A stretch of 64,000 nt of DNA from Antennarius striatus (taxonomy: Eukaryota > Chordata > Actinopteri > Lophiiformes > Antennariidae): the NCBI RefSeq assembly GCF_040054535.1, contig NC_090792.1, forward strand, positions 9,836,491 to 9,900,490, given 5' to 3'. Shown here piece by piece: positions 1 to 64,000 of the stretch. Position 1 is the first letter of the stretch, and the number at the start of each line of letters is the position of its first letter. Below the pieces are notes generated by a model that saw nothing but the letters and a program-made list of their open reading frames with translations, searched no databases and was not told the DNA's origin. The position numbers and the translations under genes were made by a program.

Positions 1-3000
1 GTCACACACTCCTTGGCCACAGGCGCGGCAGTGATGCTTAGACACCTTGGCAGTGAAGTACCGCTGGCAGCTGTGGCAAGAAAGTATGTCCTGATCGGGG
101 ACCCAGTAGGCAGGACGGGCCGCGTCTTTCACTAGACCTACACACAGGACACGCAAACACACACATGGGAGCATGTTTCGTCTTCTGTGCTTGTGTTGTT
201 GATAGTCTGGAATTGTGCTAGGTAATTCTGCCATTTCCAGTTTTTTACCTCTATAATAACAACACTGTAATAAAAGGTGTATTTTACAATATATTTATCA
301 GTTTTATTTAGAGCCTAAACCTTTAACCGTATCCATAATACATACCATCACTAACAATCTAATATTAAATCACAAGCAAATTTCATTTACAGAAACACTC
401 TTGGTAACAAAGCCTTTCCAGGTGTAACTAGCTGTAGTTATTTATATATAAAGTCGGTCCTTAGCTGGAAATCATTTGATTTTGTTGTGAGTGGAGCAGA
501 TTTTATCTTGAGGTGTTTTTATGGTGGAGACTGATTTTCAACAAGATTCTCACTTGCCAAAATCATAAAACATCGACGCTCTTTGGCAGTTAATAAAGGT
601 CTCCAACAGGCACATGTAAAGACCTCTAATACTCTGATAGACCAATGAGTTATTGTATGTATTAACCAAAGTTTTGGGGTTTCCAAAATGCGATCAGAAT
701 ATGTAAAAAACAAGAACCTGAATGTGGTGTGCAAATGCCACAATGACTTAGATTACCTGTACAGAAATGTCATATTGGCGCTACAAAAACAAACAATGGA
801 GGAAAGTTCATTCTACACGTTACTACAGATAGTGTGGAAGTGACTCATGAAGTAATCCAGAGCATTCAAGCAGCCGGACTCAAAGAAACGTCCAGGAACG
901 GAGATTTTACAACAAAACCATGAAACCAACAGGACAGGTTTCGTATGTCATGTTTGCATTACGATATGTTCAGCATTCAGTGAAAGGATCTCTCAATATT
1001 GAAACACTGCTACTGAAAGTTCAGTTTTTTATTTTGTGAAATTCATAAATGTAATCAAACGTGAGTTCATCAATAATAAATAATGAGAATTAACAACGCC
1101 TGTTTGGATTTTGACTATTTTTACAACATTACTCATTATATGGATCAGCTGTTAGGTTGATCTGTGACACTGGATTGAGAAATAGTGTTTGAGCAGAGTT
1201 TTCAGTAATTTGACAGGTTCCACTACAGCTAGATCATTACAATATTTTATATTTTCTGCATGACATCTTAGAGAATTCACACTAGGAACTACTAGGTTAT
1301 GTTACACCTCTCCCACTGGAGGGTACTGAGTATTTTCACCCACATTTACTAGGTCATTTAATCTCCTTATACAATGATACTCCTTAGGTTAGGCAATGAG
1401 TAACACTCACCAAGTGGGATGTCAATAGCAGTGACCACGACACCTAAGGTATTGGTCACTGCCTCTCCAACCTTCCTGGCGAGGTTTCCACCTTCTTCCT
1501 CTTCAAGCTCTGCCTCAACCAGCTCTGTATAAAGAAAATATTTTTGTTCCAACTGGGCTCAATCTAATCTTAAATGGCTGCTTGGCACGCTCACAGTAAC
1601 AGGCGATATTAGTCAGAGTGTGTACCTGCATATAAGGCTCTCTGTTCGAAGCAGGTGTCACAAACTCTGACAGGGGCAAGACCCCAGCCTCTCTCTGGGA
1701 CGGGGACTGCTTTAGAGGAACAGCCGTCACAGAAACCCTCCCCACAGGCACGGCAGTGATGTTTGGTGTCGTTGTCCTGGAAGACTGTGTGACACTTCTG
1801 GCAAATCTATTAAAAGACAAAAATAATAGCAACAGATATTGTTACTGACCAGCAGCTGGTGGGAAAGGGCTCAATGTACCTCTACACAAGTTTTATCTTG
1901 TGACCTACAAATACAAGGTTGTGTAATAGCCGCAGAACACCACACCGTAAACATCCCTCTGGACACTGAAGTGTTGACTTGGCTGTGGCCGGCTAGCAGT
2001 ACAGGGTAGGGCCGTGTGTCTCACTCACCAAGATGAGGGAGTTGGGTTTCCAGTAGGCTGGGGCGATCTGATCTGTCAGCCAGGAGGTGACAGCCTTAGC
2101 TGGCTTGACGCTGAGCTCTGACATAGACTGGGCCACCAGGTTGACTCCATCCAGAAGACGCTGCGCTGCATTGCTATTGTCCTTTAAAAATCCATTTGAC
2201 TACAACAAAGAAGCATGTCATTATCTACATTAGCAGATAATTGGATACCTTTTGTCATTATTATAGTTACTGTAAAATTACAGATATTTTAGGACATAGA
2301 ATACACGGCAGATATAAATTGTTTGTCCACAATTTTCAGATGGCCAGTTCTCTTACCCCAGGCCACACATGCTGGATCTCAGTGCGAACAACTGTATCCA
2401 CAGGGTCCTGGTTCCCATACCAGTACTGGCGGCTTCGATAAATCACTCCACAATTTGGACATTCAATAACATACCTGAAGATACAGTAGACAAATGTTTA
2501 GCTCACTAGATAGGTTTATATCTGAGGTATTACTCAGAGAATTTGGTTAAAAGTTGTTCTAGGACAGTCTGGAACAGACTGGAAAGGTAACATTAGCCTA
2601 TTTCAAACAGGCCGCAGTTCGTCCAGCTGTAACTCACCCAGACCAGGCGTACTTAGCAAGGCCCATCCATGGAGAGTCTGAGGAAGCTGAGGTCTTAGGG
2701 ACAACAATCACTTCCTTTCCCCCTTCATAGCAAGCCTGAAGCAGCAGACAAAAACATTACTGTATCTTCACACTCATCAGTAATGAAATAAGGTCAATGG
2801 TATCACCAGAAAGCTCAGTTCCAACTCAGGTGAGACATTGTGTTTACCTTGCAGGTGTAAATGCGATTATCATACTGGGCAGAATAACGACAACGATGCT
2901 TTGCCTCATGGTGAACTCCTTCTCCCAAGTGGTTCATGCTGTTCTTGCAGCCAGATCTGTGATAGACGATGCACATCAGAATGTTTAATACCCGCAGGAA

Positions 3001-5308
3001 AGAGTTGAAAAATTTTCTAGAAGGCAGAGGGATAACTCACCCACAACTGAGGCACAGACTGGAGCAGGTAAAGTACTCATCAGGAAAGAAGCAGCTGTGG
3101 GCCAGAAGCTCACCTGTGATTTTCCCATTAAAGCGTTCACTCAACGCCTGCAGGAAAGCAGTCGAAAATATTTAAGACTCCGATTAATCAAAGTATTGCA
3201 CCAAAGCCGTTTTGTTGACACAATCCTACCTGTAAGGCCTTGAAGATCACCACAGGGGTACGAGGGGATCGGGTGGCATTGTTATCCAGGAGCTGCTCAA
3301 GTTTGTTCTGCAGGCCACAGAAGTCGGTCGGAGGGGTGAGAGTTTGCGTGCCCCAGTACTGAACAGAGCTGAAGGCCTCGGGAAAACGAGAAAGCTTCTT
3401 AAACCGCTCCAACAACAGGCGATCTACTGACTCTGACTTATCTAACAACAGGCACAGATGAGGAGAGTTACCACAGTGTAATAACAATCAGAGATTAAAA
3501 CAGTTCCATTTGATAGTCTGCCCCCTTTTGAAAGTGTTTTTCTCATAAGTTCTAATTATTTTTCATATGATTAGACTTTGAAAAGCAAGCTGTAGATCCT
3601 TGAATGATTGCTGTACTGCAATAGTTTCCTGAAGGAGTGCAAAGTTCATAATGAAGCTCATATTTGAAATACCAACAGTGACAGAAATCTGCTAGTGGTA
3701 AAAGATGGTGTGATGTTCAAGTCTTTGCAAGTTGACAGAAAAGGAATTGGTGGCAGTAGATGCTTTACAGAAAACACATTTACAGAAAACACAATACAGA
3801 AATTCAATTTTCAAGTGGTATTTGGAGAGTAATAGAAAGTATGAGTTGCATGCAGACACTTTCTGGAACTGTCAGGTGTGAAAACATAAATATGTTCCTT
3901 TTTTTTTTTTTTTACACATTACACACTCTCAAAACATTTCACACAGCTGGAATTTTTTTTTTGAAAACAAAAAAAGAAACACTGAAGGCTAGTATTTACA
4001 AAACCTGTTTTTATCTTCAGATTCTTCACCCGTTACTCACTTTAAAGTCAGTGCAGACCTTCATTCATGGAAGTGTTTGCATTAAATTTCACTTCAAGCT
4101 TGGACTTGTCTTATGAACCTGTCACACACAAACTAATTACACTCTACAGTACAAGTGCTGAAATATTTTACCTGCTCCAAGCAATTTTGTGTGGACAGTT
4201 TCATGGAAGATGACCACCGCAGGGCCCAAGGAAGACAGTGGGACATCCAGGCCACAGCGAGTTGTTGTCGCCTTCAGCTCCTTGGTGAAATGCTTGAGGT
4301 AAGCATCAGAGGCATCACCAAGGAATTTGAAAAGATCATCGTGGAGACGGTCAGCGTGGGTACGGTAAATGATGAGATCAGAGATGGCGAGCACCTTGAG
4401 CAAGAGACGGATTCTCTGGCCCTGTTTGGAACTGTTCCCAAGCAGCCCCTCTGTGTCGATGACCACGACTTTATGGATGGGGTCAAACGCAGCCCACACT
4501 CCTACTGTGCAGGACTCTTGTGTAGGAGAGGTCTTGAAAACTTCTCTGCCCATGAAGAATGTGTGGTTCAGGGTATGAGATTTGCCCTCTCCTGTGTTGC
4601 CAAAGATGGACACCACCTTCAGTAGCTGGTCTGGGTGGGAGTTCAGGCGCTTCACAAATGAAGTTTCATCTTTTATCTTAAAGACACAAGTCACAAAGTG
4701 TTATTTATGCAACAAAATACATGGTCCCAGCAACAAAGTTCAACTTTTATGTATTGTGATTTCTTTTCTTTTGAAAGACAAACATCACTTTTGCTCACCT
4801 GTATTTCCTCGTTCTCATCGACCAGAAGGAAACTGGAGACTTTCTCCAGAAGTTTTAGTCTCTGAGATTTGATCTCATCGGCTATTTCAACAGTGGGTGG
4901 TACAGATGTCTGGACGGCGCTAACCACCACAGGTTTAGTTGGTGGAGAGTAAGCAGTGAGCTGGTGCTTCTTCTTATTGCCTCCACTGTGAGTCCGTTTC
5001 TGACAATCCTGGCACAAGTTGATTTTGCAGTTCTGGCAGCGGACCACGGATCTATGGCGTTTGCTATTATCTCCATTTCCTCCTTTGCAGTTGTCACAGT
5101 ACGGGATGTGGCCTGGGACTATCGGAACCCTCTCATGGCTCTTCAGACGCTCCTGGTTGTGGAGCTCCAGCTCACAGCGAACACACTGCAAGCTCTTGCA
5201 TTCATCACACTCAAATGCTGCCTCCTCAGAACCACCACAGGCATAACTCTCCTGGCATATTAGACTAGTATTGACTCCCTTTTCTAAGGATGAGCCATGT
5301 CCACTCAT
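1..5308 (-). CDS. zfyve1: zfyve1 (DFCP1), double-FYVE protein, 3' end outside window
   Basis: Eleven coding exons join in phase: 4799-5308, 4172-4676, 3230-3441, 3041-3147, 2848-2956, 2638-2735, 2357-2474, 2029-2199, 1626-1806, 1411-1524 and 1-137 (continuing past the left edge). They give 754 codons; the human protein has about 777, so roughly the last 25-30 residues are missing. In order I see a Cys-rich B-box-like N-terminus (about residues 20-115), a P-loop GNTGEGKS at 196-203 with a DTEG Walker-B-like motif near 244, a second Cys/His-rich region (about 430-530), FYVE finger 1 (about 604-668, KHHCRACG and RVC) and the start of FYVE finger 2 (about 717 on, KHHCRACG). In the known family the FYVE pair binds PI3P, the protein marks ER omegasomes during autophagy and sits on lipid droplets, and the P-loop domain hydrolyses nucleotide. 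The start is the ATG at 5306-5308, followed by MSGHGSS, similar to the human start. A noncoding first exon probably lies upstream. Confidence 0.95.
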
Positions 5309-5807
5309 CGTTTCTTACAATACAAAATACAAAAATAGTGCTTATTGACAATAGCACCAGCAATTTGCAATAGCAGTCAAAAATGTGCCACATGCAGCAA
5401 TAATGAATGACTAATGAATGACTAATATTCAAACAAACAGGGCTGCTGACGTAAGAACTGACCAATGTTCCAATCGATCAAATAAATTATCGCAGCATGA
5501 ATTCTAAACACTTACCACGGTTTTACTAATAAAGCTAATCAACAAAGAGATAACGGAGCATAAATAAACATCCGTCTCCTTGAGTAACACTTGATATATT
5601 GTTGTTTTTTTTACCACAAACAGTTAGCTTGTTCGTGTATTAGAGTTAGCACTTAGCTGCAACGTTACAGAATATGTATTAAACTTGAGCGAATAAAATA
5701 AAGATGATAGACAAACGTGTATTTCGGTCGAGACAACGAACAAGATGAATGTGCAAATGTTGATGCTAACAAGAAGCTAGCTGATAAAGTGACTCTCAAA
5801 TACTCAC

Positions 5808-5950
5808 AGGAAAATTCGTTGGATAAAAATCAACAGTAGGCAGTTTGTTGCTGTTTAAATTCGACTTTTTACAACAACAAAACACTAGTAGCCAGCGAGC
5901 CTCAGCAGAATATATCCGTCCGAACAAACATCAAGCCTCCAGTCTGTCAA
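5808..5950 (-). other. zfyve1: Probable noncoding first exon of zfyve1
   Basis: On the minus strand a strong donor (GTGAGTA, at 5801-5807) ends a stretch with no coding potential. A matching AG acceptor lies at 5314-5315, five bases before the zfyve1 ATG, so a 5'UTR intron of about 490 bp is likely. The upstream edge near 5950 is a guess, based on where the sequence becomes CpG-richer. Confidence 0.5.
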
Positions 5951-6209
5951 CAGAGCTGTGACAACATATCAACAAAAACAACAGCCAGTCGATGTAACCG
6001 CTCGGATATCCGCGGACTGGTTTGCTTTACGTCGGGAGGGAATTCCGCGCAGTTCCGTTATTAAACTATCTCAAAGTATTTCTGTGCCTGAATTGAACCG
6101 AGCAGTGTCATTGTTTTGTTCTTCAGTCTCTAGCTACGGTATTTTGTTGCCAGATCAGATCAGCTGATCTGATTATTTTCAGTCACAGGGTCAGAGGAGG
6201 GTATGGCAC

Positions 6210-6229
6210 TGCATGATGGGAAATGTAGT
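6210..6229 (-). promoter_or_regulatory. ZNF143/STAF-type (SBS) promoter motif
   Basis: Read on the minus strand this is ACTACATTTCCCATCATGCA, close to the ZNF143/STAF binding consensus (ACTACAATTCCCAGCATGC). It lies about 260 bp upstream of the proposed zfyve1 first exon, inside CpG-containing DNA (5990-6260). This motif is typical of housekeeping and bidirectional vertebrate promoters. I see no plus-strand gene starting here. Confidence 0.6.
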
Positions 6230-6594
6230 TCGACAAGACGGTCGCGCGAGTCATCAGAACCGTCTTTTCTTGATTTTCTGCTGCGTTCGCAAAATCTTCT
6301 GTTCTTTTGCGACCACTTCAAAGTATTTTAATGTTAACACAATTATTGGAAAAATATGGCAACATTTACTGTATTTTATTTGCTAATATTCCACCTATTT
6401 CACCACACAAGATAAAGAAAAAGTTATATTTAATGCAATTTGAATAATGGTTTCTACTATATTGAGTCAAAGGGAATAAATTTAACTTTAGCGTTATTAC
6501 TTATTATAATAATTATATTATCTAACTGAAATATACTACTTGTGTAACTATACTTTAAATTTGATTACTGAAACAAATTAATTTTTTTGAAGGT

Positions 6595-6878
6595 TTTGGA
6601 GGTTTTTAGAGGTTTTGGAGATAAAGTCAGAGAGGCCAGACTGAGATGGTTTGGACATGTCCAGAGGAGAGATAGTGAATATATTGGTAGAAGGATTCTG
6701 AGTTTTGAATTGCCAGGCAGGAGGCCTTAGAGGAAGACCAAAGAGGAGGTTTATGGATGTAATTAAGGAGGACATGAAGGTGTGAGAGAAGAGGATTCAA
6801 AGGACAGGGTTAGTTGGAGGCAATTGATTAGCTGTGGCGACCCCTGAAGGGAAAAGCTGAAAGGAAAAGAAGAAGATT
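6595..6878 (+). mobile_element. Decayed 3' tail of a non-LTR retrotransposon (RTE/L1-like pol)
   Basis: From 6613 the plus strand reads a peptide with RLRWFGHVQRRDSEYIGRR, then after a one-base slip near 6727 PRGRPKRRFMDVIKEDMK. This is the C-terminal signature of a common animal non-LTR reverse transcriptase, usually followed by a CGACCCC...AAGAAGAAG tail; here 6836-6876 has GGCGACCCCTGAAGGG then an A/G-rich end. In-frame stops and the frameshift show it is dead. Only the 3' end is present, as expected for 5'-truncated LINE insertion. The exact family is uncertain. Confidence 0.75.
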
Positions 6879-6971
6879 GTACATTTTTAATGTATATCTT
6901 CCTCTATGCAAATTTCTTCTTAATTTTATTCATCTTCCAAATGTTATTCTTTTTAGCTTTATTAGTCTTCT

Positions 6972-7075
<104 letters not shown>

Positions 7076-7998
7076 GCAGCAATATTTGTTTTTGTTTTTT
7101 CAAAATCAAACTAGTTGTTGATGTCACACCACATTTAGCAGATTAAGTTATTCTCTTTAACATTTGCATATAGTTACGTACGATACCACAAATTTACAGA
7201 TTACATGAGGATCATAACCATGCAGACCTGTTCAAGGATACTTTGCAGATAATGGATTTTTCTTTTATGTTTAAATACACCTCTAATATATAAAATCATA
7301 AAATAAAAGATAAGGAAGGTACAAAATTGTAATAGAGCTTCTTAGCAAATTTATTTTAGTGTTATTATCTACCTTTAGAGTCAAACCTTGGTCAAACTTT
7401 TGGTTAAACCTTGGTAACTTGTTTCGTAAATAAAAACACACCTCTGTTCATTAGTTTAAGAGGATTTGTGTTTTTAAAAGCAATTGTTGGAACCTTACTC
7501 TGCCATCCAATCAGCTTTCAGAGAGAATGTGGATTTAAACAGCTTTTGTCTTGTAAACTAGTAAAACTTCAAGGAGTCAGTGGGGGGACCATTTGTTTCA
7601 AATGACACTTTGTGTTTTCCCTCCATTTCTTCACTGACAATATGCTTCACTGTAAAGAGACTGTATGTTTCTCTCTTTTTTTTTACATTTATAAATTAAA
7701 GTTCTGACTCAGAGAAAATACAACATCGAATAATGAAATACATCTTATATTGAAGGCAGTTCATAGAGACACATGAAATCACGAACAACAAATTAGAAGA
7801 AGAAAAGAAGGTGAAGATAAAAATATCAGAATGTAGTGTTCAAAAAGCAGCACATTTTTGGTTTTAGATTCACATTCTTATAACACAGAAGTTAATGCAA
7901 CTTTTTAATAATTTAAAATGTTTCAAAAGTGAAATTGGCAGTCCACAAAACAAACAAACTGCAATTTGAGTACTTCCAATCCATTCATTAAATCCGTA

Positions 7999-8817
7999 TC
8001 AGATCATCCTGAAAATTTTCCGCCATCCAAAGTTAAAAAAAATCTTCATGCGTTTAGCAAGGCCAAGTTTTTTGGGGGTTGGGCCAGTGTTTTTATGCTT
8101 GATGGCAGCAAATATAGCTTGGTCAAACACATCTTTGAGGTTGTGTTGTGTGAGAGCTGAACACTCCACATAATCATGGGCGCTGATCCTGCGTGCCAGC
8201 ATTTTGGCCTGGCTGAAGGCCACTGGTTTGGTGCACCTCTGGTTCAGGTGAATGAGTATGTCCATACTGTGGCGAAGATCTGACTGAGTACCAACCAGAA
8301 TGATGGGAGAGTTGGGGTTACCAGCACGCATCTGTGGGATCCATTTGGTGGTGATGCTGTCAAAGGAGACAGGGTTGACCAGACTGAAGCAGAGGATGAA
8401 GACGTCCACATGGGCATAGCAGAGAGATCGGAGATGGCCAAACACCTGCTGTCAGTGGAAAAAAATTATATGAAATGAGTGGGGAAAGTATTGATTACGT
8501 ATATATTACAGTATAGTGGGGAACATTTACCTGTCCTGCAGTGTCTATCAGTTTGATACGAGTTGGAATTCCATTCACATGAACAAAACCTTGACAAAAA
8601 GTGAAAACAAAAAAATCATTTCTGAGTCATTCAGCAATAAGTCTTTAAAGCAGAGCTATCACTCACCAGTGAAGACATCAAACGCAGTCTGTTTGTACTC
8701 CCTGTTGTATCCATTGAAGATGTAGCTGATGATCATGCTTGTCTTTCCTACAGCTCCATCACCTACCAGCATGCAGCTCAGCTCTTCCTTCCTCCTCCCT
8801 TGGGAAACTTGTTCCAT
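7999..8817 (-). CDS. RHOU/RHOV-type (Wrch/Chp) Rho GTPase, divergent
   Basis: Three exons join in phase: 8667-8817, 8531-8589 and 7999-8448, giving 219 codons. G1 is GDGAVGKTS (19-27), G3 is DTAGQ (66-70), G4 is GTQSD and G5 is ECSAL. GTQSDLR and ECSALTQ-NLK-VFD are hallmarks of RHOU/RHOV rather than Rho, Rac or Cdc42. Known members signal through PAK in cell shape and neural crest behaviour. Two things are odd. Only 18 residues precede the P-loop, where RHOU/RHOV have a longer Pro-rich extension. The tail ends in WRKIFRMI, without the CFV-type cysteine that family members palmitoylate, and without a CAAX box. The neighbourhood (dll4, chac1, exd1) favours rhov, but the divergence leaves a lineage-specific paralogue possible, so no symbol is given. 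A four-codon uORF (ATG GAG AAA TAA) lies just before the start. Confidence 0.88.
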
Positions 8818-8962
8818 CTTTCCTTTGGTTATTTCTCCATTTCAGCAACCTGGAGGATCACATAAGTGTGCAGCATGACTGTAGAAGACGTCTGCTCCCT
8901 TAAGGGGCCGGTTGGTTCCAATAAAGTCGAGTGGACACCTCGATTTGAATAAACAAAGGCGC

Positions 8963-8967
8963 CCAAT
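8963..8967. promoter_or_regulatory. CCAAT box upstream of the Rho GTPase gene
   Basis: CCAAT within GCCCAATCAGAG, about 145 bp upstream of the start codon in locally CpG-containing DNA. It is plausible as a proximal promoter element; the transcription start is not visible. Confidence 0.35.
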
Positions 8968-8999
8968 CAGAGGGACGCTCCAACACTTTGTCTATTTCC

Positions 9000-11900
9000 G
9001 TTTGAAGCAGATCAACAGGGCCACTCCCACCGAAGCCTGTCCTCATTTATCGATTAAGACGATGAGAAACGCACAAATATTTTCCTATTTTCAGTTGTTA
9101 AATTCCGAGGTTGGCGTCAAGGCGCTATAAATCACATACCGTACATATACATAGATGCCAACACCAACACCACAAATAGTGTAATCAAAAATGTAAAAGC
9201 ATTATATAACGTTTTTATAATGATTTTGCCATTATAGGCTTTTACTAAATATATTTTAGGAGCTAGTGTGTCAGGTTGAAAATATATTGTAACAGTCTAT
9301 TGTGCCGTACAGCCTTATTTATCCTTGATAAATAAATGCGCTCAGCATTGGGTGTAATACCACGATCCGTCTGTAGGGGGAGATGTTGCCCCAGAATCGT
9401 CCTTTAAAGGCTGACGTCCACCTTCGCGCACCATCCAGATGTTGCTTTATTATTTCTCGTTCTTTTTCCGTTGTTAAACCATGTGCAACATGTCAAGTAT
9501 TGACATTTATCAGACAGACAGCTAATACTCTGCAATATATAGTTGCCTATTTATTTGTGTTCCCAAGTAGAGGTAGGGATTCGCTTTAATATCTCTCTTA
9601 ACATCACGTTGTGATTGGTATCGTTGAAATCATGAAGTATTACTTTCTATCCATTATTTTTTCTGAAAATGTCCAAAAGCAACTTGAGTCTCCCATGTAA
9701 ATGACAAGGCACAGCTGAGTGGAGCATTGTTAGACTATCACCAGCTGCAGTTTATAGCAGAAACGTCATCTTCCATGTTTCATCCTGTCGCTTTCAGGGT
9801 GTTTGGGTTCATTTATGGGCCTACAAGAAAACAAAAATAAATAAAATATATGCTTTTATACTGAAAAATATGTCACTGTATAAAAACTCTATTGCAGATC
9901 ACATCGAGAAAACTTTACAGTCATTAATGATCTGCATTAATAAAGATAGGAGTGGATTAAATGTGATCTGTTTACTGAACTACACTTTACACAGAAGGAC
10001 ACAGCATACTGCAGTTGTTCTTTCCCTGTTGCATATGATGCAACAATCTTTCAGACTGCAACTTATTGCTTTAATTGTAGTCTCGCTAACTTGCTGAACT
10101 TGTATTTCTGCTGTTTCTCCTCCACTTGTTCAAGACTGTCAGTTAAAATTACAATGAAGTGAGGTTTTTTGCATTTCTGGAGCATTATATTATGTAACTT
10201 TTTCACATTCCACTCTGAGTCTGATTTGTGTTTGTGGATGAAATCACATGTAAAAGATTAACATCAAAGGATACCTCCAAAAAATCAACAAGAACAAACA
10301 AACAAAATGCCATCGAGCCAACCTTGTGCCGCCTCTTTTTTTCAAGAACGCATAACTGACTTTTGTGATCATAAGAAAATAGGAAATGTGTAAGTGACAA
10401 TGCTTATGTGATCAAGCCTTCAGACCATCATCTCACAGCTGTTCTTATGTTGGGTCCTTGACCCCATGGAGTAGAACAACAATGCAATGTTAAAAATAGC
10501 TTTCATAAAAATAAACGTTGGCTTACTATTGCGGTAATTTTGTTTTGAAATGTTAAAAAGTTTTGCTTTCTTTCAGGTTCAAGAACTGAAAACGTGTATT
10601 TTCTGTCCTTCATTATCAAAGTGGTGGGTCAAATGAGCTGCAGCAGTATTAGATATGGTTTTAGAGATTCGGAAATGTTGGGGGGTGAGGGTGAAAATAC
10701 AACTTTAAACAAAGTGTTGTTCCTTATCTGTCCAGCCTGCAGGAAACTCTGCGAGCATTGTGTATTGCGGTACCTGCTTCCTGTTTGCCGTTGTTTCTCA
10801 TTCCCTCTTTCTCTCCCCCCTTTTTCCCACCACCTGCAGTGTGACTGACATACAGTTTATTCCCAGTGGTCGGGTGACAACATCTGTTACCCCCCAGACA
10901 CTCATCATGTTGCCAGCTCCACTCACATGTTATACCTCTGCAGCTGTGAGGCACAATGCTGTTCCTTAATCCAAGGTAAACGTCAAACACAGGAAATCTT
11001 CTTTAAATATCTCAACTTCCAAACATTCTTTTTCCTGTTGCAGCCATTTTAATAATCACAGATCAACAACTAAGCTGTCTGATAATGCACCAAATGCAAA
11101 GAAATGCAATCAATATGTAACAGCATAAGCATGTTTCTGCAAAGTTTGCATGAAGTTGAACCTGTGCAGCAGATGTAAGCAGCACACTGACAATTTGAGC
11201 AGCCTTCGAATATCTGGAGATCAAATGGGATATGTATCTGATACTATAAGCATGCTTTGTGTCTGCATTCTCATGCTCTCTCCTTTTGCATGACTAGACA
11301 TGCTGAAATGTATCCTGACATAGATTTACAGTAATCTTCTTAGAAAGGGTCTCAATATGTACAGATTAAGAACAATCTCCCTACATGAACATAAAACGCT
11401 TCAAAATAATTACTGCTCCTTCTCGTTGTCCTCTGCAATGTCATGCAAAGGAATACCACATGAAAACAAATAGCATTTGTTTCTCCCAGAAACGTCACTC
11501 TTAATGTTAAAGCGATATCTACCAGATAGGTGTTAAAAGATTATGCTCCACCCTAAGCCAGAGTTAAGCATGGCACGCTACAGCCAGGCCTCAAAACAAG
11601 TGGCTGACAGGAGATGAAGTGATAAACAATCATTTGCATAACATTTCCTGCATAATGTGTCTTTAAGTAGATATAGCCATGGCTCTTTAATGGTGTGGAT
11701 TAGTACAGGATGGGTGGTTCCATCACCCTGAGACCTTAGATAATAGATACCCCATCATTCTCTTCCTTTTGCTCCTAGGTGTGAATTTAGGGTCACAACA
11801 GGGACACTCTGACACTTGCAGTTCATGTACCCTCCATAATCACTGTGGTAGTGCTTGCAGCTTGGTGTTGAAGGTCATGACCTGCTTGCCTGAATTTGAC

Positions 11901-14100
11901 ACCATACAAGGATTAAGTTGTTTTGTGCTGATTGATGACTTGCAGTTATCGCTTTTCAGGCATAGTGTTAAGCGTTTTACTGACACACCACGTTTTGTAA
12001 TACAACAAATGTTATTCCGCATTGATTGGGCATAAAAACCAGGACAACATGCTTTAGGAGCAAAAACACGCTAAGCACTATGTTAACATCAAAATTCTAA
12101 AATGGTCATGGTGACAAAACTAATATTCTAACGTTTAGTAGGTATAACATTTGACACGCTCACTGTTCATAGCATAAGACTAGCTAAACAGCACTAACAG
12201 CTGAAGACGGGACATCAAATCAAATGAATTTCTCTATCGATCAAGAGGAGACAGTGCAAAAGAATAAATCAGAGAATTTGCAGTTAATCTGAATTAATAC
12301 AATAACCATCATAGAATCATCTTCATCTCAACCAGCTTAGGTTAAGTCAGAATGTCCCAATTTTTAAGTAAAGCCTAGTGTTTTGGGGCTTTTGTTGGCC
12401 AGCAAGCATCCCTGTCAGTTTAGTTACTCCTGCTCCATTAAACCCTGGCAGGGGTCCAGGAACAGTGCACTAATCCCACTTTACCCTCGCAGGGTGTCCA
12501 TCCTCTGTGCCTTGTGGGATAGACAGGAGACCAGTCAGACAAGTGGACTTCAGCAAATCTGCTTTAAAGCAGTGATCACGGGATTGTGTTTTTAAAAAAT
12601 GAATTGAATAATTACACATAGTACTTAATTTTACCTGTTTTTTTTATGTCACTTTTTTTTTAAAAAGTAAGTCCTCCACACTTTGCGCTCTTCTTGCTGG
12701 TTCGAAGACAGTATACCTTTTTTGAAAGAAGAAAATGCCACATTTTTCTGTACAGCAAACATACAACAAACCAACATGAAGCACGATGGTGAACTGTGAC
12801 AGAAGGAATTCTGGATTTGTTTACAATCAAATCTGATCAATTCATGAAAAAACAACATTGATGAACTAGATTAATAGTGCTGTTAATCCACTGGATTAAC
12901 AGTCTCACAGTTCTCCTTTCGTTAGACACATTAACAGGTTGTTCATACAGTATATTCAAATAGGACTACAAATGAAATGATTGACTAATAGCGTACTTGT
13001 GGTAACTTCATTTTCGACATACAGCTGTGAGACCGGCATCGATATAGTTACGCTTCATGTTAACAGCCTTTCATGAGGAGACGAGCTGCAGAAGTAGAAA
13101 TGCACACTAAAATAAAATAAAATAAGCATAATTAAAAAAACAGAATTAAATAAAAATTATAGAATGAAACGGGATATTAACTGCACCTGAAAGGTGTGTT
13201 GTCCATATAATATACAGTACAGTGTCTTTGTGAGTGTGGATGTCTATGGAGCTCTCTGAAAGGCAAAACATATCTAAATGTTTCACCAATTTAAATAAGG
13301 AAGAACAATAAAAAACCGTCATCATCATCAGCATTGGTTGCTCAGTGTTTAAGTGAATTATAGGAACTGATAACTATTTCATCAACGGTTTCTCCTTTTG
13401 CCTTTGAAGTATTTTAGTTTTTGTTCTAGTTTCAACTGGCTCCAGATCAATCCATGCAGCAGCATAGAAGTTGGCTGATTATCATGGGCACTCAATTTTT
13501 TCAAAGGCATAGAAACCTACCAAACAAACACAAAACATGAAACACATGACTAAGACTGAGGATGTTGTTGTGCTGATCAGCAGTTTTAAGAACGAACATT
13601 TTGTGGTGATGTTCATGAAATGTGTTACTGAATAGGTTATAAAAAGCTTTTAGCTTAAGATATTAGTCTAGTGAAGGAGTAGAAAGCAGATATTTATCTG
13701 ATAGTAGCTATAATCATAATATTATCTAAAGAAGATACAATGCCTCAGAGTGCTCATAATAATCTTGCAGATACTTGATTGTGTGCTGTAATTTTCAACC
13801 TTTAAAACACCATTGATAACAAATGTGTGCGTGTGTGGGGAAACAAAGGTGCCTTTCATGTTCTTTCGGTGACAATGCTCCAGAGACAAATTACAGGGTT
13901 CTATAATAAAGGCTAAGAACATGGGTTTGGATTTCTGAGAGTCCTCAGGACAAATATTAATGACAAGCAGTAGCTACGGAAACCCAGTAATGAGGCCTAA
14001 TTCCAAAAACTTTGCTGATTGAAAGATTAAATTGTTTTGGATATTGTGAGTAGTGAAAATAATGTAGCAGGTTATCATTATTACAAAAGATGTCAGTGAT
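9000..14100. other. Intergenic, no gene seen
   Basis: AT-rich sequence between the Rho GTPase promoter and a retrotransposon fragment. All open frames are under 90 codons, overlap in several frames and show no recognisable domain or flanking splice signals. A TAAAA-rich run lies near 13108-13125. I see no tRNA or rRNA. Confidence 0.6.
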
Positions 14101-14109
14101 ATATACAGT

Positions 14110-14578
14110 ATATACATACTTCACCACTGCTTTCTTCTGGTCGTTGTTCACCACCATCACCACTATGTCCAGTTGGTTAGCCAGCAGCTGTTTGTCAGTC
14201 TGGAAGCTGAAGTCCCTCAGGATTTAGCCATGTCATTCTCAACAACTTTAGTGGTATGTCCCATTTGGATTTGGGTACTTCTAGTCCATACTGGGTACAT
14301 ACTGTATGTTCCTGTACACTATCACAGCTACTTGGTTGTGCCTTTCCATGTATGCTGAGCTGGCGAGCATCTTACACCCTGCTACCACATGCTGGACTGT
14401 CTCTGGGGCTTCTTTACATAGCCTGCACCTTGGGTCAGATCTACTGTGGTAGATATTGGCCTCTATTGCTCTTGTACTTAGGGCCTGTTCTTGTGCTGCC
14501 ATGATCAGTGCCTCTGTGCTGTCTGTCAGTCCAGCTTTATTCAGCCATTGGTAGGTCTTCTTGATATCAGCCACTTCC
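14110..14578 (-). mobile_element. Fragment of a non-LTR retrotransposon pol C-terminus
   Basis: On the minus strand, 14574 down to about 14300 reads ADIKKTYQWLNKAGLTDSTE..., a CRLCKEAPETVQHVVAGCK knuckle, then YMERHNQVA-IVYRN. Further down (about 14290-14120), in shifted frames with stops, come VPKSKWDIP and later NQLDIVV--NNDQKKAV. This string of motifs is the familiar C-terminal part of a fish LINE-type reverse transcriptase protein. Frameshifts and stops make it a pseudogene. One end abuts TA/TG microsatellite DNA at 14580, the other a short TA-rich stretch at 14099. Confidence 0.8.
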
Positions 14579-14601
14579 TGAGTGCGTGTGTATACATATC
14601 A

Positions 14602-14637
14602 TTATATATATATACTGTATATATATATACACACACA

Positions 14638-14691
<54 letters not shown>

Positions 14692-14767
14692 GTGTGTGTG
14701 TGCATGTATATATATGTATATGTATCTATATCTACGTACTGTGTATATATACAGTATATATATATGA
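14602..14767. repeat. Compound TA/CA/TG microsatellite
   Basis: Alternating purine-pyrimidine DNA: TA runs, CA then TG (about 24 TG units, 14642-14689), then TA again ending in a self-complementary ATATACAGTATATATATAT. It directly follows the retrotransposon fragment. Confidence 0.95.
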
Positions 14768-14779
14768 TATGTAAATAGA

Positions 14780-17700
14780 ATGTTCTGGTGTAAACGTATT
14801 TTCACAACTATGTTATGTAAACCTGTTGCATAACAAGGCATTTAAGGAGAAATATACTTCATTTATCACCTTGGGAAATTTTTTCCCACGCACAGCCTAT
14901 TTTCATAAATGTACAGTATGTGTGTATAGGCCCTAGAACATGCACACACAAGGGGCCTGTCAGCATGTCAGATAGTAAGAGGTGCAGGCAACTAATTTGT
15001 GTTGCTCCCGATGAGCAAGTTGTAAACGAGACGGGATGAACATGTCTGAACATTACGTTATTACACATACTGTGTTTCTTACCATAGTGTTTTGACATTG
15101 TCAAATGCACTTGTTCAGGAGACAACAGTCATTTGACGTTCCTGGCATTCCAAGAAAGAAGCTGACGAAATATTTGCTCATCCTTACTCATAACATACAA
15201 GACATTGTTTGCTCATCTGTGCATTTACTCTAACATTTAGCTGGGGCTCGTCCTTTAAATACAGTAAATCTGACAAAAATAATAATAAACCTGTGAAGAT
15301 GCTCAGCTCCATGGAAGTATCATCACAACGACTTCAACAGAAGCAGGGGTTTAATAAATTGACTGCCCCAAGTAATTCCACAGCATAATCTCCAGTTAAA
15401 AAAACTGTTAAATATTTCCAAAAAGTATTTATATATTTAGATACAAAGAGTCAAATTGGACAACACAATTTATGTCTATATGATATGAAATGACAGCTAA
15501 CTGGTTATCAAATCATATACTGGGAATGAAATATAGCTAGCCTGGCTCCTGACAAAGGTGACCACTAGTGTTACTATCGTCAGAGCTCACCAAAAACATG
15601 AATTATCGTGTGGTCATTGGTCCACAAAAATCGAATGCAGTGTTTTGCAGATGATTTATCCTGACAACATTGCTTCTATCATCACTAGCAGGTAGACATT
15701 TTGGCTTTAGATTAAAATGTACATATGGGATGGTCTATTCATTCTTTCATTCATCTTCATGGGTTGGTTTATTTAGTGGAAAATAGCCAGCTCTGAAAAC
15801 CAAGATGTGAGTCTTTCCATTTCACATGTCAGTCACCGGCAAGTGTGATCGTCACCACGATCCAGTTATTGTTCAAGTGCCAACACCAACATCAGCTATT
15901 AGCAGTCACATAGTCTTTCAGTTTTGGTTTAATAGAGAACATGAAGATTTGTCACTTTTTTGTATTACATGTTAAGATGAGGCACCTTCATGTGTTAGCT
16001 TCACGAGTTTCAGTCGTGAACTTTAACCATCACATTTTCAAATGCTACACTATGATGCAACTGAGGTCAAAGTGTCAAATGCCTCACAAAGTTTTAAAGT
16101 GGCTGTATGCAACAAGTTCCAATGCAGAAACCCAGCAAGGGATTTACAATGCCAAAATCTGCTGACAAGGAGACCATGTGGCTCTCTCATTTTACCAACC
16201 AATAGTTAAACCCAAAAAGATACAACAATTTAAAAAAAAAGTTCAGATAGTTAGGTACTTTTAGCCCCAACAAAGAACAACTTTTACCAGAGTGACTCAT
16301 CAACAGAGACACACCGCAATCTTTCGTGTGACGTTTAGGTATGTAGTCAGTAATTCCTGGAGCCATCCCAGCAGGAAGGTAATGCTGTCAAGTTGTGTGA
16401 CAACTTGTTTTTTGTTGAATGCAGCTACGTAACACAAAGCAAACTCTAAAATCCACACTGACGTACTACTTTACCAGAGTTGTAGCTTTTCACAGTGCGT
16501 CATAATTTATTGGCTTTTATAGATACGAGTATTGGAGATATTGATAGACTCAGCAGCATCTGAGGAAAAAAAAAACACACACCAAAACGACATGATTTCC
16601 GTGACTATTTCCTGTACAGGTTTGTAGGAACACTATACATGCAGCGATATGCTGCCGTAACGGAACTGAAGAAGATCAGGGAGATACTTACACTGTCCAA
16701 TACACAAACAAAAACAGCATACAAAATACAAGTAACTGAAATCCTTCTATTAGTGCTCTTTGCTTTGATATTAATGTTTTTTTTTATCATGACAAGGAAT
16801 CGTGACAATTTTGCATTACAGCATACAAAATATACAATTTGAAAATAGCTGAAGAGTCAAAAAGTCTGACAAAACATTAAAAGATCACAAAGTACGGTGT
16901 CTCCTCCTTGACATACGCCCCTCAGCCAGGAGCCAACAGCTGGAATGTATTTGAGTTTTGGTTTAATAGAGAACATGAATGCCATTCCTGGGGGATGGAG
17001 CAGACTAATGAACCAGACGGCAGAACTCCAACTGGACCTTTAATTTTGTCATGTCTGGTTCAGTCCACAGTACAGCCTCAAACATATTGGATTAAAAGAC
17101 CATGTGGGTGTCCTGTTTGGAGGAGAAGAAACAATTTACCACCAGCTACTGCTGATGATGAATGGAAAAGAACATAATGTGTATCGTGGGACAGTGATGG
17201 ATGAGCTGGAACTGTGTTTTGCCTCTCCTAAGTGATGAAACACACCTCAGCAGAAAAACAGATTCAGTCTTTTGATCTAAGAGTTTGGAAAAGCTGGGCA
17301 TGTGGTTTACTGCCAAATCATTAGCCATTGTTTGAGCCTGTTTAATGGATGGTCCTCCTCTTGTGGTGAAGTGGCCTTCTTGACCGTACAGCACTCTGGA
17401 AGGAGCTTAGTGAGGGATGAGGTGGCCCTCACTGGTCAGACCTGACCTTTTTATATGAGAGGGTTAGGGCTCTAGAGCCCATTGACATCATTAATGCCCC
17501 AATCACTTTCTCTTCACCACATGTTCAGGATGACCTTCAGTCTTGCACTGACCCAACAAAGGTCGAGGGTTTGGGTTCAATCTAGGTGCACATCAGCATA
17601 CAGGTGGAGACCCCAAAATTTGCTGATTTTTAAGCTTGTGGGTCCACATTTTGAGGACACGACCTCAGCCTTTATCTGTACATGTTTTCATAATCAGCAT

Positions 17701-17780
17701 GTGCTCTATTAGAGGATAATGACTGACATATTTTGTGGTTGAAGAAATGATCTCAAAAATGGTTGTACAGTAATATTTTT
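14780..17780. other. Intergenic, no gene seen
   Basis: Unique-looking AT-rich DNA without a supported gene. A 26-bp sequence occurs twice in direct orientation (15920-15945 and 16954-16979). Open frames are short and unrecognised. Confidence 0.6.
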
Positions 17781-17782
17781 TT

Positions 17783-17996
<214 letters not shown>

Positions 17997-18000
17997 TAGA

Positions 18001-18060
18001 ATCTAGATAGATAGATAAGCAGATAGATCGATTTCCCCTGAGGGATCATGATGGGTGGAG
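18001..18060. repeat. Inverted GATA units and short retroelement-like tail
   Basis: CTAGATAGATAGATAAGCAGATAGATCG is followed by ATTTCCCCTGAGGGATCATGATGG. The second part resembles (reverse-complemented) the GATCCC-GGGGAAAT 3' ends that often sit beside tetranucleotide repeats in teleost non-LTR elements. Assignment to a family is only a suggestion. Confidence 0.4.
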
Positions 18061-19540
18061 ATACTAAGTAATAATAATGTTGGTATGAAGTCTTGATCGT
18101 GTTTGACTCATCTGACTGTGTCCCAACAAGCTATTGTTTAAAATCATGACTCATGTTCTGTGTGATTCTGTTTGACTTTTTTTCAGATTAAAATGACACG
18201 TAAACACATTTCTCATGCATCAGAAGACAGCCACAGCTCCAGCTTGTAAGGAGAAACCGACCGCATATATTAGTCATCTGTTTGTTTCCATCTCAAGTAT
18301 TTAAAAATTATTGTTCAGTTATTTTTGATGAAATGTCACTTCTTGTAATTGTTTCTAGCATTCCTCAACAAATAATAAGCTTTAAGTGTAATTGAAAAAA
18401 ACAACGACCCTTTTTGAATCCCTTTTTTATGTGAATAATTCTCTTATGATTGTCTTTTCTAAAGTCATTGATAATATATCTCTAGTGAGGTTTTTCTGCA
18501 AGCTTGTTTATGGTCTGGTAAATATATCCTGATTTTTCTAGTTAAATTACAATAACGGCAGATATCTGCCTGGTTTCGAGGTTAAATCGTACATCTGCAG
18601 CCTGTTTTTCCTACTGCTAATCTATCTGTTGGCTTTTCTATTTGCCCATCTATCTGTGTGTAATTTGATGCTATATAGCTAAAACAACTTTGTCATGCTC
18701 CGCCTACATCTGGAGACTTTAAATATTCTAGACATCTGAGCTTGTACATGCTATACTGGGCCCTCTCGCTCTACAGACCTTTTCCCTAATTTTGGGGTGA
18801 CTTCTAGGAATCAGACTGCTGTTTCACAGGAGTGTGCAGCTTGAAATGTAAGCTTGTTTATTCATGGGTGGAATGACTTTTAAAAAAAAGTCTTACATGT
18901 GACCTGTGCACATGTATTGGTAACGTGATCCAAGCTCAGACAGGGACGAAGGGTAACCCTATCTGTGCCCTTACCTCCCCAGCCAGGCCCCTATATGCAG
19001 CATACAGTAAGAGCAGGCAGTCAACTGTAGTGGGAGATTTCTTCTGCAGCTGTGTGTGCAGGATGTGTGCTACATACTTGATGTTTCATTTTGACATCAT
19101 ATGTTATATTCAAGATCATTATGCATCACTTTATACGTATTTCAATTTTTTATTGTGCACTTCAGGCGGTTAGTGGTCATAAATATAATTTCAAATAAAT
19201 GTTTGTGTTCGTCTAGACAGACACTAGGTGTTACATCATGAATGATAAATTTAGTATAGCCTGCAATTGGGGACATTCTTTCCTGTGTGTTCATCATCTC
19301 TGCAGAGCTGTCCTGTAAAACTTAGTCTGGGACTAGCCCTGAAGGAAAGTCAGCTCTCCTGTCAGCTGTAGAGACAAGGACTACATTCCTCAGCCACGTG
19401 ATGTGGGAGGTGTGGGAGGCCCCTCCGCAGCCAGTCATGCATTTGAACACAGCATATGGTTTCTATACATACTGTATACATAGGAGGCTTGTTCAAACTC
19501 ACAGGGTGAAAGTGATGCAGAAATCACCAAATCATTAAAA
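18061..19540. other. Intergenic, no gene seen
   Basis: AT-rich DNA between the microsatellite and the chac1 3' end. No coding exon or RNA gene is recognised. Confidence 0.55.
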
Positions 19541-19548
19541 CCTATTTG

Positions 19549-19560
19549 TTTATTTTTATT
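19549..19560 (-). terminator. chac1: Candidate chac1 polyadenylation signals
   Basis: Two adjacent AATAAA hexamers on the minus strand (TTTATT at 19549-19554 and 19555-19560) lie about 400 nt beyond the chac1 stop, a reasonable 3'UTR length. Confidence 0.55.
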
Positions 19561-19961
19561 AAAATGCATTTATAAAACATATAGAAAGTATAAAAGTATC
19601 ACCTCTGAGACTCTTTACAACAATGATGTAAGACATTCAAAAAGACAGGACAGTTTTCCATGAGACTTTTCAAGACAGTAAGTGCTTCTGGTGTTTGCAC
19701 ACAGTAAACAGTAAAACCTGTGGGACCTACTTATTTTAAGGTTCCCAGCTTTAGAGTCTAGAAACGTGAAGCAAGGAGGATAGAAGTAGAGTTCTGAGAT
19801 GACTTAAGAGGTTATGTTGCACCCTTTAAATAGTCAAGTCTTCAGATGTCCCCTCTGACATTTTCATAGAATTGAAAAACATTCCTCTTTCAAATACTGA
19901 ATATACTCAAACATGTATTGCAACATTTCCCCATTCACACAACATTCAATGAGCAGCATTT

Positions 19962-21357
19962 TCAGGAAGTGGAGTGTAGTATGTAGTTTAGCATGTAGCT
20001 CCCAGCATCAGGGGTTTCTGATGTGTATTTCATCTCATCAGGCCCACGGAAAAAGTTCAGAGCAGCTGCTTCAATGGAGAAGAGGTGCTCGTCCTCTACC
20101 TCAGGACAGCAGAGCCTCATGAACTCTGCCAGCCGCAAAAGGTATTCAATATTAGCTCCATTGTTTCCCCTGCAGATGGCAATCTGGGCAGCAATATCTC
20201 TGTCTGAGGCTGGGCCGAGGTAGCTGGGGTTGTCAGAAGTAGCGATGTAGACGAGGGCCAACAGGGGAGACTTTCCATCCTTTGGAAAGAAGTTTACTGT
20301 CTTCATTCTGTAACCTCCAAGCTCGACCTCTCGTTTGTGCAGAGACTGGAGGGACGATTCGACCTGGGACTTGCTCACCTCATAGGCTACACCCCATGTG
20401 CAAGTCTAAGGGAGAACAGTAGGAGAGAAGGTGCAGCAGTTGGCATAAACAGCATAGTATAGCCGAGATACTTATTGACTATCTAAATCGCAGAAGAGTT
20501 CATTAGTAAAATGTACACATGCTTTTTGGACCTCAGTGATCATAGTCTAGTAGTTTGATGTGATACTGATGAACCTTCGCTTAAAAAACACACACCATAA
20601 AAACAGAGTTACTACCAAGTAGATACAATAAAATATGCTAAACTTGTGTCTGCCTGTTTATTATAGTACAATAGCTTAATTTTTAATGGTAGATATGATG
20701 CATAATGTTGCTACAGAATTACAAGTGAAAAATCTTACATGGTCAAAGTGCTGAATTTCAGTTTCAAGTAATGTAATGGGGGGAAAAACTCTGGCAGTAT
20801 TCTGTCAACAACCAGGGAAGTAAATAATTTCACGTATTTTTAATTTAGTTTATTTCGTCTTTGTTTAAAACACAGTTACTAGAGATTGAATCTCTTTCTA
20901 TCAGGCCACTTTGAAAAGTTAGTACTATAGTTCAAGGTCACTGGAACTTAAGTTGGAAAATAAAAGAGTTAAGTGTGTGCTGGATGTCACTTCATGCTTT
21001 AAACAAAAACACTCACCTCCGGATCGTCCACGAGTGTAACGACTCTGCCTGGCTGTGGAGAGGAAGGACACGCAGTGAGGACATGCCTACTCAGCACAAC
21101 AATAAACTCATTCAACAATTTCAGTAAAAATCAGAAAATCGGCTTATTTTGATCAATTGAGGAGCAAGATAATATGTAAAAGAGTCAAATATTACCCTTG
21201 TTTTGTTTCCTCGATGAAAATCATCTCCGTGCCAGAAGCGCCTTTTATAGCCCATAATGAAGCCGACTTTACTACTCTTATAAACAAAATCTGGTCTCCA
21301 CACTAAGGAGCCATATCCAAAAATCCACAGATTGTTATTTTCCTTTGAAACGTCCAT
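19962..21357 (-). CDS. chac1: chac1, glutathione-specific gamma-glutamylcyclotransferase
   Basis: Three exons join in phase: 21196-21357, 21017-21052 and 19962-20405, giving 213 codons (human CHAC1 222). The N-terminal WIFGYGSLVWRPDF (11-24) is the ChaC substrate-binding loop. GYKRRFWHGDDFHRG and PGRVVTLVDD follow, with CTWGVAYEV after exon 3 begins. KREVELGGY places the predicted catalytic glutamate at residue 92, equivalent to human E115. YLGPASDRDIAAQI and EYLLRLAEFMRLCCPE-EDEHL match the rest of the fold. The known reaction splits cytosolic glutathione into 5-oxoproline and Cys-Gly; CHAC1 is an ATF4-CHOP target of the unfolded-protein response and has also been reported to block Notch processing. 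Length and C-terminus favour CHAC1 over CHAC2, and it lies just downstream of dll4 as in human. No damage is seen. Confidence 0.95.
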
Positions 21358-21548
21358 GACTTGTGTTGTTTATGTCAAATGTCTATCCCTCGATCTTTCC
21401 TCTTTTTCTCATAGGTTATGTATTCTGTCGCAAAACGCTAAAAACTGAAACTATTTCTTAATTATTAACACGTTCTTCTAATAGTAGATAACGAGTTTGT
21501 TAAAAACAACCAAGGCAAAAACAAATCCCTGCCCCTCTTCCGTGCAAA

Positions 21549-21612
21549 CACGTGTATTTGTTGTTCAGCCTACGTCATCGCCACGCAGTCTCCACCAATC
21601 ACATCAAAGAAG
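21549..21612 (-). promoter_or_regulatory. chac1: chac1 proximal promoter cluster: E-box, CRE-like, CCAAT
   Basis: About 190-255 bp upstream of the chac1 ATG are an E-box CACGTG (21549-21554), a TGACGTA ATF/CRE-like site (TACGTCA at 21571-21577), a CCAAT box (21595-21599) and a GC box just beyond (GGCGGG near 21613). ATF4-type control of CHAC1 through a CRE-like site is established in mammals; use here is inferred from the motif. Confidence 0.5.
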
Positions 21613-21619
21613 AGGCGGG

Positions 21620-22640
21620 ACTACTTGACGGATAAACCAATCATATTAATTCGACAAAGAACTTCCATAAATCACACTCCAAACAAAATGTTTACAGAAA
21701 TTAACAGAACATTTTGTTCCAGTCTCAGCAGTTACTCACCAAAACTATTTAATGAGCATGGTTTCACCGTGACAAAAAAACAAAACCTGTTTGTTCCTTT
21801 TATTCTTTGATTCTTTATCTGATGTGTGTTTGTTTGTTTGTTTGTTTGTTTGTTCTTTTGGTTGCTTTCTTGCTTGGTCGGTTTTTCTTTCTTTCTTTGT
21901 TTCTTACAAACGATACTTTTTCAAAAATAATTTTAAAAACGCTTTTTGATTTGACTCATCGTGTTTAATCACTCATAGACCTGATTCCTTAATGCTCGTT
22001 CATTCTTATTTTTAAACTACTTTCATCCTTGTATTTCCAGGAACAGTCAAGTAGGTACAGTGATCGCCTATAAAACCCCAGGAGTGTCAGCTCTGTGATC
22101 TAAACTCATTAAGTTTCTGTATTCTGCTGAGATCTGTTAATCATGGATATCACTAATGACTACTTTAAGTACTTTGCTATGTAATTGTCTCTTTCTGTGC
22201 ATTATGGTAGACGAACTGACAAAAACAGCATATAAGAAACTTTTCCTCCAATTGTACATAAGGCTCACTGCCCCCAGGTGGTTGTAAAACACACTGCTGT
22301 GAGTGGGACTTCGAACTGTTGGATGCCTGCAAAAGAGCAAACTGTGGTGAACATTTCCACTCCCTGGATAACATTTAAATTGTTTCATTATGTTTTTCAG
22401 ATTCAAACAGAATGACATTTGTTGATGACTTGCTGTTGTGCTTTTTATCTATTTGGATGTGGGGCCCCTGTTTGCTGCACACTTGCTCCACAGTGATAAG
22501 GCATACAGACTTGGTCACTGACACACAAGCAACCCCATGCCAAATTTTGTCGAGTTATTGCAATCATCTCCTAATCCTTTCAGTTAACTGTAGAGCCATG
22601 AGAGATCACTTACCACACCAAGAGTAGAGTTTAAAGACCA
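21620..22640. other. Intergenic chac1-dll4 spacer
   Basis: About 1 kb of AT-rich DNA between the chac1 promoter and the likely dll4 3' end. It contains a short (TTTG)n run at 21828-21854. No gene is seen. Confidence 0.55.
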
Positions 22641-22649
22641 CAAGAACTC

Positions 22650-22655
22650 TTTATT
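22650..22655 (-). terminator. dll4: Candidate distal dll4 polyadenylation signal
   Basis: AATAAA on the minus strand (TTTATT in plus) about 1.28 kb past the dll4 stop. A nearer AATAAA lies at 23486-23491, about 440 nt past the stop. Which one is used cannot be told from sequence. Confidence 0.35.
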
Positions 22656-23876
22656 TCACATACAGATGCTGTTACATCTCCTGTTTGAGTTATTTCTTAA
22701 GTTGCTGCCAGTTACAATGCTGTTCACTGAATGATTGCTAGCACACACCACACCGACACAGAGGTCATAGACATAAACATGGAATCATTAGAAATACTAC
22801 CAGGTCAAATATATGACAGTATCTACAGACAATGAAGCCACTTCACATCACCTTGACATGAATTAAGTTTCTAGATGATTCCAACATGCAGATTAGGAAC
22901 GCTATTCAACCATATGTACACTCGACCATTGAAGAGCAACAAACAGTGTACCAGATTTGTATTCATTGTTTCTTTTTATAACAAAAAAAGTAAGACACCG
23001 ACAACACATATATAAAATAAATTCACTTTTTCTGGGTATCTAATCTTGACATATAAATATACAGTATATACACATTAATCTTATAAAACATAGATAAAGA
23101 TCAGTGCTTCATATTCTTAAATTGCTAATGAAATAGTAATCTTACAAAGTAACATTATTAGTTCAGTAATTTCCTTTGAAGGCGTCCTTGGTACAATAGT
23201 CACTTCATATATTTCTTTGTCTTTATCTAAGGGTGATCTTGCATAAGGTTAAACAAGGCCTTGTCACGAGTTTCCCTGCATGGAGCTATGCCACATTTCA
23301 TCTTTTGATCTTTTATATTATCTCCATTTTGCTGTGCAAAGGGTTCAAAATAAGGCAGGGTACAATATTTTTTAAACATACAGTAAGGCTTTGTGATCTT
23401 GGCTGTATACATTCTTTATATTAAAAAAAGGATTTAGAAAACTGATGATCCTAAATATTCATCAGAAACGAACCGTTCTTAGTATTTATTTTATAATTTA
23501 GGACAATGCTGATTTTTTTTTTTTTGCATAGCACATTGCAGGCCAAGAATAATTGAAAAGGCTGTCTCCTTCCACAGGCTTGTTGGCAGTAAGATGATTT
23601 TGTTGATTGCTCATTACTGCAATAAGGTGGGTAGGAGTGCGTCCAGATAGTCCTTCACATCAGGGCCTGAAGCCACTGGATGAACTTGGATGAAACATAG
23701 AAGGCTTGGAGTCCAAAATATTGAAGGCGCATCCACATGTGAATTTTACTCATTATTTCTTTTCAGTCTTTACATTCTCACAAAAATTAATTAATAGCTT
23801 CACTTCTATTGAATCCAGTTATCAAGTTTTCAAGAGCAGCAACTTGCATTTAAATAAATCCCAGTCTCTCCATACT

Positions 23877-23884
23877 TGTAAACA
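23877..23884 (-). promoter_or_regulatory. dll4: miR-30 8-mer seed match in the dll4 3'UTR
   Basis: The minus strand reads TGTTTACA, a perfect 8-mer match to the miR-30 seed, 46-53 nt after the dll4 stop codon. miR-30 is known to repress dll4 and limit angiogenic sprouting in fish and mammals. Occupancy here is inferred from position and sequence. Confidence 0.6.
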
Positions 23885-23930
23885 GTCCACAAGACATCCA
23901 TAGTTGACAGTGAATCATATCTTCTGTTTA

Positions 23931-23936
23931 TTATAC
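23931..23936 (-). other. dll4: Terminal dll4 coding exon: one codon plus stop
   Basis: Exon 10 ends ...GCA ACT GAG followed by a GTAAGT donor. After 82 nt a T-rich tract and CAG precede GTA TAA, supplying the final valine of ATEV and the stop. Reading through the intron would add valine and then an unrelated hydrophobic tail, so splicing is needed for an exposed PDZ ligand. Delta genes are known to split ATE|V this way. Confidence 0.85.
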
Positions 23937-26900
23937 CTGAAAAAAAAATATCTATGACTAACATTATTAAATGTAATATATGAATTACAGAAAGTATAAG
24001 AAATAAAAGATAACTTACCTCAGTTGCAATGATGCATTCTTGTTTTTCCTCTGTGATTACATAGACAGACTGGTACGCCAAGTCTCTGGAGGAACACACT
24101 GTTGATATTCTACACTCTGGTCTGTTACTGTGGAGTGAAAATACAAAATGTCAGTTGTTGAGCACAAAAATTGTCAATGATCTGACATTTTGATCTAGCG
24201 ATCCCATGTTGTTTCCCATAAACATAATACCAACATGGATGATTCAACGCTTTCAAATGCTCCTACCTGTACATTCTAGGTAGATTCTTTTTTTCTTCTA
24301 TTGTCTTTTCACAGTTTTCATCTTTGTCCAAAAGGGACGGTTCGTCCTTGTACCCCGTGGAGGTTTTATAGTCCAAGTGGTAGTGGTTGATGTGTTTGTG
24401 ATTTGACTTTTCCCTGGGACAATCCACCTCCAAATCAATCTTTTTATTGTTGTTTTTAAGTTCTAGAGTAGAGATGAGGTTCTCTTTCTGAAAGTCACTC
24501 TTAGAGAGGTTGTTCATGGTGTCTGAATCTTGCTCCTTGTTCCGTTGTCTCCTAACATGACGCAGCACTACTGCTACCATGCAGAGAAGCACCAGAGAAA
24601 CCACTAGGCCAACGCCCAAGCTGATAGCTGCCAAGTTTAACTTGTCCTTGGACTCCCAGCCATTGTTAGGGCTGGGAGTGTTGGGTGAAGGCACATTGTT
24701 GAACTGGCACTGGTGACCGCTGTATTGGTCAGAGCAGACGCAGGAAGGACGGCCTTTTGCTCCAATGGTGCAGGTCCCACCATTCAGGCAGGGTTGAGAG
24801 GCACAGCGGTCTGTCGGCTTGTCGCAGTGGCGGCCCGTGTGTCCAGGAGGGCAGCTGCAGGTGTAGTCGTTGATACGATCTATGCAGGTGGACCCGTTTG
24901 CACATGGGTTCCTTGCGCACTCATTGATGTTGATCTCACAGCGCAGACCTGTGAAGCCTGAGCGACAGCTGCACTGTCGAAGGTTACCATGAATCAAACA
25001 ATGCCCACCTGTGCAAAGGAACAGAGGATTATATGTAGAAGCCTTCCTTAAGTTTCTCATTTTGTTGTATGAAAAGAAAGAGTCAGAGTTCATGATGTGT
25101 TACCATTGGTGCATTGCAGCGAGGTACATTTATCCACCTTCTTCTCACAGTTAAGTCCAGTGTAGCCTACTGGACACTCGCATATGTAAGCATGGCCATT
25201 GTCCCTCTCTCTGCACTTGCCACCATGAAAGCAGGGTGTATCTGCACAGGTCAGCATCCTGTGTTCACAGTGTGTCCCTTCAAACCCCGGTGGGCACACA
25301 CACCGATAGCCATTCTCAGAGTCCTGCAGGAGAAAACATATAAAGCTTATCAAAAAAAGATCGCTGTCAGATGATTTGTGCTATCGTATCCTGTCCACGG
25401 CTGCCTCAATGAACCCCCATTATCCACAGTTTGAATCTATTTACGGTCCACACTCTGTGAACTGGGTCATCTACTGACTTGACAATCGATAGCATCCTCC
25501 TGGACAAGCAGATAGACCGAGGCAAAAACAAAAACAGGAAAGCCTTTGTTGCGGGAAAGGAGAGAGAGAGACTTCCGGACTCACCAAGCAGTGGCCTCCA
25601 TTGCGACAGGGCTGGTTGTCACACTGTTTGACCTCCAAGTCACAATTAACCCCGGTGAAACCTGGCAGACAGGTGCAAGTATAGCTGCCCTGGCCTGTGT
25701 TCATGCATGTAGCCCCATTTTTGCAGGGTTTGTGGTGGGTGCAGTAATTCAGGTCTGCAAACAAACATGTGGTAACATTATGTCATCCGTAATTCCCACA
25801 TTGCATTCAGGTTAGAGACAGAGGCAGGTACACACCTTGGTCACAAAATATGCCTCCCCAGCCTTCCTTGCAGGCACACTGCCACGGTTCTTCACAAGTA
25901 CCATGTTTACATGATGGATGGAGTTTACATACATCACAAAAGAGTCCTTGCCAACCCTTTCTGCATCTGTTCACACATTCAACAGGAAAACATGACTGTT
26001 AGGTCACACTGAAACACTTTAATCCAGCATGTTGTGCTTAAAAAAAAATCAAATCAAACAAAAGACAACACATTTCTGTGGTTGTTTTATGTAAACCCTT
26101 GTGTTTTGGTAGTTTGCACATCTCATGCAGCCAAACAACAAATAGAAAAAATGAAATCAGCCATAAAAGTGAATGGATACTCACATGCACTCTCCAGGTA
26201 GGGTGCAGTTTCCATTCCTTTCGTTGCATCCCTCAAGGCAGATTGCTGTAAAAAGAAATAAAAGGACAAAAAAAAACAACTCAGACTTTTTAATGTTTTT
26301 AATCCCACATTTACAGCACGCTGATGATAACACTTGCATCACATTTAAATCTGTTAATAGATTATTTCTATGAATTTTGCGCGCTTTTCTGTGTGTGACG
26401 TTCAATTCGTGTGGGTTTTTTTTTTTTTTTTCTAGCGCTGAGCGGCTGGTCGCTGAGCAGCAGATGCTTGTTCTCAAAAAAAAAAAGCAGGACAGCTGCC
26501 CCATTGTTTCTAGTGGGCAGTTCGAGCCCCACTTGCAGCTGCTGCCCTTCACCGCCTCAACAATGGGGTCCGCAATTTAGTGGCGCGTGGCGGGCGATAA
26601 TGCTGCGATTAACCCCGGCGCGCGCGCTGCTGGGCGACCACCGGATTGGATTAAAGCCGCACGCGCTCGGAGAGAAAGTGCTCTAATTGGACCCCGCCCC
26701 CCGCCCCCCCCGCCCCCCCCCCGTCTTCAAATTTCACCGCAGCAGCTCCTCTTTCTGTGTTTGGCTCCATCAAAACACCTTGATCATGTAACAGGAATAT
26801 TCAAACGCAAAATAATAACTTGTTTATTAAGATAATTTTTTCAAGTTTTTTTTTTTTCCACAAGAAAAAAAAACCCCCATAAAACACATATTTATTTATT

Positions 26901-28837
26901 ATTTCCCATGTCTTTAAGATGCACAATCTTTATTTTTTTTTTAAACTTGTATGTTTTGTAAATTAGGTCAAGGCCTTTTCAACTCGCCAATAACGCGCCT
27001 CAGTGACCTTTAACCACAAACAGAGGAAAATGTCCATATGGTGTCTGTACTCTTGCTTACGTTCTTGGCAGTATTCTCCCTTCCATCCCGGTAGACAGGC
27101 TATTTGCCCGTCAGGCTTGCAGGTGAAGTGGCCAAAAAGGTCATCTCTCGGAGTGCATATTTTGGAACAAGTGTCCCCGTAGTAATTGTCATTGCAGATG
27201 AACCGGTACGAGTACCTTAGCTCCGTCTGCATCCCGCTCTGGACATCCTGGGACCACTCATGCCCTATTCCCAACTGTCTTTGGATGGCAAAAGAACTAA
27301 TCAAGAAATCAGGGTTGGTGGTGTCTGTGGAGAACAGAATATCGAACATAAATGAATTACTTCCAAACATTAATATTTAACAGATTTATGATGTAGTTGA
27401 TAAATGTAAAATAATAATCCATTAGTGATTTTATTGATGTGTATAAAGTTCCTATTCCTTTCACATGTGACCATTATTTGTCCGTTATGAAAGACCGAAC
27501 AAAAAAGGTGTAAAATCCAGGAAGGGCTGTCAGGGGAATTTTGGCACGGCTTTGTGTTCTCACTTAAGATTGTGCACTTTCCCATGCCTGCCAAAAATAA
27601 AACAAGGGAAGTGCAATTGTGTTGGATAGATTTGATTGTAAGGAATTGTCGTGTGACTCATAAGGCATCCTAACAAACATGGATTAAAATCCCACATACA
27701 TCTGCCAGCACGTCGAGGCAGTTATTGATAAAAATTTATGACAGGCACTCAATCGTCTGCATTAAAGTTGGAGTGTCTCCCTCTAGCGGCCAAGAAGCAT
27801 TTTGCGTCTCCTCACCTCCAGGTGGGTCCGCGGAAGGAGAATACCGGGCTTCAATGACCAGTGAGAAAGCACCCTGTGGGGACAAGGAAGGAAACGTCAA
27901 GAAACATATAAATTAGATGCAGATTAATGTTTGTTTGTTTTTTGTTTTAGTGATACACAGGTCTGGAACGAGGTTCCGACATTCGAAAAAACATGGGGGG
28001 GGTTTTTTGATTGGAAAAAAATCACAAGCTGAAAATACGAGAATGACTGCGCTCATTATTTCATTTGACATTTGAATTCAGTAAATCACTTATCTGACAT
28101 ACAATTTCTGGCGTGGTTGTAACATTAAAACACACTTATCTGACATTGGAAATGTAGATCGTGATGCAATATTTTGTTTTCTGATGATTTGATGTAGGAA
28201 GCATAATGTTAATTTTGGGGTTTAACAGTTATGTTTTTCTTTTCTTTTTTAAAAAAAAAAATTTTGCTCTGACAAGAAGGTTTTTTTTGTTGCTTTTTTT
28301 TTCTTTCTTTGTCTTAAAGTCAAAAAGAAAATTGTTTGAAAGCTTCATGAAACCCTGTCAGATGTTTCCTGAAAACATTTGCATGGTTTCTGCAGAAAGG
28401 CGTGTCTGTGCGGTGGGACAGGTGCTCTTACCGGCCAGGTGAAGTTGAGCGGCAAATGCAGCCGGGCGTCTTGCTGGATGCTGAACGAGTCGGTGCCCAG
28501 AACAGGTGTGGTGGCTGTGCCAAATATACAGTCTCCATGAGAAACCACGGTCTGGAAATTCTTCAAACAAACCCTGAAATAAGTCCTGCAGCCAGTCATG
28601 CTGCAACTAAGTCCGTTTGCCAGCAAACCCTTAGTATTCTGAAAGTGATGGAGATCTAGCTCGAATACACCTGTTCCAAGAACCTAAAACGATACAAAAA
28701 GTGAGCACAAGCAAAACTAATACAACATTTTTTTTTCTTCCTAAAAACAAATGTATTTCATTGAGACTAAAAAATGCTACCTGAGAAAATATTGTCATAA
28801 CTATTACGAAGATCGAGGTGAACCAAACGGCCATCAT
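23931..28837 (-). CDS. dll4: dll4, Delta-like 4 Notch ligand
   Basis: Eleven coding exons join in phase: 28781-28837, 28432-28683, 27816-27873, 27061-27324, 26185-26245, 25836-25966, 25585-25754, 25104-25323, 24267-25008, 24019-24121 and 23931-23936. They give 687 codons (human DLL4 685). Order: signal peptide (1 to about 23), MNNL domain ([29 protein letters not shown]), DSL domain (about 166-208, [19 protein letters not shown]), eight EGF-like repeats (about 212-506) including a calcium-binding type ([15 protein letters not shown]), one membrane segment (about 529-553), a basic stop-transfer, and a cytoplasmic tail with [14 protein letters not shown] and the C-terminal ATEV PDZ ligand. DLL4 presents to Notch receptors on neighbouring cells and restrains endothelial tip-cell fate. 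The start could be either of two tandem ATGs (28832-28837). EGF spacing and the [15 protein letters not shown] motif favour DLL4 over DLL1 or DLC. Confidence 0.97.
26246..27060 (-). promoter_or_regulatory. dll4: dll4 intron 4 with CpG-rich island and G-run tract
   Basis: This 815-bp intron holds a CpG-dense patch (about 26380-26680, with GGCGCGCGCGCTG and similar) and a C-homopolymer tract at 26692-26722 that is four G-runs on the transcribed-sense (minus) strand. The rest of the intron is T/A-rich. The composition is unlike any other intron here. An internal promoter or enhancer is possible but unproven. Confidence 0.45.
27325..27815 (-). promoter_or_regulatory. dll4: dll4 intron 3, candidate endothelial enhancer
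   Basis: The third intron of mammalian DLL4 contains a well-studied arterial enhancer with ETS, RBPJ and FOX/SOX sites. In the same intron here I see CAGGAAG (27518-27524), CATGGGAAAG on the minus strand (27578-27587, one mismatch from an RBPJ site), an ATAAAACA FOX-like site (about 27597-27604) and GGGAAGTG (27606-27613) within about 100 bp. Orthology is by position only. Confidence 0.4.
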
Positions 28838-29261
28838 TTGGAGATTTATATGCGTATCCTTAAAAAAAAAAAATCAGTTTGTCCTCCAACCAAACTCCCC
28901 TATTCCAAGTGATGACGGCAGAAATCACTCGCTGAGATGGCGAATAAATTGATCAAAAATAAATATAATCCTTCTTCCAAATCCTGTAACAGAAGTTCCA
29001 GTTCCACAATCCGTATCCAGAAGAAGTAGTAGGGAAAGACCGAGTTATCCAGTGGTAGAGGTTAGGCAAAAGTCAGTAACGTCAATATCCACAAGTGAGT
29101 CTGTCTGCGGTCTTTATGCTGCCCATCCATCGTGCCGGTCAGATGCTGTTTGCGTGTTCTGTGCTGATGCAAGGCTTGTGTTGCCAACAGTGATGCGGGC
29201 ATGTGGCGGAGCATCAGCGCGTAATGACTCCCAGTGAAGGATGTTTGACGTCCCTCCCGTT

Positions 29262-29268
29262 TTTTATA
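29262..29268 (-). promoter_or_regulatory. dll4: TATA box of dll4
   Basis: The minus strand reads TATAAAA about 425 bp upstream of the dll4 ATG, with CpG-richer DNA downstream (29100-29240). This would put the start site near 29235 and give a 5'UTR of about 400 nt, similar to mammals. The start site itself is inferred. Confidence 0.55.
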
Positions 29269-29299
29269 CGACCGTGTGTGGTGCCACTACACACACTGT

Positions 29300-32200
29300 C
29301 AGTCACCAGACACCGCCCACTCTCCTCTCCACCTTCTTTTTGCTCCTAACATCATCCCTGAAATTTTGGAGTAGATTGTCTCTGCGGTTTGCGCGCAAAA
29401 TGTTCACCCAAATAACGGACTCCCGAGTGCGTCTTTACGCATGAGACTTCACAGCTTTCTCGTTTGCTTCCTGCGTTTATCAAAGAGCGATAACGGAAAA
29501 GTGAAGGATCCTCACTTCCAATACCTAGTCTCACTCAGACTGTAAATAAAAATCTAATCAAGTGCACAAGTTTAAAATAAATGATATAGATGTATTAATT
29601 GAGAAACATCTCCACACACACCAAACAAACAAACACAATCCACTTTTGTTAATGACTGGAAAGATCAGTTCAAATCTTATTTTAGGTCTGAAGACCTAAG
29701 AAATGTACAATAATTATTTGAATGCAAATAAACAGACCAATCTTTTTCACTGTAATAGACAACATTGTAACACAGATCCTCAGCTGTTTGTGATTTAAAA
29801 AAACATTAAAAAATTGTCATTAAAAGCCTCTATTATAAGCAAATGACTTGCATGGGGGGGGGGGGGGTCAACATTGTGTACCACATGAAGCTCAACAGTG
29901 TTTGTTGAACTAACACAAACTATACCCAATGAATAAACTTTGTTCTACTTTCAAGTTTAATTTAATTGTTCCAAAAGGAAAATAAATGCTGCTAAACAAA
30001 ATTCAATTCAAATGTCATATGCATTTTCATCACAGGTAATCTCATGCTGGGTGCAGACATTGTTACCTTTGTCACCCCTGTGGCTGACCACCCTGTCTGG
30101 GAGGCTTTACAGTGAGGGAACACAACTCTGGAGCTGTTCCCTGACCATGAAGGTGTCTGGCTGAACAGCTCTGACATCATCTCTACACCCCCACCTTTGA
30201 CCTATAGGTTTGAGTTTGACAATGGACTATTGAGTCTGAATTGGTGTGAATAAGAGGTCCGGACATCTCAGAGCTCTGATGGGTAGAAGAACTTGGTTTT
30301 CCCACCATTGACTGGATCACACAGATCCTGTGCAGAATCAATGTGGCCCAGTATAGCGATGTTAAACTACATTCCTGTTTGCAAAACTGAACTCATTTAT
30401 CAGTCAGGCATCTTCCGAGTTACTAGGGCTGCCATGGACTCTAGAGGCCAATCAATCTCCTCTGTAGAGCGAAGCATACAGTTTAATGGTGCTTCTACCC
30501 TTCTTTCATACACATAAAAATATCCATACACTTTAATATTTGATGGCACGGGGCTAAGGTTCCCCTTCTGTGGCTCAAGTTACAACTCTGTATAAAGCTT
30601 TGGACACTCCTAAACAGGCTGCGATGCTTCGACTGGAAAGCCTTTCTGCAGTATGAAGCATAAAAAATAGGACCAGCATCACCAGGCTTTTTTGTTAAAT
30701 TTTTCTTTTAAGTATTATTTCAGCCAATTTCAGGCATTATCTGCCCCCGTGCCGATGAAATGTCATTGATTTGCTTTAGTATTTTTTGAAGATTCATAGC
30801 AAAACACCACAGAATCATTCTCTGAAGCAAGTGACAAAGCTGGTGACCTGTTTCCAAAGCATACCAAAGCATGGAATAGTAATCCTGCTTGCGTGGCATC
30901 ATAGTGTAAAATAAATTCTCTGGATGATCCCAAAATGAATATGACTATATTTACACCATTTTAGAGTCATAAAACCTGGCCTAAAATGTTGGGATGTTTG
31001 AAATCACAGGTAGCTTTATGGGGGTATTTACTCTTGGCAAGTGCAAACAATAATCTAACCGGCTCTTTTCTGCTGCAGTGCTTTAGAATAAACAAAGCCT
31101 TGGAAACAGACATTGGCCCACAGCAGCACCGCCTCAGCCACTTACGGGACATCATTTTTCTTTGTGACAGTGTTTTGTAAAGCTGACTTCTGTTTGATTG
31201 TTCCATGGCTTTTCAGCTGGCATCCAAAGCTTAAAAATAACATGTTGATTGAGACATGAAGAGGTGCGTCTAGACTCAGACTTATTAGGTAGGTTGCTGT
31301 TAATGAGGAAGAGTCTGATTCAGTTGTTTGGTTCACTGGCAGATGGATGTTTCTTCCTGAGAAGGCCTGTCTTCTGAACATTGTTCAAGTTCTTGATGTT
31401 GGAATATTTGAAATCTCCTTACATGGATAAGTTTATCAAATCAAGGATGTGTTAATCCAACCCTCTAAGATCCTGGTTGTTTGGTGTTTTAGATGAAAGC
31501 AATCCAAAACACATTTACTCATAACTTTGGTAACCAACATACTGGTAATATTTATTTATGTCCTAAACAAGTAGGGATCAGTTTGTCCTCAATCAATACA
31601 ATGGTGATGAAATCTCACATTTCTCTCAAAACACCAGTGTGTGTTTACAATTTGTTTGCATTGGACAGTTTATACAGTCAACCTGAAAGTGAAGCTACTT
31701 CACCATCACATGAAAATATCACATTGTGTCATTAGGTGTTGGCTTTTCTTCTTTTGTCATATTCCTCGTCTGTCGTCCTCTGTATCCATCACTGTTGACC
31801 GGATCTGCTCTGGCTGCTGTATCGGTAGCATGAACAACCTGAGCAAGTGTAACAGGAATTTAGCTACAGTGCTAACAGATGGCTCCCTTTAGTTCCAAAA
31901 TCTGCCCTTTTTAATGCGCAGCAGTTTAACACTTCTTTACAGCACATTTGATCTCTGTGCCCCAATCTGTCAGACCGATCAATGGGGCTTTTGATGTGTG
32001 CTGCCAATGGATCTGAGGCATCTAAGCACAGAGCCCTTAGAGCACAAATCACCTGCTGCTGCAATTAGAAAAGCAAGGGGTGCTTTCCTTCTCTCAGGGC
32101 GCCATGCTGCCTTGTCTTACTGCCTTCAGATACACAAATACTGTCTCAGTGCGTGCAGTGATTTTGCAATATATTTGTTTGAACAACTACTGTTGACATA

Positions 32201-33680
32201 CAGTATATGTGCCAGTTTAAAATGTAAAGAGCATTTCCAGAAAAAATGTGCAAGGAGGATAAAATGTTGAATTTCATCCAGTTGATTAAAAGCAATTCAT
32301 TTCTCTCTGCTCTGAATTTTTCCACTTAGAACACACATAATATTAAATCGGTATCATTAAATTCCACTTTGCTTTATAATGTCACAAATCATTGTCTGCT
32401 TCCAAACCTTCAGATGACACAGGGCATAATTTAGAGACCCTGACATTATGATTAGCTGTTCTGGAACTTTCCAGCCACCCTCTTGCTCTGCTGTTGACAA
32501 AACACAAGGTTTAGCACTCTTCTACCCTTACAACCCAACCAACAACACACATTCGTCATTGATACCACACTGGGGTGCGTGTAGGGGTGCGTCACTACAC
32601 ATGAGCACAGTTACTATAAAGCCGTCTGGTGGATGACATCATTTAAGCCCTCAGCTGAACCACACATGTCTGTAGAACGGCTTCTGTTCAGGTTGAAAAC
32701 CAGGTCAAGATGATCTGAGGCCATGTGTGGAGCAGATGTCTGTGTGCCACTATTCCAAGAGACAGCAGCACATGAGCACCCCGATACAGGCAGAGACCAT
32801 CCATTCAATAGTTGATATTGATCTGAACAGACCAGCTCCACCTTTGACACATGGAGCGGCAGCAGGGACAGACATTACCACATCTGTCACTGTAGCAGAA
32901 CAATGTCGCTTTCTGCTACATTAGAGGAGACGTCTTTCCTTTCTGAGCCTCTTCCTCTCCCCGTCGCTGCTGTTTATGTTGCACCTGAGCAGAAAATACG
33001 TTTGTGAAAGACTCTTCCATAAAATTCACGAATCTTTTCATACCCTACCCCTAACTTGAGTGACCACCAGAACAGAGCTAATTGTGTGTGAGTGGAAAAA
33101 GCTACTGTAGCTTGAGGAAATCCTCCTCAGCCGGAGTCAAAGAATCCCTGCTTCATGCAAGACAAAACCTCACAGCAGGAAAAGGAAAGAGATAAATGGA
33201 GGAGAAGGAAGAGCGTGCTGGTGTGAAGAGGGCTGTTAAAATTGCACCCACTAGCCTATCAGGAAGCCCAGCCTGAGACTGAGAGGCTTCAGGCCGTGAA
33301 GGACGTGTGGTTCACAGACTGATCTACCTGTTAATGTGAGCATGAACAGGTGCGTTCCCTTCAGGAGCTGCACACAGGATCTCTGTGTCCTCAGTGTTGT
33401 CTGGCAGCAGAGATGCAATGCAGGTCATGTTTTTAAATAGCTCCTATTAATTGTGTTTTATTAAGGCTGGCTTCAAAAAATCAGGAGAATGAAAATAACC
33501 ATCAAACTAATAGCCAATAATAGTCTCTTTGCATCTGCATCACCAAAGGAGAAGTTCAACACAATCACTGAACATCAGCAGCTGTGATTAGAGCCCATCA
33601 TGCTGTTAGCTGCTGGGATTCTAGTTTGATTGCCCAAAGACTTAATGATCCCTAATCTGCTGTTCATGCACTGTTTCCTG
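29300..33680. other. dll4-exd1 intergenic, proximal part
   Basis: First 4 kb upstream of dll4. AT-rich, with a 14-base G run at 29854-29867 and no coding exon. A minus-strand ETS-like GGAAGTGAGG lies near 29512-29521. Distal dll4 regulation could lie here; nothing in the sequence proves it. Confidence 0.5.
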
Positions 33681-36450
33681 ACCAGGGGCAGATGACCTCT
33701 CTACTATATCATTGGTTATTTATGGCGATGGATCCAGGAGTATTTTTAGAAAGTTTGTTGTTTTTTCCTTTTATGAGGAGTTTCCTACCTTCGCTTCCGA
33801 TTTTACGAAAAAAGATTGCTGGGAATTCTGCTGTTGTTGCGTGTAGGAGTAAAATGATTGAGGATGAGCGTCTCGCTGTGTGTGTGTTTGTGTGTTTGCG
33901 TGTGTGTGTGTGTGTGTGTGTGTGGGCTCTAAAGAAACTATATTTTCTGTGGCTGTGTGAGCCCTTTCTTTGTCCTGCCAGTCACCAGGAGCTCTTCTGA
34001 AGCCGTGAAACTGAAATGTGACCTTTTGTCTGGATTCCATTTAGCCTGCTGAACTGCGTCTGACCTCATAATGCTCACTGTGTACATACACACAAACCCA
34101 CCTCTACTCGGCAGGACAAATGCCATACGAATCCTTTTCATTAGTTCTTGTTATCTGAGGCCTTCAAGCCTGGATGTGATGTTACCATCCAAACCACACA
34201 GATGGTGTGTATCCCCTCACGGCCATTTAGTCCTTCAGATATCATGTTAAAAACATTCAGGCTTTGCTCCATGCTCACCTAGTTCTGTACTGAGACAGGA
34301 GCTGACTGCATGCTGTTTGTTTGATTCCCTCAGTGGTATCTTGGGTTAACCCATTTCTTCCAAAAACTATGGAGTGTTATTCCAACTTGATGTTTGTCAT
34401 TCCCAATTTGAACCAGTTATTACCCTTTTAACTTTATTCTCACAAGCAATTATCGTATCTCTCAAGAGTCCGCTCATAGAATGCATCAATAGGTTAGATG
34501 TCATGTTTTTAATATTTCCTCGATTTAAAAATGTACCACACTGGGCAGTGCGGTACACCAACTCCTCCTTATCTGGAAATATGAAAGACGAAGAGATTTC
34601 TCACAGGCATATCGGTGTGCAGTGAAGTAACGAAAGCCATTTCGCTGTTTCTATTTTGCAAATGTTTGGATTTTTTTGTTTTCTTTCAATTCTGGACCAC
34701 TTCTAGCGGCAGTAGATGAATAGTGTTCTTCACCATACAAATTAATCTTTCTGTTCAATGTTTGTGTACATACTCACACTGTGATGATTTATTAGCTACA
34801 GTGATAAATGATGCTGATATCATAACTGCTGACCTTGCACATTTTAGGGGCAAATTGTTTATATTGCAGCCTGATGCCAGAGGACCGGAGCATAATGTCA
34901 GTGTGATGCAATGCTGTGAAAACATCCTTGTAAAAGATTTTACGGTTGAATTAAACGGTTGGAAACAAAACAAAATCTTTAATATAACATCAATGTTTAT
35001 AGTATTGATTGATCTTATGAGTGCTTTCGCCTATAGGACGTCCAGAGTTAAACACTTATGTGGCTGGCAGGTTAGTAATAGGGGTAAAAACGGATATTGC
35101 TTTGACTTTGTGAGCTTATTTTTATTTTCCAAGGTTATGTGTCAATGCAGACCCAGTGCATATAAAACCTGTAATAGTACAAGAACTTTCCTTTTTGGAG
35201 TAATCTGTATACAACAACCTTACTTAAAATTAGCTGATCCTTGCCACAACACGGTCAGGTCTGCTGAAGTGTGATGTCACTGACGTGACATTACAGAAGT
35301 TATGATGATTTTATGTTATAAGATTACCCTGAGAAGCTAAAATCAGGGCTTACTAACTCATAGTCTTGACATACCTTAAAGGTTTGCATTGAAAAGAGTA
35401 AGATTTATGCTGCGTTAGGTGACATGGAGCTTTACTTTGCCTGGTTACGGTCGTGACAAGTGTCAGCTGGTCACTTTTTGTCACCCACTCCCCCAACAGC
35501 CGCTACCCTCCGGCCTCCACCTCCCGCCCTCTCACCCTCACCCCATCCTCGGCCTTACCCTGAGCCTGGGAGCGGAATTCTGGGAACATTTTTCCATGTG
35601 AAATGCCGAGGTCCAGTCGAAGGGTGTGACGCCAGTGCATTGTTTCAGCAGCAAAAAAGGAACCGCTTGTGATGAGGCCAGTTCCTGTTAGTTTCAAAAA
35701 AACAGGCACTTTCTCACACCGACTTCCTTCCTCATTGGACAGCACAAAGCAATCCCAGACCAACCAGCAAAGCGAAAAAGAGAGAGAGAGAGAAGGAAGA
35801 AGAGCAGTAGGAGAGGCGCGCTTGTATTTCATGAAATATTTTCAGTCCGTGCAGGTTGTGTGTCTGTCGCTGGAAACACACACGGCTTCTCCTTTAGTTA
35901 CAGGTCCTTTATCTGCACACACAGAACCCTGTATTACATGCAAACCATTATTCACTGTCTGCTAAGAAACAGCGTGATAATCTTATCTTTACTGCCTACA
36001 CGATTGTCATCGCTCAGCTGACTCTCAGTGTACCCTTGCTTTTTACTGTTGCTACTACTATTGCCTCCACTGTTGTCAGGTGAAGGCAGGAGTGTGGTCT
36101 TTGGTTGTCATTGAAAAACCTGATTGATACTTTTAGGAAAACCTTGCATGACACATTCAAAAACTAGAATGAGAATGAGGAAAGCAAGTGAGAAAGGCTT
36201 TAAGGCTCAACTGATTGAGAGAACGGGACTCAGGAAGCACCTGCCCGAGTGGAGGGCTAGGCATTCATCTGACCCTGCTCACATCAGGTGGCTTCCTTGT
36301 TTATGTTATCTCTGTAGCTCCCTGTGGCCCGACCACCATTGGCTGCCCTCAGCCACTCCTCTTTTGCCCACACTCATTGATCAACTTGTTTTTTTTTTCT
36401 TTTTTCATTATCAAAACAACTGAATAGAGAAGAAAAATACCTCTCGGCAC
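33680..36450. other. dll4-exd1 intergenic, middle part
   Basis: Contains a TG-rich microsatellite (33874-33925), an unusually long stop-free plus-strand frame at 34723-35274 with no recognisable domain, and a pyrimidine/C-rich block at 35478-35580. No gene is supported. Confidence 0.5.
33874..33925. repeat. Imperfect (TG)n microsatellite
   Basis: TG repeats interrupted by TTTG and TTTGCG, about 52 bp. Confidence 0.9.
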
Positions 36451-39400
36451 CATGGAGCTCAGAGATTGTCCAACAGCTCAACACCCAAAGCTCTGATCAA
36501 CCCGTCACCTCTGTCCTCACAAAACAAACACAGCAGCCAAAATGGCTGCTTTCCTTTTCCGCCTCGTGACTATACTTGGTTCCAGTGAGAACAAGTGGTC
36601 TCATCAATTAGCTTGACTGATAACCTTGATCCGACTGTCCTTCGTGTCACCTGTATTGCTCAACTCTCACCCTGCTGGCAAGATTGAAACTATGATCTGA
36701 CTTGGGAGGTCAGAGTTTGCTCATTCTTCCAGGAATCTTACTGACAGAGAGATTTTCCTCTCACGATGAAAACACAGCAGCATTTCTCATGTAAATTTTT
36801 GGAGATGTTTTGCCGCTGAATGTTTCCTTTCTTCTTGTTGATATAATTATGGTTAAATTGCTGCTTGGCATTGGTGGTCATGTCTGCAGGTGGGCTGGGA
36901 ACAGGTGCTGTCAGTAATTATAGTGTGCATGAGATCCAGAAATCATTAGCTGGGCTAAATACATATAATCAACCTCTGCAGATGTGCATCTAAGCTGTTC
37001 TATGCACTATCACCAGGAGGCAGAGCTGAGCATTGTTTGTACCATCTGTACAAATGCACCCCGATGCCGTGGGGTTCATGCCCTATAGCTGCACCATCAT
37101 GTTGGTGGGGATTTGTTTCTCTTGGCATGGCTTTAGTTTGTCTGACGTCACAGACTCTGATGGTCAGCCAAGTGAATCTTCAAGGCCAAGACAACATCTA
37201 TAATTACAAAGCTCAATCGATTGAGTTATGATTCCATAAAAAAACTTTTTTCTACCAACAAGGAATTCACTGTATAAGAACCTAAATCGCAGACGTGTTT
37301 TGGATTAAACTTTCATGTGATGCTCAGCCTACAATGAACCCCCTCATGCTGGACATTTTCCTCTGCATGTCCTTTGAGTGGCCCTGCTTTCCTTACTATC
37401 TTGTTATCTCAGTAAGTGTTTCCTGTAAGCACCTCACTCTTTGGGACATGTGGTAGAGCTTGTGCCGCGTTACGTCTGCGGGGTATTGTTCTCCCACAGT
37501 TTGACCATCATAAATTAGCTGGAAACGATTTGTCAGACATGAGAAGGGGGTATAGAGTCAGAAAAGGGAGAAAAACAACAACAAAATCAGAGCCGTCATG
37601 CAGCCCTCGGCACTGAACCTTACACTGAACAGATATGCCGAAAGTGGCTCTAATTGCTGCAATTCAGGCCATTAAAAATATATTACCCAGAATGCCTAAG
37701 TGTTTGCTAAATGGAACAAATTTTCTAGAATGCTTATTACTATTTCATTTTCATATCTATCACTTAAAGTGACAAGTGAATCAATAGGGAGAGGTATTTT
37801 TGGATGGGCTACATTATATAAAGGTAATACTACAAGGGCAATGGTATCTTTACTAAATTGACACATTTGAAACAACAACTTACATGTTGACGATATGAAA
37901 AGTGTGTTTATTTGAAATGGCTGGGAGGCACCACCCCTGTTTATTCCGCAGGCTGATTTCTATTGACCATCAACATGACCCTCTTTAATGAGGGAATTCC
38001 TGAACATCAGAGGATGTCTCACACACATCCTGGCTCTTAATCAGCTCATGCTCTCACCTATATCATCAGGGTCCCACAGCACTGACCTATTCTGCAGGGA
38101 GGTGACACATCCTTTTTATTCCCGGAAAGAACGCACAGCCTGTCCATCCAAGGAGACACAGGCTAGTGGAGTGTTGACTCCTTAAGGAATGGCCCTGTCC
38201 CCTGAAACCTTAAAGTGCCTGTGTTTGGCTTTAGCACAGAATTCCTGAACAACAAGGTTATGCCTTTAATGGCCTCGTCGTGATTTTTTTTTTTTTTTTT
38301 GCGATCTACCCTGCTGTACCATACCCTCCGGGAATCCTCCTGTCACAACCAGCGTTCCCATGGATGGGAATGACCCCCAGGGCTGTGGAGATTGACAGAA
38401 GCAGAGAGGGACCAAGGATTAAAGGTCTCTGAGTCAAGAGGATTGTCAGACGAGTAAAAATAAGAACATGCTGTCAAGTATGCCAACAACATCGGCACGA
38501 CCTTAGCCGTGACATGAGAACCCACCCCCGCACCCCCCACTTCAAACTATGCCTGCAGTCATCCCTCGCAGCCGGTGGGGACGAGCCACACATGAGGTCC
38601 CGTTCGCAGCTGGGTTTTCTCCCTGTTACCTCATGCCAAGCTGAGCTATGCTGGGAACCGACTAAGTGAAGCCTTGAGATTTGCACAAAACCTAACGCAG
38701 CTTTTGATATAAAGCCAAATAAGTAACTCTTTTACGAAATTGCTTTGATAAGGAAATGTTGCAAGGCGAGGGAAAATGAAGCTGGCAGTCATCAGAGGCA
38801 TGAAAAATGACTGTGATTCAGTACAAAAACAACTTCCCCCACTGTAAAATAACACTATTCCTGCAAGTGTTGGGAAATCAGAAGGAAGTTCCTCCCTTAT
38901 AGGAGAGTGGATTGTTCTCTGGCTTTGATTGTTTATGCAAGACTAAGCATGTTTGCTTTAAATTATGTCATAATGTTTCACAGTAGTGCTTCCACTTTAG
39001 CCCAGGAATAAATACTGCATGTCTCATTAGGAATATATATTTGTTTAGCTCTGTATTTCTTGATTTCCTAATCAGTAAAAAGGAACAATTAGGGACATAG
39101 AAAGCACAAATTGAAGCATACTACCAAAATAATATGTATTTCTAATCTCTTTCAGTTTCCGCTTTTATTTTTCGGACAGTCAGGTACAACGGTGTCGATG
39201 TCATCTTACTCGCCCTGTTACTTTATTCTGTCAGGTAACAAAAAACAAAATGCTAAAAATAAATAACCTAAATCTGTGTTCATGGTCTGAATGTCCTTAA
39301 TTTACTACTTTTTGATGGAGACAAAGGCATTTCTTGCCATTTAAGATGGTTGTTAGTTTTGATGGCAGAATGTGGTCATCTGCCAGTCCCAACTGATTTT

Positions 39401-41750
39401 GTCCCCATCATCAATCTCCTTTAAACTGTTACCCTGGCATCAAGTGTTCTGCAGGGGGGAAATGGCAAAATAAACATTAAATGTGGTTTTTAATTGGTAT
39501 GTAAACAGATGTTATTTGTCTGTGGAGATTCAGACACCAAGGTCACAGCAAAAGCTTCTTCAGTTTGGAAAAAGCCTCTTGGATGAGATGTCAAGCGTCA
39601 ACTTGACTTAATTCAACACAGAGATCCAGATGTTGCTTATTTCATTATGGATCTCACTGATAATCCCCCTACAGCTGCAAGCAAATGTTTTATCTATAAT
39701 AATCTTGCGTGTGTACATTGGGGGGGGGTATTTATTCATCTGTTTAATGTATGTATTATTACATTCTTTTTAATGGCTTGGATTTATTTATCTGTCCATA
39801 CTTAGTCGTATTCAGTATGTGGTAGGGAGTATGTTGGTTGGTTTCAGATTACTGATGAGTAATCAGTTCTTATGTTCTGTTATATTTTATATTTTGTTTG
39901 TTTAAACTATGAAATGGTTATCCTTAAAGCAACAGTGAGCAGGTGGTTTTATTAACCCAACACAAAGACAGGATATAGTGAGGTTGGCTAATGTGCAGGT
40001 AATAAAATCCAGCTACTATCCAACTCTAGCTAATGTGGACCTAATAGGACTTTTGTTTAACTGAGAAAAAGAAAGAAATAATTTCAGAGTCATGAAGCTG
40101 GATTCCTCACTTGTTTCTAGCTTGTTTCTACAATTTAACAGTATCTTTTAGACCTATATTCCCATCTTGTTTCTGCCCGGTAATGTTGCTGATCCACCAA
40201 CCAGCACTGGTGGAGGTAATGAGTGACTATAAGTTTTCATCAGCAGCCAAGGCTTGAATTGTGCCATCAGGTGGGTTTGGAAGATCCATCCTAGCAGCTG
40301 CCCCTTGTTCCACCTCTGGCTGTAGCTGTCTCTTAACCGTACGGATATAATAATATAAATATTACCATCTACCACCCTGTGAGAACACATATATCTTATG
40401 ATGGTAACGTACACCGTTCTCCTGCTCTTCTTGCTATACATGGTCTGAATGAAACAGAATGATTTAAAGGACTGTCAAAATAGCATTAGTGACATTTCAT
40501 TTCCAAAGCACACTCAGCAGATAAGAATTTGGACCATATTTACAAGCTGGTTCCTGTTTGCCCTGTGGGACGAGTGACTCCTTATTCCACGCTGCTTATT
40601 CCTGCTGGTCAACCTGTAAGTGCATAAAGGGGAATGGTCTCTGCAGACAGAGCGACTCCTCCTCAGATCGGGGGACATGGTGGGGATCCTGATGAGTATG
40701 CTGATATGAAGTTAGCCTGGTCACGTTTGATTAATTTGATGAGATTATTACCTAATGTCATGATGACACATCTCATATACTGACCATTATTGTTTAACAT
40801 CAAATAAAAAAAAACATTAAAAGACATAGAAAAGAAGACAAACTAAAGCGGTGATGTCATTTTTCCTTTCCACAAAAGAGACTTACTGGTAGTCAGGTCT
40901 CCTGCTGTTCGCTATGCAGTTAAATTTGGAGATTCTCTCATTTCCCTTTCTACGATAAATAATTTTCTTTGCTATGTGTGTCATCCAGCACAGTAAATCA
41001 TGAATTGTAATGGTTTGTCATTGTGAGACATTACAATGCCCATTGTTTCCATGGGTGACAACCTGGGAATAAAGCATGAAAGAAGTAGAAGGATAATCCA
41101 AAACGCAGAAAATGCGGGTCAGCGTGTCTCCATGCAGGACAGCAGCCTGGGAGGAACTGTATTTTATTAATGTGTTTATCATGTAATGTCACAGCGACTG
41201 GTTCACTAGTTGTGCTGGTTTCCCACAGCGCAGTCTCACAGAGGATGGATCTACCTGCAGCCAAACCCCCGCATCGTCTCACCCCTCCCTTTCTAGATTA
41301 AAGCGAAAGCTGGAAACCATTTTGTTTCTCCTTTCCTCTGGAGCCTTCATAATGACGGGAAAGTGCTCTGGTCCTGCTGCCACACAGAGCAAAGGCACAG
41401 CGTTTGATGGGAAACTGCAAAGCCTCTCCAAAAACGTCTCCTTTTAGGGCTCTGTGAGCTGTTACACCCAAGCTGCACTATAAATTTCAAAAGATGAAAT
41501 AGCATGTGGGTCTTATCATTATTTACACAATATAAAGTTTTTTTATGTGAGGGAGAAAGTGACTTTTAGAGTCTGAAGGGAACGTCTCATGGGGGGGGAT
41601 CTAACATGTTCTGAAAAATTTACATTTATAGCCTATTTTAATAGCTTATATGGAGAAATGCCCTTGAGGTTCACCAAGTATAGATAAACAATAAGCAATT
41701 GCATTTTTTTAATTGCAAAAAATGCTCATAAATATATTCATATATATGTT
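36450..41750. other. dll4-exd1 intergenic, no gene seen
   Basis: Unique AT-rich sequence with homopolymer runs (T at 38286-38300, G at 39720-39728 and 41591-41598). No coding exon, RNA gene or transposon is recognised. Stretches such as 36890-37020, rich in TAAT-type cores, look like possible conserved noncoding DNA but cannot be judged without alignment. Confidence 0.5.
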
Positions 41751-43130
41751 GCATTAGGTGTTGCTCTCACCTTGAAAGGGCAATCACCACCATCCAGTTA
41801 TGTTGCGTCTGGGCATTGGTTCAGCAATCACTGAAAGCTTGCTGATGATGCAGAGAGTGCATGCAGTTAATCCAAGGATAGAGCCCACTTTGTAATCAAC
41901 CAATAATCAATCATGTCCTGGATGCAAAATCCAGCTCATTGTCAAAGATCAATGAGTGATTACAAGGGAAAGGTGCAATGCACCCTGACTGAAAACAAAC
42001 CTAATGACTGATTACTGCAGAGGCCTGATCTGTGGTACCATCATACAGTGAATTATTCTAAAGCACAGTTGCTGGTGTCCTAATTAATGTCTGCCATCTT
42101 TTTGATGTGCATGACAGGCAGAGCTGTAGCTGTGCAAGTAAGGACACACACAGCACTTATTCCATAAATTACCAAGATGCTCCCCAGACAAACACAGGTT
42201 GTGGCAGCTAAGATGATCCACACCAGTAAGAATCACAGCCTGTGAGGTTTACAGCCTGTTTGTCAGCCTAACAGGTAGTTAGAGGTCGGTGTGTGGGTCA
42301 GACAGTCGTCAAGGGCTGAGAAAATTCAGTCGTCTCCTGGTTTTACTGTCCTGTAATGACATACAGCAGCACACACACTCATGTTATTAACATCTGAATG
42401 CACAACTGGTAAATTAAATCTACTAGATGATAATTGTTTTATCATGACGATAAAACAGTCAGGCTCTGATACTTTCAGATGGTTGCAATAATTAGCTGCT
42501 ACACTTCATCCTCATTATACCAGCAGCACCAAAACACATCGCTCTAATTAGTGCTGAGCCATTGTCCGTCAGCAGTTAGCGACCATTTTGCCTTTCCCAT
42601 TACGACACAAAGGAAGGGGAGGTAAAACATTGTACCCACAAATCACCCACTGTGTGCCCACTGCTTCTCATCACTTTTTCAGATCGGGAAGCAAAGACCA
42701 TCTGCGCGTTTTATAGAACACTCTCAAAACACGCCGTAACATGCATTCACAGATTATTTGACCAAACCAGCCACCAAAACACATCTCAAATAATGCCAAG
42801 CTTGATCAAGCCATAGCTGTGGAGGGTGGCCATGGCTCTGAATGCCAGTCTTTGCTCCTGATCTGCTACTGGCGTGAGATGAATGGCATCAGTTGGATCA
42901 AGGACAAGGTGAGGTATTACGGCCATAGGACTAGCCACGGGTAAAAGGAGATAGGCAGCTGCTCTTTGCTCTTCACAGACAGAAATGAAAGGGCCAATAT
43001 ATAAACACAGTTAATGTGCCAGCATGCCATAACAGACAAAATCTAATTTGCAATTGTAAAGCTCATTGTTAGGTTCATATAAGGACTAACTACACACTAT
43101 TCCCATCCTTCCATCCCCGTCTTTCTGCAG
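41750..43130. promoter_or_regulatory. Homeodomain-core-rich noncoding block
   Basis: 41850-42080 and 42480-42600 are dense in TAATCA, TGATTAC, CAATCAATCA and CTAATTAG cores set in unique sequence, a composition common in developmental enhancers. The gene-free setting next to dll4 fits. Function is inference only. Confidence 0.3.
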
Positions 43131-43520
43131 GTTTACTCAGAGATTGCCCGAATTCTTCAGTCCAGCTCCGGCCCACGCTGTGGTTCTATACCTATGACCT
43201 GTTTTCTAGCATGCCGTGTGGGGCCAAACAAGCACACATTAATCTGCTTCTGTATGAATATTCAGATACAGCTGTCTGTGACATGAAGATAGCAGCTGGT
43301 GTGCTTGGGCCCCACAGATATCCCAGTGCCATGCCTGGACAGAAGCCTCTGCATCTGGGCCAAGACGGACACAGCCGGCCTTGGCACACCCAGCAACCAT
43401 CCAATTCCCACTGGTGACACCCTCCACACATGGGTGGTCAAAGACTCAATGAACACCTTTAGCAGCCCGCAGCAGATCGACAATGACACGTTCAGTATGT
43501 CGCTAGAATGGTGATGAAAT
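43130..43520. other. GC-richer block in the desert, exon-like but unassigned
   Basis: This block is GC-richer than its flanks and stop-poor in several frames on both strands. I recognise no protein in any frame, and no consistent splice-flanked exon emerges. It could be a conserved element, an exon of a noncoding RNA or chance. Confidence 0.35.
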
Positions 43521-46500
43521 ATTTGGATATATGACAGTAAATATGGCAATGTGAAATGGCTGATGATTAAATTATGCTTTCATAAGCATGCTGGCTTAGA
43601 TTCAAACATCACATTAGATTAAAACAGACTAAAAATACAACCATTCATTTTAAAATGTTTAAAATTAATGCGAGAATTTCCAATAGCAATAAATGAAAAC
43701 AAAATGCCCTGCATTGTTCTATAAAAGTATCATTTTTAGAACATTTCATCACTTTTTGCATCAATTCTGGGTTTTTAAACACTCAAGTCAAATTCAATTT
43801 AGGTTGTTAAGTTAATGTTAATGGACAGGGTTTCTACTTCAGCAAATCATGGGAGGCACAGCAACATAAATGGAACAACTGACTTTTGAAACAAAAAAAA
43901 TAAGACGACTGGCCACATTGTTCATCACGGCTAAATGACATCTACCTGTTCCCTGATCAAATGAATGAAATTTACCCATTTTAACTATGTGACTTAATCT
44001 CATACTAATGTACTGATATTGTCACTAGTATCACAAACTGCCTGACAGTCTGCTGTGGTAAAGGCTGCGTGCTGGTTGGCCTGACAACACAGCCCTGTAG
44101 TGCCAGCAGTCACCACACCAGGCCCAGAGAGCAGCTGCCAGGGCAAACCAGCAGGCACTAATTCACCCATCCACAGGGAGCCCCTCCACCCCTTCTTCTT
44201 CTTCTTCTTGGCCCTCCCCCCGGCAACAACTCCCTCCTCATCTGTGCATATGCAAATATATACAGGCTTTAATTATAATGAACTTGCCAAAAGCTAATCT
44301 CCCTTCTTTCTAATCAAAGACATTTGTAGCTGAGGAGGTTGCCAATATTCTAATAACTAATTATCAGAATTTCTGGAGAATAAACATATTTTCCTTTGGA
44401 CAATTTCCATTCAAAAGCCTCAAAATCTCTCAAAGACAAAGACTTAAGAATGTTTTGTTTAATGTTGAAGATTAATCACAACATGGGACATATTTAAGAC
44501 GTATCCAGATTTATAACATATAGGACAATAACTTGATGTTATATGAAGAAAAAATATTTTCTGAACAAGATAAACTTGACTGCAACACACCCACATCCAT
44601 GTTGGCTGCTTAAACTGCTAACACACCACTCATTTTGTCATTACCTCCTGTGAATGTGAGTTCACTGAGCCCCGGGGGCTTTGGCCGGGCCAGGTACTCA
44701 GTGGTTGGTTAAGTGACAACCAAAACGATCAGTGTGTCAGCTGTTCCTCTGACGTGATGAAGACGGTGGTGTTAGGTCTTGCTGTGTCTCAGGTCATTCC
44801 CTCTGAGCTAAGCTTTTGGTTAACAAGACAAACTTATTTCTACAGAAAGAAGGTGGCTTAGTTTACCGTGTGCTATAGAACTACCTGAAACATGAATGGC
44901 TTGACATTCAGCAATTTTTTTCACCTTTAAGGTTTATGGAGAACATTTGTATTGAATTTCTAAATATTTCTGGTTTTCTCCACCCTGTCTCAGACACACT
45001 AACCGACACAATAGTCCACAGCCATGTTAGCCTGTCAGTAAACACAAGAGCCAATGAGGCTGACGGAAACATCAGTCATGTGGTTTTGTACTGTGTCTAA
45101 TTCTGACAAATAATAGTAGAATAAAATAGGAATAAAAGTCAGGTATCCCCGAGGATCGTGATTCATCCCCTCCACTGAAGTCTGCACAAACATTCCTGAT
45201 AATCATATGCTGGAAGGTTTCAACATAGTTAGCTATCGTAAACTTTTACATTGAAGTCAATCACTGGTGTGCTCTGTATGCATTCAGAGGGGCTGATGAC
45301 TTGCATGCCTAATGCCTGCTCTCTATGCTTCAAACGCATTCTCATCTGTCGCTCATCCTATCTCCGATCTCCTTTATCCCAGCTGAAGGTCAGAACATGG
45401 CTCGCTCCTTTGGAGAGGCTCTCAAGGCCCTGATGCTCCATACAGCTTACGTAAACATGGTGCAGTTCATAAAGATGCTTATTGTGTGCCTACATCTGTG
45501 CACACATGTTGATATCGAAGTCTGCATATTACATACACATTACACCTTACATACCGTCAGTCAAGCTGATTGAAATATTGATGCTGTTTTATTCATTTTT
45601 GCTCTACTTGAAAGGCCATCTGGATCTGTTGGCCTTTCTCAGGTTAAATAGACATTCTCTAGTTGAATATGACCAGAGGAGAGTAAAGGGGGGTCTTTTT
45701 GTGATGTGAGAGTAAGACAGGAGAGAGGTAGTGGTGGTGGGGAATCACTGAGTGGGATTAAATGGGTTTTTCCTAACAGATGGAAGATTGGCTGCAGGGA
45801 TATAGTTCACTGTCAATAGTGGAACCTGATATCTGATTATATTCCCTCAGCCCATGAATAAAAGGGATTACATGTGGTTACATGAATAATGAAATTGAGA
45901 TTTTGTTGACATGAGTATAATTTCTTGTGTCACAGTAATGAACAGATGAATGCTGCCCATCTTGCTGTCTCTTTGTACCAGGTAAGGCCAGCAGATCAGA
46001 TGTTCTCAACAAGTCAGTGAACCAGATCGCTGCCGGCCAAGTCTGTCACCTCAGGCTAAAGCAACTCTCACATGAAATGAGGCGTGTAATCACTTGAGAA
46101 AAGTCCACGCGGCAGGACTCAGTCATGAGTACAAATGGAAAAAAAGCTCACAAGCACTTCTGTGATCCGATCTGTGTGTTCAGCTTTCTTCAATTAACAC
46201 GTGAACACTGATCTGACTGAGCACTATCTCACAATTAATTTTAATGATGTCTGTTGGAGCGCAAGATAACTGACAAAATTACATATCTGCCACTGTCCCG
46301 TTCAAAGGGGGGGTTTTGGGATATTATCACACAGTCTTAATAATTAACAAAGTCTATTAATTATGAACAAATCGAGTGGTGAGATGGTTGCCTGAAGGCA
46401 TTAGCCTTTTCTCAATACTTTGTTGCTGTTGTGTTGTTGGTAACTGGAGCCCCTTCACTATGACAGAATGAGTGGGAGGTAAATAAGACAGTGGGGGTGG

Positions 46501-48200
46501 GGGGTGGGGGCAATACCTTGGTTTTGTGCTTTCAAACGGGCATCACAAGCCTGAGGGATAAATTCTGGCCCATCTTCGTAGCATGCTAGACATGTATAGT
46601 GGTGCAGAAATGACATCTTTAAATGAAAAGTGCAGATAATAGTCTTTTAGTGATAATAGTTCATGGGTGACCTGTTTAAATGACACCATGCGTAAACAGC
46701 AGGGATCTTACGTCCCACAGCTCAGTCAAAACAGCATTTGGCCTTGCAAAGTTGAAACTCCATTTTCAGATGCTAAATCAACACAGCTGGACAATCTGAA
46801 GTTTGTGTTTATGTCTGTGTGCTACCTTTCCGACTTGAGTCTAAAAATAACGTGGCCGCATCCTGCTGTGATGCTGGAGTTGCAGTCATCTTTCCCCTCT
46901 GAAGGACACAACACTGTCTGAAGATTGGAAGCAGGGGGAATGGGGGTAGGGAGGGAGGAAGCTGTGACTACCGTGTGACAAGCGCCCTGTTCCTTCCTCC
47001 CAGGCCTGAGAAACAGGAAGTGTTGCACATAAGGCATTATTGTGACGGAGAGGAAATGCAAGGTCCTCTAAAATAAGAGCCCCAATCTGGCTGTCAATGA
47101 CAGGGCCTGCCCTCCACAGAGACACCCCCCCCCCTCCACAACTTCACTGATGAATGACGCAGATATAATACAAGCTCTTGTTCTGTAGCTCTACTGAGCT
47201 CCTACATGTAAAGAATCCTAAAAATACATACAAAATTTACACTTGGGTTCAGCATGTCATTGAACATATCAAATGAGTCAGTTTCATGCTGAACAGACCC
47301 AGATTGAACAGCAGTATAGCCGGTATCCATCCTGTGTGTTTAGCAGAAGCTCAGGAGGTTGCTAAGAGAGATACTAAGATTTGTTGCCGTGTTGCCTCCC
47401 AGTTAATTAAAATCCTCCTTTATCTGTTTCATGCTTTCAATTAGAAAGCTTTGGATAAGGCCCAAGCCTCTGCACATAGATAACCATAGCAATAGGACGT
47501 GATTAATACAGTGTTCATTTGCACTGTTGGCTGCAGCAATACCTGGCTGTTGTGTGCATGTCGTGTTCTGATGCAATGCATCGAGCTCTGATGAGACAGG
47601 ATGAGCTCTTAACACTGAGAGTCAAGATCACTGTTCGGTCCACACCAGTCTGAAGACGTCAGCTGAAATGTTTTTATTCAATTGACAGGTCCATCAATGG
47701 TGGTCTCTGATTTTCACAATCATTTACCTGCCAAACAGAAACTAAGCTGTACAGAATCAATCATGCTATCTTTAGCATTGTGATATCACAAGCATGTGGG
47801 GCTGTTTTAGGTCATTGTTTGTACTGCATATTAAGAACACATTATGCATGATGACAGCACTAAATATATGTACTGAAATAACAACTGACTCTTGAATTAC
47901 TGAACCACAAAAAAAATTACCCAATAAAAATAAAGAATCACTGAATTAGAATTTTAGCAAACCCACTAAACTAAATCTACTTTAAAAAAAAACTTACACT
48001 TACTGCCATCTACTGGTCACACAACAAAATCACAACCAGTGGACCAGAAACCTTTCTTAAACATAACTTACTACTGTAAGGCTTCCAACCGTTCTTTGCT
48101 CCACTTGAATACGTGAATGAACTGTTTGATTTCACGAGATTATATAGACTGAGATGTTGGTATAAAACTGTCTCCTCTCAACTGTTCTTTTGGCACACCA
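43520..48200. other. dll4-exd1 intergenic, exd1-proximal part
   Basis: AT-rich unique DNA with no gene. Probably includes the exd1 3'UTR at its right end: a minus-strand AATAAA (TTTATT at 47673-47678) lies about 530 nt past the exd1 stop. Confidence 0.5.
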
Positions 48201-48207
48201 GCAAAGT

Positions 48208-51200
48208 TTATCTGGGGCTTCTTTGGAAAATGTTGTCTCCATCCAGAGATGAATTTTCCTCTCTGTTCTCTGCGGGCATCGGAGCTTTAGACACCTGCAG
48301 GAGGAAGCCTCTGCCTACGGCAGGTAAGGCAGGGGTTGGTGACAGCTCTTCGTCACAGGGCTTTCCTCTTCTCATGTTCACCAACCCATGTGTGCACCCT
48401 CTGCCCACACCTGCAGGCCCTAGGACACCTGCCATATCTATCGTGGAGTTCAGCAGCGTGGGGGAGGTGTTAGAGGAGATGTGGACGTCAACAGATGGGC
48501 CACTGCTGACTGTCACGGGGCTTGGGGGTGGGTTGTGGATTTCAGTGTCGGTTGATGAATGTGATTCTGTGGTTCCAGATCCAAATGGATCTGCTTTCAA
48601 CTGGCTGTGCTGCTGTTCTACAGGTGAGGTCCGGGCTGGAGACTGAATTCTTGGGTTGAAGCGAGCCAGCAGACCTTGCTCTGTAACTGGGTAGTGATCA
48701 CTAGCCCACTTCTGACGATCACTACGCATTTGTTCCAGTTTCCTGAGCTGTGTGGGCAACTCCAACATGCTCTCCTGAAAACACAAACAGGTAGACAGTT
48801 ACTTCAACTGCTCATCTGTGTGGCTCTTTGTAAACTGTATAAAACAAATGGTATATTTCCTTATTTAAGCAACATTTTCACCCAAAAATTAGTTAATAAT
48901 AATAATAATAATAAAATAGTATTCAATTGATGCAGGGCGATTAGTGATTAGTACTTAAGCTTGATGGGCTCATAATTTTAAAATCTTTCACAACAGGGTT
49001 TGAGCAACATGTGATTTACAAGTTTCTGCCCTGAAGAGAGATACTAGTCAGGGGGTTGAATTCTTTTGAGACTGCAGTAATCATTGAAAATAATATTTTG
49101 TGTGAATGCAGAAAAAACAACAACCTTGAATTCTGTTATTTCAACTGTTTTTGTGACAGCTGGTTATACCGAGTTGATAAATGGATTATTTTGACAATGA
49201 ACGTAATAAAACATTAATAATTGCACTTCAACTGTATTATTTTGTGTTTTTTACTGCCTGTGGGTCTGAGAGGACTGTAACTTTATCTGTGCTGTATGTC
49301 GTGAATATATGGTACATTTGACATTAAAGTTGACTATGACTATTACATGTAGTAGCTAAAGTAGACTTGATTTAAAGCATAGATCACGCTGATAAATAAT
49401 AAGTATATAAATAGTACAAATTTGACCAAAGTTATTTATTTATCAAAGAATACTAATGCCAGATTTGGACATGTGGGCATTTTTTAAATAGTACAACAGA
49501 TATTTCTCAAGAGTAAAAATAGTAAAAATAAACAGCTCAGTCAATTACTCAAAACGCTTACATGCTGCAACTCGTCTGGTTCGAAGTAGCTGCTGTCGAG
49601 GTATGAAGCCACCAGGGTCACATAGTCCATCATGAGAGTATCCACCAGTACCAGTCTGAGGGGCAGAAGGTGGATCACTGACAGAGCCATCACCCTTAGC
49701 AAGGGCACAGGACAGGGCCTCTTCTGCCAGATCTCCCACTCTTTCTATAACAAAACAAAAACAAAAACCATTGTAGTGTTTAGAGCACTTACAGATACAT
49801 CTACACTGCAAAATAAAGGCATCTTGGATAAGAGTTTGTCCTCTACCTCTGCAAGCTTTGACTTTATTTGAAGGGATATGAGCTGGGAGGAAGGCATCTT
49901 CAGACGGAGACTCAGCACTTCCTCCAGAGTACTCACTCTGTTTGGAAGGAAGCCTCCTGTCTCTGAGTAGAAGCACATGACATCAGCCACCTTAAACCAT
50001 GCAGGGAGAAGGAATAAAAAAGATTTACCAAACATTCAGATGAAAAATAAGAACGCCACAAGTACACATCATTCAGAACGTGTACCTGTGTGTCAAAGAC
50101 ATTGGCTAGTCTTATACCAAACTGAGAATTTAGACATCCAGCAATGGCTCTGCAGTCATGAATGATCTGTAACAAATGAACAATCAGCATAGATGGAATA
50201 GTTTTCACTGTTACTCCATAGGATTTGTAGCCATTTCCACAGCCCACCTTCAGTATATGCTTATTCTCGAGGATCATGGTGAGACCATTCTTAAAAGCTC
50301 TGACTCCAAGTAATACGATATCGAACAGGTAGACCTTTCTTTTAGTGGACATCTACGTGAATAAAGAACAGTTTATTCTCAGATTTTTTGATGATGTGTA
50401 TAAAAAAGAAAGGAGAAACTGATGGATCAAAGAATTAAAATTTGAAGGAATTTAGAGCATCTCACCTGCAGCCAGCACAGCCTCCCATGATTAAATACCC
50501 CAACACCATCAGCTCCCACACCAATCACCTGCTGCTTCTGGATGTCCATCAACTGAGGGAAAGGAACTCAATACATTACAGTATTTGTACGACACGTTTA
50601 ATTAAATGCATGTCTCCATTATTACTATTATCCATAGATTTAAATACTGTTAATGCTTATAACCAACTTACAGCAGGTCCAAAGTTGTCTTGAAAATTAT
50701 CAATGACTACAAAGTTGACATTTTCCTCTTCATCTGTAAAAAAAAAAAAAAAAAAAAAGGAACCTTTCAGTAGTGATTCATGCTTTATTAATTTTTAAAA
50801 AATTTGAAATTACAGTGTGAAAATAATTGTAGAAATAAAACCAAATACTTATTCTGTTTTTTCATACTTACAAGACTCAACCGAATTGTTGTACGGCGGG
50901 AACTTTTCCACATTCAGGTCTTCTTCCGGTTTGTACACGGATGTATTTCTGTGCAACACATTGTTTATATGTTGTTTATAGTTTATAGTCACTACAACAA
51001 GCAATGACACCGATTGTTGGTTCGTGTTACTTACTCCTTGTCAGTGTCAGCTGCTTTGACAAATTCCACTGTTTATGGAATTATGGTCATTATTACATTA
51101 TGCAAAACAGATATATAAATGAATTTTAATGACAAAACTTTCGTCTTTCAAGCAACTCTAGTGCAAAACTCACCGTTCAGAATCTCACGTCCAAAAAACA

Positions 51201-51517
51201 ATTTGGAGCCGGAACACCCGCAGCCATCGCTGCGACTGTCTGCAACGAAACAACTGGAGCATGGAGTTCATGATGATTCAAAAACTTTAAACAAATGGTC
51301 TCCACAAAGCAAAGAGTCCTTTGACATAAAACAATCAGGTTTTAAAAAACAACAACAAAGCAATGTAAAATAGACGATAAAAATCTACCTTACCATCCGA
51401 CAGAACCAGCGTTTTGTTGGGATTGATTCTTTGAAGTACGCCCACGTAAGTAGAATTCTTCAGAATTAACTTGATGCGCTTCCCCTTAAAGACATTCATA
51501 AACTCAAACTCTTCCAT
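48208..51517 (-). CDS. exd1: exd1, Exonuclease-3'-5'-domain piRNA factor
   Basis: Eleven exons join in phase: 51394-51517, 51174-51239, 51035-51068, 50872-50948, 50672-50733, 50466-50552, 50248-50352, 50086-50166, 49847-49990, 49562-49744 and 48208-48774. They give 509 codons (human EXD1 514). The N-terminus (KRIKLILKNSTYVGVLQRINPNKTLVL) is Sm/LSm-like, with KLFFGREILNV following. The DEDD-exonuclease-like domain spans about 120-300: GRLCWLQ, KVYLFDIVLLG, IIHDCRAIAGCLNSQFGI, NVFDTQVADVM, ETGGFLPN, then the helical RP-P-LL---L-LLPLRL region. The last exon encodes a low-complexity tail (LPTQLRKLEQMRSDRQKWASD...QGLLARF) ending at 48208. In mouse, EXD1 is a catalytically dead RNA adaptor partnering TDRD12 in nuclear piRNA biogenesis; motif I is degenerate here too. 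The start ATG matches the human MED/MEE start. Confidence 0.95.
48893..48915. repeat. (AAT)n short microsatellite
   Basis: About seven AAT units within the last exd1 intron. Confidence 0.9.
50738..50758. repeat. exd1: 21-base A run at an exd1 acceptor
   Basis: On the sense strand this is a 21-T tract ending directly in ACAG before exd1 exon 5, so it serves as the polypyrimidine tract of that acceptor. Confidence 0.9.
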
Positions 51518-51653
51518 AACTAACTGAAGTTATGTCTGACTTTCACCAAGTAACTAATAACTAAGACGCTGTTAGTTTGCAGGTAAAGTGTGCCTCTGCT
51601 AAGCTAACCCTCCAGCTTGTCAGCAACGCAAACTTGTTAGCGCGCGTCGGTGT

Positions 51654-51658
51654 CCAAT
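51654..51658. promoter_or_regulatory. exd1: CCAAT box upstream of exd1
   Basis: CCAAT about 140 bp upstream of the exd1 ATG, beside a CpG cluster (TTAGCGCGCGTCGG, 51638-51650). It is a plausible proximal promoter element. Confidence 0.4.
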
Positions 51659-51862
51659 CAAGTTAAAGGTGCGTTCAAGTCACCTCGTTATTATCAGCTT
51701 CCATTCCGTTGAAATGATAGTTAGCCAAATATCACGTTGTTAATAAATTACATTCTTTCGCTACATTTGCTGAAAAGTTACATTAAAGCCCTTGATGATT
51801 TTTTATTTTATTCTACAAGATTATACATTTTTTTAGCATTACGCCTGAACTAAAATACAGAA

Positions 51863-51927
51863 AATGAATGAATGAATGAATGAATGAATGAATGAATGAA
51901 TGAATGAATGAATGAATGAATGAATGT
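51863..51927. repeat. (AATG)n microsatellite
   Basis: About sixteen uninterrupted AATG units. Confidence 0.97.
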
Positions 51928-52199
51928 ACAATACTGTAATTCGTTTTGACTGGAAGGGTTTGGACATTTAGTACAAGGGTGGAGCATATTCCAAGAAAAT
52001 AATGGATCTAGATAAAAACGTAGAATTTGTTAGCTTTTTTCAATTTCCTTATTTAAACATAGTTCGGGGTTTTTTTCAGCCATGCTTATTAACAAGTGTG
52101 TCTGACCTCCTTGCTGATTTCCATACTAATGAATGTCCATCTGTTTTTAAAATTACTGTGACATCATAGTAGTACAAGAAAACAACGAAGTATCAATGT

Positions 52200-52320
<121 letters not shown>

Positions 52321-54469
52321 TTACAAGTCATGCTGTCTAGATGACCAAGTCATTTATAGACACTAATTAAACAGTTTCACGCACACGATTTTTTTATTTC
52401 GTTTTATAGACAGACTACAAAAGGCCAACATGCTGCCCTTGTGTCGGTAGCTAGTAGTAACCTAAAATATACACCAGGGGGTGGTCATGGACAAATTCTG
52501 GATCGTATGTGTTTCTTAAAAATATAATTCCTCATTACAGCCATATTTTCATCAGCATGCACATGGGTGCGATTGTTTTTCATCTGTCTAGATATAATGT
52601 ATCAGTGCAACTTGCAGGCCTATAATAAATCCTTAAGGAGGTATACTGTACATCATTCTTGTCTGTCTCGCATTTGTTTGTCACCATCCATTAACTAAGA
52701 CATTAACTCAAATGGATAACTCAACGTGAAGCTATTCAGTATACTTGATTGTACTCAGTTGAATCATCACTCTTTAGCAACACAAATCTAAACCCTTTAT
52801 GCAATATGTGCAGCTTCCTTCATCCACTGACAGGTTCATTTTTAAAATTTAGATGTTTGATTTCAGTGTGCAGTACTGGGCTGGACGTCATGACTGAAAT
52901 CAGATCTGAACTGTGTGTCTTTATCCACATGGGGGCAGACTTAAGGCATCCTATAGTTTTATTCAGGCAGTGTTGTTACGGCGGTATTTTATCAGCAGAA
53001 GTCACTGAGATCACTCTGCCTGTGGAAAGACATGAAAACAAACTCTCTTACATGTGAACAGCCAGGAGGCATCAAATCAAAAAGATTCTCTGACAGTGAC
53101 AGATTAAATCAAAGCTGAGGCTTGCATCATTTGATCAATGTGTAATCACACTCTGTTTAAAGTCAAGTGAAATATGAAATTCGAAACTCGAAAACATATT
53201 GAACATGAGTGTTTCATGATGTCTAAAAGATGTGATTTCTTACATTTGATAAATTTCAAATAATTACAGCATATGAATATCATTCCTTCATTTGGAAAAT
53301 GTCTTAACACATCAGACTGAATTTTTAAATCATAACATTAAAATTCCCTAATCCAAACGTTTTATGGTCTTTGTGGGTCATAATGAAATGGTGACTGTAT
53401 GGTTATAAACTGACGTAATGTCTAGCCTGCATGAAAGCCTTATCACAGAGCTTTGGTCTCCACCCGGAACCCATGATAAAGACTCAAATAACTTATAAAA
53501 GTAGGTGAAATCATCAGAAAACATCCCATGTGGACCTCCTACAGTGTGCTACAATAACTGTATCCCAATGTAGGCCATAATGGAACTTACAACCGCTGTT
53601 ATCTGTAGAGGAAGGCCCAGCCTTTTCCTGTGCTGCAGACTGAACAAAAAAGAGAGATTCAGTAAACTCACATCTCAACTACAGTTTTTCCTAAATATAT
53701 TCATGTCAGGAACTCCCCAAGACACAGGACCTTGTTTTGGGGTAATATGAGATTAATTTCTGAATACACTTATTTAAGCAGTGGAGACATGGGTGTGGAG
53801 ACTAAAATCTATGACGAAATTAGAAATCTTTAAAAGAGGGGCACTGACTAGAGGACATTTACCAAGACCCAACTGAGCACCTTCACTAAATCCAACTCTA
53901 ATCCAAGTTTCAGGGGGCAAAAGTGCAAAAATAACTACACTCAGGATTCTGTTGATTTCCCCCTCCCTTTACTCGAATCTTTAAAAAAAAAAATGGTGGT
54001 TTCATCCTTGACACCTATCCCACCATTCCACCCATGCAGTTTCATGGCAATCTGTCTGGTAGGGCATGTGTAGTCTGGTAGAATAATCCGTGTATTGCAG
54101 TGTAGAAATAAGTAAATAAAACAAACCATAATAATAATCAACCATGATTCCGCCCGTCCATCGTGATCCACACTGAAATGAGTTCATTCCAGCTGTACCC
54201 CAAACGACCCCACAAAGTTTGATTAAAAAAAAAAAAATCTAACCTGTAGTTTCTTTTGTGCGCCTTGGTGACAAATATTTAGACCAACCCACACTGGTGA
54301 ACACAATGATGACAATAACAGTTGTTGTTGTTGTTTTTTCTCCAGTTCTCGTTTTATTGCTTTTACCACTCGAGAAATTGGTCAGGGATCAAACTAACTG
54401 ATCTTTTTTGATTAAAGCGCAAACCTTCAACAACTCGGACTGGACAAGAATCACACAGCCCACTCCGTG

Positions 54470-54607
54470 TGAGTGACAAGCCCGGCACCACGGCCGCCCC
54501 CTCACAGCCGAGCCGGGTGACTCTTTAATTGTGTAACGCACATTGACGAGTCAGCACAATGCTGCTGAGACCGCGGAGGCGCACTTTAGCCGGAGAGGAG
54601 CGATGAA
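54470..54607 (+). promoter_or_regulatory. rasgrp1: GC-rich rasgrp1 promoter/5'UTR
   Basis: A CpG-rich patch (GGCACCACGGCCGCCCCC, GACCGCGGAGGCGC) sits in AT-rich surroundings directly before the proposed first ATG. A six-codon upstream frame (ATG at 54603, stop at 54618-54620) overlaps the main start in a different frame as ATGAAATG. Confidence 0.5.
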
Positions 54608-57600
54608 ATGCTCCCAGTGAGGAGGACACAGATGGACAGCCTCGTTCAGCCGCTCGTCGCGCAATACCTCGCTATGGGATGTCAATCAAAAGAAAACCGA
54701 AGTGAAAGTGTAACACCGGAGGAAAAAGGCAAAGAAAATGCGTAAGTCATGTCACCTTTTCGTTGCTTTGACCAAAAAAAAAATTTTGCGCATTTGAAAA
54801 AATCAACAGTTGGTTGTATCAGTGATCTAAGGTGTGTTTCTGACAGCTGATGCCGGCTGAGCACGATCCGCACCACCTTAGAATAACACATTTAACATGT
54901 TTTTATTGATACTTTGCCCACCCACCCCCACTTCATTGGAAAACTGCGCTGCTGCACCAGTTGCATGTTTTGTATGAATTCCTTTCTTGTGTATTGGTGG
55001 CTCAACAGTTTAAAGTGGATGTCCGCAATCAACCGGTATTTTCCCAAGTTAAAGGAAGGAACTGAGAACAATGAGTGGTAATCCTTAAAGCGGGTTTGTT
55101 AAAGTCAAACAATGGCTCTACATTTTTTTTGGTGACAATTTCACAGGCTTGTCTGTGCGTTAACAATCAGCCACGGGCTCCTAAGATGGGGTACACATTC
55201 ACACAGTGAATATCCTGATTTATTTGAAAATAAAGAAACACATTTTGGTGTCAGTAAGCCCTTCCCTCACTCTTCTTGTGTTGGGTCTTCTCAAGGAGAG
55301 TGTCTCCAGGATGCAACTCTAGACCCAGAGTTTCTCCTCCGGGGCGTCCTCACAGGTTTCACAAACCCAGCCCGGCCCAAACCAACCCGAGTAAAGCCAA
55401 TATGTCTTTGGGACACCTCACCAAGGGAGCAAGCTGGGAGGAACTCATCCAGGCCTGCCTGCAGTGTTTTGGTAAGTCTTTGTTGACACGGGTGCTGGGT
55501 TTGTTAAGGTCTAAATATCAGAGAACTTTGCAATCAGTGTTTATGGAAACATTGTGGGGATTTTTTTTTAAGTCCACCTCATGGTTTTCTGCTTTATTTT
55601 TTGAGAAACGGTGAAACGAGAAGCCCCAGATGGTGGAAAAACTCATTCTTATCACTCCCTGTTGTAGTTTCCCATGAGTCCTCGTGTTTTTTCATCTCTT
55701 CTGCTCCAGCAAGTATGGGCAGGCATGTATGTGAAAGGTAGCGGAGTGGTTGAGTTTAAATACTGAAATGTATTTTTGTGATGGAGCTGCATTTATTACT
55801 ATTATTATTGTTGTTGGAGTGGCATTTGCCAGTCTGACTTTGTTGAAAATATGCATTGAAAATATTGAAAATAATATATTGCCATTTGGTATTATAATTT
55901 TTGTGTGTGTCGGCAGTCACAGGCTTCCCTGTATTTGTTGAATACCTGATAGATTTTTAACAATTTATGATTTTCAAATGAATCTTTTAGAAATCAAAAG
56001 CTAAAAGCAGTTATTGAGTAGACTGTAGTTGGATCAATCAAGCAAAGATCATCGGCCTCATTGAGTTGTGTGGAGTGCTCTCAGAGTTATGGTGATTGCC
56101 TCTCTGAAGAGACAAGCGTTCAAATTGCCGTTGCCTGGTTACAAAAATGGAGCAAGAGCAATGGAGAGGTGTTACAATGGGATGCACATAAAATGACATC
56201 CCATCACTACATGTGTTTGTGGAGAGGTAGAACTGGACAGTGACGACAGCATGATGCTCATTTCAGATAAATGAAGGAAATAGAATCAGTCCCTCAAAAA
56301 GCAAGAGAACTTCATAGTAAAATTCTGAACTCTGGACGTTGGAAAACTCATCTCCGTGTCATCATACAAAATCTGAGATCCAAACACATTGTCTCACTGA
56401 GCATAATGTGTTGTGACTGGGGAGTTCCTTGAACAGCTTCTCTCGATAAAATGGAACACGACGCTGTTCCTCTTGGCCCACATCACAAACGAACCCCCAC
56501 GGTCCGTGGATCCTTCCACCTTTTCAAATGTGAGAGAGCGCGTAAGAGCTATTTGAAGGATTACCTGATGGCAGCTTCAAACCTGGCTGAGCGTAAAGGT
56601 CAGCTCCTCTAGCCGTGTCCTCAGATGCTGACCAGCCTTTGAAATGCTGCAGATCAATTACCGTTGACATCATCACGGTCTTTAGACCACACTGTTCTGG
56701 GTAGAATGCATCTAAACCGGCCAAGTGTTGACATAACTCATAATGATTTCACTTATTAAAATGTATTGTTTTTCCTGTAGAGATCCTCATTTTTTTTATT
56801 ATTCTAAAGTTTGTGAGACATGTCACAATATGAACAGAGTTGAAAGCTCCTATGCAGCAGCTAACTACTGTATTGTTATTTCTCTATTATTATTGATTAT
56901 GTTGAAGTATATACAGGGATGGATTTTTCACAGTATTGATACAATAGAGCTGTCATTGTGTTAATTTGTAATCCTTCCGCTTGACACATTCTTGATGTTT
57001 AGTTTAGATTTTAATTTGTGGATGAATTTAATTTATTGATTTCTAACTACGTTGATCACTGAATCACTACATCAAGAAATGTAAAATTTTCATTTTTGTT
57101 TCAATTCCCTATCATTAAGTTTAGTAATGTAACTGTCATGCATTGCTTTAATTTAACCATGAGCCAATAATTAGATGACTATTTCAGCTGTATATCCATT
57201 AATTTAAGCTTGGTCTTTCAACAAGTTTCGTACTCAGTATACTATATATAGAATTAAAATTAAAAAAATTAAACTAAAATTAAACATTCTACTATCATGA
57301 GGTTTGGTAACTGGAAAAATGCTCTCTGGGGTGTAAGTGGTTGGGAAAATGGCCTCTAAGATGTAAAGATAGCCACACGTGACGTCGGCATCTGACTTTG
57401 GATTCCTTTAAAACAAACAGGCCATATGTTCTGAAACACTGTGTCAAAACAAGGAAAAGCGACACGCACTGCTTGGAATGAGTAAGGAATGACAGATAAC
57501 CTCAAAGTGGGTCAGGTGTGCCGGCCCTCAGCAGAGGTTATCAGCACACAGTATTGTGCAGCTCCAGCGTAATGGGCGGCAACTTTTCCAAAATTTCCAG

Positions 57601-60600
57601 TCAGGAACATACAGCCAGAGAGGATTTCCTCCTACAATTAACCCTGCACAGGGAGGTTTAGTGGTTGGAAAGTTGTGAAGAAAAAAAAGGATGGAGCAAT
57701 TGTTTACCAGATGGAGAGTCACAACTTCCTGTTGTGGATTTGCCATTGTACTAACATTGGTGATTGTGACTAAAACACGAGTGTTAACTGGTGGTTCATA
57801 TCCGAGTTTTATCACAGATCAGGTCAAAAAGAAATACATGAATAAATATGTCTTAACTGCATTAACACATAACACGTCATCTTAAACACTAGACATTGTT
57901 TCACTTGTCTTTTTTAGTCTCTTGTTGACTTTACTGGTGAGGTCATCAGCATTCACTGACTGAGTGAGCGTTACAAGCAGAAACACACCCCATGCAGGAT
58001 ATGAAGGCTGGATTAGACAGCTGCAACTGAAGTGGTGAGTTGCTTACAGATAACAAAGATTCGAAAACATGTTGCCATGGCGTCCAAGGCATGTCCAAGG
58101 TGATATGGTTTGAAAGTGTGTCCGCAGTCGACTGATGTCCTTGATGGTGTCAAGATACTGCAGCTTAAAGGGAAAGAGTGCACAGCTCGAGAATTCACAA
58201 ATGTTTTCCTTCAAATTTCAAGTGCAGTCTGTTTGTTCATGTCTACACATAGAGAGAGGATGATGTAGGCAGCCTAAAGTAGAAACAATATTTTTAAAGA
58301 AATTAAATATTTTTCCAGATATGTCAACTGATAATTCACTCTACCATTTCACAGAAAGTAGTTGCGTTACGTGAACCGAAGTGAGGAGGAAAATTTGTTT
58401 TCTGTAAAGATCACATGTGACTTTAACACCTTGAGACTTACATGTCACACATGTAATTCTCAAGGTGTTCGACAGCAAAAAAAAATAAAAAAAATTCTCC
58501 ATCTGTGAGTCTCAAGATGTTGGTTGTAGCATATTGTCAGACAGCCAAAAAAAGAATAGGTGATCTTGTCACAAATAGAGGAAGTGACATACATGCAGGG
58601 GAAAAGGAAGCAAACAGCTAGTGAGACAAACAAGCTGCAGTGGTTCTCACAATCAAAGGAAGAGGAATGTCTTAAGAAATGTGGGTTTGTGAACTCCAGA
58701 CCTCTGTTGTCCATTGATGGAAATACTGTATCTCTGTCTTACAGTAGTGTAAAACAAGAGAAAATGTGTACCTATATTTAAGTTCACTGCAAATGAGAAA
58801 TAATCTGGAAAAATCCGGATTGCACTACATCAGTGAGCATTTTCAAACTCTATGAATCAACCAGCAAATATTCCCAGTAAATAAAAGCTTTAATTCATCT
58901 GTGCCAAAGCGCCACAACACTCTGACTGACACCTTTCATAATGATGAATATTTGTGCCGTCATTTGACATTTAGTGATCAACTGCTGAAAATAGTCCCAA
59001 ATTAAAGTGCAAATGTCTCCTGTAAAAAACTTTCACCAGCTGTTTATAAGAAGTCTTCTAATGAGACTTGGCTTGTTGGATTGTATGTAACATATCTTAA
59101 AAAGTTGTCAGCAGATTTTAATGTTTGTGTATAGGTGGATACATTTTGAGTACAGCATTTTCTGCACTATAAGGCGTACTGGATTATAAGGCGCACCTTC
59201 AATGAATGGCATATTTAAAAACATTTTCATATATAAGGTGCACTGGATTGTAAAACACACTGGACCATAAGGCACACCTTCAACGAATGCCATATTCTAA
59301 ACCATTTTCATATAGTGTATAAGGCGCACTGGATTATAAGATGCACTGTTGGTTTTTTTGAGAAAATTAAATGCTTTTGGGTGTGCGTTATAGTACGGAA
59401 AATACTGCACTTTCTGAGGTATATCCAGATGTGGATGGGGGTTCTGATTTACCTTTTCTCCTTAAAAATAGCAAGACAGGGCATATTTTACATGGATGAT
59501 CTTTTGATCTTTTGATCATCCATGTGTATTTGATTTTATTGCTGTAACAGAGAGGGGTAGAGACATAATGCTCCCACCAGTAGCTGAACTTATGCTTATT
59601 CGATGCCATACAAATTGATCTCATATATCTGTGGATGGTAAGATGTTATATCTAGACAAAAAGAAATAGATCTGATCTGCCGTTTTTAAAAATCATATAA
59701 ATCTGTCAATAATTTATGAACTGCTGAGAATACACAAATAATTCCAAGTGCCAAAAGTAGCTTTTCAGGGTCCAGTCATTAGGTGGTATAGTATTACTAT
59801 TACTATTATTTAACATGAGGGTGATCATGGCGATATGAACATAGTGTGCACTGTGAATTCCATGCACATTTCTCTTCACCTTCGTGAGTGTCCCTTTCGT
59901 ATTCTGGAGGTCTAAATGGGAAATAAACTGTTGATACAACCCCTATAAACAATTGTCAGAAGATTTTGTTCAGACAGCCGGGAACCTGTTTTCTGATTGT
60001 TAAGGTTCACGCGACAGTGGCGTCGGTGAAGATATGAGATTTCACAATGTTTTTTTTTTAAACAGAAGCTGCTTTTTTAAATTCTTTATCGTGAACAAGG
60101 GTCTTGGGATTGAGAGTGAGTTCATGCAAGTCCATTATTTTTTTAATGAAAGTCATTTACAGTATTTTTTCTACTGCACTACATGTCAGAACAGAACTTT
60201 GAGTGTACATGAATGAGTTTGCGATGTGAAGAAAATCACCAGACTCATCCTTTTAAAAAACTACATTTTTTTGTGTTGATCCTGGGGGTTTGTGTTTGCT
60301 GAAGTGTTTCCTACATGTCTTGTTGTAAGGATCATGATGAGGCTAAGACACATATAAACTTATTCTTGATATGTTTTGTTAAACAGCTGTTGCAAGGTGA
60401 GTACGGATAAAGTCATGTTTTTATTTGTGGTTATACGAGGATAGTCTGAAGTTTAATGCAGGTAAAATAATTTCAACACCATTCACCCACATAGGTCTTA
60501 TGTAAGCTTCTAATAGGTTTTGTCATTTGGAAACAGTAATTTTTCCAAAAAAACCTGTCTGTCTGTCTGTCTACACACCTGCCTAAATGGAGGAATCTTT

Positions 60601-61698
60601 TCAGTTCTTGCCAGCTGTTGAATGATCACCAACCAAGTTTGTATTTTCTCCCGTGTGTATTTTTGTCTGTGCTTATCAACAGTTATAACCATAAAACATT
60701 ATACCGTATAATGAATTCACTTCTTAAAATGTAAATCTCCACTTCTTTTGAACTGGATAACAAACTGCTTACAGTGAAAGTTTCCCTGGGAAAGTGTAAA
60801 CAGAGACTTTTGGTCAGATTCTTGTAAATCACTTTATTTTATATCTCTGGGAATTGAACCCACATGAAGGCATGAAGACAAACCACACAGAAATTGCCAG
60901 TTTTCAAGCTGATGACCTCATTTTCTTTTGTAGGCTACAAAGATAGATTGAGACTAAATAACAGATTGACTTTCATAATGACACAAAGTTAATTTTAGTA
61001 TGTTTTAAAGCTGATTTTTCAAATCAAATAAACTTACTCTAGTCAGTAGCAATGGGATAAACCTGAATGTGTGAATGTTGTCTTCTAGACTCCAATGGCT
61101 GCGTCTGTGGGAGCAGCCACCTGTTGAACATCAGCCTCACCATGCACCGTCTCTTGATCTCCTCCACTGATCTGCTGGACAAAATCATCACTCTATATCC
61201 TTCAGCTCTCACAAAACACTGAAGTTATTCAAACAGTGCATTTGCCACATTTTGAGCACCAAATGTAAGATGGGAGATCAGCAGCTCTGCTGTGTGCTGC
61301 TTTCCTTTGGTTGTCAACAGCAACAGGCAATCAGGCTTGTGCTTTGCTTACAATGCAGCCTGTAGCTGTCGGTGTAAAATATGAAAGGCGAGTAGTTTGT
61401 TATTTACTGCTAATGTTAGTGGCTGTAGACCATGTATTATATCTGTGTGATTGTAAATTTCCTGTGCTTTGGGAATTATACCCCTTGAATCCAAGAAAAG
61501 GGAGTCTACTACCAGAATGCATTAACATCCTGTTATTTCCACCCTTTCACACCTAAAAAAACATGTTTTATTGTAGCTCCTTGGATGGATCGCTTCTAAT
61601 CTGGGCCTCTATGCAGGAAACAGCAGTGACGTCACAAAGCCTCACACACAGCCTGACAAGCAGAGGTGTCAGTTGTTAATTGCCTCTGTGTGTGTGTG

Positions 61699-61797
<99 letters not shown>

Positions 61798-61903
61798 ATA
61801 TATACTTTAAAACATACTATATATATATATACATATAGACATACAGTATATACAGTATATGTACAGTATATATTTACATATATATATTTACACACATGCA
61901 CAC

Positions 61904-61995
<92 letters not shown>

Positions 61996-63876
61996 TGACC
62001 CTCCATTGCTTAAAGAGGCCCCTGCTCACACGAACCTACGTCAGAGCATGCAACACGAATGCCCCTCTGCTATTTTTAACCCTCTCATTCTGAGCTGAAG
62101 ACCCAAAAGGATCCATCATATAAACTCAGTGTGTGGGTTAGGATCAGGGAAGAGCCGCAGGGGCCATTGACAGCCCTCATCACAGTCTGGCCTTGGGATT
62201 GCGTGGGCAGTTCGTCTGCTCCCATGACGCAATTAGCCTTTTATATGTGCATCATTTCAAGCCGATTTCTGCCAATCGAGAGCTATAGTGTCAGTCTGTT
62301 TATGGACCGTGATCCTTAATGGGGCCCTAATTTTAGGGTCAACATATGAATTGTAGAGCTGTTAAAATTTTATGAATAATTGCTTTCAAGTCTGCCAGTA
62401 AACAATGCACATTGACAAACAGTTGTTCCACAGTATATGATGCATTCACTGTGTTTTTGTACATTTTCATATTCACTAACTTCTTTATGCCAGAATGATT
62501 CAGCGGTGCTCATCAGAGTTTTGCTTGGTGCAGTCACCGCCTCCCACACTACCAAATGCCACTTCTGTTCGCCTTTTTGTTTAGTTGCTGCAGTTTTTAT
62601 TAATGAGCTGTTTTTAGGAAGGAAACTCTGCAGTCGAATCCTCCATATGTTCAATATTTACACAAAACATACCTGTGCTTAACAAAGTCAAAGATCAGCA
62701 GATTTTTGCTCGAAGTTGTTTTTATCTAAACAAAGTGCTGCTAAGATGGAGACAACCTGACTGCTCCCACAGCTTCGGAATTCAACCAGTCAACGTCGCT
62801 TCCTTAACTGAAGTATTTACATTTAAAATAGCTCTGGACAATGAGCAGCAATCAGAGTGCCAGAGGATATGCTACTTCATTAGGTGAGTAACACACCAAC
62901 ACTTTTTAAGAGTCTACCTGCATATCCTCTGTCCGCTTCACCGAGTCTTCTCCGAAATCCAGGTATTGGATCCAGGAGTTCTGGTTGATGTTCCGGTTGC
63001 ATCACAGCTTGTCCGACAGTCTGGAGCAGTTTCGAGAGCTGATCAGAGATCAAGGACAAGAGCATCTTTGCTCTCTCCTAGAGACCAAATGGATGTAAGT
63101 GTTAATCTGTGACCAGCTGGCAGCTGATATTAGGCCTGAACAAGTTAGTTGTTGGTTGCAATCATGAATACAGGCTCTGAACTGTGAGCATAAATTTGGG
63201 GCTGTGGATGTAATGTCAAAGTTGGACAATGAAGTTAAATTTCTCACTGTATGATAACACATTTCCTGGTGAATGTGTTGTGTTGCAAATGGAATGTGAG
63301 GAAATGTCCATCACAGTTTCCAGCAGCCCAAGGTGACACATTCAAATGTCTTATATTGTCTTGACCAACAGCCCGAGATTGAAGTTGATCAATTTACTGT
63401 CACAGATTCTATAAAAAACTACAAATATTGAAACTTTTGAATCACGTGTGAAGCATATTATCAATATAATTTACCTGAATTAAGACAAAACAATAAAAAT
63501 GCCAATCAATGTAAAGTCAATGAACTAATCATTTCATCATCACTGAAATTGGCCTCATAAATAACTTTCAATATAAAGTTTTTGTGTCATTTTGCACCTG
63601 TGTTTATTTAGAAGCCCTATTCACACCTGAAGCTGCAACTTTTCTTATCTTTGGAGTCTTGCTGTGACTGAAGTTTTGCTCATTGTTAATGTGCTTACGT
63701 TATATTCCATGGTACGTTCTAGAAATGAGCGTGACTGGTCGTGGAAGGCCAGCCAAAAGATCAAAGCTAACAGCAGTAAGAAGAGGAAGGTGTCGCTTCT
63801 TTTTGATCACCTGGAGCCCATTGAGCTAGCTGAACATCTCACCTTCCTGGAATTCAAGTCGTTCTGCAGGATTTCA
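54608..63876 (+). CDS. rasgrp1: rasgrp1, Ras guanyl-releasing protein 1, 5' part only
   Basis: Six exons join in phase: 54608-54741, 55296-55471, 61089-61194, 62821-62883, 62963-63094 and 63723-63876, giving 255 codons before the window ends (human RASGRP1 is about 797). [20 protein letters not shown] (residues 81-100), [31 protein letters not shown] and [14 protein letters not shown] form the REM domain. [22 protein letters not shown] and [11 protein letters not shown] begin the RasGEF (CDC25) domain. EF hands, the C1 domain and the tail lie outside. RASGRP1 loads GTP on Ras at membranes in response to diacylglycerol and calcium, mainly in lymphocytes. Motifs match RASGRP1 better than RASGRP2-4. 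The N-terminal 80 residues rest on phase and absence of stops; the alternative start is the ATG at 55402-55404. Exons 3 and 4 are separated by an AT-AC intron. Confidence 0.92.
58425..58469. repeat. Near-perfect short inverted repeat
   Basis: Two 21-nt arms (58425-58445 and 58449-58469) match at 20 of 21 positions around a CAC loop. The left arm begins AACACCTTGAGA and the right arm ends TCTCAAGGTGTT. Confidence 0.9.
59151..59410. mobile_element. MITE with terminal inverted repeats and internal duplication
   Basis: The left end (TACAGCATTTTCTGCACTAT) and the reverse complement of the right end (TGCAGTATTTTCCGTACTAT) match closely. Inside, a roughly 80-bp unit with CACTGGATTATAAGGCGCAC-type and CACCTTCAATGAATGGCATA-type cores is present twice or more. 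This 'TATAAGGCGCAC' element is common in teleost genomes; a non-autonomous DNA transposon, possibly hAT-like, is likely. No coding capacity. Confidence 0.75.
59490..59525. repeat. Palindrome with 12-bp arms
   Basis: ACATGGATGATC (59490-59501) and GATCATCCATGT (59514-59525) are perfect reverse complements around a 12-nt T-rich loop. Confidence 0.9.
61195..62820 (+). other. rasgrp1: AT-AC U12-type intron of rasgrp1
   Basis: The 5' end is ATATCCTT directly after ...ATC ACT CT. The 3' end is AC at 62819-62820, preceded by a perfect U12 branch-site consensus TTCCTTAAC at 62800-62808, with the branch adenosine about 12-13 nt from the junction. Joining CT to A TTT AAA restores ITLFKIAL, matching human ITLYKDAL. 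No GT donor near 61190 gives a sensible frame. Confidence 0.92.
61692..61991. repeat. Compound TA/TG/CA microsatellite inside the U12 intron
   Basis: Long TA array (about 61698-61776), TG run, mixed TATA/ACAGTATA segment, then about 43 CA units (61906-61991). Strong cruciform and Z-DNA potential. Confidence 0.97.
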
Positions 63877-64000
63877 GTAAGCATTCGTCCTAAAAGAACA
63901 TTTTTTTGCATGTACTTCATCTGTTGCAGATTTGCCTGTTTGACTTTCTGTGAACTAAAAACCACTCAGTGTTTCCTCCCCACGGGAAATGCCTCATAGT

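Follow-up and report, generated by a model that had tools for sequence, protein, structure and literature searches.

A predicted U12-type AT-AC intron in the REM-domain part of rasgrp1 of Antennarius striatus, with counterparts in two RASGRP paralogs

The stretch of Antennarius striatus DNA analysed here (referred to below as the window; 64,000 nucleotides, positions 9836491-9900490 of contig C17) carries five exons of rasgrp1 on its forward strand, and traces of several further genes on the reverse strand. The latter comprise two domains within 1612-8451, a FYVE finger at 1612-1806 and a GBP-like GTPase domain at 4140-4700, which together look like zfyve1; a Ras-family frame (8002-8451) that is presumably rhov; a ChaC domain in two frames (19965-20405 and 21124-21369), which we take to be chac1; EGF and DSL domains (24266-25099 and 26966-27376) that look like dll4; and a frame at 51338-51529 that holds MEEFEFMNVFKGKRIKLILKNSTYVGVLQRINPNKTLVLSDG and gave no Pfam match, but has to our eyes the look of the Sm-like start of exd1. 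The company of chac1 and dll4 with rasgrp1 would seem to resemble the gene content of human 15q14-15.

The features of rasgrp1 that concern us are collected in Table 1. When the five exons are joined, the frame is open over 175 codons, and the resulting protein aligns over residues 2-175 with the RASGRP1 chain of PDB 4l9m (which we take to be the human protein) without a gap, the junction 61194|62821 included (E 8.6e-68). Matches to RASGRP2 (E 4.9e-32) and RASGRP4 (E 2.2e-27) follow far behind, and the identification as rasgrp1 in an earlier reading of the sequence alone is thereby upheld, in a comparison made against chains of solved structures, among the matches to which RASGRP3 is absent. 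Three weak matches to LAS1L chains (E 7e-4 to 9e-4) were taken as chance. In Pfam, the REM domain (RasGEF_N) scores 30.1 bits when the 63-nt exon is included and 14.6 bits when it is left out, the cut-off being 28.3 bits; a glycosyl hydrolase match came up below threshold in the same search. The gapless alignment and the gain in domain score both bear out the further claim of the sequence-only reading that splicing 61194|62821 restores the reading frame together with the REM motif.

Table 1 Positions in the window of rasgrp1 exons and of the signals of the proposed minor intron
Feature	Position	Strand	Details
rasgrp1 coding exon	55402..55471	+	from the ATG used here; GTAAGT donor; true start and upstream border provisional
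rasgrp1 exon, REM domain	61089..61194	+	106 nt; last bases ..CACTCT adjoin the U12 5' splice site
Predicted U12-type AT-AC intron	61195..62820	+	1,626 nt; phase 2; codon split CT|A
U12 5' splice site ATATCCTT	61195..61202	+	intron +1 to +8
U12 branch site TTCCTTAAC	62800..62808	+	branch A 13 nt from last intron base
3' splice site, terminal AC	62819..62820	+
rasgrp1 exon (..QRICYFI..)	62821..62883	+	63 nt; U12 acceptor; ordinary GTGAGT donor
rasgrp1 exon (YWIQEFW..)	62963..63094	+	AG acceptor; GTAAGT donor
rasgrp1 exon	63723..63876	+	AG acceptor; GTAAGC donor

Between the second and third of these exons lie a 5' splice site reading ATATCCTT, a TCCTTAAC-like branch site close to the 3' end, and a terminal AC that joins exons of compatible frame, as in the published consensus for U12-type AT-AC introns (ATATCCTT, TCCTTAAC, AC) given in the available text of PMC2831892. 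Both ends and the branch site had already been picked out from the letters alone, and every coordinate proved right. It must be remembered that ATATCCTT by itself is weak evidence: the copy at 61195 is the single exact one on both strands of the 64-kb window, but shuffled sequences average 2.44 copies per window. For TTCCTTAAC, also present as a single copy in the window, the shuffle mean is 0.62. The strength of the case rests less on the rarity of either motif than on the fact that the two are placed at exon edges set independently by protein homology, an arrangement far from chance. Measured against TTCCTTRAY, the branch match is 9/9 in this intron and 6, 6 and 7 of 9 in the gene's three other complete introns, all of which are GT-AG (donors GTAAGT, GTGAGT and GTAAGT). 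Three other RTATCCTT sites in the window (+28854, -10274 and -7241) were considered as starts of U12 introns and rejected, the best branch match within 4 kb downstream of them being 8/9, with none at 9/9. Our main reading, to which we would give a probability of about 0.98, is that 61195-62820 represents a phase 2 U12-type AT-AC intron in the REM-domain part of rasgrp1, the removal of which would join 61194|62821.

The RASGRP paralogs of the same genome (548 Mb in 42 contigs) allow this reading to be set beside other members of the family. A REM-domain search returned ten matches at E <=10, five in the window gene, two on C23, and one each on C6, C24 and C1, the last two being weak (E 1.62 and 6.78 respectively) and such that rasgrp3 may have been missed among them; a CDC25 query gave nine matches at E <=0.01, divided equally among C17, C6 and C23. 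The copy on C23 is clearly RASGRP2-like (106.5 bits against 42.9), whereas that on C6 scores 71.9 bits with RASGRP4 and 68.3 bits with RASGRP2, and because these two values lie so near each other it is called here only rasgrp4-like. In the C6 paralog the exon ends ..AQKLLTL and is followed by an AT-AC intron of 199 nt, CT|ATATCCTCA...TCCTTGAC...CAC, after which the next exon is 63 nt long, exactly as in the window. In the C23 paralog the exon ends ..AKKLVL, and what follows is a U12-type intron of the GT-AG subtype with a length of 271 nt, AA|GTATCCTTC...ACCTTGAC...TAG, the next exon having 57 nt. All three introns lie at the corresponding place in the frame and in phase 2; the distance from branch A to intron end is 13 nt in the window, 13 nt on C6 and 12 nt on C23, and the branch site matches TTCCTTRAY at 9/9, 8/9 and 8/9 positions respectively. 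The window's intron is much the longest of the three, and a TA/TG and CA microsatellite at 61700-61995 contributes to its excess. Comparison with the same intron in other RASGRP genes had been suggested as a check, and within this genome it comes out in favour of the proposal, a U12-type intron of matching place and phase being found on both C6 and C23. Given that place and phase are common to three genes, the simplest reading is that the minor intron would predate the split of rasgrp1 from at least two RASGRP paralogs, making it older, on this within-genome comparison, than the divergence of at least three RASGRP genes. On the same simplest reading one lineage would have switched subtype, from AT-AC to GT-AG or the reverse, a change that is known from other genes (PMC2831892, in its available part).

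As regards the minor snRNAs, the evidence gathered here concerns U12 only. The genome carries, on C16, a U12 snRNA gene scoring 123.1 bits (cut-off 53), in which positions 18-25, GTAAGGAA, are the exact complement of TTCCTTAAC at 62800-62808 with one A bulged, TTCCTT(A)AC. The branch sites of the paralogs pair more poorly than the window's, at 7/8 positions if a G is bulged and 6/8 if an A is bulged (not counting a G-U pair). It is well established that in the minor spliceosome U11 and then U6atac recognise the 5' splice site, while U12 recognises the branch site. On that scheme U11, followed by U6atac, would pair with ATATCCTT, U12 would pair with TTCCTTAAC so that the bulged A becomes the branch nucleotide, and the exons would then be joined at 61194|62821.

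Were the intron to be retained, the frame would run from the ATG at 55402 into a TGA at 61220, that is, after 67 residues. The sequence-only reading had made expression of the REM domain dependent on the minor spliceosome; such dependence is still expected, but its scope was drawn too narrowly, since a stop at this point would affect the whole protein rather than that domain only. If minor splicing failed, the protein would thus presumably be lost. The read-through residues LYPSALTKH (61195-61222) were considered as a possible coding extension, which the TGA at 61220 rules out. They faintly resemble LYKDALAKN at the same place in RASGRP1, a likeness that is probably due to chance, since ATATCC itself gives the Y.

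An additional possibility is that this same U12-type intron is regulated, occasional retention leading to the premature stop after 67 residues and so to a lower dosage of Rasgrp1. There is some encouragement for this in that the affected genes of patients with ZRSR2 mutations include RASGRP1, RASGRP2 and RASGRP4 (available text of the review PMC9405558), and in that loss of Rnpc3 leads to retention of minor introns, that of mouse Rasgrp2 included (PMC12332006, likewise in part). However, at 1,626 nt the intron exceeds both the mean (1,077) and the median (451) reported for introns retained in zebrafish zrsr2 mutants in the accessible portion of PMC9501576, the main text of which, to the same extent, does not name rasgrp. 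On balance such regulation seems to us unlikely, and in any case it supplements the main reading of a U12-type intron without replacing it. More doubtful still is the broader idea that a REM-domain minor intron, conserved in position in at least three RASGRP genes but differing in subtype (AT-AC or GT-AG) in the rasgrp2-like copy, constitutes a shared control point, through which minor-spliceosome activity would set Ras activation by way of all RASGRP proteins simultaneously.

There remain two alternatives to a minor intron as such. The first, an ordinary GT-AG intron with borders nearby, was explored using 32 donor-acceptor pairs initially and then 60 (four exon GT combined with 15 AG from 62700 to 62866). 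The exon at 61089-61194 holds just these four GT, the last of them at 61149, and no GT starts within 61150-61223; any GT beyond 61223 was discarded as a donor, lying past the stop at 61220. It is true that 19 of the 60 pairs leave the frame open, but all 19 of them drop at least 16 REM residues that are kept in RASGRP1, as any GT-AG model of this exon must, given the position of its last GT; for instance, the pair GT61149-AG62813 substitutes LFT for the 16 residues. Taken together with the U12 place and phase common to both paralogs, this makes such an intron extremely improbable. Removal of an AT-AC intron by the major (U2) spliceosome is just as improbable, since, although introns of such a kind exist (PMC2831892 and PMC6717393, in the parts available), the sodium channel gene examples described in the former have G at position +5, where this intron has C, and a 9/9 U12 branch site stands here 13 nt from the intron end.

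In practical terms, the loss of REM residues just described serves as a warning against gene models of the rasgrp1 locus that admit only GT-AG introns. That the exons concerned are mis-annotated in automatic builds would be a guess: in annotated genomes AT-AC introns make up 22% of U12-type introns for Danio and 12% each for Tetraodon and Takifugu (Table 2 of PMC7367187, the article being available in part), so that annotation does capture introns of this sort.

The presence of minor introns in this family is not in itself new. According to the accessible text of a review (PMC6865273) they occur in 100% of RASGRP genes, and a table in a lupus study (PMC12637451, in part) includes RASGRP4 in a set of genes that have a U12 intron and show a splicing event. 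A published coordinate for a mammalian RASGRP1 minor intron was not found in the literature search, nor were there matches for RASGRP1 with U12 AT-AC introns or with the zebrafish minor spliceosome; PMC7367187, PMC9501576 and PMC6717393 make no mention of RASGRP in their main text, as far as it is available. More can be learned from the primer table of PMC12332006 (the source again being available in part), which lists primers for mouse RasGrp2_U12_intron. Translated, the complement of the reverse primer gives KTCHLV, residues of RASGRP2 that in the alignment stand opposite RICYFI of the window's 63-nt exon. The forward primer contains CCCTTAAC..TTTAC, that is, CCCTTAAC followed by CCTCCTTTAC, which to our reading is what one would expect where an AT-AC minor intron ends. 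Judging from these primers and from the paralogs, the intron in the window probably occupies the same place as that of mammalian RASGRP1.

In the light of this literature, the intron is a genuine U12-type one and adds a fish example to a set of introns already on record, in a family for which the pattern is known. What is new here is the finding of paralog introns of the U12 type that agree with this one in place and phase, and of a U12 snRNA in the same genome complementary to the branch site. As an instance of a Ras activator gene with a minor intron, the result is clean and can be checked; general knowledge of minor introns is left unchanged by it. Compared with U12-type AT-AC introns in general, the 5' splice site, branch site and terminal AC all agree with the consensus in the available text of PMC2831892, and in the features tested there is no difference. 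Compared with the minor introns of the human and mouse RASGRP family, where the available part of PMC6865273 has all the genes carrying them, the window gene differs in being that of a fish; for mouse Rasgrp2 in particular, the primers in the accessible part of PMC12332006 indicate an exon border matching that of the window.
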